Positions 1 through 37,052 of a stretch of 37,052 nucleotides of DNA are shown piece after piece. Position 1 is the first letter of the stretch, and each line of letters starts with the position of its first letter. Below the pieces are notes generated by a model, which had not been told where the DNA came from, did no database searches, and worked only from the letters and a program-made list of their open reading frames with translations. The DNA lies in the IMG/VR virus record IMGVR_UViG_3300024520_000231, positions 1-37,052 of that record; one strand, 5' to 3'. The translations under genes and the position numbers were made by a program. The DNA comes from a virus.

Positions 1-731
1 CTTGGAGTAAACACGGTATTACCAGCTATTCTAACTTCTTTATCTTGTGAAATTCTTAATGCTTCAACTGGTGTTGCAGATCAGTCAGGTGTTGTTTTAA
101 AAACAATTCTTCATGGCATATCTCATGCTCATGGTGTCCCATCTACTTCAAAATCTATTTGTGAAGCTATTTCATAATCAGTTCCATCATGTCATAAAGC
201 ATCTATACGTCATACTATATCTCATGACTGTACAATTGTTTCTGACGCTTCTGATCATCTACTTCTTACAAGTAATAAATGCGATCAAAATCAAGCAGTA
301 TCAGAATGCCTATGTAATGTGTTTTCAGCTAAGTCAGTAGCTCATTCAGCATGAACAGAAAATGTTGATCAAAATGTTGTTCATCATATTGTTATAGTAT
401 TTTCAGTAGCAGCAACTCATACTCATAATCTATTATTTACTTCATCAAATACAACTCAAGAAGTACTACCTAATATAACAAATCATTTAGTAGCATCACC
501 AGTAGAAGATAATGTTAAATCATCTCAACTAGCGGTTCATCAAGTTATAGTTATACCTCATGAAACTCAAGTTAATGCGTTTACTCATGTAATATTATCA
601 GAATCATCTATTAAAACGGTACTATCCTGTAAATCATCTCATCAGGTTCAATTCCATCTAACAATAGCATTATCGGTAGACGAAGCTGCTCCTCATTCTC
701 ATAAACCATCAGGTATTGAATAAATATCCAT
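1..731 (-). CDS. Tail fibre protein, N-terminal part (continues across the window edge)
   Basis: The ATG at 731 opens a frame that runs off the left edge; it begins 7 bases after the preceding gene stops. It starts with a module seen again in the 748-residue fibre (STDNA, then a DSTVLIDDSDN-like stretch) and later carries a second shared module (DGTPGAGD, then RISQDK). Low-complexity Gly/Thr/Ser composition and position among virion genes suggest a fibre or tail-surface protein. Most glycines are TGA. The frame continues exactly into the open frame at 37052 if the molecule is circular, giving about 488 residues in all. The fibre role is inferred from composition and the shared modules; no enzymatic domain was recognised. 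Confidence 0.75.
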
Positions 732-738
732 ATTTTTA

Positions 739-1032
739 TTATTTACTTACTAAAGTTAGATTTTTACTTCCACTTGCACAAATTCAATTTACAGTAGCTC
801 TAATTATAGCTGATGTTTCATCTTCTCAAGAAAAACTTATTTGTCATCAATTAGCTTTTAAAACCATTCAACTATTCATAACTGCAGCAGATCAAAAAGC
901 AATGTACATATCTTCATTACTGTCATTAGCTAAATATAAGAAAGAACGTCATGAATCAGCTGTAAGGATAGAAGTTGTTGTAGCTCATATAGTTACAGAA
1001 GAATTTGTTATAGTTGGACTTGTATTTGCCAT
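739..1032 (-). CDS. Small virion-associated protein, unknown
   Basis: A 97-residue protein starting MANTSPTITNSS and ending LTLVSK. It is beta-rich, with alternating hydrophobic residues and a Gly/Ser-rich middle (YIAFGSAAV, then KANGGQISF). This pattern is common in small proteins encoded beside phage fibres, but I cannot name a family. Several glycines are TGA. It lies between two fibre-type genes in the late transcription direction, with only 7 bases to the next gene, so it is probably co-transcribed and structural. It could be a capsid-decoration or fibre-accessory protein. Confidence 0.65.
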
Positions 1033-1045
1033 GGTGTTTTAATTA

Positions 1046-1300
1046 TTAAGTAATTTTTAATTTTATTTTTTTTATTTTTTTTACTTTTTTTCAGCTTGTC
1101 TCTATCTTGTGATCATTGTCCCTTTTAGATTTATTATAATTAACATTCTTATTCTTTTTATCCTTAACCTCTAAAACCTCTACTATATCATTATCTATAT
1201 CTTTAGGAATATAAAGATACTGATCTCAACCGTCTATTTCATCAGGTAGATCATTATATTGTATAGTTACTTCATATGGTTTAGGTATATTTGATATCAT
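1046..1300 (-). CDS. Lysine-rich small protein, unknown
   Basis: An 84-residue protein. The N-terminal half is acidic and Pro/Asp-rich (PKPYEVTIQYNDLPDEIDGG); the C-terminal half becomes very basic and ends in alternating lysines (KKVKKIKKIKLK). The adjacent glycines at about residues 25 and 26 are GGT and TGA. It sits between the S74 fibre gene and a small beta-rich virion gene in the same direction. The basic tail could bind nucleic acid or a membrane, but no family was recognised. The start is the only ATG giving a full-length frame. Confidence 0.6.
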
Positions 1301-1309
1301 AATCAATAA

Positions 1310-3556
1310 TTAAGATTCTAAATTTGATAGCCTTGATTCTAATTCCTGTACTTTTTTAATAAGTAGTAAACATAATCTTGAATATTGTACGCTTTCAGGT
1401 TGTCATTCATTGTTTTTTACAACAAAATTAGGATATAATTCTTCTAATTCTTCAGCTATAAGTCCATATTCATGACCTGATCCATTTTTAAAATCATATT
1501 CTTTTATAACTATTTGATCAAAGTTATCTGTAGTCAATGAACTGTCTACTATATTTTCTTTATATCTCTTAGATGAAGTAACTGAATGAAGTTCATTTGA
1601 TCCGTTTATATTAACATCGGTTGATGCGGCTGCTGCTAAAAGATTATTCATGAAAATTCCTCCGTCAGACTGAATAGTCATTCTATCCGTACCAGTTGTC
1701 GTTGTGCTTGTAGCCCCTGTCATGAGATGTATGGTTGTAGCTGCATTAGCTTGTGCTGGTTGACCTCCTATATAAAGATCGTTTAGCCCACTAGCAGTTT
1801 TAGCAGCAATCATTGCCATTGGTTCTTCAGCAGCAGTATAATGTTGTGCCACCATTCCAACTCTTTGAATAGTAGCATCAGTTTTAACTCCTGTAAGTCT
1901 GATATTCCTATAGTCATTAGAACCACCTCCATATATAACATCTAAAGGATCTTCTGGGCTTGTTATTCCTATTCCTACAAATCCTAAATCCCCCGAATAA
2001 GTCAAACCTGTTGTATTTATAGTAAAATCGTCTCCTGCTCCTGTTCCTATCGTTACATTTAAAGCTGCATCGGTAGCTGTTAAACCTAATGCATTTCATG
2101 AAGTTGTAGTTATTGTATCTGAATCAATTGAAAGATTGTCTATTGTCAAACCAGCATTTGCCGTCACTGCTCCTGTAACTCCAAGAGTTCCAGCCATTGT
2201 TATTGCTTTATCCTGTGATATTCGCATCGCTTCTGCTGGTGCAGCTGATCCATCTGGAGTAGTTGCAAAAATAATTCTTCAAGGAGCATCTCATGCTCAA
2301 GGAGTACCGTCTATTTCAACTCTTATTTCTGCTGCCTCTGATTCAAAATCAGCTCAATCATCAATTCAAAAATATAATTTTCCTATAATATCATCATCCG
2401 CAACTATAGTATTTGATCCTATTGTAGCATTTCTTGATTTTACATATCTTAAAGTTGGTGGTTGAGTATTAGCACTCCATCTACCTAAAGTAATACTAGA
2501 ATCATATGCATCTGTTCCTAATACCTGAATTGCACCTGTTCCACCATTAACAGTAGCCCCTGTAGCATCTCCAACAATAATATCTCCTGTATCACCTTGA
2601 TAAACAAATCAAGTAGTATTTATAGTAAAATCGTCTCCTGCTCCTGTTCCTACTGTTACATTAAGAGCAGCATCTGTAGCTGTTAATCATAAAGCACCTG
2701 TAGAAGTTAATACATCAGCATTTAAAGTTGTATTATCAGCCGCTAAAGAAGCTGCTGTTACAGCTCCAGCAAAAGTTGCCCCCGAACTTGCCAATGTAAT
2801 TGCCGTTGCTCCTGCAACTCCAATAAGCATAGTATCACTTGCATGACGATATTTTATTAACCCTATATCATTATCGCCACTATCCCCAAAAAAGATATTA
2901 CTATTTGCTGTTATTCCTGCCAAAATACTAAAACCTACATCTCAACTCCCTTCAATAATAACATCATCCGCCTCCGTACTAGCGGTTGCACCAGAAGAAG
3001 CCGATTTAATATGAAGTAACGCTAAAGGGTCAGCAACACCAATTCCAACTTGTCCTGTATCACCCTCATAAACAAAACCAGAAGTATTTATAGTGAAGTC
3101 ATCTCATACTCATGTACCAACAGTAATGGGTAAAGCAGCGTCGGTTGATATTATTCCATTACCAGCCATATCAATCCCTTGATCAAATGTCCATGAACTA
3201 GTAGCATTTAACCATTGTATAATTTTATCTGTATCTCATTTTAAGGTTATACCTCATGTGTCTGCATTAGCATTAGTAGGACTAGCTACACTATTAAGTT
3301 CTATATTAGGATCATCTACAGTTAAAGTAGCAGTATTTAATGTTGTAGTTGTTCAATTTACAGTTAAATCTCAAGTAACAGTTAAATCATTAACTCAAGT
3401 CATATTATCAGAATCATCAATAAGAACTGATGAGTCTTGTAATGTTGAACCAGATGTTCAATCCCATCTTGCTACTGCATTATCAGTAGACCCTCATGAA
3501 GGACCATCAAAATCTGATTCTAGTGTAGGTAACGCTGTTACCGCTAAGTTTGACAT
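1310..3556 (-). CDS. Tail fibre/spike with C-terminal S74 intramolecular chaperone
   Basis: A 748-residue protein. The N-terminal part is built from fibre modules; a unit containing GDDFTINT and then GDTG occurs three times. The last 90 or so residues match the peptidase S74 (endosialidase-type) chaperone: SSKRYKENI near residue 660 holds the expected self-cleavage serine, followed by HEYGLIAEELEELYPNFV and a coiled-coil end (IKKVQELESRL). S74 domains assist trimerisation of a fibre or spike and are then cleaved off. The N-terminal module also occurs in the gene at 731. About 26 consecutive glycines, from roughly position 2098 down to 1403, use only GGN codons although TGA is common elsewhere in the gene, which suggests module exchange. 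Confidence 0.88.
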
Positions 3557-3567
3557 AATTTAAAAAG

Positions 3568-3858
3568 TTAAGCAATTAAAACTCTCACATCAGTATTATT
3601 AGATCAAGAAGCTATAAGATTAATTTTAGCTAGTTGATCAACCTTAAGACTTAATGAGTCATTTGTTGTTACCTTTAATCAAGCAGCAACCGTAGCAGCT
3701 TGTCAAATATCAGCATAAATAGTTTGTGCTCATAAAATCTGAATAGCTACATTATAAAATCATTCTTGTCATGATACACTATTAACAACATTATTATATT
3801 GTGTTGAAGTAAGAATATCTTTTAATGTCTGATTAGAAGTTGTAATAGTAATTAACAT
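3568..3858 (-). CDS. Small virion-type protein, unknown
   Basis: A 96-residue protein (MLITITTSNQTLKDIL at the start, VRVLIA at the end), Asn/Ser/Thr-rich with a beta-sandwich look and short helical segments. Its stop is 9 bases before the S74 fibre start, and the sequence between forms that gene's leader. It resembles the small protein encoded at 1032 in length, composition and fibre-adjacent position, although I see no clear sequence identity. A structural or fibre-accessory role is inferred from position only. Its glycines are encoded by TGA. Confidence 0.6.
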
Positions 3859-3881
3859 AATATATATGTTATAAAAATAAA

Positions 3882-4133
3882 TTATTTAGCTTTTTTTTTG
3901 ATTGTTTTCTTCTTAGAAGAAGATTTTTTTAAAGAGACTTTCTTTTTTTTTATTTCTTTTGGCTCAATAGTAATAATTTCTATCTCTTTATTTTCTTTCT
4001 TATCTACATTATAATCTTTTTCAAATTCACTTCAATCTAATTTTAAATATTTTTCTTTATAGTCAGGCTCTTTTTCTAGTTCTACTAATATTCGTTTCTT
4101 AGAAAGCTTTCTAAGCAATACTTCTTTAGTCAT
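3882..4133 (-). CDS. Highly basic small protein, unknown
   Basis: An 83-residue protein. The first two thirds are charged and helical (LLRKLSKKRILVELEKEPDY), followed by an acidic stretch. It ends in a tail of about 25 residues made almost only of Lys and Ser. The tail recalls histone-like or internal DNA-binding tails, but there is no recognisable domain. Upstream lies the AT-rich leader TTTTTTAACC used by many genes here, about 10 bases before the ATG, and just beyond it a terminator-like hairpin that may separate this gene from the coiled-coil gene upstream. Confidence 0.6.
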
Positions 4134-4143
4134 ATATATGTGG

Positions 4144-4187
4144 TTAAAAAATAATTTCAGTTGAACGGAGGAATTTATCCCCCGTTC
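4144..4187 (-). terminator. Rho-independent terminator-like hairpin
   Basis: Arms GAACGG (4163-4168) and CCGTTC (4182-4187) pair perfectly, with a further GGA/TCC step inside. Read on the minus strand the hairpin is followed by ATTATTTTTTAA. It lies just after the stop of the 74-residue gene. Confidence 0.6.
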
Positions 4188-4194
4188 TCAAAAA

Positions 4195-4419
4195 CTACTT
4201 TTTCTTTTCTTCTTTTTCAGGAGCTTCTTCACCTAATAGGTCAAGAACTTCCTTGAAAGACCCCTGAATTCGTAGTTGTCACTCTCTGATTGCTGAAAGT
4301 CTTTTATTGATTTCCTTTCATTGAGCAATAAGTTTTTCTTGTTCTTCTGCTAATGAATTGAACTCAAGCTCAAGAGCTTCCTTTCTTTCTTTGAGTTTTA
4401 CCTTTACGTCATCTGACAT
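4195..4419 (-). CDS. Small coiled-coil protein, unknown
   Basis: A 74-residue, highly charged protein with heptad-like spacing from about residue 7 to 55 (LKERKEALELEFNSLAEEQ), then an acidic and lysine-rich tail. A single coiled coil is the likely structure. It is encoded between the 861-residue repetitive protein and a terminator hairpin, among virion genes, so it may be a small structural or assembly chaperone. Two of its three glycines are TGA. No family was recognised. The leader upstream is AT-rich without a Shine-Dalgarno site. Confidence 0.6.
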
Positions 4420-4467
4420 AATTCATAAATTAAAAAATAAAATTGTTTAAAATAGTTTAAACTATAG

Positions 4468-7053
4468 TTATACAACAGCATAACTGTTACCTCCGATTAT
4501 TGACCAACCAAGTGTAGCTTGATATACAAACATAACTGTATCTCATGCAGCATTTAAAGTAACACTTGTTCACCCTAAGAATGTAGCAGGAGTAATAGTT
4601 GCTACTCATGTAGCTGATTTAAGTACACATATTTGAATTTGTCATACTGTACCATTAGCAAGAGTAAATATATCACCACCTGCATCAGAATCAATATCAT
4701 GTACTGTTTTAGTAAGATCAAGTGCAGTAGTTGTTCAACCAGCAGCAATTGTTTCAGTACCTCAATATATTACAGCAGCGTCTAGAGATGTAGTTCAAGA
4801 AACAGTTAATGTTTCATCTAAAGTTACAGTACCAGCGTCAACCTTAATAGCTTCAACATTTGTTCAAGTACAATTAATATAAAGTCCATTAGCTCAAGTT
4901 GTACCAGCTCAAGTGTTTTGTTCAATTGCTAATATATTTGAAGTAGAACTTATAGAACCAGTAGACTCAAGTCTTACTAGGTCAGCACCAGCTACTAAAT
5001 TTCAAGTTCAAACAGCATTAATTGCATTTCATTCTCATGAAACTCAAGTACCAGCAGTATTGATAGCGATTGCCATACCAGCTACATTTGTACCCATATT
5101 TAAATCAATAGCGTTTCAAGTAGATGCAGCAGTTCAATAAGTAATATCTATAATATTTGAATCTAATAATCCATCTTGATTAATATCAATAATATGATCA
5201 TCAGTTCAAGCATCAGTTCAACCTCATGTAACTAAAATTACTGGAGCAGTTCTAGCTCATGCAGTTGTAATTGCTACAGCATTTCAAGCTAAATTAGATC
5301 ATGTAGCAATATTAATTGCGTTACCTGTTGCAGCAGCTGAATAATTTATATCCATGATATTTCATGTTGTTACACCTGATACATTAATATCGAATGTATG
5401 TGAATTACTTGTAGATCCATCATTAATTTCAATAAAATCATCTGTTCTAGCTCAAGCTCATGTTAAAATTAAAGCTTTAGCAGCTACAGCAGAAGTAAGA
5501 TCAACAACTATTGCATCTCAAGTTGCAGCAGCAGAATAAACTATATCGATTACTGATCATGTAAATACAGAAGATACATCTATATCAAATACATCTGATG
5601 TTCCTCAAGCTCAAGTATTAGATACGTTAATATCGAAACAAGGTACTTGTCCATCACCATCAAAAGTGATTTCAACTAAGTCATCTGTTCTAGTTCCACC
5701 ACCTGCATCTAAGAAGATAGCTTTACCAGCAACTGATGCATCCATGTCTACATTAATAACATTTCAAGTAGCAGCAGCCGAACAAACAACATCAACGATG
5801 TTACCAGTTCTAATTCAAGTTATATCTATATCTAATACAGATCCTGATCAAGTATTAGCAGCTACAACAGCGATTGTATCTACATTACCATCTCAATCAT
5901 CCTTGAATTCTAATAAGTTTGCAGTTCTTGTACCAGCACCAGCATCTATATAAATAGCGTTAGCAGCTAATCAAGCATTCATATCAATATCTAGAGCAGC
6001 TTGACCTGTTATAGCACCATCAACAGATAAGTCTATTAATGAAGCTGAAGAAGTAGAGTCAGTTATAACTTCTACCATAGGTTGTGTTCTTACTCATGAT
6101 CACTCAACATGGATTCATGTCATAGCTACAGCGTTATCTAAGTTCATATTAATTACGTTTCATGTTGCAGCAGCAGCAGAAGCGAAATCAAATACATTAC
6201 CAGTATAAATACCAGTTAAATCTACATCTATAATTTGTGCAGATCATGTTGAATCATCGTTAATATCGATTACAGGAGCAGTTCTTATTCAAGTTCATCT
6301 AACAGCTTGTAATACAGTTGTATCAATACCATCAGCGTTATCTAAAGTAGCCTTAACTACGAAAGACGCAGAAGAACCGTTATAAGTTTCTTGATAATCT
6401 AATCAAATAGAAGCACCTGATCATGATTTATCTATATTAACAACAGAATGATTTCAAGTAGAATTATCTGTTACTAAAACATCTGAACCAGTTCTAGCTC
6501 ATGCTCCAGCATCAATAAAGATTGCTTCAGCAGCTATACCTAAATTCATATCTAATGCAATAGCATTACCAGTTAATGCAGCATCTATACTTATATCTAG
6601 AACATTTCATGAACCAGCACCATCTTTAGTTAAATCTAAAGTAGCTAAAGCTCAAGTTGTAGAATCAGTTAATGCCATAGCACCTGAATCTACATCTATA
6701 GTTTGGTCTATTGAATAAGCTGAATCAAGACCTCAAGTTGGTGAACCACTTCATGAACTTCAAGCTATTAAGTCAAAGTTTGATGAAGTATTAGTACCAA
6801 CATTTTCATAAAGACCACTTGTTCCAGCAGAAACATCAGTGTCTCTATATAAACATCATTTAGCATAACCAGAAGCTCAATCTGTAATAGTTACAGTACC
6901 ATAAGCTCTTAAAATATCACCATCAGCATCTCTTTCTTGTGCGAACACATCTTGAGAGTTAATAGTTTCTTTTCTTCACTCTGGGTATAATACTGAATTA
7001 GCTAAACGAACGTTTCGGTTGAACATTTTTCAACCACTAAATTTATTTGCCAT
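4468..7053 (-). CDS. Large repetitive virion protein (fibre or capsid-surface type)
   Basis: An 861-residue protein. After a distinct N-terminal part of about 60 residues (MANKFSGGKMFNRNVRLANS) comes a long array of degenerate repeats of roughly 30 to 40 residues. The recurring pieces are an A(A)TGN(A/V)I step, a D/N-rich strand and the stretch GAGARTDD or a variant. This periodic beta pattern suggests a beta-solenoid or elongated fibre. The C-terminal 100 residues are different and end GNSYAVV. TGA supplies many of the repeat glycines. It is encoded directly after the major capsid gene, separated by a terminator hairpin, so it may be a head fibre or an abundant surface protein; that role is inferred. 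Confidence 0.8.
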
Positions 7054-7072
7054 AATTTGTGTTTATTAATAA

Positions 7073-7108
7073 TTAAAACAGAAGTTGGGGCGGCGAAACC
7101 CCGAACTT
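7073..7108 (-). terminator. Rho-independent terminator after the capsid gene
   Basis: AAGTT-GGGG (7082-7090) pairs with CCCC-g-AACTT (7099-7108), a 9-bp stem with one bulge and an 8-base loop. On the minus strand it is followed by TGTTTTAATTATT. This fits partial termination between the abundant capsid protein and the next virion gene. Confidence 0.75.
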
Positions 7109-7132
7109 ACTTACCAGCTTGTGTTAGGTTAA

Positions 7133-8341
7133 TTAACTATAAGTATCAGATCTAAGTTGAACGTCTACTAATTGATTAGCTCAATCTGTAAATGTTTTAA
7201 CTCAATATAATACTCAGTTAAGAATATTTACTCATAATTTTGTTTCAACTTCTCTTATTCTTAAACTTGGTTCTGATTGCATAACTAATGTTGTACCTCA
7301 TTTAGAACCGAATAAACAGTGTTGTTTTTCTAATGTAGCTGTCCAAGTATCTGTACCATCTGTAAAAGTTTCTGAAAGTACTAATACTCATGTTCATTTA
7401 GCTACAAGAGTCATTGTGTCAGCTGAATTATCATTAGTTGCTGTATAATTAGAATCTAATACTCTTTGGTTAGCAGTTGAAACAGCAACTTGGTTAGCAT
7501 CTGTTGTTGATGGATCATTGATTGCAGAAGTAAGGTTTGCTCTAGCTACATCAGCAGATCATCCAATAAGAACATTACCAGCTGTAGACCCTATAGTAGT
7601 TTTGAAAGTAAAAGTTATACCATCAATTACTACAGTATCACCATCAGTTGGTTGAGTAGCCATAGCTAAAGTAGCAGAACCACTTAATTGGTTTGAACTA
7701 AATAATTTGAATCCATAGAAAGAACCAATGAATCAGTTAGCGTTAGCTACATCACCCATTTGTGTATCTCTACCTGCTCCATATTGAACTAGAATCTCTT
7801 CGAATTCAGGTGAAACAGCTCCAAATAAATTGTTTAAAGGAACATTTTGTTTAGCGATTTTTCTTTTCGCTGCAGCTACAACTTCTAGAACGTTAGAAGT
7901 AGTTAATGAAATTCAGTTTCCTGAAGTACCACCGATTTCCCCATCATCTACTGATGAAGTGCTATTTGCATATTGTCATAGAACGTCTGTATCTACTTGG
8001 TTAGCAAGCTTGATTCAAGCATCTCTACCATAGTTTGCAGCTAAGTTATAATTAGATTGTACTTTATCGAAGTCATCTATATAGAACCCAGTAGCAAATT
8101 CTGAATTGATACTTAATTGTTCTTGAGTATCTGTTAAATCATCGATAGTGATTGATGTTCATCTTGTATAAGATTGAACATTGATTGCTGATCTATAAGG
8201 TTTATTAAAAGTGTCTCCTCTTGAAAGTTGAGCTTTAGGAGTCATGTCTGTTATCATTTGTGCGATATTAGTTTTATGAAAAACTATTTGTTGCTCTCTA
8301 GCCCAAATCTCTGGGAAATCAGCTGTAAAACTATTTGCCAT
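7133..8341 (-). CDS. Major capsid protein, HK97 fold (P22/T7-coat-like), with an inserted domain
   Basis: A 402-residue protein. The N-terminal part is typical of podovirus coat proteins (ADFPEIWAREQQIVF, then SYTRGTSITIDDLTDTQEQL, then FYIDDFDKVQ). The central FGAVSPEFEEILVQYG and the end match the same class. Between about residues 227 and 330 lies an insertion beginning PTDGDTVVIDGITFTF with an NVLIGG-type strand, a beta domain of the kind found in phage surface proteins and probably displayed on the capsid exterior. The gene lies directly after the scaffold gene, the usual order. Glycines use GGT, GGA and TGA together. Confidence 0.88.
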
Positions 8342-8397
8342 AATATATAAAATAAAAAAATAAATTCCTAGCTTTTTTAGATTATACTTATATCTAG

Positions 8398-8988
8398 CTA
8401 TATAAGATTATCCATCAGATTAGAACCATCTATATTCATCTTAGATTTATATGCTTGATATTCTTTATCATTCATATTCATCACAGATTTACGTTCAGAT
8501 TCTTTTTTAGGTGTAATTTCACCCACAATTTCAGGCATTTTTGCTTTCTTTATCTTAGTAACATCATATAAACCATATGAGTCGATTACGTCTTCCCATG
8601 AGTTTTTATTTGTTTTAAGACCTCTCAGTACTTTTTCATATTTTCATAACTCTGGATTTGCAGCTAATATATCTCTTAATTCTATTTCTTCGTTAGCTTT
8701 TTGTGAATAACTTTTTAAGTCTTCCATAGTAGGAAAGCCTAAGTCTTTCATAGAACTAATTATATCTTGCTGATCCTTAGTTAAATCTTTAGCCTTCTCG
8801 TTACTTCCAAGTTTTTCATAGTCAGATAATTTTTGGCTTTTCTTAGTAAACTCTTTTTGTAAGTTATTATAAGAGTCCAGTAATTTATCTGCTGTCATAT
8901 CTTGTCCGTTAACACTAAATGTTTGTCAATCAGTTTGTTCTGCGGAATCCTTTACAGGTTGTTCCTGTGAATCTGTTTGATCTGTCAT
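8398..8988 (-). CDS. Putative capsid scaffolding protein
   Basis: A 196-residue protein, strongly charged and mostly helical. It has a Gln/Ser-rich start (MTDQTDSQEQP), a central coiled-coil segment (LLDSYNNLQKEFTKKSQKL), a basic section and a Met/Asn-rich end. Its position between portal and major capsid genes and its composition match phage scaffolding proteins, which guide procapsid assembly and leave before or during packaging. There is no sequence motif to prove it, as scaffold families diverge quickly. The start at 8988 was preferred over an out-of-frame ATG five bases upstream. Confidence 0.75.
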
Positions 8989-9031
8989 ATCATAAAAATT
9001 AATAATAAATTAGGGATTACCCCAACACAAC

Positions 9032-9047
9032 ACTAGGACAAGCTAGT
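9032..9047. other. Short inverted repeat in a non-coding gap
   Basis: ACTAG (9032-9036) and CTAGT (9043-9047) flank a 6-base spacer, nested in a weaker CACT/AGTG pairing. The gap 8989-9108 holds no gene that I can support. The repeat may be an RNA hairpin between scaffold and upstream genes; there is no T-run. Confidence 0.3.
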
Positions 9048-9108
9048 AACCCAGTGCTGAATAAGAGCAATTCCTTTAAACATCATGAATGTTAATGAAC
9101 TATAATAA

Positions 9109-9372
9109 TTAATGTGCGTTTAATTCATTTATAAAATCTCTCGCTATCCTATATTCTATTTGGATTTCTTTTAATTCATCTACACTACTAGCAGTTATTA
9201 ATCTATCTTCTGATGCTTGTTTAATTCTTTCCCAATATCATCTTATAACCTTATATCATTTTTCTCATTTAATTGCTGCCAACGCTTTATCTTCTTTTTC
9301 AAACAGCTCTTTAGCTGATTCTTTCTCTTTATTATATATTCTTTTATTTTTTAATTCTGTTATTATTCACAT
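9109..9372 (-). CDS. Small helical protein, unknown
   Basis: An 87-residue, highly charged helical protein (MGIITELKNKRIYNKEKESA, ending NELNAH). All four glycines are TGA, including the second codon. It lies between the portal and scaffold genes, where many podoviruses encode small head-assembly proteins, but no family is recognisable. The long amphipathic helix from about residue 10 to 50 could form an oligomer. The start is the first ATG after the portal stop, 17 bases downstream of it. Confidence 0.6.
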
Positions 9373-9389
9373 AGCTTTTTAGTTAAAAA

Positions 9390-11246
9390 TTATAATCATT
9401 CTGTTATTCAGCCTTCTGCCACAGCTTCTGTGGTTTTAGCTGCTTGTGTCGACTTTGTCTCAGGTTGTTTGATTTGTTGTCATCATGGTACTCATAGTCA
9501 TGATCTTGTCAATTCTTCTATTATGTCCGTTTTGACTGGTTTAATAAATCTATTAACATCACGTTTTTCAAATGTTCCTACTACATCTTTAAATGCTTCT
9601 TCTAGGTCTACATCTATACCAGCTCATTTAGCTTGAAGTGAAGCGTTAAAGAATGCTATAGCATCTTCTCGTCTAGCATCTAAATCAGTGAAACTTGAAC
9701 TATTAGCTTCTACTTTAATAGAGTATCTAGTTATAGCATCTCTCTGAAGTTCTTTATTTATTTCCCAGAATCATTCATCTCATAGTTTTTTAATAACTAT
9801 ATTCTTATCCATATTTTCAAATGTAGCTTCTAATAATTTTAAAGCTAATTCTTCCATTCATTTTTCGAAGTGTTTTCTTAATTCATTCATAACAGCATTA
9901 GATTCAAAGAATTTAATTCTTGCTCATGTAGCTGTATTAGTTAAAGCTTGTTGACTAGTAGGTTGTGCAGTATCTACAGTAAAAGTTAATCATTGAATTT
10001 GTTTTTCTATATCATTTTGTTCAGCAAAGTAATCATTAGTTAGAGGTCTTTGAGGTAATTCAATTAAATTATTTAATGCAGTAGCAGCATCTTTACTAGT
10101 AGGTATTACATTTCATGGTTTAGAAACTAAGTCAGCTGGATTAACTCAACTATTTCTAGACCAAATCCAAGTTCTATTTAATGAAGAATTTATATATTCA
10201 GACGCTGAATTCTTTTTGAAATTAAGTTCTTCTTGTAAACTTATTATAGGTTCTACTAATCAGTTAGCAAAATATAATTCAGGATCATCAAAAGCTTTTA
10301 TATCCACAAATGGAATTTGAGCTATTTCTTTCATACCTATTACAAATATATCTTGTACAGTAGTTATTTCCATAAGTCTTTCTTCTTCTGGATCATCTGT
10401 TTCATTAAAGATTCAGTAAAACGTTTTAATAGCTAAAGAATTTTTATCTATAGGTGATTCTAAATCAGTCACAGGGATTCAAGCTAATTGACGTATTTGA
10501 TTAATATAATGTGTTCTATCTGATTCAAATAAACTTTGATCAGGTAAATTTTTAAGTTTATCTAGATTAAAAAATTCATCACGTCTTATTAAATCTGATA
10601 ACCTAACTCATTCAGTTATTTCTATAACAGCAGGCATATCTGACATGGTTTTAAACTTAGGATCTACATAAATATTAGTCCAACTCTTAACATCTATAGT
10701 TGGATATTCTCATATAACCTTTTCACGTACTTTAGTTTTAGTTTCTCAATCAACATTAATTTGTTCAGGGATTCTAGACATTTCATACTTAAATTTAATC
10801 TTAGCATATGAGTTTCAATATATAAGCATATTCTTAGCCCATAATCTTAGTACTTCATCTAGTCTATATTCATCAAATATATATGATAAATAATCCTGGA
10901 TTCACTTTGACCAGAATGACAACTTGTCTAATTTGTCTAATCTTTCTTGGGGTGTAGCTTTTTTATCATTAGCATCAAACTCATCTGTTCTAGGTGTAAC
11001 TATCCATCTAGGATTCTTAGCTACTATTCTAGGTAAAACCTTTTCTACTACTTCATAAGCCTTATTAACTTTAAATCTAGTCATCCAATCTCTTTCTCAT
11101 TGATGTGTCTTAAACGTAGAATAAGCCTCATAAACGTCAACCATTCTAGACCTATACTCATCAGATAGTTCTACATATGTATCGAATGTTTCTTTGACGG
11201 TCATTAAAGCCTTTTCTTGGATTTCCAAGTCAGGTGCTTTTGCCAT
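9390..11246 (-). CDS. Portal protein
   Basis: A 618-residue protein of the length and style of podovirus portals. The N-terminal helical region is followed by YGNSYAKIKFKYEM near residue 145, WTNIYVDP near 190 and the stem or clip region; late helices (residues about 430 to 520) carry NTATGARIKFFESNA, and the C-terminal tail is low-complexity. The dodecameric portal forms the DNA channel at one vertex, binds terminase during packaging and then the adaptor encoded at 23993-24655. The order terminase, portal, scaffold, coat supports the call. I checked the whole frame and found no TAA or TAG inside it. Confidence 0.85.
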
Positions 11247-11306
11247 ATTAATATAGTTATTGATATCTACTATAATAATACTTATCTAAAAACAAAATCA
11301 AGGCTT

Positions 11307-11525
11307 TTATTTATTTTTGTCTTTTTTATCTACTTTGTCTTTTTTGTCTCACTTTTTTATTTCTTCAGGAACTTTATAAAACTCTATTAAATAATGGTTT
11401 CATTTCTCCATATATCTAACCCGATTAGTTTTATATCAAGACTTTTCAAAGATTTCCATACATTCGATATATAACTCAGTAGTTCTCTTACTACTATCAT
11501 CATCTCACTTTAAACTTATAAACAT
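11307..11525 (-). CDS. Small charged protein, unknown
   Basis: A 72-residue protein starting MFISLKGDDDSSKRTTELYI. A likely small alpha/beta domain is followed by a repetitive Lys/Asp tail (DKKDKVDKKDKNK). Glycines are TGA. It is encoded between terminase and portal genes with 10 bases to the next upstream gene's stop, so probably in the same transcript. No family was recognised. Confidence 0.55.
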
Positions 11526-11534
11526 AATTATTAA

Positions 11535-11714
11535 TTAAGGATTAAAACTCTTTTTTTCCATTATCTCATATATTCTAATATTAATAGCGTTCTCTAAATA
11601 TTCAGCATCATCTCTATTATATTCTTTAGATAATTTTTTCTTTGTGATTTTCAACCAAGTAACACTTGTTACTCTAGAAATAGATCATAACATATCTTTC
11701 ACATTATTTTCCAT
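11535..11714 (-). CDS. Small helical protein, unknown
   Basis: A 59-residue protein (MENNVKDMLGSISRVTSVTW, ending EKKSFNP), predicted mostly helical, with one TGA glycine. It follows the terminase large subunit by 22 bases on the same strand. Position suggests a packaging or head accessory protein; the sequence itself is not diagnostic. Confidence 0.5.
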
Positions 11715-11736
11715 AATTAGTTAGTTAATAATAAAT

Positions 11737-13242
11737 TTAATTAGTAATTACTACAGGACGACCATATTGATCATAGTTAACTTTAACACTAGGATAAAAT
11801 CATCTTGTATTAGGCTGTAATTCATATAGATTATACAGCATTTGAAGAGAATCTATCATATCATCATGTGATCATCTAGGAAACTTAATCAACTGTTCTT
11901 CTAATTCGTTCATTCATAATTGATGATAAATCTTTCACGCTCTATATAATGGCACTAGTCTACGGATCTTACTTTCTTTGTCTTTATGTTGTCTTATTTC
12001 TTCTATATTAGTATACAATCATTTCTTTTCTATCTCCAGCTTCAAACTAAAATTTAAAGTTACTTGAGCCGCTACTGATTCTATCCCAAACTTTTCAGGT
12101 TCCCATTTACGGATATGATAAACCATCTTATCAATTAATTCTCAAGGATTAAATCTTCATACGGTATATTCAAGTACATATAAAGCATCATCAATAAATT
12201 TACCTGTCATTATACAACTATAATCAGCACTAGTTTTCTTACTAAATGCTGGATCAACAGCACTAAATATCCGTCAATTTTCAGGGATATGTTCATAATA
12301 TTTAAACCATTCTTGATGAAATTCCTGACTTTCTTTATTAATAGGATTTTGTTGGTACTGTGAACCAAAGTTCTGATTACCTAATGATTTCTTAATACTA
12401 TTTAAAGCTTTTAACGGATAACGTCATTCTTGTAAAGCGTCTCATTCTTTACGGGGATAAATAATATCTCAAACCACATGATTTTCTTCTTGTAAAGCTA
12501 TAGCAGGTAATATAATTTTTTCCCATTCATCTCAATGTCATTCAGCTTCTTTAGTCATTAAATGTCAACATAAATCATCTTCATGAGTTCTTTGCATAAT
12601 TATTATAATAGCATCTTTCAAAGGATTAAATAAACGACTAGCTACAGTATTATCAAACCAATTATTAATTCAAACTCTTTTTATATCACTATCAGAATCA
12701 TCAGGTTTTATCGGATCATCTATTATAAATATATTAGCACGATTACCAGTGATAGATCATCAAGCTCATGTAGCCATATAATAACCTCATTCATCAGTTT
12801 TCCATAATCATTTAGTATCCTGATCTTGTCTAATTAAAGGACGTTCAGGAAATACTTTACGAAATGTTTGTGATTTATAATAATCTCTAGCTTCACTACC
12901 ATAATTTTGAGTTAATGCAGCCGAATAACCAGTAACTATAATTTGCTTAGTAGCGTCTTTACCTAACATCCATACAGGAAAACATTTAGTTATTAATTCC
13001 GTTTTTCATGAACCAGGTGGAATATTTATTATTAATCTAGTACACTTTCATTCTAGAACTTCTTTAAGTTTTTGTTCTATTACATAATAATGCCAGTTAT
13101 CATCAAAGTCTTTATTTTTTTCTTCTTTAAAAAAGAACTTAATAAACTTAACTAAACTATCACGCTTTTCTTCATGACGTCTAATTAACATACGTCTTAA
13201 TAATTCTTGTCTATACTGTTCTTTTATTTCTGGATTTGTCAT
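11737..13242 (-). CDS. terL: Terminase large subunit
   Basis: A 501-residue DNA-packaging motor. The P-loop IPPGSGKT sits at residues 74-81; its last glycine is encoded by TGA at 13006-13008, direct proof that TGA is read as Gly. Walker B is IFIIDDP near 171. A C-terminal RNase-H-like nuclease follows, with FSAVDPAFS and the late acidic motif SHDDMIDSLQM. The ATPase drives DNA into the procapsid through the portal and the nuclease cuts unit lengths. The gene overlaps the small upstream gene by 19 bases, and portal, scaffold and coat genes follow. Confidence 0.95.
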
Positions 13243-13367
13243 ATATTATATTTTTTACAAAAATCTTTAGCACTAGATAAAAATACAGCCGATCTAGGTC
13301 ACATTTTATCTTCTAGTTTAGCCATAACTCTTAAGTCTTTTTTAATACTATCTTTTACTTCTTTCAT
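13224..13367 (-). CDS. Small protein overlapping the terminase start, unknown
   Basis: A 47-residue basic helical protein (MKEVKDSIKKDLRVMAKLED, ending KYNIGQIQK). Its last 19 bases overlap the start of the terminase large subunit in another frame, a sign of translational coupling. Both glycines are TGA, which argues for real coding. No family was recognised; a regulator or cofactor of packaging is possible. Confidence 0.55.
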
Positions 13368-13370
13368 TTG

Positions 13371-13583
13371 TTATAAATTAGTTGGTAAAGCTTTATAAAG
13401 TCTACTAGTATCATCTATCATTTCAGCAGGAACCCAAATGTTCGCATTAGTCATTGGGTATCATATTATCTGATATCAATCTCTAGTATCACCACAAAAA
13501 CTAATATCATTAGAATGATTCACTATATAATATCTTTTACGATCAAGACGACAACTCACATAATCTCATTTTTTAAATTTCAT
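13371..13583 (-). CDS. Small beta-rich protein, unknown
   Basis: A 70-residue protein starting MKFKKGDYVSCRLDRKRYYI. The pattern (KKGDYV at the start, then a VPAEMID stretch) recalls small SH3-like or KOW-like barrels found in phages, where an early KxGDxV turn is common. That is only a resemblance. Three of its four glycines are TGA. It lies 3 bases before the next small gene's start, in the packaging cluster. Confidence 0.55.
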
Positions 13584-13589
13584 AATTAA

Positions 13590-13943
13590 TTAGTTAGGTT
13601 TAAAAGTTTCTCAATATTTTTCTAGTTCTAGCCTTAACTCAATTATAGCCCTTTTTCACATTCATTTCATACACGAAATTGCTGTCTCAGTCCATTCAAA
13701 AGGTATTTCATTGAGAAAGTCCACACCTCAACATCTTAACGCATTCTTTGTTCTAGGAGACATTGAACTATCTGAGATAAGATGTTCCATTACTATATTA
13801 GCACCATTTCAAAATGCTCCACAACGTTTTGCTTCTTTAATGTCTTTCTTAGCAATAGATAATATATCTTCCACTAAAGATATAAACTCTTTATCATCTC
13901 TATTATTATAGATTAAACTAAATATTTGATCTTCTTTAGTCAT
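13590..13943 (-). CDS. Protein with C-terminal helix-hairpin-helix domain (RNA polymerase alpha-CTD-like)
   Basis: A 117-residue protein. The N-terminal 60 residues are helical. The end (about residues 88 to 117: AISCMKGMGKRAIIELRLEL, then EKYGETF) matches the helix-hairpin-helix signature of the RNA polymerase alpha-subunit C-terminal domain (hxxhxGhGKxxhxElxxxLxxxG). Two of the signature glycines are TGA. Such domains bind DNA minor grooves or UP elements, so this could be a transcription regulator or a DNA-binding packaging protein. Its ATG overlaps the stop of the HTH gene upstream (TAATG), which suggests a coupled pair. Confidence 0.65.
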
Positions 13944-14107
13944 TACATTGATATTAAATAAATAAAACATGAAACCTTTCAAACTTTGTTGATTACTTTG
14001 AACTTTTTAATCTTTCATTTATAGTACCATCTATACCCAGTTGATTGGCTTATACCCACCATCTTTGCTAGTTGTGGAACTGATGTGTAAACTTCACCTG
14101 AAAACAT
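13943..14107 (-). CDS. Small helix-turn-helix DNA-binding protein (MerR/excisionase-like)
   Basis: A 54-residue protein. VYTSVPQLAKMVGISQSTGY followed by RWYYKGKIKKFKV has the layout of the minimal MerR/excisionase helix-turn-helix: a helix, a turn at MVGIS, a recognition helix with RWYYKG, then a wing. Such proteins bend DNA or control transcription. The stop TAA overlaps the ATG of the alpha-CTD-like gene by one base. No integrase is present in the window, so a regulatory rather than recombination-directionality role is more likely. Confidence 0.7.
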
Positions 14108-14175
14108 GTCGTTAGTTGTTAGTATTATAATGCCGTTACTAGTCTTTTAGGGTGACAAAGAATCTCCCACCAGAC

Positions 14176-14511
14176 TTATCACTTTTTCTTTTCTTCAAAT
14201 ATTCTATTAATTGTTCCACTATTTACATGTCTACTAGTTAAAAAAATCTCTACACATTCATCATATTCTTCTGCATAATCTCTAACTAGTTTAAAGTCTT
14301 TTATAGTATTATCATAAAGCAAAGCATTAGACTCTTTTAAATAATTAATTATTGCTTCGTACTTAGTAATATCCATAATACTCATATCGTTCAATATAAA
14401 ATTATCTAATTCATCCATTGTTAAACTCTTACCAAGCAACATTATAACTCATAGAACAAGTTTTATGTCTTGTAAGAATCTCTTGTTTATCTTTCTAAAT
14501 AGCTTACCCAT
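14176..14511 (-). CDS. Acidic protein with N-terminal hydrophobic segment, unknown
   Basis: A 111-residue protein. The start at 14511 adds a basic/hydrophobic N-terminus (MGKLFRKINKRFLQDIKLVL, then GVIMLL) to a soluble acidic helical domain; the two are in one frame only if TGA is read through. The N-terminus could be a membrane anchor or an amphipathic helix. No family was recognised. It lies between terminase small subunit and the HTH gene. Confidence 0.55.
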
Positions 14512-14532
14512 AGTTATTTGTTATTTAATAAA

Positions 14533-14931
14533 TTACTCATCCATTAATTCTATTAACTGATCATCTGATAATCCTTTTAATTGAGCCTTACTTACTAACT
14601 CATGTTTATGCTTAATTACCGAATCAGGTTCTTTCCACTTATAATTACACTTTAATCAAAAGATTGCCATAGTTGGATTTAATTTGTTTTTAAGTGCTCA
14701 ATCGAAAACTCTTCACTCTATTAAGCTATGAATTTTTTTGTAAGTGTCCGTAATTTGCCTATTGTTAGGGTATCTTTGTATCCACTCACTAACTCTCTGA
14801 TGTGTATAATCTCTTTCTTCTAGTAATTCTTTAATATAACATATATTTTTATCTGCCTTTACTTCTTTTAGCATGTTTAATAGCTCTGTTAAAGCAAACT
14901 CTTCAGTGTGTTTAGTTGGAGTTTTAGGCAT
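14533..14931 (-). CDS. terS: Terminase small subunit (gp3-like DNA-packaging protein)
   Basis: A 132-residue protein. The N-terminal half has a helix-turn-helix layout (ELLEERDYTHQRVSEWIQRY); the middle carries the family signature LNPTMAIFGLKCNYKWKEP, matching the widespread N-T-x-MAIF-x-LK-x-x-x-W pattern of phage DNA-packaging proteins. Reading through TGA joins the two parts. The small terminase recognises the packaging site and loads the large subunit, encoded about 1.3 kb downstream on the same strand. Confidence 0.8.
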
Positions 14932-14954
14932 TGTTAAGCTATTAGTTAGTTAAA

Positions 14955-15197
14955 TTAATCTGTTCCTGTATCATATAATTGTTTTTTTACATGTATAATA
15001 GTCTCATTTATTACTTCTTTACATTCTTTGCAATCATTTATTATTTCTGAAAATAAACTTTTTTGTTTAGTTGTATGTGATATTAATTCATACTCTGCTA
15101 ATACAGAATCTATAACCGAACATATTTGCTGTAATCATTTTATATCATTATTTTTTCTTAAGCTTTCTATTTCGTCTTTAAATTTAGATACTAACAT
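14955..15197 (-). CDS. Small helical protein, unknown
   Basis: An 80-residue mainly helical protein (MLVSKFKDEIESLRKNNDIK, ending LYDTGTD) with two closely spaced cysteines (DCKEC). One of its two glycines is TGA, the other GGA. It is encoded 23 bases before the terminase small subunit start. No family was recognised; the single CxxC-type pair is not enough to claim zinc binding. Confidence 0.5.
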
Positions 15198-15237
15198 GGC
15201 TTTAAATTAAATATTATTTTTCGAATATTAATACGAG

Positions 15238-15369
15238 TTATTTTTGCGGTTGATTGCATATAGGTAATGGGTTTCATTTTTCCCATCTCTTGGTACAATA
15301 TTTACAAAAGTATTTTTTACTTATAGCAGATAATCATCCTGATGTAGGTACACAATTTACTTGGTTCAT
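15238..15369 (-). CDS. Putative mini zinc-ribbon protein
   Basis: A 43-residue protein. Cysteines occur as NCVP near residue 6, FCKYC in the middle and PIC near the end, with aromatic and basic residues between (KKYFCKYCTKRWEK), which looks like a small zinc ribbon. It starts inside the last 13 bases of the upstream gene in a different frame (ATG at 15369), typical of coupled translation. Four glycines, two or more TGA. Function unknown; nucleic-acid or protein contact is likely for such ribbons. Confidence 0.5.
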
Positions 15370-15593
15370 TCTAATTTATTATCAATTAAAGTTTGTACTC
15401 TATGACAAGCTATTACAACATCTCTTGCTTCGTTACATCTTACTTCTACAGATTTTGTATCAGCTAGTATAATCATCCCCTTTCTTCTATACTTATCCAA
15501 TTCTTTTCAATAAACATTCAATCATTCTTTCGTAACTATATCATTTTCTATTAATGCTTTTATTGATGTAATCTTTTTTAAAGTATCCTTCAT
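15357..15593 (-). CDS. Small helical protein, unknown
   Basis: A 78-residue protein (MKDTLKKITSIKALIENDIV, ending DNKLEGTK), largely helical with two cysteines. Its 3' end overlaps the mini zinc-ribbon gene and its ATG begins one base after the stop of the gene upstream. This tight chain (15807 to 15238) looks like one coupled operon. No recognised family. Confidence 0.55.
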
Positions 15594-15594
15594 A

Positions 15595-15807
15595 TTATTT
15601 AATTAATTCTAAAATTTCTTTTATTGTATCATTAATCTTTTCTATATATGATGTATTATCAAGTTGTGATTTTAATAGTATATAATCAGCTCTACGCTTT
15701 AATTCTGATACATGCCAGTCAATAAACTTATATCTCGCTTTATTGTTAATATCTGTAAGCCCTATATATTCTTTTATAAGATTTAAATCTTCTAAAATTC
15801 TTTTCAT
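15595..15807 (-). CDS. Small helical protein, unknown
   Basis: A 70-residue protein from the ATG at 15807 (MKRILEDLNLIKEYIGLTDI), helical and charged, ending KEILELIK. An upstream in-frame ATG at 15849 would add 14 residues that look like leader sequence; I preferred the internal start because it leaves the AT-rich leader normal for this phage. It contains no TGA. Function unknown. Confidence 0.5.
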   Translation of the reverse strand: MKRILEDLNLIKEYIGLTDINNKARYKFIDWHVSELKRRADYILLKSQLDNTSYIEKINDTIKEILELIK

Positions 15808-15890
15808 AATATATGATATTGAATAATTAACTATAACCAATATAGTCATATTATATAATTTATCAAGATTATTTTATACATTTCCTCTTG

Positions 15891-15928
15891 ACAAAAAATT
15901 AACCCCTTCAACCAAGAGGGATTAATTT
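15891..15928 (-). terminator. Hairpin terminator
   Basis: AAATTAA-C-CCCTT (from about 15896) pairs with GAGGG-A-TTAATTT (to about 15928), a stem of about 12 bp with one mismatch. On the minus strand it ends in TTAATTTTTTG. An alternative CCTCTTG/CAAGAGG pairing (15884-15890 with 15913-15919) overlaps it. Confidence 0.6.
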
Positions 15929-16157
15929 ATATCGAGATACAAAGAAAATAATACGTCCTAACAAATAATGTAGCACCATCATCATCATTGGTATTATCTA
16001 TTTTATTAATGGTAGTATAACTATATTTTTAATAAATCAAATTTATTCACATTATAAAAATAGGCTACCTAATAAACGTCTTTAATAAGCAAATAAATTA
16101 TATTTTGTGATTTTTTTTATTTTCACAAACTGTTATAAAATTCACAAAATTGTTACT
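15929..16157. other. Non-coding AT-rich gap
   Basis: No gene of supportable length on either strand. The stretch holds the TTTGTGA/TCACAAA repeats near 16104-16148 and short AT-rich frames without a start. It separates the small-gene operon (15807 downward) from the small RNA gene and may carry the operon's promoter; TATAAT read on the minus strand occurs near 16045 without a clear -35. Confidence 0.5.
16104..16148. repeat. Three copies of TTTGTGA/TCACAAA
   Basis: TTTGTGA at 16104-16110, then TCACAAA at 16123-16129 and 16142-16148. The first two form a perfect 7-bp inverted repeat; the second and third are direct repeats spaced 19 bp. They could be operator half-sites upstream of the small-gene operon. 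Confidence 0.5.
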
Positions 16158-16183
16158 AAAAAAAGAGATCCGTTTAGAATCTC
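16158..16183 (-). terminator. Intrinsic terminator of the small RNA
   Basis: GAGAT (16165-16169) pairs with ATCTC (16179-16183) with an inner C-G pair; on the minus strand the stem is followed directly by seven T (16158-16164). Confidence 0.75.
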
Positions 16184-16266
16184 CCGAAAAAACCGCATCT
16201 TAAGGAGCGAAGAGTTTTATTCTCATGTGATAAGTACTCCACATATTATCACAAGTGTCGTCTGAC
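16158..16266 (-). ncRNA. Putative stand-alone small RNA (about 109 nt)
   Basis: Between two protein genes lies a promoter (16273-16299), a probable transcription start near 16266 and, about 100 bases on, a canonical terminator (16158-16183). The interval encodes no protein of more than 22 codons. The 5' part folds as TGTGATAA (16226-16233) with TTATCACA (16246-16253), an 8-bp perfect stem with a 12-base loop; the 3' part is the terminator hairpin. I do not recognise a known RNA family. It may regulate late genes by base pairing, or act as a packaging or antitermination RNA. Confidence 0.55.
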
Positions 16267-16272
16267 ATATAT

Positions 16273-16299
16273 ATTATACTACTGTATTTTTATTTTCAA
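16273..16299 (-). promoter_or_regulatory. Promoter of the small RNA
   Basis: On the minus strand TTGAAA (16294-16299) and TATAAT (16273-16278) are separated by 15 bp. The same TTGAA/15 bp/TATAAT layout occurs upstream of the late operon at 24684-24710. Confidence 0.6.
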
Positions 16300-16343
16300 G
16301 CCTTTTTCTTAAAGAATGCTTTAATTCTTTCAGTTCTAAATGG

Positions 16344-19300
16344 CTACTTTTCTTCTTCTTCTTTTAAATTATTGATAATACTCCCAAGTAAAGCTTTTTC
16401 TATTCATGATAATTTAAGATTGTTTTTTATCTTACCCATTATTCATCTTCATGCTCTATTAGATAATGCTTTAGCTAATCCTGATTGAAATTTTGTTGAA
16501 GAAAGAAATCTTTTTCATACTATAATTCATGCTGCTGTGGCAATAGACGAGAGTCAAAGTCATAAAACCGTACCTGATGCTCAAGCAGATGATATAACTC
16601 ATTCTGAAAATGTTGGCTTAAGTCCTTTTGTTTGTTTTTTATCTAACATATTAACTAATTCAGTAGCAACCTGAGTATCTTTATTAAGTTCTTTTACCCT
16701 TTTAAATCACGCTTCAGCTGCCTCTCCTTCAATAGATTTTTGAAGTTTTGCTCTTAGATTTTCTAATCATTCTGCCTTTAATTGATCCTTTAATACTAAA
16801 GATTTTTTATATAAAGGAATAGTTTTTACTAAAAGTCTTTTTACTTTATTTCTTTCTGATAAAGTTAATCCTGTTTTTTTACTTTTTTGTAACAATTTAT
16901 TAACAACATCTAATCTTTCTTCTAATCATCATATATTTTTTAATTTTTTTATTACTTCTCATAAGATTTGATTTACTACAGGATCATTCTTGGTTCACTT
17001 TATTTTAGCTAGTCAACTATCAATTGAATCCTTACTCTTCTTAGATAGCGTTTTAAGCTGGTTAAAGATAGATTTCTGTGTTCATGATATTCATTTTTCT
17101 AGAATAAATACTCCTGGTTCTCTTCATAATACATTTGGTTCTTTTATTGCTAAAATCTGTGCGTCGGTTAATCATAATGATCTAGTTGCTTTAGTAATAT
17201 CAATTCACGATAATTGTCATAATGTTTTTATTGAAGTCTTTATTCCTTTTCATACAGCTATAGTTCATAATCATCATAATAATCAAGCAAATTGTTCTTT
17301 CTCTTCTTCAGATAATTGTTCCATATAACCCTCTACTAATTGATTTTCTTCTGCTAAGAATTTTCATCATTCTGTAGCTACATCTTGAACATACTCTAAG
17401 TATCATTTAGCTGTATCATTTTCTTTAGCTGTTTCTATTGCTATACTAGTATATGGATATGCTACTATAAAAGACCCCGCAACTCATGCTGTAATGATTT
17501 TGTTTATGTCTGTTGCTACATTGGTATCAAAAACTAAATTATCTCCTTTAAAATTCTCTTTTGTTATTGGTTTTTTCCCTGCCTTTTCTCTTATCATATT
17601 AGCAACGTTCACTATTCCCTTTTGTCATAATCATGCTAATCATTCTACAATTCTATCCGCTGCCGATATAACTGATTTTGCTGTTCCTACAACTCATTTA
17701 GCTGCAACGTCTAATCATTTTGAAACCTCAGGAAATCATGCTAACTCAGCTAGTTTACTAAGAGCGGTTTTATGTTTAGAGCTTTTTACTTGTGGCAAAT
17801 CTGTTTTTGGTTTTGATGTATCAGATTTTAAAGATTGTTGTTTCACTGTTTGTATAGGCCTTGGATCTTCTTTAACTAGTTTAGATCAAATATCTTTACT
17901 TATTTGCTCTACTCTAGCGTGTGCTGATTTATCTGTTTGATATACTCAAAAGAATTCTTTTCATCCACTACTTACTCAACTAGCCAATTCCTTAGGTGTT
18001 GGAGCTCTTTTTTCTCCAGTAATTCTCTTAAAAGCTGCTGTTCTTCTTGATAAATTTTCAGCTACTGCATCAACTCATTCATTTATAGTCTTAAATCAGG
18101 CAACAGCATTTGTTCAGAATCTATCAAACTGTCATACATTTCAAGGATTATTATTCTTTGCTCATATTCATCTAGTTCAAAAACCACTATCGTTTTGCAT
18201 AAATGCCATTATAGTTTCTTGTGGAATTCAATACTTTAAAGCAGAATCATTTATCATTTTAGGAGTAATTGTAGTTCATTTAAATCTTTGTAATACTGTA
18301 GCTATAGTACCTTCTTTAGCAGGCGTAATTCATCATTTTGACACTCATTGTGGTTGTATTCATCATTTTGACACTCATTGTGGTTGTATTCATTGTGTTT
18401 TAAGTCCAGTTTCTCTTTTTTCTACTCATGTTACAGCTCTTTTAAAATCATCGATAGAATCAAATCAAAAATCTTTAGCCTTTCATTGTAATATGCTATT
18501 ATATTCATTTAACATATTGTCTACCGACTTATTAAACCTCTTATCTGATTGTGATACATTTGGTATAAATTTAAGCAACCTAGCAGCTTCTTGTGCACTA
18601 ACAGCAGTTCAAGCCATATTCTTTAAGATGTTAGATAAGTTTTCTCATGTTAATATATCAAGTTCTATAAAGTCTCATGTATCAACATCAGCAAATTCTT
18701 TTCATTGGTTTGCAAGTGCTGCCAAAGGTCAGGTGTCAACTGTTTCTTTTAGTTTTTTAATTCTATCTAAACTGTCAGAAACCTTAAATAATCATTGTAG
18801 TTTTTCGAAATCTTTAGTTGGTAATTGTTGAAATTTCAGGCTTCATCCTCTTTCTTGACGTAATTCTGTCAATCTTGTACTTACAGCACTTCTTAATCAT
18901 TTAGGATTATCTGGAACACTTGATATACTAGCCTCTCAATTAAGAATATTAGACGCCCAATCATTAATTAATGCTTCAGTTGTTCATTTAGCTGGTTTTC
19001 ATGTAGCTCAAATCCCTACTCATACAGCAGGAGCTCATGGTTGTCATTTTTGTATTCGTGTTATAGCTTCTTTTATTATAGAATCTCAGTTTTCTAAACC
19101 TTTAACTATATTATTAGCTGCATCACTAATATTTCAAAATGGATCTATTAAGTTATTTACTATAAAATCAACTATAGCTTCATCATCTTCATCAAGTTCT
19201 TTTCATTCTCATGTAATTCATTTAGATCTCCTAAATACCTCAGCCTTTATAGCTTCTGCATTTTTCATGTCTTTAATTAAATTAAACGCTGTTGCATTAG

Positions 19301-20465
19301 GTGTACCATCTTTATTAAATCAGTTATTTAGTAAAAATTCAACTGTTGATTCCTCCTCTTTAGTAAATTGAACTGCCCGTTCATCTCAGAATTTGTCCTT
19401 AGCCCTTAATATAGCCTGTTTAATTATTTCAGTACTATTAGGAAGATCTTTAATCATTTTCATAACAGAATCTTTCATTTCTCAATCAGCAGTGAATCAT
19501 TGAGTAGCTATAAAATCAACTATTCATTCTTCGTCAGCTGATAATTTTACTGGTTTTGTTTTAATGGCATCTAATGTAGTTAATAGATTATCTAATGCAG
19601 CTAGTCATTTAACTTTAGCTTCTTTATTTGCTTTAGCTGTTAAAGCTACTGATTTTAATACAAATGCTCTATTTTCTTTTTCTAATTCTCTTTCTTGTGC
19701 CTTCAATCATTCTATAAACTCTCATTCTTCTTCTAATGCTTCTGCTTCAAATATTTTTTGTTGTAAATTAAATTGAGCTCTTTGTGTAGCTATAGCACTT
19801 TCAACTCTTTGAGCTATATCAGCACGTCTGCCAGCAGCAAATGTAGACCTACCAAATCAAGAAAATGATAACACATCTTGTGCAGCCTGTATTTCTCTTT
19901 CTCAAGAAGCTCTTAAGACTGCAGCTTCTTCAGCTTGTTTAGCTTTTAAAGCCTTTCTACTTTCTTCAATTAATTTTTGTGTTTTTTGTTTTCTTTCTCA
20001 AGTTAGTCTTACGTTTTCTGCTTTTAATTCAGCACTTTGCTTTTCTTGTTCCTCTCTCTCTGCAGTAATAACAGGATCTTCTGGAACTTCTCATGCTTCT
20101 CAAAAAGTATCTTCTCATAAAGCCCTAGATATTTTAATCTGTGAAACAAACTTTCTTTCTTCATCAGTTACATCTTCTCATAAATCAATTCTATTAGCTA
20201 TATCTTTAAATGTTTCTTTATTTGCTATTCATGACTCTTGATTAAAAAAACGATTTGGATCTTCTGTAACAACAGGAGCTTCAGTAGGAGGTTTTAGAGC
20301 ATCGGGAGATCTATCAATAAGGGGTTCATCTTTATTAGCTTTTATAGGTTTTTCAGTAATACCAACATCTGTTTGAGGTATTTGAGGAGCCTCTACAACA
20401 GATTCTACTACATCAATAGGAGCAGTAGGTTTTTTCTTTTCTAGTATATTAGTTTCATTAGCCAT
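16344..20465 (-). CDS. Giant internal virion / tape-measure-like protein
   Basis: A 1373-residue protein, the largest in the window. I checked the frame codon by codon and found no TAA or TAG. It begins with a Pro/Glu-rich region (MANETNILEKKKPTAPIDVV), then long helical, coiled-coil stretches rich in Lys, Glu and Ala. The last quarter holds hydrophobic segments (IITAGVAGSFIVAYPYTSIA; FAGLLGGLGTIAVG; a final Ala/Gly-rich one ending AAGIIVGKRF). Long helices plus late membrane-like segments fit tape-measure proteins or the ejected internal proteins of podoviruses that form a DNA channel through the envelope. With no other long-tail genes, an ejection role is likelier. It contains an exact 30-bp tandem duplication. 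Confidence 0.8.
18331..18390. repeat. Exact 30-bp tandem duplication inside the giant virion gene
   Basis: 18331-18360 and 18361-18390 are identical. The duplication is in frame and repeats ten residues (GIQPQGVSKG) in the protein. Perfect identity indicates a recent slippage event. Confidence 0.95.
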
Positions 20466-20479
20466 AATATAAAATTAAT

Positions 20480-21910
20480 TTAATAAAATACTTTCCAAGC
20501 TACAGTGAATCCAGATCAAGTTAAATTACTTGGTGTTCATGTTTTTGTTCAAGCTAATCTAAGAATAAATTGTCATGAAGAAGCATCTGTTACAGTAGCT
20601 ACAACAGCCCAACTATTAGCTCCTGTTGAACCAAAATCATTATTAGTAGCTGAAACAGAATATTGTGCTGAAGTAGGTGCAGCATCTGCTCAAACAAATC
20701 CCCATCCCCATCCATGCCTTAATGTAGTTCATTCAAATGTTAATGTTTTACAATATCTTCATGAATTATCTCATTGTACTCAACTAGCTCTTATTGTAAC
20801 TTCTATTAATTTAGGAGTACCATTTAATGAACTAGTAGTTGTATCTAAGTTTCATGTAGCAGATAATGTTGAAGCAACAGCAAAATATCATGCTTCATGT
20901 TGTAGATTTTCATAGTTATCTTTACCTTGTTTAGCTGTAATAACTGCTTGTGTAAGTGTTCATGTAGTAGCTTCAGCATCAGTAGCCATTTTAATACTAC
21001 TTGTTTTAATAAAGTTTGTTCCATCATAAACAACTACTACAATATCACTAGCTTCTATTTCATTGTTAGCTAAGTCTTCTCAATTTGATCATTTAATTGT
21101 TTTAGCTCATAAACTATCCACGTTTAATGTACAAGCTCATGTATTAGCTGTATTAGCCGTAAAAGTTATAGTTTGTCATGTTACATAAGCTCATAAATTA
21201 GGTGTAAGAGATATTACATAAGTATCACTTGCTTCTGCGTCTGCAGCAAACACCCATTTTCATTCTTGTACTGTTTCAGCTACTTGTGATGGATCAGGAA
21301 CGATAGTAGCTCATGATCATCATGCTCATCATGTTCATGCATCAACTTCAGCATCAGTAGCTAATTCTACTTTTCATGCTACAGTTGCACTAGCATTTGG
21401 AAAAGTTCAACCACTTTCTCTATCTACCCAAGATCATCATGTATAATCAGTAAATTTCCCTGTATCAGTTAAATATACCTGCATTCAATTAGCTGCTGTA
21501 GTTATAGCAGCATCTCTAGCAGTAGTGTCTGCATAAGCTGTAACTCATCAAGTTGACTCATCTACTTTAGAGTTAACCGCTGTAACTATATCACTCCAAA
21601 AAGCATAATTATCTGATATTATAACTTTAGATCAAACAGGATGTGTTTGAGCTGTTGTAGTAACAGAAGCTCATTGGCTTTGATTTCTTGATGAAATAGT
21701 AATACTTTTAGCAGAAGTATCTAAAGCACTAATTTTAACTATTTCCATTGTTGTTTTTCATGGATTAATAACGCAATAACTAGTAGTAGATGAAGGAAAA
21801 GTAAAAGAAGGTGCTGTAGCAACAAACATAGTTACTCATGATGTTGATAAAGCTTGTGTTAATGTAGTTGAATAATTATCTTCTAACGGATAAGTACTTA
21901 TATCACTCAT
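20480..21910 (-). CDS. Virion structural protein, fibre/collar type
   Basis: A 476-residue protein starting MSDISTYPLEDNYSTTLTQA. The first 100 residues form a beta-rich domain with a VNPGKTTMEIVKISA-like strand; residues about 165 to 195 hold NASATVAGKVELATDAEVDA and a Gly-rich stretch, a linker common in phage fibre and tail-surface proteins. The C-terminal 150 residues (RHGWGWGF, ending WKVFY) are beta-rich and resemble sugar-binding or fibre-tip domains. TGA supplies most glycines, including runs of two. It lies between the tail-hub-like gene and the giant internal protein. Exact role unknown. Confidence 0.7.
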
Positions 21911-21931
21911 ATTTATAAAAATTAAAAAATA

Positions 21932-23977
21932 TTAACCTAAATTGGCTGTTGGAAATATATCCATAGACTCGGTAGTGAAATCCATTCTCATTTTATCTAA
22001 TGTCCATACAGTCGAAGCTGCTTCACTAGACATTTTTATTTGTATTTTACTTCATGAATAAAACAATGGTAATCTAATCTTATAAGGGAATAAATCTATA
22101 TCATTTCACGTTCATTCTCATCATCAAATTGTACCTGTTCAAAGCTCTTTAGTTCATATAGTAATAGCTGTAATATCTATATCTAATTGTGTATCTGTTA
22201 TTTCATATGTATTAACAGTTTCTCAATCAACAAATAATTCTATATTTATTGTACTCCCCTCATTTTTAAGTCAACTGATATCTACAGAATTATAAGATTT
22301 AAATACTGAAATATCTCAAAAATCATATTCTTTAGTAGTTAATTCATGTAATATCTCTATTCATAAATCATCAAATCAAGTTTCTATTTCTACCATTTGT
22401 CATCACAATGTCGCTATCAAATCTCTAACAACACCATTTGTATCTATATAAAATCAATAATCATAAATAGGTTGATATGTATATTCAGACCAAGATTTTC
22501 ATATAAGACTAGAATAAACTATTGTTTTATTTGGGATATTATCATTAAGAGTATTAAAAGAAAAATAATAGTTATTCAAAGATTTAATATAATGTCATGC
22601 ATTTGCGTTATATTGTTTAGGAGTAATATCATTAATGAATTCTCTAAGATCTTCTGTTAAAGGTTGTGATTCAATTGCAGCAGATCAACTTACTCAATTT
22701 CTTTGTTTCAAAAAATTAACTCATTCATCTGTAAAATAAAATAAAGAATTTCATACATTTTCTATAGTTCTACTAGAATATCAACCATTCTGTGTATCTA
22801 ATCATGTAGCAGAAGGTGTAGATAAATTTATAGAATAAACTTTTTTGTCTTTAAAGGCTAATATTAAAGCTCATAATTCATGTAATCAATTTATTTCTCA
22901 AAGTTCATCTCATCATACTACTACACTATTAGCATTAGGAGTCTGTGCATCTGCTTGTGCCGTATTGTCGTAATATAATGTGGAAGGATTAGAATCATCT
23001 CACGCTCATATAATACGATCAGAAACATAAAGTAAATACCTAAAATTAGGCTGTCAAGCATATTCGGTAGCCACTACTCAATTAAAATCCATATAATTAT
23101 CTACTCAATTACACATATATATAATATTTCTATATACAGCAAAAGACCACCTTGTGCGTTCTGTTGTTCGTCAAGTAGCTGTTTCAAATTGTGTCAATGA
23201 TGTCTTTATTAAATCCCAGTAAGTACTAGTTTCATCATAATGAAACATATTAGTTCATACAGCAGCTATAGCAGTTCTAACTAAAGTATCATCTCTTTGA
23301 AAAAAGAAATATGAGGTTACTGGCAAAGAAGAGCTAGCACTATATGCATTTATATCATCGAAAGTAACAGCTGTTTGATCTGTATAAGAAGATGAATAAG
23401 TTATATTAAATTGAAAATAGTCTATGGTTGTGTCTACTGGAGTTCATGTACTTGTAGCATCATCAAACAATAAAGGTAAAAAAGTACTGGTTCATTCAGT
23501 TAATGTCGAACTTGTCCAACTATAATAATTAGAGGAGTCAGAACCAACCTTAAATTCTATTTGTGTAAGATTAGTATTAAATCAAGATGGAACATTATAC
23601 CATAATCATATATATCATTTAGCTGTACTTATATCAACAGTTCATATAGAAGCATTTGTTAATGTTGCAGCATCTCATGCATCATTTGATACATCTATAG
23701 TAAAATCTAAAGCATTAGTCCCCCTAATAGCTGTTGTAGTGGCTAGGGAGGTTGCATCCAATGCCGCAGTCCAATTAGTAGTTGCATCCATGTCATTCAA
23801 CGCTACAACAGCATCAGGGATTGGTTTACCGAAAGTAGCAGTTCAACGTCTAGTTCTTAGTCGTTTATCTTTATCATAATACATATTTTTAAGAGTCGCA
23901 AACTGATTATCATCAATAATCTGTGCATCAGTTAAATTTAACCCTCATTTAAAATTTGTAAGATTTATAGTAGACAT
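21932..23977 (-). CDS. Tail hub-like protein (T7 tail tubular B / P22 gp10-like)
   Basis: A 681-residue protein beginning MSTINLTNFKGGLNLTDAQI. The start resembles podovirus tail-hub proteins, which open with a short GG(L/I)N segment, then a beta-propeller-like body with repeated sugar- or DNA-tube-type blades: NIIYMCNGVDNYMDFNG and similar 'name-and-value' strands recur. The C-terminal 150 residues are beta-rich. It follows the adaptor by 15 bases, the same order as gp11-gp12 in T7-like and gp4-gp10 in P22-like phages. I checked the full frame. Family assignment is by pattern and order, not by a diagnostic motif. Confidence 0.65.
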
Positions 23978-23992
23978 AAGTTATAATGTTTA

Positions 23993-24655
23993 TTATATTA
24001 AAACGTCCGATCTAACTACTTTTCTTTGTCTAGCAGTTAAAAATTGATAGTCATTCTCGTCATACTGTATATATGTTCATAAAAGCATATTAAGTATATC
24101 TTGGTAATCTTGTATTTTTTCTTGTGCTGTTTGTCTATTTCATCTAGCCGTATTCCATACTAAATAAGAAGCATATTTAATAATTAAAAGATCAAAATCA
24201 TCAGGAAAATCTATAGTATCACTATCACTACTTAATGCTGTTAATTTCTTTTTGTAATCAATATCTAAAGTTCATGCTGCATTAGGAGTAGGATCTAAAC
24301 CTATAACTGTTCATCTTATATAATATCGTATAGGAATTGAAGATGTAAATGTAGCAAACTTCCGCTTTAATGCTACTTTTGTAGTTTTGAATAAATCATC
24401 TCATTCATATCTAACTAACTCTATTCTAATAAAATCAGAAATATTACTCGTTAAAGAATATTCTTGAGTTCATGATACAGTTGTTATAGTCGTATTAGCA
24501 TCATGCTCTCTCCATTCAAAATTTCAATCAGCCTGTACTCTTGTATAAGCTCGATTAATAGCACTATTTAATACTGAATCACTCCATATTTTTCAATTAG
24601 GATCTATTTTTATTTCATTTCTTAGGTCAGTTCTCAAACTTAATAAAGTACTCAT
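23993..24655 (-). CDS. Head-tail adaptor-like protein (T7 gp11 / P22 gp4-like)
   Basis: A 220-residue protein. It begins with the helical pattern of podovirus adaptors: MSTLLSLRTDLRNEIKIDPN, then W(S)DSVLNSAINRAYTRV and FEWRE. A beta region follows (QEYSLTSNISDFIRIELV), a PIRYYIRG strand and a late LIIKYASYLVW helix. The same layout occurs in adaptor proteins that ring the portal and start the short tail. It is the first gene of the leftward late unit, 29 bases after the late -10 prom site. Several helix-capping glycines are TGA. Confidence 0.7.
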
Positions 24656-24683
24656 ATTAAAAATATTAGTTATATCTATTATC

Positions 24684-24710
24684 ATTATAATATATTAAAT
24701 TAGAATTCAA
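24684..24710 (-). promoter_or_regulatory. Leftward late promoter
   Basis: On the minus strand TTGAAT (24705-24710) and TATAAT (24684-24689) are 15 bp apart, just upstream of the adaptor gene. It lies in the divergent gap 24656-24813 opposite the rightward promoter at 24753. Confidence 0.6.
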
Positions 24711-24752
24711 GCCAAAAAAAATAACTATATTATTAAAAAGTCTAAAAAAGTA

Positions 24753-24780
24753 TTGACAACATATTTAAATGTGATAAACT
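24753..24780 (+). promoter_or_regulatory. Rightward early promoter
   Basis: TTGACA (24753-24758), a 16-bp spacer and TAAACT (24775-24780), 33 bases before the PrsW-like gene. The preceding AAAAAAGTA also occurs in front of the promoter at 30640. Confidence 0.7.
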
Positions 24781-24813
24781 TATCCTAGTTAATTTATTCA
24801 TAACATTTTTCAT

Positions 24814-25308
24814 ATGTACACAATACTATTTACATTAATATTAACTGGAATGTTTTTAGAAATATCTATAGATTATACCAATTTAATAACTTGATTTGAG
24901 TGATCTAATTATTTATTATATACTATAATATTTGCAGGTATAGAAGAATTAATAAAAATTTGTTGAGCATATATGGGAAAATCAACAAAAGAATTTGATG
25001 AATTATGAATATGTATAATTATATCATGTCTTACATTTGCTACATATGAGAACTTTTTATATTATCAACAATCATGAATGGAATTATTATTAATAAGATT
25101 ATTTCCTTGTACATTAATACATATATCTACATATATATTTTATAATGAATTTTGAAAGAAATGATTTTTGATTGCATTAATAATACATATTATGTATAAT
25201 TATTTCGTAGTATTAGAATGAATGATGTGAACAACTATGATTATAAGTTCTATTATTATATTAAATCCTAATATTATAAATTTTATTTTTAATAATAATT
25301 ATCAATAG
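24814..25308 (+). CDS. PrsW-like intramembrane protease
   Basis: A 164-residue multi-pass membrane protein and the first gene of the rightward unit. It shows the ordered motifs of the PrsW family: EELIK (residues 44-48), FATYENF (75-81), a histidine in LIHISTY (103) and a final HIMYNYF (125-131), each within or beside hydrophobic helices (about five segments). The conserved acidic and histidine residues are the proposed catalytic or metal site. Bacterial PrsW cleaves anti-sigma factors at the membrane. In a phage it could cut a host membrane regulator or process phage membrane proteins; this is inference. Eight TGA glycines. No signal peptide beyond the first helix. Confidence 0.7.
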
Positions 25309-25343
25309 TGTGAAAAAAGTGTGAAAAAAGTGTGAAAGAAAAG
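25309..25343 (+). repeat. Direct repeats TGTGAAAAAAG (iteron-like)
   Basis: Copies at 25309-25319 and 25320-25330 are identical; a variant TGTGAAAGAAAAG follows at 25331-25343, then TGTTTTTA. They begin right after the PrsW-like stop, in a gap of 112 bases without a gene. Possible protein-binding iterons or a regulatory leader. Confidence 0.6.
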
Positions 25344-25420
25344 TGTTTTTAAACCGCCCAACTAAACACCATATATTACCGTCTTCCAGATGATGATCTA
25401 ATAATGAAACTAATATTATA

Positions 25421-25606
25421 ATGTTAAGAAGAAAAGAACACGCACATTTTCATAACGTATTTCAAAATATGACGTTTAATGAACAAATATCACATATATT
25501 ATCTATAAATAATCAATCCTTAATACCTGAACTTAAAGATTCTCTACAGGAAATACTTTGAAATTATGATATAGAAGATATATATAAAAAAGAATGTTTT
25601 AAATAA
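25421..25606 (+). CDS. Small protein, unknown
   Basis: A 61-residue protein (MLRRKEHAHFHNVFQNMTFN, ending KKECFK), helical, His/Asn-rich at the start and acidic toward the end. One glycine, encoded by TGA. It is in the early transcription unit with 23 bases to the next gene. Unknown function. Confidence 0.5.
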
Positions 25607-25629
25607 TTTTATTTTTTAATTTATTTCAC

Positions 25630-25902
25630 ATGTTAAATACAGATAAAGAAATAGAGACTCTTGACGCTATAGTAATGGAAGAAATTAATAATAGACTTCA
25701 TAAAATAAAACCTAAAGACATGGAATCATTTGAAGCCTTTAATATATTATCTTGTGAAGAATGATTTTTATATTATGCTATGCTTCAAATGGCTGATGAT
25801 AATAAAAATACCATCCTTACAGGACAAACACTAACAGAGATGTTAACTATAATTAGAAATGATCTTGAAAAAAAAGCTAAAAAATTTCTTGATTTAATTT
25901 AA
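25630..25902 (+). CDS. Small acidic helical protein, unknown
   Basis: A 90-residue protein (MLNTDKEIETLDAIVMEEIN, ending KKFLDLI), almost entirely helical, with a central aromatic patch (CEEGFLYYAML). One TGA and one GGA glycine. The leader TTTTATTTTTTAATTTATTTCACATG is of the standard phage type. It is followed by a structured non-coding stretch with a terminator at 26068. Function unknown. Confidence 0.55.
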
Positions 25903-25922
25903 TTTTTGAATAAAAATATTAC

Positions 25923-26068
25923 AGCCTTATTAAAAACCTAATGAAATCTTGTGTTTCCATTACGTTATAAAATAGCTTTAGTAAGGCTACTTAATCCTTC
26001 TGATCAGGGTGGTTACTGGTAATTAGGGCTGTAAGTTGCATTAATTCGCAATCTTATTGGCCCTTTTT
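25923..26068 (+). ncRNA. Structured RNA region ending in a terminator
   Basis: AGCCTTATTAAA (25923-25934) pairs with TTTAGTAAGGCT (25977-25988), 12 bp with one G-U; inside it TAATG/CATTA can form a second hairpin. Downstream CCTAAT/ATTAGG allows a long-range pairing. The element ends in a strong intrinsic terminator: AGGGC (26025-26029) with GCCCT (26060-26064), inner TAAG/CTTA and TGC/GCA, then TTTTT. It may be the structured 3' end of the preceding transcript or a separate small RNA; a promoter just upstream (TTGATT or TTGAAT with 16 bp) is weak. Confidence 0.5.
26025..26068 (+). terminator. Intrinsic terminator
   Basis: GGGC/GCCC outer stem with TAAG/CTTA and TGC/GCA inner stems and a T-run at 26064-26068. 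Confidence 0.75.
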
Positions 26069-26086
26069 ATTTTATTGAAAAAACTA

Positions 26087-26114
26087 TTGACTTTTGTTTT
26101 TTTTATGATAAACT
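26087..26114 (+). promoter_or_regulatory. Rightward promoter
   Basis: TTGACT (26087-26092), a 16-bp spacer and TAAACT (26109-26114), with the extension TGATAAACT shared with the promoter at 24753. Probable start near 26121. Confidence 0.65.
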
Positions 26115-26120
26115 ACTCTT

Positions 26121-26243
26121 GCAACATTAAATCACACTACATAGAGAATGTCTAATAAGCCTTGCGACAGCTTTTGTTGCAAACATTGATCAACTCGTAG
26201 TGTGGTTGATCCCTGTCGTAAGGCTTACTGGACATTTTATTTT
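26121..26243 (+). ncRNA. Highly structured leader or small RNA with possible pseudoknot
   Basis: Directly after a promoter: AATGTC (26147-26152) pairs with GACATT (26231-26236); 26156-26170 pairs with 26213-26227 over 15 continuous pairs (one G-U); GATCAAC (26188-26194) pairs with GTTGATC (26205-26211). The apical loop contains GTAGTGTG (26197-26204), fully complementary to CACACTAC upstream (26133-26140). A T-rich tail follows (TTTTATTTTTT), then the leader of the gene at 26258. This is either a free RNA or a terminator/antiterminator leader that controls the genes downstream. The overall design matches no family I know. Confidence 0.65.
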
Positions 26244-26257
26244 TTAACCATTTTTTT

Positions 26258-26515
26258 ATGATCAAGTTAGCAAGAAACGGTTCTTTTGAATATATCAAAG
26301 AAGCGTCTTGAAAAAAGATTACAGCAAAATATCTAAAGGAAAAAGATATATGCTTATATAGAACCCCACACTATTATAGGGTGGTTGTAAGGATTGAATG
26401 AGATGATGTTTATTACTTAGATGAAAAGGCATTCCCTTGAGTGTGTTCAAAGTCTCATTTTTGTCGTATGTGTCCCACTATTATTACTAAAGAAGAATTA
26501 CAATTCTTAGGGTAA
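26258..26515 (+). CDS. Small Cys-containing protein, unknown
   Basis: An 85-residue alpha/beta protein (MIKLARNGSFEYIKEASGKK). A beta segment (YYRVVVRIEGDDVYYLDE) is followed by three cysteines (VCSKSHFCRMCP), a partial zinc-knuckle-like cluster. Most glycines are TGA. It follows the structured RNA leader and has the TTTTTTAACC leader before its ATG. Function unknown; it is the gene most directly placed to be regulated by that RNA. Confidence 0.55.
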
Positions 26516-26539
26516 TATTTATTTTTTAACTTTTTTATT

Positions 26540-26851
26540 ATGGAAAATAATATCATTAAACTATGTAGCCTTTATATTAGGCTAAAAACTGATTGCGATA
26601 AAATAAATAGAATATTTCAATGAGATTATGATAATTATGAGTATTTAGACGATATAATATTAGATCTAATTTGATTTAAAGAGGATAATACAAATTCTGC
26701 TTATGACGAGAATTGAGAATTAAAGAAATGGCTAACTAAAAAAGATATATTCTGTAGAACAGAAATTCATGAGACAATGTGGGAAGTGACTAATAATTGA
26801 GGAAGTTGAGAAGATTTATATAAGACTCTAATATTACAAAAGAAAGGATAA
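26540..26851 (+). CDS. Small acidic protein, unknown
   Basis: A 103-residue acidic protein (MENNIIKLCSLYIRLKTDCD, ending ILQKKG). It has an aromatic/Asp-rich middle and a late Gly-rich turn (NNGGSGED), where two of three glycines are TGA. The leader is nearly identical to that of the next gene (TTTATTTTTTAACTTTT). Unknown family; it lies just before the replication initiator. Confidence 0.55.
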
Positions 26852-26875
26852 TATTTATTTTTTAACTTTTATATT

Positions 26876-27652
26876 ATGGAAAAAACAACATGAAAAATAA
26901 CTTCTAATGATTGAGGTTATATAGAGGAAAAACATTTATTTACATATAACGAAGAAGAAAAACAAGAGAATGAAATAAATAGAGAAAATGCTAAAAAGTA
27001 TTGTAAATATTTAACAATACCCAGATCTATTTTTGAATTATGATTATCTTGAAATGAAGCAATATTATATGCTTTTATGAGTAGTTGGATATGAGATTGA
27101 ACTAGGTTTTATTTTACAAATAATCAATTATCTAAATTATTTAATATTTCAATTGACACAATTACTAGAATAACTAAATCTTTATCAAAAAAATGATTAG
27201 TAGAACTAGGTTATAAAAGGAAGTCTAATTGATGACAAATTAGATTTATTAATATAAAAAGCCCACTCCTTAAAATAAGGAGTAGCAAATCCGCAAAATA
27301 CGGAGGAAGTATTAATAATATAAATAATAAAAAAGAAATATATAAAGAAAAAATAAAACAGGATGAAATTGAATGAATAGAAAATTTAGATAATTACGAG
27401 AAATGATTACTTCTTAGATTATATAAAGATTTTGATTATTCTCTCAACATGGATGATACAGAAACATATTCAGAATGGTTTAAACGGACTTTATGATATT
27501 TATATACACAAGCCTGAATCTTCGACATTCAAGCATTTAGGTTATTATATACCGAATGGAGAATGTATTATGTAGACAAATGAAAAGAAATTAAAAACCC
27601 AAGATCAAGTTTTAATAACTGGGTAAAAAATAGTTTATCATATAACAAATAA
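26876..27652 (+). CDS. Replication initiator with winged-helix domain
   Basis: A 258-residue protein. Residues about 47 to 115 form a winged helix of the HTH_36 / phage RepO-like type: IPRSIFELGLSGNEAILYAF, then FYFTNNQLSKLFNIS and TITRITKSLSKKGLVELG. A linker of charged and Asn-rich sequence follows, then a C-terminal helical domain (YSEWFKRTLGYLYTQAGIFD) like the helicase-loader part of phage initiators. The next gene, 3 bases on, is a DnaB-type helicase, the usual pairing of initiator and helicase. The coding sequence contains inverted repeats at 27265-27304, as in phages whose origin lies inside the initiator gene. Confidence 0.7.
27265..27304. other. Inverted repeats inside the initiator gene (candidate origin)
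   Basis: ACTCCTTA (27265-27272) and TAAGGAGT (27276-27283) form a perfect 8-bp inverted repeat with a 3-base centre; TCCG (27290-27293) and CGGA (27301-27304) follow. They sit in the linker region of the initiator, where lambda-like phages carry the origin. Confidence 0.45.
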
Positions 27653-27655
27653 ATT

Positions 27656-28777
27656 ATGGAACACTTACAACACCAAAAATATTTAATATCATGATACTTA
27701 CAAGAATGAGTTCATGATAAAAATCTAGAACCAGAATTGTTTGGATCTTATAAAAACGCTTATATTTTTATGAGAGATAACTGAGTAAGTATACAGCCAG
27801 AATTAACTAAACAGTTTAAATGAAACTCATATGAAATAGCCGAACTATGGAAAGATAATTATAATGCTACGTTCTTTTTACATAAGGATTATTATATAAA
27901 AAAACTAAACGAGTGGTATGCTGGAGAAAAATTTAAGAATATTACAGATACAACAGTTAAAATAAATAAGATGCAAAAGTTTTTAGATAAGGTTAACGTA
28001 AAGAAAACTAAAGATATATGACATATAACTGACGCTATAAATCAATTCAATACACAACAAGAAAAAATAAAAAAAATATGAAGACTATGAATTTGTAGCC
28101 CTTTTCCTTGTTTAGATAAAATAACACAATGAATTATATCTTGAAAAGTTTATACAATATGATGATTCAGTAATTTATGAAAATCAAAGTTATCATATCA
28201 TTATGCTAGCCACTTTATTAGTAAATGACATAAGGTTTTATACTTTAGTTTAGAAGTAGAGAAATGGCTAGTTTTAGCTAATATAATGGCATCATTTTAT
28301 GAATTAGATTATTCTGATGTAATAAATAACATAACCCCAGATAAAGATGATTTTGAAAACTTAAAAATTTATCAAAATATATTTAATTTACGTGAAATTG
28401 TAAGCATTATAAAAGAACAAAAGGCAGATATAGTTTTTATAGATTTTATACAAAATGTAAAAGCAGACTGAAATAGTGAATATGAAAGGTTAACTAATGC
28501 TGCACAAGATATACAAAAAGCTGCAATTGAATCTTGAAGTACGATATTTAGCTTATCACAGGTTAATAACGAAAGCAGATTTAAATGATGATCTAATGTT
28601 ATGCTTAAATGATCTTGATCAATATTTGCGTCAAGTGATGTTATTTTAGTATTATACAAAGACTCAGAATTAAAATTAACAATAGCAAAAAATAAATTCT
28701 GAGAAGCCTGAGTTAATTTTTTAGTCAATGTTGATTACAAAAAAAACATATTTAAACTATCAAAAGAGACGATTTAA
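27656..28777 (+). CDS. dnaB: Replicative helicase, DnaB type
   Basis: A 373-residue RecA-fold helicase. P-loop GGFSNLGKS lies at residues 169-177 with three TGA glycines (two adjacent at 28160-28165). Walker B is DIVFIDFIQN near 265, followed by the Q-type motif GSTIFSLSQVNNESR, and later FASSDVILVLY and NKFGEAG, all expected for DnaB/GP4 helicases. The N-terminal 140 residues are a shortened, divergent primase-interaction domain. It should unwind phage DNA as a hexamer, loaded by the initiator encoded just upstream. No polymerase gene is present. Confidence 0.92.
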
Positions 28778-28862
28778 GAGACTTTATAAAGAAAATGGAT
28801 ATAGATAAAGGTAAAGAAGTTTAGTGTGCTTAAATAGCTAAATAACAACGATTAAAATCAAA

Positions 28863-28964
28863 ATGGGTAACACATGCGAATCGTGATTAGAAAATAAATC
28901 CCATTATATATTTTATAACTTAATGTCAAGCTTATATGAAAATAATAATAACTGATCATTTTAA
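28863..28964 (+). CDS. Possible small peptide
   Basis: A 33-residue frame (MGNTCESGLENKSHYIFYNL start) with two TGA codons, overlapping the next gene by 29 bases. It is too short for confidence; the 28778-28862 stretch before it holds nothing else I can support. Confidence 0.25.
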
Positions 28965-29220
28965 GGAAAGAGCTAAGGAAAGACTTAAACACCATGATTT
29001 AGATTGGATTGAAAGATCTTTTAAGCAATGAATAAAAATGCATAAAAGGCATAAGAAAGGAGTTTTTATTAAAAAGGCAAGTCATTCAAATTCAGATGGT
29101 GAGGTATATATCTTAATATGGAAGGAATTAAAATACTATTTTAGCAAGAAAAATTGAGATTGGATTTTAATAAGCTTTTGAATACGTATAATACAAAAAG
29201 AAAAGGAGTTTATATTTTAA
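28936..29220 (+). CDS. Small basic protein, toxin-fold-like, unknown
   Basis: A 94-residue protein beginning MKIIITDHFKERAKERLKHH. The order (H-F-x-ER-x-x-ER early, a helix with repeated basic residues, then two or three strands VYILIWKELKYYF and DWILISF) resembles DUF4258 and RelE/ParE-like small proteins. That is a pattern match only, and there is no antitoxin beside it. Three glycines are TGA. It could be a regulator or nuclease accessory gene between helicase and DUF1064. Confidence 0.5.
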
Positions 29221-29229
29221 TTTTTAAGT

Positions 29230-29586
29230 ATGCGTAATTACTCAAAGTATGGTAATAAGAAAGTAGAATTCGATTGAATAAAGTTTGATTCAATTAAAGA
29301 AAAAAACAGATTTTGTGATTTAAAAATATTAGAAAAAGCTGGAAAAATTAGCTCTTTAGTATTACAACCAAGCTATGTTTTACAAGAAAAATTTAAAGAT
29401 AATTTGGGGAAAGCAATAAGAAGCATTAAATATAATGCCGATTTTTCCTATAAAGATAATAATACTTGAATGTTTGTAGCAGAAGATGTTAAGTGATCAA
29501 AAAAAATATTAACAGAAGCTTTTAAAATAAAATTTAAACTTGCAAAATTTAAATATCCTAATATAATATTTAAAATAGTATACTAA
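29230..29586 (+). CDS. DUF1064 nuclease-like protein
   Basis: A 118-residue protein that follows the DUF1064 pattern from end to end: KVEFDGIKFDSIKEKNRF, then KILEKAGKISSLVLQPSYVL, IKYNADFSY and FVAEDVKG, then IKFKL. TGA falls on the conserved glycines of DGIKFDS and EDVKG, an independent proof of glycine decoding. DUF1064 proteins are phage endonuclease-fold proteins (PD-(D/E)xK-like: E in IKE, D in ADF, E in AED, K), probably used in recombination or junction processing. Neighbours are a helicase and HNH genes. Confidence 0.85.
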
Positions 29587-29599
29587 ACTACTTTAAAGT

Positions 29600-29650
29600 G
29601 TCCTTCAAAATGCTAGGTAGTAATGAAGGACCGCCTAGCGTTTATTTTTT
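29600..29650 (+). promoter_or_regulatory. Attenuator-like leader before the homing endonuclease
   Basis: GTCCTTCA (29600-29607) pairs with TGAAGGAC (29624-29631); AAATGCTAGG (29608-29617) pairs with CCTAGCGTTT (29634-29643), one G-U, followed by ATTTTTTTA. The two pairings interlock and cannot both form easily, so one is a terminator and the other an antiterminator, or the two form a pseudoknot. Confidence 0.6.
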
Positions 29651-29662
29651 TATATAAAAACA

Positions 29663-30223
29663 TTGAAAGAAATTTGGAAAGAAATAGAATGATTTAAATG
29701 ATATTATTTTGTTTCTAATTTATGAAATATAAAAAGCCTTAAAAACTGACGATGGGGTTTTTGAAAAGAAAAAATACTTAAAAAATATACCCATAACAAA
29801 ACATGATATGATTACATAACGTTTTTTTGTAAAAAATATTCCGTTCATAGAATAGTAGCAAAAACATTCTTATTATGAAACTGAATAAAAAATTATATAA
29901 AACTAGATGTTAATCACAAAAATTGAATAAAGACAGATAATCGTGTTGAAAATTTAGAATGGTGTACAAGAAGTGAAAATCATAAACATAAATATAGAGT
30001 ATTATGACATCCAACAAGAAGTATTAATAAATGATTGTTTTGAAAAAAACATCCTCAATCTAAAATGGTTTTACAACTTGACTTAGAATGAAAGGTAATA
30101 AATAATTATTTTTGAGCTAGAGAAGCATCAAGGAAAACATGAATAAGTTATCATTGAATTTACAGCAATCTGTTAAAGAGATCAAAAAGTTCTTGATGAT
30201 TTATTTGGAAATATATAAATTAA
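29663..30223 (+). CDS. NUMOD4/HNH homing endonuclease
   Basis: A 186-residue protein. NUMOD4 occupies the start (KEIWKEIEGFKGYYFVSNLG, then NIKSLK). The HNH core follows (VHRIVAKTFL, then [20 protein letters not shown] and RSENHKH), and a NUMOD1-type DNA-binding repeat ends it (VLQLDLEGKVINNYFGAREA, then SRKTG and GGFIWKYIN). No ATG is available after the upstream in-frame TAG; the likely start is TTG at 29663, matching the usual MKEIW beginning. Many motif glycines are TGA, so the element has long resided in TGA-Gly genomes. It lies behind an attenuator-like structure, between DUF1064 and a second HNH gene. Confidence 0.85.
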
Positions 30224-30234
30224 TTTTTTTTGTT

Positions 30235-30588
30235 ATGAAACCACTCATAAACCAAAAAAAACAGCTAGCTAAGACCTGTGAAGAGATTAAGAATGAAATA
30301 ATAGGTTTTAATTGATACCTTCACTGTGAGCATTGCTGAAGAAGTAATCCAATGGATTTCCATTTTCATCACCTTGTCTATAGAAGTGAGGCTCCTAAAC
30401 ATAGGAATCTACACGATAAACTTAATATAATTTTGCTATGTGTAGACTGCCATTGTCTATTTCACACCAAGAAGAGTACAAGAGATGATATAGTCATAGA
30501 TCGTGAATTATGGACCCTCTTCCCAGAATATCTTAAAAAGGAACACTTCTGTTCTAATATATTGAACAATCATTGAAATAGTATTTAA
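30235..30588 (+). CDS. HNH-type nuclease-like protein
   Basis: A 117-residue protein with paired metal-binding cysteines and histidines: HCEHCGR near residue 33, MDFHFHHLVYRS near 44 and LLCVDCHCLFH near 75. This is the C-x-x-C ... HH ... C-x-x-C-H layout of HNH nucleases, and the GR glycine is TGA. Position after the homing endonuclease and before recombination genes suggests a recombination nuclease (NinG-like role) or another homing element. It begins 12 bases after the previous stop. Confidence 0.7.
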
Positions 30589-30639
30589 ACTTTCTTTCCC
30601 ATCTTTATGCTAATTTGTTTACAAAGTATTAAAAAAGTA

Positions 30640-30667
30640 TTGACAGACTATTAAAAAAGAATATAAT
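30640..30667 (+). promoter_or_regulatory. Consensus rightward promoter
   Basis: TTGACA (30640-30645), 16 bp, TATAAT (30662-30667): a perfect sigma-70 consensus. Transcription should start near 30674, about 30 bases before the ATG at 30706. Confidence 0.85.
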
Positions 30668-30705
30668 GTTCATGACTCAATATTTTACTTCTTAATTATT
30701 TTCTT

Positions 30706-30846
30706 ATGGATACTATTTATAATTCAGAGCTAGATGAATTTATAGATGTAGAGAGAGAGGAATATAATGTAACAGCCGTAGAAATCTTTGAAGAAAGATA
30801 TGAACAGTTAATGGATATGTATATGGATTCGGCTTCAGGTAAATAA
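30706..30846 (+). CDS. Small acidic protein, unknown
   Basis: A 46-residue acidic protein (MDTIYNSELDEFIDVEREEY, ending DSASGK). First gene after the strongest-looking promoter, so probably made in quantity. Size and charge resemble phage anti-host or DNA-mimic proteins, but that is speculation. No TGA codon. Confidence 0.5.
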   Translation: MDTIYNSELDEFIDVEREEYNVTAVEIFEERYEQLMDMYMDSASGK

Positions 30847-30866
30847 TATTTCTTAACTTAATTATT

Positions 30867-31157
30867 ATGTATAAATTTACAGTACCATATGGTATAGAAT
30901 ATGAGGTTGGAGATATAATAACAACCGACGAATGAATCAAGATAATACTATGTTCAGACACACAAACTAATACGTGATTAGATATTAATGGAATAGTAGT
31001 ATTAGACACTGACTACGACATGTTTGACAAAAATCTGTCTAAGAATAACTCCGCTGTAGTTATAAAGTTACAACTACACTTTGAACAACAGGAGGAATTT
31101 ATAAAAAGAAAACAAAAAGAGTTCATGACTAAGCGTAAGAATAGAGTATTAGTATAA
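30867..31157 (+). CDS. Small protein with helical basic tail, unknown
   Basis: A 96-residue protein (MYKFTVPYGIEYEVGDIITT). The first 60 residues are beta-rich with a TVPYGIEYEVGD turn; the rest is a charged helix ending KEFMTKRKNRVLV. Two TGA glycines. The leader TTTCTTAACTTAATTATTATG is typical. Unknown function; it precedes the annealing protein and may be an accessory of recombination. Confidence 0.55.
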
Positions 31158-31178
31158 TTTATTTCCTAACTAATTATT

Positions 31179-31697
31179 ATGAAAAAAGAATTTATAATAA
31201 ATCTACAAGGTAAAGACTTCGTTAAGTTTGAATGATTATTAAATGAGTTTCATGAGAACGGATGAAAGTCTATAACGACAGAGATATTAAATCTGGAACC
31301 ATTTATAGTAAGAGCTACAGCTACTTGAGAGAAATGAACTTACACATGAATGGGTGACGCTAATGACGATAATGTCAACAGGATGATATCTAAACATAAG
31401 ATAAGAATGGCAGAGACTAGAGCTATAGCTAGAGCATTAAGATGGTATAATAATATCTGAATGTGTTCTGCTGACGAAATGGGAGGAAATGATAGTTCTC
31501 CTATAAAAGAAACTAAAATAAAGCCTGCTTGAGGTGATTATACATGTACTAGATGTTCACATATTAATAGAGAAGTTAAACTACTTTCTAGTAAATATGG
31601 CGACTGATCTTACTTCTTCTGTAGTGAATGTAAAAAATCTTCTCCAGCCAGCGCTCCTATATTCGAATGAGAAGATTTAAGTAAAATGCCATTTTAA
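31179..31697 (+). CDS. Putative single-strand annealing-type protein with zinc ribbon
   Basis: A 172-residue protein. The N-terminal domain ends in the signature YTGMGDANDDNVNRMISKHK followed by IRMAETRAIARALRW, the R-M-A-E-T-R-A-x-A-R-A-L-R pattern seen in phage and archaeal Rad52/Erf-like annealing proteins. The C-terminal 50 residues hold a zinc ribbon (CTRCSHI, then FCSECKK). The protein should coat or anneal single-stranded phage DNA for recombination and replication. The next gene but one is NinB-like, which supports a recombination cassette. The family name is not certain. Confidence 0.65.
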
Positions 31698-31714
31698 TTC
31701 TTAATTTTTATAGT

Positions 31715-32017
31715 ATGGATTTTTATAATGTAACTAAAAAAAGTATAAAAAAAGTAAGCAGAAAACAATTAGAAGATATTGTTTATAGGCTTTGCACAAA
31801 AAACATGTGGAGTTGAGTAACAGGCTTAAGATCAGACACAATTTATAAAATAAAGTGAGAACAAGAACTTTGAATATTTCAATGATGATGAACTGCTACA
31901 GAGTTATTAGTTAACTTCTTTAATCAATATCGAAGATGTATTGTTTCATGAGAAGATGTTCAATATTTAAATATTGAAAGAGCCTTAATACAATTAATTG
32001 AAGACTTAGGCCATTAA
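31715..32017 (+). CDS. Small helical protein, unknown
   Basis: A 100-residue protein (MDFYNVTKKSIKKVSRKQLE, ending LIEDLGH), helical and charged, with a Gly-rich turn of three adjacent TGA codons (FQGGGTATEL). It sits between the annealing and NinB-like genes with standard leader spacing. No family recognised; possibly a recombination partner. Confidence 0.55.
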
Positions 32018-32040
32018 TTTTAATTCTTAACTAACAAGCT

Positions 32041-32382
32041 ATGATCGGAGAAAGAAAAAAATGTATCGAGTATTTGATACAAGCTAAAGATTGAAAGTAC
32101 AGGGTAGAACAAGTTAAGAATGTTCGTACTATCCCTCAAAATCGATATTATTGGGGTGTAATGATGCCTATACTATGTGATCATTTCTGATATACTCCAG
32201 AAGAGATGCATTCAGCATTAAAAATTCATTTCCTAGTAGATGTAAGTGGTAAATTACCAATAATCAAATCTACTAAAAAAATAACCACTAGTGATTTTAT
32301 AAAGTATGTAGAATCTATACAAAGGTGGGCAGCACAGGATTATGGATTATATATTCCAGACCCAAATGAAATTTATTCTTAA
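32041..32382 (+). CDS. NinB-like recombination protein
   Basis: A 113-residue protein. RTIPQNRYYWGVMMPILCDHFGYTPEEMH near residue 35, then KLPIIKSTKKITTSDFIKYV and RWAAQDYGLYIPDPNE at the end match the widespread phage family annotated NinB or YqaN-like (QNxxYW..., GYTPEEMH, late WAAxxxGxxIPxP). Lambda NinB assists RecF-type recombination and binds single-stranded DNA. The order annealing protein, this gene, small HTH protein is typical. Its ATG is 23 bases after the previous stop, with leader TTCTTAACTAACAAGCTATG. Confidence 0.7.
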
Positions 32383-32391
32383 CCTTTAATT

Positions 32392-32592
32392 ATGAAAACT
32401 AGTGAATTAATTACGTTATTAGAACACGTACAAAAAGATAAAAAAGAGTTCTGACACGGTATCTTAAAAGAGATAGCCACACGTTCATTAATATCTTATA
32501 ATACTCTATGGACTATTATACATCGAAAATCTTGTTCAGTTTCTACAAAACTAAAAATAGAACAAACATTAAAAGACTTACATATTATTTAA
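32392..32592 (+). CDS. Small helix-turn-helix protein, probable regulator
   Basis: A 66-residue protein. GHGILKEIATRSLISYNTLW followed by TIIHRKSC has the rhythm of a Cro/repressor-like helix-turn-helix (helix, turn at RSLIS, recognition helix). Glycines include TGA. Its stop TAA overlaps the ATG of the next tiny frame (TAATG). It is a candidate for the protein binding the operator at 33387-33428, about 0.8 kb downstream, but this is not shown by sequence. Confidence 0.55.
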
Positions 32593-32660
32593 TGGAGTGG
32601 ATACTATATGTATATGCGTTTATAGTATTGATATTTATATTAATATCGATATGAAGTTAA
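32592..32660 (+). CDS. Putative single-pass membrane micropeptide
   Basis: A 22-residue frame (MEWILYVYAFIVLIFILISI) that is one hydrophobic helix, with a TGA glycine near the end. The start overlaps the previous stop by one base (TAATG), like several coupled pairs here. It might be a membrane-acting peptide, but the length makes chance occurrence possible. Confidence 0.4.
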
Positions 32661-32695
32661 AAACAAAAACAAAATTTATTATTAATTATTATCAT

Positions 32696-33364
32696 ATGAA
32701 AAATGTACCAATAACAATATTATCTGATGAAGAATGTCAGTTAGAGTTTGAAAAAAATAGAAGAAGAACCATTGAATTAAGATTAATGAAATTAGCACAA
32801 ACAAGTAATTCAAAGATATCTAAATTAAAAAAAGTTGTAGTAGGATTAGTTACCTTTTTAGTAGCTTTATGATTCTGGGGACAAGAAAGTGTAGAAGCTT
32901 CAGGATTAACTGATACACGTATAAAAAAATATTGTCATACTCATCCTTTATCTAAAGATGTAGTACATACAAATCATTTACTTGCTAATAGGTGTACAGC
33001 TATTTTACAAATGCAAGTAAGAATAGAAACTAAAAGATGTGCTGTATGAACATGACACAGATATAATAATTGTTTCTGATTTAGAGGTTGATATAAAAAA
33101 TCATGGAATAGAGACTATTGATTAATTAGAATAAGAAATTGATTCTTAGTGTTTAATTCTAAAAATAATAGTATACGTTTTGCAGTAGATAGATTTTATA
33201 GAATAGATAGATACAAGAAATTAAAAACTATAGTATATGGTTGATCATACTACCATTATAGAGACCAAAGATATTATAGAGCGGCTCCGTTTACACAAAC
33301 AGATCAAAGAACGTATTTAGAATATCTTAAAACTCATTATTGGAAATTTTATCATAAAAAATAA
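32696..33364 (+). CDS. Membrane-anchored extracytoplasmic protein, unknown
   Basis: A 222-residue protein. A cytoplasmic basic helix (residues 1 to 50) leads to one membrane segment (VVVGLVTFLVALGFWG), then an external domain with cysteines (KYCHTH, NRCTAIL, RCAVG, NNCFGFRGG) and many aromatic residues and arginines (RFAVDRFYRIDRYKKL). The NNCFGFRGG and later DRFYR pattern is not in a family I can name; a lysis or cell-surface role is plausible since four cysteines outside could form disulphides. I chose the start at 32696 because its leader fits; other ATGs upstream are in frame. Confidence 0.55.
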
Positions 33365-33371
33365 AAAACCC

Positions 33372-33399
33372 TTGAATCAAAAAAAATATGTGGTATGAT
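33372..33399 (+). promoter_or_regulatory. Rightward promoter overlapped by an operator
   Basis: TTGAAT (33372-33377), 16 bp, TATGAT (33394-33399). The -10 box lies in the left arm of the inverted repeat at 33387-33428. Confidence 0.65.
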
Positions 33400-33428
33400 T
33401 ATTGTAATAACAGTAACCATACCACATA
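33387..33428. promoter_or_regulatory. Operator-like 11-bp inverted repeat
   Basis: TATGTGGTATG (33387-33397) and CATACCACATA (33418-33428) are perfectly inverted, centres 31 bp apart (about three helical turns). The left arm covers the -10 box, the right arm ends against the ATG at 33429. Typical of repression by a dimer pair or DNA loop. Confidence 0.7.
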
Positions 33429-33656
33429 ATGAAGACTAATGAATCACCGTCAAAAGATGATTTATTAATAATTAATGAAAAAATACAAAAAATAAAAACA
33501 TTAAAAGAAGAAATTTCTAAAGAGGCTGAAGAGTGTATTTTTTTTGTTAAGCCAGTATTTAATTTTTTAATAAATAAACAAAACCGAAAATTAAAGCATT
33601 TATATAAGATAAAGCTTAAAATTTTAACTATATTATCTGACGATAATAAATACTAA
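33429..33656 (+). CDS. Small basic protein under operator control, unknown
   Basis: A 75-residue helical, basic protein (MKTNESPSKDDLLIINEKIQ) with a hydrophobic patch (CIFFVKPVFNFLIN) that may be a membrane-binding or core helix. No TGA codon. Its ATG directly follows the right arm of an operator-like repeat, so it is specifically regulated; an autoregulator or anti-host protein is possible. No family recognised. Confidence 0.55.
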   Translation: MKTNESPSKDDLLIINEKIQKIKTLKEEISKEAEECIFFVKPVFNFLINKQNRKLKHLYKIKLKILTILSDDNKY

Positions 33657-33691
33657 AAGCTTCTAATAATTTAATTCCTAACTAACTAATT

Positions 33692-33997
33692 ATGTTTTCA
33701 GAAGAGCATGGTGACTTCATAGACCTACTATGAAAAAAGAAAGATCTAAAATGATTATTAATACAAAAAAAACTTATTGATTTTGTTACAACTAAAAAAA
33801 ATAGTGAACGATTAGAAAAGTTGAATATAAAAATTCAATTAACCATTAAAGAAGTCTCTAAAGATATTAATATATTAACCCAACTTCTTTGAAAAACTAT
33901 AACAGAAATTAATAATAATACGAATGATTCAACAGAATTACTTGAATTACAGTATATAAGGAATGAAATATTATTTATATTACATAGATCTTATTAA
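33692..33997 (+). CDS. Helical coiled-coil protein, unknown
   Basis: A 101-residue protein (MFSEEHGDFIDLLGKKKDLK), helical and charged throughout, likely coiled coil from about residue 20 to 70. Three of four glycines are TGA. It is the last gene of the rightward unit; its TAA (33995-33997) overlaps the stop of the convergent lysin gene (33994-33996). Function unknown. Confidence 0.55.
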
Positions 33998-34863
33998 TCA
34001 TCTAATAAACCAAGTCTATCTAATATTCACATAAACTGCCCTCTAGTTAATCAATCATTAGGCTTAAATGATCAATCTTGAAATCATTTAACTATTCATT
34101 TGTGTTTAGCCTTTTTAATAGCTTTAGCAAAAGGTTGACCTTCGTCTACGTCTTTAAATATCATATTGTGTTTTTGATTAAAAAATAAATATCAGTATTC
34201 AAAAAATACTCAATTCTGAATTAACTCCTTGAAGTACTTTAATGTATATATGTTAAACTTAACTAATCCAGTGTAGTTGTCTATTACTTGTATCGTAAAT
34301 AAATTATTAACACCTTGTGAAAGCTTTGTTGAAAACTTTTTTCTTATACGTACAGCATGTGAATAAGTTGTTCTTCAAAACTTTGTTCAACCTAGTACTC
34401 AATCATCATTTTTATCTTTATTGTAATTTGAATTACCGTTATATCAACACATAACACTATGTCATGAATTTAATATAGACATAAGATCTTCTCACAATAA
34501 TTTAATTCTATAAGTACTAAGTTTATCATTATTTATATCATTCCATTCTTTACGTACTAAATCAACTGCTTTATAAAAATACCACCCTTGATAAGGATCA
34601 GCTCACAAATCTATAGCTTTTCTCCATATTTCTTTAAGTTCGTTTCTTTTATAATTATATCTAGTTAAATCACTAATACATCATATAGCAGCCATTATAG
34701 TACAACAATAATTTCAAATAAGTTTTTGATTATATTCTATAGGTTCTAATTTATTACCATTACGTATTTCAAATTTAGTAGATGAATCAGTATTACCTCA
34801 AAATATATAATCTTTATAACTAGTTTTCTTAATCAATCATCAATATTTTATAGGGGCTTCCAT
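33994..34863 (-). CDS. Lysin: C39-like peptidase domain with C-terminal SLH domain
   Basis: A 289-residue protein. Residues about 40 to 200 have the layout of C39-like papain-fold peptidases: NYCCTIMAAIGC at 51-62 (candidate Cys 53 or 54), YSHAVRI with His 169, and VIDNYTG with Asp 195 or Asn 196. Residues 239 to 289 are one SLH (S-layer homology) domain: FAKAIKKAKHKGIVKGFQDG, then SFKPNDGLTRGQF. Four SLH glycines are TGA. SLH domains bind secondary cell-wall polymers, so this looks like an endolysin that cuts cross-bridges while anchored to the wall. It ends the late unit, after small membrane proteins, as expected. No signal peptide is seen, so holin-dependent release is likely. Confidence 0.75.
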
Positions 34864-34884
34864 ATTTATAGTTAGTTAAATTAT

Positions 34885-34916
34885 AAAAAAAGGCAAGGAT
34901 ATTATCCCTACCTTTT
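34885..34916 (-). terminator. Intrinsic terminator inside the end of a small gene
   Basis: AAAAGG (34888-34893) pairs with CCTTTT (34911-34916); inner GGAT/ATCC. On the minus strand it ends in seven T. It overlaps the last codons of the gene at 34908-35144 and would limit transcription into the lysin. Confidence 0.65.
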
Positions 34917-35144
34917 AAGAAGTGTTTTAATTTCTGACAATACAGTATGTGTATGTTTAGCTAATTCTACCACTTCTCCATGTTGTCTTTCTGAATGTTC
35001 TCGCCAATCAGATCGCTCACTACTATGAGATATTTCTTTTTGTGATAATTTTAAATCATTTCTATATATAATCCAAACAAGAACTATTACTAATAATCAT
35101 ACTGCTCCCATTTGAGATGCTAAATCTATTATTACTCATTCCAT
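34908..35144 (-). CDS. Small membrane protein, possible spanin or holin
   Basis: A 78-residue protein: one N-terminal membrane segment (GAVGLLVIVLVWIIYR, about residues 13 to 28) followed by a soluble, charged helix rich in His, Glu and Arg. This one-helix topology (outside or inside short N-terminus, long cytoplasmic or periplasmic helix) fits i-spanin-like or class II/III holin-like proteins. It directly precedes the lysin. It begins inside the last 13 bases of the gene upstream. Both TGA and GGA glycines are used. Family not recognised. Confidence 0.5.
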
Positions 35145-35347
35145 TTAGATTTGGTTAATAAATTATATTCAATTTTTTTATATTCATCTATCATTCTACC
35201 TATAATTTTCCTTTCTTCCTCATTATTTTCATAATAATATTCTTGTCTTAAAGTGTTAAGCCGGTTAGTTACTTCTATAAGATTTTTTGTAGAATATATT
35301 TTTTCTAACTCTATTTTTGTAAGATCAAAATCCGCACGGACTTTCAT
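35132..35347 (-). CDS. Small helical protein with Shine-Dalgarno site, unknown
   Basis: A 71-residue, strongly charged helical protein (MKVRADFDLTKIELEKIYST, ending LLTKSKWNE), probably coiled coil. It is one of three neighbours with a clear Shine-Dalgarno site (AAGGGAG, 35354-35360, spaced 6 to the ATG), unlike the AT-rich leaders elsewhere. Its single glycine is GGT and it has no TGA. It overlaps the next gene by 13 bases. Function unknown. Confidence 0.6.
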   Translation of the reverse strand: MKVRADFDLTKIELEKIYSTKNLIEVTNRLNTLRQEYYYENNEEERKIIGRMIDEYKKIEYNLLTKSKWNE

Positions 35348-35362
35348 ATTACTCTCCCTTAT

Positions 35363-35587
35363 TTAGAGTTTTTCACATAATTGTTTACGCCTATATTCAG
35401 CATCTTTAATTAATGTAGATATATATTGTTTAGTATTTACACCCCTATGTTGATTATCATCTCTTAAATGATTAATAAAATCATTTAAATCATTTAATTC
35501 ATCAATAATTTCACTCCTTCTTAATTGTTTAGCGTTATTATATTGTTTACATAAACCATTAAAGTAATTCATTATTTTTTCAACCAT
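35363..35587 (-). CDS. Small helical protein with Shine-Dalgarno site, unknown
   Basis: A 74-residue charged helical protein (MVEKIMNYFNGLCKQYNNAK, ending RKQLCEKL). Shine-Dalgarno AAGGGGG (35593-35599 on the plus strand as ccccctt) lies 5 bases before the ATG. Two glycines, both GGT; no TGA. It belongs to the same SD-type block as its neighbours, between holin-like and lysin genes. Function unknown. Confidence 0.6.
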   Translation of the reverse strand: MVEKIMNYFNGLCKQYNNAKQLRRSEIIDELNDLNDFINHLRDDNQHRGVNTKQYISTLIKDAEYRRKQLCEKL

Positions 35588-35662
35588 TTATTCCCCCTTC
35601 TAATTTTATGGTGAAAATTGTTTTTATATTTATTACATGTAAATATTGTAATTACTATCATA

Positions 35663-35890
35663 TTACTCACCAGAACACTGCTTGTCAACAAAATATTCTT
35701 TTATACCATAAAAAAACTTAACATACCCCATAACCGTAAACGCAGGTAATAACAATAAAGGAAAAATATAATTTTCTTTTATTTGCTCTTTAGCAAGATT
35801 TATATTTTTTTTAAAACGTCTTCTATTTTCAATTTTTCTAATCCTTTTTTCAAGTTTTAGAATTTTTTTGTGAATCTCTTTTGATATCAT
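35663..35890 (-). CDS. Small membrane protein with Shine-Dalgarno site, possible holin-type
   Basis: A 75-residue protein: a basic cytoplasmic helix (KKILKLEKRIRKIENRRRFK) followed by a membrane segment (YIFPLLLLPAFTVMGYVKFF) and a short tail. I chose the start at 35890 rather than 35896 because the Shine-Dalgarno AAAGGAG (35897-35903) is then 6 bases away. The first 53 bases overlap the previous gene. Glycines are GGG and GGT only, no TGA. Possibly holin or spanin-like. Confidence 0.6.
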   Translation of the reverse strand: MISKEIHKKILKLEKRIRKIENRRRFKKNINLAKEQIKENYIFPLLLLPAFTVMGYVKFFYGIKEYFVDKQCSGE

Positions 35891-36098
35891 TATCATCTCC
35901 TTTCAAATCACGTTGACGTTTTCATATATAAGCCAGTAAAGGTACAGAAAATGCTGATATTACAGCTTGAAAACTAAAGTCTAGTCATCAAGACAACACA
36001 CTAAGAATATATCCCGCTACCGCATACATACCTATTTCTAAAGCACGAGCTAACGCTGGGTTATTCTTAGATATTTCTCATATTATTTTAATGTTCAT
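35838..36098 (-). CDS. Holin-like protein
   Basis: An 86-residue protein with two closely spaced hydrophobic segments (ALEIGMYAVAGYILSVLS and FQAVISAFSVPLLAYIGK) and a charged C-terminal tail rich in Asp and Lys (RQRDLKGDDND). Short double-pass membrane topology with a charged tail is typical of class II holins, which time lysis by opening the inner membrane for the lysin. It uses TGA for glycines. The gene downstream starts inside its 3' end. Position two to five genes before the C39-like/SLH lysin supports the role. Confidence 0.6.
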
Positions 36099-36137
36099 AT
36101 ATTTATATTACATAATAAATTAATTAAATCAATATTT

Positions 36138-36311
36138 TTATTGCTGGTTAAGTAAATATTCTATTTCATCTATAGTTCTTATAGCATCTCTAGCTAACAT
36201 ATAATCTAAATCATGTCTTCATTTATCTAACATAATATTAGCTAGCTTTAATTCATATAATAATTCATCCGAAGTATTTCATACATATTTTTTTATTCTG
36301 TTTTGATCCAT
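36138..36311 (-). CDS. Small helical protein, unknown
   Basis: A 57-residue helical acidic protein (MDQNRIKKYVGNTSDELLYE, ending DEIEYLLNQQ). Two glycines, both TGA. It starts 5 bases after the fibre stop at 36317, in the late unit just before the holin-like gene. Function unknown. Confidence 0.55.
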
Positions 36312-36316
36312 ATATA

Positions 36317-37052
36317 TTAAGAAGGAATTATTCTAATCATAAAATTACCGTTTTCAAATGTATTATTTTGTGTTGTAACTATTTGTAATATAGTTCATTC
36401 ACCATCTCATCAGGCTATAGAAGTAGATAAATTAGCCCGTTTCCAAGCTCAGTTTTGATTATTGATTACACTGTCTTCTGTAGAATAATCAGTATTCATG
36501 TCTGTTATAGCTGTAGGCGGTGTAGGGTCTGCTGCTGCATTATAAGTCCATCAAGTAGCTTTATGGTGTAATAATGAAACATTAGCACTAGCATCTGTAG
36601 CTCATCATCTCCATGTAGCCTCAAATCATTGTATTTCAAAATTATTATTGTTATTATCCCAATATTTAGATAATCACCAATTACAAGTTTTAGCTGTTCA
36701 AGATGTATGATCTATACTTACTGCTCATATCCATTTTTTATCTGTTTCTACATAATCTCATACAGAAGCAGGGTGTGTAAATACTACAGCTTCTGTATCA
36801 CTTGTAGTTCTAACTCACGCATCTGTTACACTTGTTCATGTAAATGTTACAGTTAAGGTGTCGACCGTAGCTGCTCATAATACTAAAAACGCATGTGCTC
36901 AATATGCTCAATTAGCAGTTCATATTGTTTGTGTAGCAGTAAAATCATTATTAGTTCATGAAAATATATAATATCATCATATATAAAAAGTACCACTTCA
37001 TCATCAAGGACTTGTAAAAGACCATACTTTTTCACTTGCTTGAAAGTTTCTT
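36317..37052 (-). CDS. Tail fibre protein, C-terminal part (continues at position 731-1 if circular)
   Basis: An open frame of 245 codons that enters at the right edge without a start and ends with TAA at 36317. It is beta-rich with Gly/Ser/Thr-rich turns (SPGGGSGTFYIGGYY), many aromatic residues and a WTYNAAADPTPPTAITDM segment; almost all glycines are TGA. It is in the same strand and frame as the fibre start at 731 when the ends are joined: 736 + 731 = 1467 bases = 489 codons. The C-terminal domain could be a receptor-binding tip; no named family is recognisable. Confidence 0.75.

Follow-up and report, generated by a model that had tools for sequence, protein, structure and literature searches.

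Tail fibres of phages are exchanged by domain: a conserved N-terminal anchor is kept, and the distal or receptor-binding part is swapped. A changed genetic code is usually viewed as a barrier to gene exchange. Peptidase_S74 domains, which cleave themselves, carry a Ser...Lys pair upstream of a conserved KENI block. The tail fibre described here resembles other products of fibre exchange in that it has an N-terminus with TGA use typical of its genome, a distal part of apparently different origin, and a terminal S74 chaperone. Unlike in the usual exchange, the donor was apparently of a different genetic code, a difference visible as missing TGA-glycine codons.

Predictions from CRISPR spacers link both TGA-free and TGA-rich phages to code-25 hosts, the Gracilibacteria and Absconditabacteria (Liu et al. 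2023, PMC10746230), which would provide a setting for cross-code recombination. Its TGA-reading phages share their code with the virus described here, but whole genomes are classed there; gene-level mosaics do not seem to be described, and the words capsid and tail fibre are absent from its main text. The Absconditicoccaceae phage RSA-ATP1, a tailed code-25 phage of about 39 kb, has internal UGA in 60% of its ORFs and its own tRNA-Gly(TCA) (PMC13059738). In the literature covered, which was partial, we found no report of gene-level TGA mosaics, of TGA avoidance in capsid genes, or of cross-code exchange of fibre domains in code-25 phages.

The virus and its genetic code

The window, that is, the whole stretch of DNA that was analysed, is a 37,052-base record from a viral metagenome and was translated with TGA for glycine (NCBI table 25). 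Both its open frames and the use of TGA for conserved glycines in the portals of 20 phages agree with this code; TGA makes up 504 of the 787 glycine codons in its 27 genes. A portal search yielded 21 contigs (numbered with the prefix L, as are other contigs below), all with TGA at portal-gene glycines, at fractions from 0.17 to 0.81. Since a single open frame spans both ends of the window (731 to 1, continuing from 37052 to 36317), the molecule is probably circular or circularly permuted. Unlike in RSA-ATP1, no tRNA gene was found (positions 1-37052), so the phage seems dependent on its host for the TGA-reading tRNA. Searches for a code-25 host by TerL, portal, and TGA motif, in a genome collection and in 380 genomes from the same phylum as a Parcubacteria genome, returned no convincing one.

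Two further genes of the window deserve mention. A virion-type protein of 1373 aa (16344-20465) has a weak internal Glucosaminidase match at aa 738-813, possibly a cell-wall-cutting domain. The C-terminus of the protein encoded at 33994-34863 resembles an S-layer homology repeat by eye and is a candidate only.

Table 1. Location of the fibre and capsid features discussed in the text; positions without a contig number are those of the window.
Feature	Position	Strand	Remarks
S74 tail-fibre gene	1310..3556	-	748 aa, TGA = Gly; 19 TGA / 89 Gly
N-terminal part, aa 1-110	3227..3556	-	TGA 7/11, equal to the genome rate
TGA-poor body, aa 111-748, proposed import	1313..3226	-	TGA 12/78 Gly
TGA-free run, 25 GGN glycines	1406..2095	-	aa 491 to aa 698
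TGA codon aa 487	2096..2098	-	one border of the run
TGA codon aa 718	1403..1405	-	other border of the run, within the S74 region
Peptidase_S74 / endosialidase chaperone domain	1421..1576	-	Pfam match aa 661-712, E 8.7e-9, above gathering cut-off
TGA-rich island, aa 397-426	2279..2368	-	5 TGA / 7 Gly; in a segment common to the paralogous fibre and cyanophage tail fibres
124-nt internal repeat, module 1	3053..3176	-	
124-nt internal repeat, module 2	2585..2708	-	78% identical to module 3
124-nt internal repeat, module 3	1982..2105	-	overlaps the TGA-free run in its 5' part
Paralogous fibre, first part, aa 1-243	1..731	-	continues at 37052-36317 if the contig is circular
Paralogous fibre, remainder	36317..37052	-	in frame across the contig ends
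Major capsid gene (phrog_267)	7133..8341	-	13 TGA / 35 Gly; control for expression-linked TGA avoidance
TGA-free major capsid genes of relatives	L007:12888-14090, L008:5208-6404, L012:6432-7523, L013:4376-5572, L016:4775-5953, L021:12671-13891, L023:6112-7332, L024:5265-6485, L025:8957-10153		
L021 fibre gene	L021:14335-16761		TGA-free inserted domain aa 259-632, absent from L023

Glycine codons of the S74 fibre gene

The gene has several tail-fibre PHROG matches in addition to its C-terminal Peptidase_S74 domain. According to the original prediction, about 26 glycines in a row between 2098 and 1403 use only GGN, TGA is heavily used in the flanks and in the paralogous fibre, and the tip and S74 region were recently imported from a standard-code phage, with too little time to convert the codons. 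The GGN run is real, though it counts 25 glycines (15 GGA, 7 GGT, and 3 GGG), and the ends as quoted are two TGA codons, the free stretch being 1406-2095. Heavy TGA use in the paralogous fibre was confirmed (53 of 64 glycines in the joined gene, or 0.83). The flanks of the run are another matter: only the first 110 residues are rich in TGA (7/11), with 10/51 in aa 111-486 and 2/27 in aa 487-748. A single island at aa 397-426 holds 5 of the 10 TGA codons of the middle part.

Taken together, aa 111-748 (the body) have far fewer TGA codons (12/78) than the other genes of the window (485/698; p = 1e-20), and the body also differs from the N-terminal part of its own gene (p = 0.0014). The probability of a run of 25 at the genome TGA rate is about 1e-11. 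Shuffling within the S74 gene gave p = 0.014, but shuffling within aa 110-748, with the N-terminus set aside, gave p = 0.08; a best-segment test also gave p = 0.08, and no significant difference was seen between the tip and aa 111-486 (p = 0.20). Because the run is within chance once the TGA-normal N-terminus is removed, the significant feature is the TGA-poor body, and the tract is no separate unit.

The explanation we favour, with a probability of roughly 0.5, is that the fibre is a chimera of a resident N-terminal part (about aa 1-110) and a body (about aa 111-748) whose source lacked TGA and was most likely a phage of the standard code. Import followed by incomplete conversion, as originally proposed for the tip, fits the body as a whole, with a boundary that would lie near aa 110 and not at 2098. 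Ordinary scatter of TGA use from gene to gene, with the run as the longest gap in a gene that is low by chance, appears improbable. Many relatives do show gene-to-gene variation in TGA fraction (chi2/df up to 7), and the run is unexceptional inside the body (p = 0.08), but the whole body lies far below what binomial scatter in this virus would give, and TGA use changes significantly within the gene.

The composition of the remaining codons is informative as well. GGA exceeds GGT in the body (35:21), whereas the other genes have 55:116 (p = 3e-4 in a four-codon test), and this excess of GGA matches the state expected before conversion of GGA to TGA. Overall codon use did not support a foreign origin, the non-glycine codon use of the body not being atypical (G ratio 1.26).

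The direction of change can be read from a 124-nt repeat that occurs in three copies in the gene. At the three resolvable columns, a small sample, TGA149, TGA151, and TGA316 each stand opposite GGN in both other copies, and TGA is therefore the derived state. At the position of the TGA codon aa 718, 35 of 40 standard-code relatives encode glycine as GGN. The repeat columns, aa 718, and the excess of GGA would all fit a GGN-only ancestor that is now gaining TGA. Among portal genes, whether a conserved glycine is TGA or GGN becomes nearly random once protein identity has fallen to about 80%, which implies that a TGA-free stretch is short-lived unless selected.

Because TGA is spread unevenly, with the island at aa 397-426, the body may have more than one history. 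Recent gene conversion of the island from the second fibre was considered and rejected, the same codon being used at only 12 of 27 shared non-glycine residues. A chimeric assembly is also unlikely, because TGA occurs in the same frame on both sides of the run and within the S74 region.

Relatives of the fibre

The C-terminus of the fibre (aa 661-712 of 748) matched the PF13884 profile at 36 bits, above the gathering cut-off of 22, and has the conserved SSKRYKENI...YGLIAEE block of that family. SSKRYKEN is invariant across the nine sequences aligned; where an Asp would follow the Ser, there is a second Ser. In the predicted structure, pLDDT is mostly 76-92 in the S74 part and below 50 in the rest. 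Foldseek gave no significant match for the tip model, which is of low pLDDT outside S74, and no sequence match was found in the PDB.

S74 relatives were located in 30 viral contigs and 5 genomes; the matched domain has no in-frame TGA in any of them, and the contigs read as standard code. The family is also present in 92 of 380 genomes from the phylum of G022, a Parcubacteria genome, with 0 TGA in the domain. That every relative found has a standard-code setting agrees with the proposed import of the S74 region, and no code-25 homologue with the same tract was found. At aa 718, however, the window S74 region already has a TGA-encoded glycine, unlike its relatives: there is no such case among 40 related S74 domains. 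The dominance of the standard code among relatives counts for little, because the collections searched probably contain many more standard-code contigs than code-25 ones. The nearest S74 relatives are about 40-43% identical to the window domain, and for the tip, too, identity to the relatives found did not exceed about 43%. A phylogeny of the C-terminal domain, in which the relatives are all standard-code, does not settle the position of the window sequence. With S74 relatives at about 40% identity and a tree that does not place the domain, no donor of the window fibre was identified.

No close relatives of the fibre tip (aa 525-656) were found among phage genomes. The mid part of the fibre has relatives among cyanophage fibres, with identities reaching 54%, and in contig L184. 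Viral contigs were also searched with the TGA-bearing motif DGTPGAGD in order to find code-25 fibres with the mid domain; the five matches were all judged to be chance.

A donor within code 25 must also be considered: the distal fibre could have come from a phage of a low-TGA lineage, so that the exchange took place within the code. The portal TGA fraction is only 0.17-0.31 in L004, L007, L008, L016, L017, and L025, and several genes of those lineages have GGN mixes like that of the body, with GGA and GGG present. On the other hand, no body homologue was found in code-25 contigs, either among the portal relatives or by the motif search, and fibre-type genes there are often TGA-rich (0.58-0.64 in L016 and 0.52 in L025). 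Homology to the window fibre among the 21 portal relatives is limited to aa 19-82 (the fibre N-termini of L008 and L025, with 3 TGA there). S74 was not detected in any of the 21, an absence of little weight because most of these contigs are fragments. We regard such a donor as less likely than a standard-code one.

TGA avoidance in capsid genes

A lack of TGA may also arise without any exchange. The major capsid gene has 0 TGA in 9 of 14 code-25 relatives (30-37 glycines each), with fractions of 0.3-0.8 in neighbouring genes; complete absence was not seen in the other lineages or in the window capsid (13/35). Capsid genes at 80-90% protein identity, and more distant ones, still lack TGA although other sites have changed synonymously. 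Because the absence has persisted over deep divergence despite synonymous change, it is maintained and not the mark of a recent swap, and it is best read as TGA avoidance in a highly expressed gene.

Selection of the same kind might have acted on the fibre, if decoding of UGA by tRNA-Gly is slower or less accurate and abundant virion proteins consequently use GGN. The capsid genes, TGA-free over deep divergence next to TGA-rich neighbours, speak for such selection in these phages, but its extension to the S74 fibre is quite unlikely. The N-terminus of the fibre, on the same message, is TGA-normal (p = 0.0014). GGG and GGC together make up 10 of 66 GGN codons in the fibre body as opposed to 13 of 289 in the capsids, which use mainly GGT and GGA (p = 0.004), and the balance of GGA to GGT is opposite in the two (p = 5e-6). 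In the window itself, the capsid has the higher TGA use (13/35, p = 0.014), and the second fibre reaches 0.83. The non-glycine codon use of the capsids is atypical (ratio 2.5), which is not so for the fibre body (1.26). Expression-linked avoidance as seen in the capsids (whole gene TGA-free, GGT and GGA in use, hardly any GGG or GGC) is thus not the pattern of the S74 fibre.

A clearer case of probable cross-code exchange

Swapping of a receptor-binding domain across genetic codes, originally suggested for the window fibre, is strongly supported not there but in L021, which serves as a precedent for our reading of the window fibre. L021 and L023 are sister code-25 phages, with DNA about 85% identical from TerL through the capsid gene and into the fibre N-terminus (to aa ~209); beyond aa ~209-250 their fibres diverge completely. 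In L021, none of the 36 glycine codons of aa 259-632 is TGA, compared with 21 of 40 in the gene outside that segment (p = 5e-8; permutation test on the run, p = 2e-5). With aa 255-645 as the query, the domain was found in 25 contigs at 50-67% identity; all 25 have 0 TGA in the matched stretch and read as standard code, in the gene and in the surrounding frames. Homology to them starts at aa 252-298 and mostly stops at aa 615-657; the TGA-free run has its edges close by, at aa 245 and 649. A tree nests L021 within the standard-code relatives, with L105 nearest (97/90). The 3' edge of the segment lies in a repeat common to L023 (79% over 91 nt), a possible crossover site. In the core common to the two phages, the state has changed at 17 of 116 glycine pairs; given that rate, 0 of 36 fits an arrival of the segment after, or shortly before, the split of L021 and L023. 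Together, the comparison with the sister phage, the coincidence of the edges, and the standard code of the relatives make a cross-code import by far the best reading of the L021 segment.

The proposed history of the window fibre is as follows. A resident N-terminus with TGA use typical of the genome would have come to carry a distal part ending in the S74 intramolecular chaperone. A standard-code segment should work at once in a code-25 cell, where GGN and TGA are both readable, and would need no recoding; a TGA-bearing segment in a standard-code cell would give a truncated protein. Exchange should therefore run mainly from the standard code to code 25. Since arrival, single G-to-T changes (GGA to TGA) would have converted about 15% of the glycine codons of the body, and the run at 1406-2095 would be the longest stretch still without conversion. 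A role of the swapped segments in receptor binding, in the window fibre as in L021, is suggested by their position and their family names.

On the sequences compared here, tail-fibre parts do seem to move between viruses of different genetic codes. We propose, tentatively, that code-25 phages repeatedly acquire receptor-binding parts of fibres, only in the direction from the standard code to code 25, and that missing TGA time-stamps the arrivals; the window fibre would then be partly converted and the L021 fibre fresh. If TGA-free fibre segments are recent standard-code arrivals, the code barrier is one-sided and can be crossed by parts that set host range, and the share of converted codons would be a rough clock for each swap. 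Similar events could be found in other recoded phages, provided that expression-linked avoidance is separated by means of the GGN mix and changes within genes.

Three other genes of the code-25 relatives have uneven or low TGA use. In L014, a structural gene at 5960-7657 is TGA-poor (7/56, with a run of 24); it is dominated by GGT and GGA like the capsid genes and is related to cyanophage virion proteins. A gene of L007 (1343-4045) has a sharp internal TGA step, with 48/77 in aa 666-888 and 9/54 elsewhere, and is a candidate mosaic. In a tail gene of L021, a second stretch is TGA-free (1951-2499; 0/14 glycines); a part shares 72% identity with contig L193, where in-frame TGA is scarce.

Follow-up and report, generated by a model that had tools for sequence, protein, structure and literature searches.

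The candidate unit (16158-16299) lies in a window of 37 kb, the complete virus record that was analysed, in which the genes form open reading frames only when TGA counts as a sense codon. TGA falls at glycine positions, for example in the PPGSGKT of the terminase, and the reading frames thus indicate that the phage uses genetic code 25, with TGA as glycine. Read with the standard code, almost every gene of the window would look broken. Code 25 is known from Gracilibacteria, Absconditabacteria and some of their phages (PMC10746230), and its use implies a host of the Gracilibacteria/Absconditabacteria type.

The genes and features at the locus, in the order in which the minus strand is read, are the following:

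16344-24685, minus strand: tail-type operon, on the same strand as the unit
16344-20465, minus strand: upstream gene for a virion protein of ~1,370 aa, with weak similarity to a glucosaminidase domain and TGA as glycine throughout
16294-16299, minus strand: −35-like hexamer TTGAAA
16273-16278, minus strand: −10-like hexamer TATAAT after a 15-nt spacer; with the alternative −10 TAATAT (16276-16271, spacer 17 nt) the element spans 16271-16278
16200-16268, minus strand: 22-codon ATG ORF, MSDDTCDNMWSTYHMRIKLFAP
16158-16266, minus strand: predicted short transcript of ~109 nt
16226-16253, minus strand: perfect 8-bp inverted repeat TGTGATAA-12-TTATCACA (arms 16253-16246 and 16233-16226, loop 12 nt), a hairpin or a DNA operator
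16158-16185, minus strand: intrinsic terminator with a 9-bp stem that includes G-U pairs (16185-16163), loop TAAAC and seven T (16164-16158)
16133-16198, minus strand: 21-codon membrane-type ORF
15896-16126, minus strand: second promoter-terminator unit in tandem, directly following the first (promoter GTGAAA-18-TATAAT, 16126-16097; terminator 15928-15896)
15899-15988, minus strand: 29-codon ORF for a membrane-type peptide, its end overlapping the second terminator
13224-15849, minus strand: downstream small-gene cassette, headed by an 84-aa ORF and leading to the terminase
14533-14931, in the cassette: TerS-like protein (GP3_package, below cut-off)
13943-14107, in the cassette: HTH-like protein
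13590-13970, minus strand: protein weakly like the RNA polymerase alpha C-terminal domain (alpha-CTD; Pfam E 0.004, below cut-off), adjoining the HTH-like protein
11737-13242, minus strand: terminase, after which come the portal and major capsid protein (MCP)

From this gene order the unit sits at the predicted boundary between a tail-type module and a packaging module. The sequence-only reading had placed it between two late protein genes, which holds for the upstream side, where the neighbour is a late virion gene, but not for the downstream side, where the neighbour is the 84-aa ORF heading the small-gene cassette and not a late structural gene. Across the window Shine-Dalgarno sequences are nearly absent, and an AT-rich leader such as TTTATTTTTTAAC...ATATTATG recurs upstream of most start codons.

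Anatomy of the candidate unit

The promoter, hairpin and terminator are all on the minus strand, that of the late genes. The promoter TTGAAA-15-TATAAT was recovered at 16299-16273, on a strand that the sequence-only reading had left unstated, and the perfect 8-bp hairpin and the terminator with seven T described there were likewise located. Placing the transcript start 7 nt past TATAAT and its end at the T run gives 16266-16158, in agreement with the RNA of about 109 bases proposed earlier. The −10 match may mislead, since the stretch TATAAT-ATATATG resembles the start contexts of real phage genes such as the terminase and the 84-aa ORF. Just past the first terminator, TTTGTGA/TTCACAA half-sites are clustered at 16104-16147, a possible operator.

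Comparison with shuffled sequences

Taken singly, the promoter and the hairpin of the unit are close to what intergenic DNA of this composition (25% GC) yields by chance. A promoter matching 11 of 12 positions in the gap had a p value of 0.04 to 0.065 against shuffles, and a hairpin of at least 8 bp one of 0.045, both marginal on their own; promoter-like sites overall showed no enrichment over shuffles. Folding of the whole RNA gave a z score of −1.27, and for the RNA minus its terminator the fold was shuffle-like (z −0.2); selection for structure is thus apparent nowhere but in the terminator. The surrounding 1.5 kb held three terminator-like sites, against 0.2 in shuffles. The plus-strand RNA folds slightly better (z −1.85; −2.15), but the sole T-run terminator points to the minus strand, and this orientation was rejected.

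The combination of elements behaves differently. We scanned every intergenic gap of 100 nt or more in the window, on both strands, for a promoter no more than 220 nt upstream of a terminator, and found such a unit only in the gap 15850-16343, on the minus strand; hairpins elsewhere that are longer or bulged, for example 26025-26065, were passed over by the strict terminator criterion. Among shuffled gaps, 5% of sets contained one when at least 9 of 12 promoter positions were required, and none of 60 did at 11 of 12 or more. Chance thus seldom produces the promoter-terminator combination. Of the free-standing small RNA gene proposed by the sequence-only reading, the self-contained promoter-terminator unit therefore stands (0/60 shuffled sets), whereas a functional non-coding RNA does not follow: evidence of RNA structure is confined to the terminator, and the best base-pairing target among the phage gene starts was no better than that of shuffled RNA, 34% of which did as well.

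Relatives and known RNA families

A search of IMG/VR with the portal protein returned 35 related contigs, 41-58% identical. The unit was absent from these phages by blastn, nhmmer and a single-sequence covariance model, so conservation of the hairpin in relatives, the check suggested at the outset, came out negative among phages whose portals are only 41-58% identical; at this distance, absence is compatible both with a gene that arose recently in this lineage and with a chance arrangement. In most relatives the late gene and the terminase are only 13-266 nt apart, and some of them (L021, L025) carry unrelated small genes at the junction, TerS-like ones included. No terminator was found at the junction in most relatives, and promoters there were plausible by eye, with no excess over shuffles.

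Wider searches gave no counterpart of the unit. Exact matches to three of its pieces were absent from IMG/VR, blastn against phage and plasmid collections returned no match, and 379 Patescibacteria genomes taken together, whatever their genetic code, gave only AT-rich matches of 20-30 nt to the promoter stretch. In GTDB genomes, aligning the portal and MCP led to no recognisable gracilibacterial record, the TerS-like and alpha-CTD-like proteins had no near relatives when used as queries, and the cassette ORFs did not match related loci. The earlier statement that no known RNA family is evident was borne out: Rfam release 15 gave no match in the window at the gathering threshold, and in the gap lax thresholds added only sub-threshold snoRNA, miRNA and sRNA noise. 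ARAGORN detected no tRNA or tmRNA, such as a suppressor tRNA, in the whole window.

Interpretation of the unit

Our tentative preference, at a probability of roughly 0.45, is a short RNA that is specific to this lineage and transcribed independently, most likely a small RNA that is not translated. The anatomy itself is established at the level of the sequence, and the consensus matches suggest that the unit is transcribed. Host-type sigma-70 RNA polymerase would start near 16266 on the minus strand and stop at the terminator around 16158, giving an RNA of ~109 nt in which the 8-bp hairpin lies internally and the terminator hairpin, followed by a U tail, forms the 3' end. The RNA would most likely remain untranslated, and our guess is that it base pairs with phage or host mRNA, for which its mostly unpaired middle, CUCUUCGCUCCUUAAGAUG, might serve. 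Transcripts reading through from the tail-type module would be stopped by this terminator as well. The short-RNA reading is favoured by the fitting succession and distances of promoter, hairpin and terminator along a single strand, by the scarcity of such promoter-terminator units in the other gaps and in shuffles, by the excess of terminator-like sites, and because no other feature explains the gap: Rfam, tRNA and tmRNA searches found none and the ORFs are within chance. Against it stand the lack of conservation in the 35 relatives, the shuffle-like fold outside the terminator and the shuffle-like targets. Of the properties of a trans-acting sRNA, an intergenic unit bounded by promoter and terminator is present at the consensus level, and conservation of sequence or structure was not found in these distant relatives.

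The locus could instead be an ordinary module boundary, whose terminator closes the tail-type operon and whose promoter-like site and hairpin arose by chance in DNA of 25% GC, with no dedicated small RNA; in a variant, a protein binds the inverted repeat. We consider this rather unlikely. It fits the marginal p values of promoter and hairpin, the lack of overall promoter enrichment and the lack of conservation of the unit, and the terminator is on the coding strand, 159 nt beyond the upstream gene's stop codon, while the TTTGTGA/TTCACAA half-sites would suit a regulatory boundary. It leaves unexplained a pairing of promoter and terminator that chance seldom gives, and why two such units stand in tandem in the gap, and with most relatives having no terminator here, a module-end terminator is not general in the family.

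We give a low probability to the unit being a micro-mRNA, almost leaderless, that would encode the 22-codon peptide and perhaps be coupled to the 21-codon membrane-type ORF beginning one base further on. The ATG of the 22-codon ORF lies at the predicted transcript start, and the sequence around it is AT-rich, as is usual for genes of this phage; the earlier assertion that the unit has no coding potential was to that extent overstated. Of the 19 relatives listed, 15 (L009, L011, L012, L014-L017, L020, L022, L028, L030-L033 and L035) moreover have a tiny hydrophobic ORF, mostly of 20-27 codons, at the late gene/TerL junction; these ORFs occupy the same position as the unit, and the single-span membrane-type junction peptide may come from an unannotated microprotein gene. 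The ORFs within the unit, on the other hand, have only 21-22 codons and are within chance, with 18% of shuffles holding an ORF as long as the 22-codon one or longer. Its peptide, unlike those of the relatives, is not hydrophobic (hydropathy −0.22 vs about 2-3) and so falls outside the hydrophobic 20-27-codon class of junction membrane peptides, and the 21-codon ORF passes through the terminator. The likeliest counterpart of the junction ORFs in the window is the 29-codon ORF of the second unit, which stops within the second terminator stem.

Around that terminator (15928-15880, minus strand), CCTCTTG and CAAGAGG offer a competing, attenuator-like pairing ahead of the small-gene operon. Least probable, in our view, is a prematurely terminated leader of the packaging operon, similar to the lambda late leader, in which antitermination would let polymerase reach the cassette and terminase: the unit shares their strand, two promoter-terminator units stand in series ahead of the first ORF, and the end of the 29-codon ORF in the second stem together with the alternative pairing would suit attenuation, but a second promoter and terminator lie between the unit and the operon, so that the first unit need not be a leader, the annotated genes include no recognisable antiterminator and no antitermination site was noticed, and the relatives have neither of the two terminators and no promoter enrichment at the junction.

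Comparison with known systems

Lambda produces a late-promoter leader RNA (lambda 6S), a short terminated transcript upstream of the late genes and on their strand. The unit is predicted to resemble it as a short terminated unit on the same strand as the genes downstream; unlike lambda 6S, it is separated from them by a second promoter and terminator, and no known Q-like protein or antitermination site was recognised here.

To our knowledge, no phage RNA regulation has been studied in code-25 (Gracilibacteria/Absconditabacteria-type) bacteria. If the short-RNA reading is true, the unit would add a small-RNA gene to the phages of such bacteria and would mark the way in which these phages keep tail and packaging transcription apart. 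As a candidate small-RNA gene of a phage it is of an ordinary kind. A stronger version, in which a regulatory trans-acting sRNA from a phage whose host is a TGA=Gly candidate-phylum bacterium forms, with the second unit, a previously undescribed late-module switch at the tail/packaging boundary, strikes us as a long shot.

Intergenic, phage-encoded trans-acting sRNAs are known, for example PreS of lambda and 24B_1 of phi24B (review PMC12197685). Like them, the candidate would be a short RNA gene carried by a phage, and in this case it brings its own promoter- and terminator-like signals. It differs in being a sequence-level prediction as regards transcript, target and any Hfq or other partner, with no sequence relationship implied, and in its host group, the code-25 CPR bacteria.

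Other structured elements in the window

Elsewhere in the window, positions 26128-26245 on the plus strand hold a structured element far stronger than the reported unit (folding z −6.3). A long stem, GTCTAATAAGCCTTGCGACAG/CTGTCGTAAGGCTTACTGGAC, encloses an inner hairpin, and a T-rich stretch comes after the element; the loop of the inner hairpin, GTAGTGTG, is predicted to pair with the upstream CACACTAC in a pseudoknot; no Rfam family and no relative was found for it. Just upstream on the same strand lies a second structured stretch, 25965-26075 (z −2.4), which ends in a strong terminator at 26025-26065.

Follow-up and report, generated by a model that had tools for sequence, protein, structure and literature searches.

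A predicted, shortened PrsW-family intramembrane protease encoded by a small phage that reads TGA as glycine

Phages are not known to carry intramembrane proteases of their own. The window, that is, the whole 37,052-nucleotide stretch of IMG/VR record IMGVR_UViG_3300024520_000231 that was analysed, contains a locus that appears to encode one:

24814..25308, + strand: predicted PrsW-family intramembrane protease gene, ATG to TAG, 164 aa with TGA as glycine, matching PF13367

In the standard code, this frame is interrupted by nine in-frame TGA stops, and it is open only if TGA is a sense codon. Once TGA is read as sense, long frames fill the window, including those of the terminase, the portal, the major capsid protein and a DnaB helicase. 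As a test of the code, the terminase, portal, capsid and adaptor proteins of the window were aligned with relatives lacking in-frame TGA. Glycine was found opposite the window TGA at 296 of 490 aligned sites, and tryptophan was outside the eight commonest residues at these sites; as a control, the same alignments placed glycine at 203 of 295 window GGN sites and tryptophan at 113 of 148 TGG sites. L016, which served among these references, belongs to a recoded phage whose matched stretch merely happens to be free of TGA, with no effect on the reading. Given that the window TGA aligns with glycine, not tryptophan, in relatives without in-frame TGA, the phage is read here as using code 25, in which TGA encodes glycine. 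Reading TGA as tryptophan was rejected, as it lowers the PF13367 score of the protease to 25.7 bits and is contradicted by the relatives, and the standard-code reading was rejected because nine stops leave no protein. Code 25 is the code of Gracilibacteria and Absconditabacteria, which are ultra-small parasitic bacteria; therefore the host, judged from the code alone, is probably a member of one of these groups. The protease gene itself is adapted to code 25, since 9 of its 12 glycine codons are TGA. Its GC3 is 0.10, below that of the neighbouring genes.

The clade to which the window belongs is a mixture of code-25 and standard-code (or TGA-avoiding) members. The conserved genes of L005, L026, L031, L034, L038 and L046 lack in-frame TGA, and other clade members are TGA-rich. 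L005, one of those whose conserved genes lack in-frame TGA, is the closest terminase relative of the window (62% identical).

With TGA as glycine, the 164-residue protein matches the Pfam profile PF13367 (PrsW-protease) at 30.5 bits (E 3.2e-7, profile positions 17–179 of 196), above the gathering score of 23.5 bits. Nine shuffled controls, permuted in 20-residue blocks with the hydropathy profile kept, gave no Pfam match at E ≤ 1. The first-pass annotation, made from the letters and open reading frames only, had called the protein PrsW-like and proposed a profile search that would count against this assignment if it gave no match; the search returned the match above, and the assignment held. 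GDT1 was rejected as an alternative family (16.7 bits, with a cut-off of 27), and a sequence search of solved structures produced a chance match only.

The motifs that the same annotation had placed in membrane helices are all present, in hydrophobic segments modelled as helices: EELIK at 44–48, FATYENF at 75–81, H103 and HIMYN at 125–129. According to published modelling, the predicted active site of PrsW draws EExxK from helix 3, a histidine from helix 5 and HxxxD from helix 6 (PMC4602095). In the window protein, EExxK corresponds to E44, E45 and K48 inside modelled helix 32–54, and FAxxEN to F75, A76, E79 and N80 in the next modelled helix; the conserved histidine, H103, lies in the following helix and H125xxxN129 in the one after, with N instead of the D of HxxxD, a substitution also seen in type II CAAX proteases. 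An alignment with four PrsW proteins of other phage contigs, described below, shows no variation at E44, E45, K48, F75, A76, E79, N80, Y83, R95, H103, G117, A121, H125 and Y128. The first-pass annotation had named loss of the motif residues in related phages as a second refuting outcome; as the search of about 40 related records described below yielded no homologue, conservation is judged here against these distant PrsW proteins, which retain the residues.

The protein is short, with 164 residues compared with 218 in Bacillus subtilis PrsW and 246–264 in the large-phage proteins. It has five to six hydrophobic segments, whereas most PrsW-family representatives have about eight membrane helices (PMC3482391). 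The eight-helix topology, a usual rather than required feature of the family, is thus absent here, and the predicted four-helix core is complete. Judged from the alignment, the protein is missing one or more N-terminal helices as well as the loop ahead of the last motif. The short N-terminus does not look like the product of a wrongly called start, because an in-frame TAA lies upstream at 24790–24792 and the promoter-like site described below ends at 24780. We read the protein as a shortened PrsW, with the four-helix catalytic core plus little else. On the NCBIfam PrsW equivalog model NF033739, it scores 16.1 bits against a cut-off of 225, while B. subtilis PrsW reaches 321 bits; for this reason, the window protein is classified as a broad PrsW-family member and not as an orthologue of the anti-sigma-W protease.

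An AlphaFold2 model built from a five-sequence alignment is all-helical and of modest-to-low confidence (mean pLDDT 63.5, pTM 0.56). In this low-confidence model, the motifs fall in four successive helices, 32–54, 63–87, 90–113 and 115–135. Foldseek searches of the model against the PDB and viral models gave no significant match. When 133 solved chains were aligned to the model with VIA-align, the first three places went to gamma-secretase APH-1 (Z 6.4 over 155 residues) and place 20 to the CAAX protease Rce1 (Z 5.0 over 142 residues), values of 5–6 being within the chance range for helical bundles. APH-1 and Rce1 are both members of the superfamily to which PrsW is assigned, an encouraging sign even though the scores are at chance level.

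Compared with known systems, the window protein thus resembles the PrsW family (PF13367, MEROPS M82, prototype B. subtilis PrsW) in its profile match and in the succession of EExxK, FAxxEN, H and HxxxN/D in consecutive predicted helices. It differs from B. subtilis PrsW in being shorter, lacking the N-terminal helix or helices and the loop before motif 4, scoring far under the equivalog cut-off, and being borne by a phage and decoded with TGA as glycine. It would share a four-helix core and the EE.../HxxxN geometry with the type II CAAX/CPBP proteases and APH-1 (PMC4602095), to which the model shows weak, chance-level fold similarity, but the spacing of EExxK and the additional histidine follow PrsW. 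A PrsW-family protease domain has also been reported in RNA viruses; these domains are likewise viral, but their hosts are presumed to be protists and the domain is linked to the replicase (PMC7508674).

The protease gene is the first plus-strand ORF past the minus-strand structural block. From the adaptor (24685) the structural genes extend to the left, and from 24814 the early genes extend to the right, with the following features around the boundary:

23993..24685, - strand: SU10-type adaptor, last structural gene (PF24175, 76.7 bits), divergent from the protease gene and marking the structural/early boundary
24753..24780, + strand: promoter-like site TTGACA-N16-TAAACT, 33 bases ahead of the protease ATG, a consensus match only
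25304..25345, + strand: three tandem copies of the 11-base unit AAAAGTGTGAA across the protease stop and the listed HNH start (repeat family D1)
25310..25606, + strand: small HNH endonuclease gene (PF01844, 22.2 bits with a cut-off of 21.4; phrog_655, homing endonuclease); its start is listed as GTG, and the true start may be further in
25630..25902, + strand: 90-aa ORF, last of the short leading unit, without a family match above cut-off
26087..26114, + strand: second promoter-like site, a near-copy of the first, preceding the replication genes (repeat family D2)

The pattern common to the two promoter-like sites, TTGACW-N12..14-TGATAAACT, has two matches in the window and none in 100 shuffles. 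In view of the second site, at 26087 and ahead of the replication genes, the protease gene is placed in a short leading unit, predicted to comprise it, the HNH gene and one small ORF, and the replication genes appear to have a candidate promoter of their own. The earlier description of the protease as leading the early operon therefore stands insofar as it is the first gene of the rightward block, but does not extend to the replication genes, which are preceded by the second, near-identical site. None of the neighbours of the protease gene looks like a dedicated partner or substrate, and the proteins scanned, a subset of the window ORFs, included no recognised integrase.

Just downstream of the second promoter-like site lies a putative, strongly structured RNA element (26145–26237, + strand) with a long stem of about 25 pairs and a z-score of -5.6, followed by T-rich stretches. 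The upstream CACACTAC could pair with GTAGTGTG in the inner hairpin. The element matches nothing in Rfam and resembles no sequence in the related loci.

Portal and terminase searches provided about 40 IMG/VR records of related phages, many of them fragments. Neither PF13367 nor the window protein found a match in any of these, an absence that is firm only for the longer records (38.6, 35.9, 33.2, 31.6 and 26.8 kb), and no membrane protein with the PrsW motif order was found in the seven longest related records or in G005 and G013. Nor was a counterpart of the protease gene identified beside the adaptor in seven related phages, as no multi-helix protein with the motif order was found there; the ORF adjoining the adaptor, in those cases where it has any similarity, looks like a small DNA-binding protein and is likely a small terminase. 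Because no copy was found in about 40 related records, the protease gene looks like an accessory gene. A direct search with the window protein found nothing close in IMG/VR and no credible match in phage or plasmid records, and a scan of genome contigs with the portal alignment gave no match.

PrsW genes do occur elsewhere in phages. A motif-pattern scan, most of whose matches were rejected as unrelated soluble proteins, identified one PrsW gene in each of four IMG/VR contigs; three of the contigs measure 149–482 kb and one (L094) 33.7 kb, and the encoded proteins score 60–82 bits each against PF13367:

L065:7528-8319, + strand: PrsW-family gene (motif scan, PF13367)
L079:4096-4851, - strand: PrsW-family gene (motif scan, PF13367)
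L082:1734-2474, - strand: PrsW-family gene (motif scan, PF13367)
L094:2513-3298, + strand: PrsW-family gene (motif scan, PF13367)

Using these four proteins in tblastn searches of 50,697 phage records, we found LR745206.1 and LR756502.1, genomes of 635 and 642 kb. The large-phage PrsW proteins (L065, L079, L082, L094, LR745206 and LR756502) are phage-encoded and carry the same motifs as the window protein; they differ in length (about 250–265 aa), in using the standard code and in residing mostly on contigs of 149–642 kb, and are only 19–24% identical to it. PrsW genes are rare in phages, the count found here being a lower bound since the scans demand particular residues. Full-text literature searches found no paper on PrsW in a DNA phage among the texts covered. 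What is new here is a further PrsW-family member in an unusual setting, a small code-25 phage.

The PrsW genes of the large and huge phages are apparently undescribed. By eye, the genes neighbouring PrsW in L079 and L094 are related to each other, and a gene beside PrsW in L079 resembles 2'-5' RNA ligases and the anti-CBASS protein Acb1, just under the cut-off.

Taken as a whole, the locus is best explained as an accessory gene of a code-25 phage, probably infecting Gracilibacteria or Absconditabacteria, that encodes a minimal PrsW-family intramembrane protease likely to act on a host substrate, a reading that we consider more likely than not. The protease would be made early in infection and inserted into the host membrane, where the paired glutamates and two histidines may cut a membrane protein inside its membrane segment or close to it. 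A host protein would be the most likely substrate, because none of the neighbouring phage genes resembles a dedicated partner. The activity could take the form of anti-sigma factor cleavage at site 1, the reaction of B. subtilis PrsW, but this is one option among several. It is unlikely, in our estimation, that the minimal PrsW of this phage of code-25 episymbiotic bacteria, as the first expressed gene, starts a regulated intramembrane proteolysis that releases or destroys a membrane-anchored host regulator or surface protein and so takes over the envelope response.

More specific proposals fare less well than this general reading. Cleavage of a host anti-sigma factor, turning on an envelope stress response or forestalling it, on the model of B. 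subtilis PrsW and RsiW, would agree with the function of the family prototype (PMC4602095) and with the early position of the gene; nevertheless, the window protein is not a PrsW equivalog and other roles, such as toxin release, have been proposed for family members (PMC3482391), which makes this an improbable account. We regard with similar doubt the idea that the protein, as one of the wider CPBP/PrsW group, resides in the membrane and confers immunity or superinfection exclusion, guarding the infected cell against other phages or toxins. The accessory nature of the gene, outside the conserved modules and adjoining an HNH gene, and the fact that CPBP proteins are also named Abi (PMC9263693) would suit such a role, but neither a partner gene nor any match points to immunity, and the motif set, with its histidine in the fifth helix and EExxK, is that of PrsW and not CPBP.

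A substrate encoded by the phage itself seems slightly less likely still. The candidate that could be freed from the membrane by the protease is the following:

32597..33364, + strand: predicted single-pass membrane protein

Its single strong hydrophobic segment precedes a basic extracytoplasmic region, but it lies 7 kb from the protease and has no Pfam or PHROGs family match; moreover, a plausible signal-peptidase site, identified by eye, ends the hydrophobic segment, so that no special protease would be needed. Equally doubtful is a catalytically dead remnant or scaffold that has kept its motifs by recent descent only, for while the protein is short, its GC3 is low and no copy was found in relatives, the frame is open over 164 codons with all motif residues intact and a promoter-like site upstream, and the predominance of TGA among its glycine codons implies a residence in the genome long enough for adaptation.

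If active, the favoured host-directed protease would represent a compact natural core enzyme of the PrsW family, useful for structure work, and would offer a handle on phage action at the membranes of ultra-small parasitic bacteria, on whose phage biology little is known to us. Such genes are missed completely by gene finding in the standard code, as the protease ORF is split by nine TGA codons.

Two further features of the window were observed. In the relatives L015, L052, L057 and L063, the adaptor is immediately preceded on the same strand by a small ORF that resembles DNA-binding proteins and is probably the small terminase (compared with 14533–14931, - strand, of the window); relative to these phages, the window is rearranged, its early genes being divergent at the adaptor boundary. 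At 33997–34863 (- strand), a 289-aa protein with a C-terminal S-layer homology domain (51 bits) and a relative in L016 is probably part of a lysis or attachment block.

Follow-up and report, generated by a model that had tools for sequence, protein, structure and literature searches.

A structured leader in front of the replication operon

The window, by which we mean the whole 37,052-nucleotide stretch analysed here, is a 37-kb IMG/VR phage record in which TGA is read as glycine (code 25). Structural genes (terminase, portal and capsid) run leftward, and a short early operon running rightward holds a DnaD-like initiator and a DnaB-like helicase. The region in front of this operon (25903–26257) is intergenic under code 25 and contains the leader; the order is promoter, leader, two small genes, initiator and helicase. 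The window gave neither a Phage_integrase nor a Resolvase match. On the minus strand, 33994–34863 encodes a phage protein that includes an S-layer homology domain. The features of the locus are as follows.

25919–26063 (+): upstream attenuator-like module, in which TTACAGCC (25919–25926) pairs with GGGCTGTAA (26026–26034) in the growing RNA
26087–26114 (+): promoter-like site TTGACT-16-TGaTAAACT, sigma70-type with an extended -10 (TG before the -10), a consensus match only
26119–26126 (+): 5' leader segment TTGCAACA, exact complement of side-loop TGTTGCAA, overlapping the predicted start at 26121
26133–26140 (+): segment A, CACACTAC, exact complement of apical-loop GTAGTGTG
26145–26170 (+): 5' arm of the long hairpin, paired with 26213–26238 (RNAfold)
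26175–26182 (+): TGTTGCAA, side loop of the same hairpin, which pairs with 26119–26126 or, in the growing RNA, with 26162–26169 (TTGCGACA)
26188–26211 (+): apical hairpin of 7–8 bp (26188–26195 with 26204–26211)
26197–26204 (+): segment A', GTAGTGTG, in the apical loop, exact complement of CACACTAC
26213–26238 (+): 3' arm of the long hairpin (RNAfold)
26235–26245 (+): U-rich tail TTTTATTTTTT, terminator-like, overlapping a recurring gene-leader motif
26258–26515 (+): first operon gene, 85 aa, no family found
26366–26373 (+): candidate second target CCACACTA within the first gene, complementary to the loop over 8 bases (p about 0.009 per 250-base stretch)
26540–26851 (+): second operon gene, 103 aa, no family found
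26876–27652 (+): replication initiator/DnaD-like helicase loader (HTH_36, 2e-6; phrog_428, 1.8e-7; phrog_186, 2.8e-6)
27656–28777 (+): DnaB-like replicative helicase (phrog_19, 7.5e-38; DnaB_C, 4.5e-17)

The promoter-like site predicts a transcription start at 26121, in agreement with a preliminary description of this DNA that placed a structured RNA directly after a promoter. The span given there opens at the predicted +1, and the promoter and the second target fall outside it. A twin site, TTGACA-16-TGaTAAACT, is found at 24753–24780, and two such sites are more than expected by chance (matched in 4 of 100 shuffles). Beneath the twin site lies a gene for a PrsW-family intramembrane protease (24814–25308).

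RNA beginning at 26121 folds to -43.3 kcal/mol, against -22.3 +/- 3.2 kcal/mol for shuffled sequences (z = -6.6; 0 of 200 as good). With folding strength corrected for composition by regression, the leader is among the two most strongly folded 120-base stretches of the window and its relatives. The interrupted long stem described earlier is present, with 25 pairs in RNAfold (10 + 15 around one mismatch) instead of 21, and the 7-bp apical stem recurs at 7–8 bp. The 8-base upstream segment was correctly recognized as an exact complement of the apical loop; neither 8-mer occurs elsewhere in the window. A second 8-base complement, between TTGCAACA and TGTTGCAA, had been overlooked. A start at 26121 would leave only GCAACA of TTGCAACA within the RNA. 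The earlier judgement that the loop complement is unlikely by chance is borne out, since the two complements jointly arise in about 1–3 per 10,000 random controls (p = 3e-4 against the shuffled leader and 1e-4 against 30-mers of the same genome).

The stable hairpin ends at 26238 and runs directly into a U-rich tract, as in an intrinsic terminator, and the coding gene follows at 26258 as previously described. A simple terminator scanner, which admits at most 20 pairs and loops of at most 8 bases, did not list this long hairpin. The motif TTTATTTTTTAAC within the tail is likewise present at 26518 and 26854, ahead of the start codons of the following genes, where there is no strong hairpin. Hence, the tail alone is no proof of a terminator, and the hairpin might not terminate, since its tail resembles a translation-leader motif of other genes. 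Next to the tail, the outer portion of the hairpin is moreover rich in A-U, which counts against an attenuator reading. The motif itself occurs on the plus strand at 25608, 26236, 26518 and 26854 and elsewhere in the window, about 10–13 bases before start codons and more often than chance (26 against 13.9 expected). It may replace the Shine-Dalgarno sequence in this code-25 phage. A further hairpin, of -45 kcal/mol per 120 bases, lies between two late-operon genes (4063–4262, minus strand) and is followed by ATTATTTTTTAACC.

Database searches returned nothing resembling the leader. Rfam gave no match to it even at E <= 10, nor to the ten related loci described below; blastn against annotated phages found no match to it, and the pattern CACACTAC-N30..60-GTAGTGTG had 55 matches in IMG/VR, none with this architecture. 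The Rfam scan of the window and its relatives yielded only two tRNAs, both at other loci. In the relative L096, a tRNA match at 10898–11028 spreads the whole 71-position model over 131 bases and may hold an insertion of about 60 bases, possibly an intron.

Competing folds in the growing RNA

To mimic transcription, the RNA was folded at increasing lengths. The loop pairing extends to 11 bp (26130–26140 with 26197–26207; -14.3 kcal/mol). For nascent RNA ending at 26206–26215, the MFE structure contains this extended A:A' helix together with TTGCGACA paired to TGTTGCAA. In the complete leader the hairpin prevails, at -43.3 against -27.4 kcal/mol when A:A' is forced, a gap of about 16 kcal/mol. 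Because both draw on the bases of the apical stem's 3' arm, that stem and the extended A:A' pairing are mutually exclusive. In the computed folds, an exclusive alternative helix forms earlier in transcription than the hairpin, and the layout so modelled, a terminator preceded by a rival helix, is that of a transcription attenuator.

The attenuator-like module upstream is built along similar lines. Its competing terminator, GGGC...GCCC at 26025–26063, is followed by TTTTTATTTT, giving a tandem arrangement with the main leader.

Replication leaders of related phages

Plain homology searches with the leader gave nothing, and relatives were therefore sought by portal and helicase alignments. This identified ten further, distant code-25 phages with the same initiator–helicase neighbourhood, in each of which the leader sequence is unrelated. 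The leaders share no alignable sequence and no common fold at this locus, and close homologues fit for base-by-base covariation were not found. Searching with the proteins of the first gene and of the unaligned helicase returned no relatives, nor did genome-contig scans. One weak match from comparing the leader DNA with 17 related phage records (L080) lay in coding sequence and was discarded, and L108 (GC 55%, standard code) was left out. The pairing elements of the ten leaders are listed below.

G019: AAGTCAGACC complementary to terminator loop GGTCTGACTT
G016: GGGTGGT complementary to loop ACCACCC
G017: ACAATCCTTGC complementary to GCAAGGATTGT
G003: CCCAGCCA complementary to TGGCTGGG
L095: GTCGTGTT complementary to AACACGAC
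L096: GGTCGCCAA complementary to TTGGCGACC
L103: GCGAGCAA complementary to TTGCTCGC
L097: crossing helices of 11 and 10 bp within the terminator stem, and one more copy lying downstream
L098: loop ATGTCTTCATGT; its complement occurs twice, right ahead of the initiator gene
L101: crossing helix pair before the terminator; does not pass the simple loop test and counts only as a pseudoknot variant

The preliminary description had staked its case on homologues keeping the loop and the upstream segment paired; the relatives retain complementarity, which speaks in its favour. L103 and L101 were examined after the prediction had been set: the former fits exactly, the latter as a variant only. L097, L098 and L101 depart from the simple layout, a point against the attenuator reading. 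Five leaders (those of the window, G017, G003, L096 and L103) hold A:A' fully in the MFE structure of the nascent RNA, and four of these five refold to the terminator-like hairpin at full length. In G019, L095 and G016, segment A sits in a hairpin loop or stem and A:A' is absent from the nascent MFE, which counts against the attenuator reading as well; because segment A of G019 and L095 lies in the loop of the preceding hairpin, contact there would be loop-to-loop. Extra downstream targets number two copies in L098, one in L097 and one in the window (p 0.009), and among the relatives a clear downstream second site was found in L097 and L098 only.

Complements of 7–10 bases between loop and upstream leader are present in eight of nine terminator-like leaders; of 72 mismatched pairs, 7 have one and not a single pair attains 8, the hairpins in this comparison having been picked by eye. 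Loops match their own leaders over 8, 10, 7, 9, 8, 8, 9, 8 and 3 bases, and the leaders of other phages over a mean of 4.8 and a maximum of 7 (72 pairs); the combined shuffle p for the complements is 2e-9. An automatic scan of hairpins before U-tracts gave 6 of 10 against 54 of 386 (p = 0.001), with some loops mis-assigned, and a strict automated version failed to pick up the hairpins of several leaders. An initial loop-complement scan, which scored AT-rich words within large loops, proved too permissive, and an energy-based test was substituted.

A scan for alternative helices took the 200 bases up to the first start codon and asked for a strong perfect helix missing from the MFE structure. 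All 11 replication leaders, the window included, have such a helix; in the background it appears in 18 of 600 stretches (p = 3e-16) and, among those that fold strongly, in 9 of 102 (p = 3e-10). The ends of the stretches were set by us, and the background set also takes in sequence that is not a promoter leader. For L103 the helix counted is the terminator, the MFE structure holding A:A'.

Two further observations concern these genomes at large. Tyrosine integrases are encoded in two of the ten relatives (L098, 3686–4660; G022, 58588–59115), one of them immediately ahead of the replication leader, which raises the possibility that some members of this group are temperate. A strong intergenic hairpin precedes the scaffold-position gene in the window (8989–9108, minus strand) and in many relatives. 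In L061, L062, L063, L067 and L078 it lies about 300 bases past the portal gene; with a similar loop (CCATAGC in several) and altered stems, it is a candidate conserved RNA.

A proposed attenuator, its alternatives and known systems

We consider it likely that the leader is an attenuator governed by RNA–RNA pairing. In the mechanism we propose, the leader (26121–26245) would control the replication operon through its mutually exclusive helices. While polymerase is within the leader, A would pair with A' and block the apical stem, favouring read-through into initiator and helicase. When A is unavailable, A' would fold into its own hairpin and seed the 25-pair hairpin, which with the U-rich tail would stop transcription. 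Each terminated leader would present A' in a stable loop and could mask A on the nascent transcript that follows. With more phage copies there would be more leader RNA and hence less initiator and helicase, as with the CI RNA of P4. Such action of the terminated leader back in trans is put forward tentatively, with a chance just short of even; a trans-acting terminated leader is the most economical competitor and would explain the extra downstream targets. The complete reading, a self-pairing attenuator of the replication operon with leader RNA as competitor, we hold to be evenly poised. The same device recurs at this position in ten relatives whose sequences differ entirely, and for this reason the leader is probably an RNA switch that sets the amount of replication machinery. 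Sequence-independent conservation of this kind is unusual support.

The same refolding could serve an attenuator that acts in cis only, its switching decided by kinetics or by a controlling factor (initiator protein, ribosome, host factor or polymerase pausing), with no effect on other transcripts. Passage from the early to the late fold accounts for A and A' without an RNA in trans, and the module just upstream has a classical antiterminator layout. However, the extra downstream targets of L097, L098 and the window would have no role, and display of a perfect loop complement is unusual for an attenuator controlled by protein or ribosome. Neither a leader-peptide gene nor a conserved ligand-binding core was seen, and we regard this alternative as rather unlikely.

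The preliminary description left the choice between a switch and a stable pseudoknot. The former is upheld by a logic kept in ten relatives of unrelated sequence. A double pseudoknot, in which the 5' strand docks on the side and apical loops and the compact RNA protects mRNA or binds protein, would make use of both separate 8-base complements, and the complements of L097 and L101 do cross in H-type fashion. It is nonetheless improbable and less likely than alternative pairing: the 11-bp A:A' helix takes up the 3' arm of the apical stem, segment A lies only 4 bases from the base of the long stem yet would have to reach the tip of the complete hairpin, and what relatives preserve is complementarity to a terminator-like loop, not one fold. 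From these folds, 'pseudoknot' is probably the wrong word.

Inverted 8-mers near a promoter and adjoining initiator and helicase genes might also be a DNA element, either repressor operators or part of an origin. This is very unlikely, as the repeats fall exactly in hairpin loops, 48–56 bases from their partners, CACACTAC does not recur, a search of 25600–28900 found no iterons, and loop placement stays constant in relatives whose sequences differ. Slightly more remote still is plasmid-style control by an antisense RNA from the opposite strand (pT181, pIP501): it has the same logic of rep-leader attenuation, with two loop pairs as in pIP501 (PMC4981023), but a consensus scan of the minus strand over 25830–27300 found no promoter-like site, and the self-complement renders a counter-transcript unnecessary. 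An ordinary intergenic hairpin, serving as terminator or mRNA stabiliser with a fortuitous loop complement, is hardly credible even though strong intergenic hairpins that lack such complements do occur elsewhere in this phage group, since the complement is well beyond chance at this locus and in relatives. A ligand-binding riboswitch was also considered and is unlikely, the relatives sharing neither sequence nor fold and having no Rfam match.

To our knowledge, almost nothing is known about how phages of recoded, uncultured CPR bacteria control their genes. The pairing attenuator may extend, although we hold this with some doubt, to a class of auto-antisense attenuators that is lineage-wide and sequence-free among code-25 phages of the Absconditabacteria/Gracilibacteria type, where the terminated leader would be the inhibitor, acting through its terminator loop on the 5' ends of new transcripts with a pairing 'word' that differs per phage. 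If so, each phage would have its own dosage-control or superinfection specificity. Only complementarity is kept, so ordinary RNA-family searches are blind to such elements; the alternative-helix test detects them and is easily applied to other phages. Moreover, the leader is noncoding and can hence be tested in Escherichia coli or in vitro without the uncultured host.

The c4 antisense RNA of P1/P7 (Rfam RF01695) likewise has two loop segments that can pair with two segments in the leader of its own transcript. It governs an antirepressor operon and is not known to govern replication genes, and differs in that neither the window leader nor the ten related loci match Rfam. Plasmid pIP501 attenuates transcription in its rep leader by a counter-transcript, with loop pairing in control (PMC4981023). 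The likeness to pT181 and pIP501 is premature termination in the leader of a replication initiator under loop pairing; there the regulator is counter-transcribed, whereas here the transcript carries its own complement and the consensus scan showed no promoter-like site on the antisense strand.

By analogy, the closest known mechanism is that of P4 CI RNA, which pairs with upstream and downstream leader sites and stops P4's own replication genes (PMC4825925). In both, an untranslated leader lies between promoter and replication genes, and a hairpin loop (like seqB of the P4 order seqA - CI/seqB - seqC) is complementary to an upstream segment (seqA-like) and, in some members (clearly in L097 and L098, with a candidate in the window), to a downstream one (seqC-like). 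The proposed outcome is premature termination in each case (PMC4825925), and our alternative-helix scan is also positive in the P4 leader (record positions 8351–8550). The earlier label of a novel phage riboregulator is thus fair for a new example, with P4 CI RNA as known precedent. There are differences. The window phage is a full phage without a recognized integrase, whereas P4 is a satellite; here the terminator-like hairpin carries the complement in its own loop; the two also differ in host and genetic code; and neither Rfam covariance models nor blastn detected homology to P4 CI or c4 RNA. A role in lysogeny is unsupported in the window, where neither integrase nor resolvase was detected, and integrase is found in only two of the ten relatives. 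The resemblance to P4 would thus be one of mechanism, the role probably being replication dosage and not lysogeny. Since the pairing logic is all that the two have in common, their origins appear to be independent. If our reading is correct, replication genes in these phages are ruled by an RNA that reads itself, as in the satellite phage P4.
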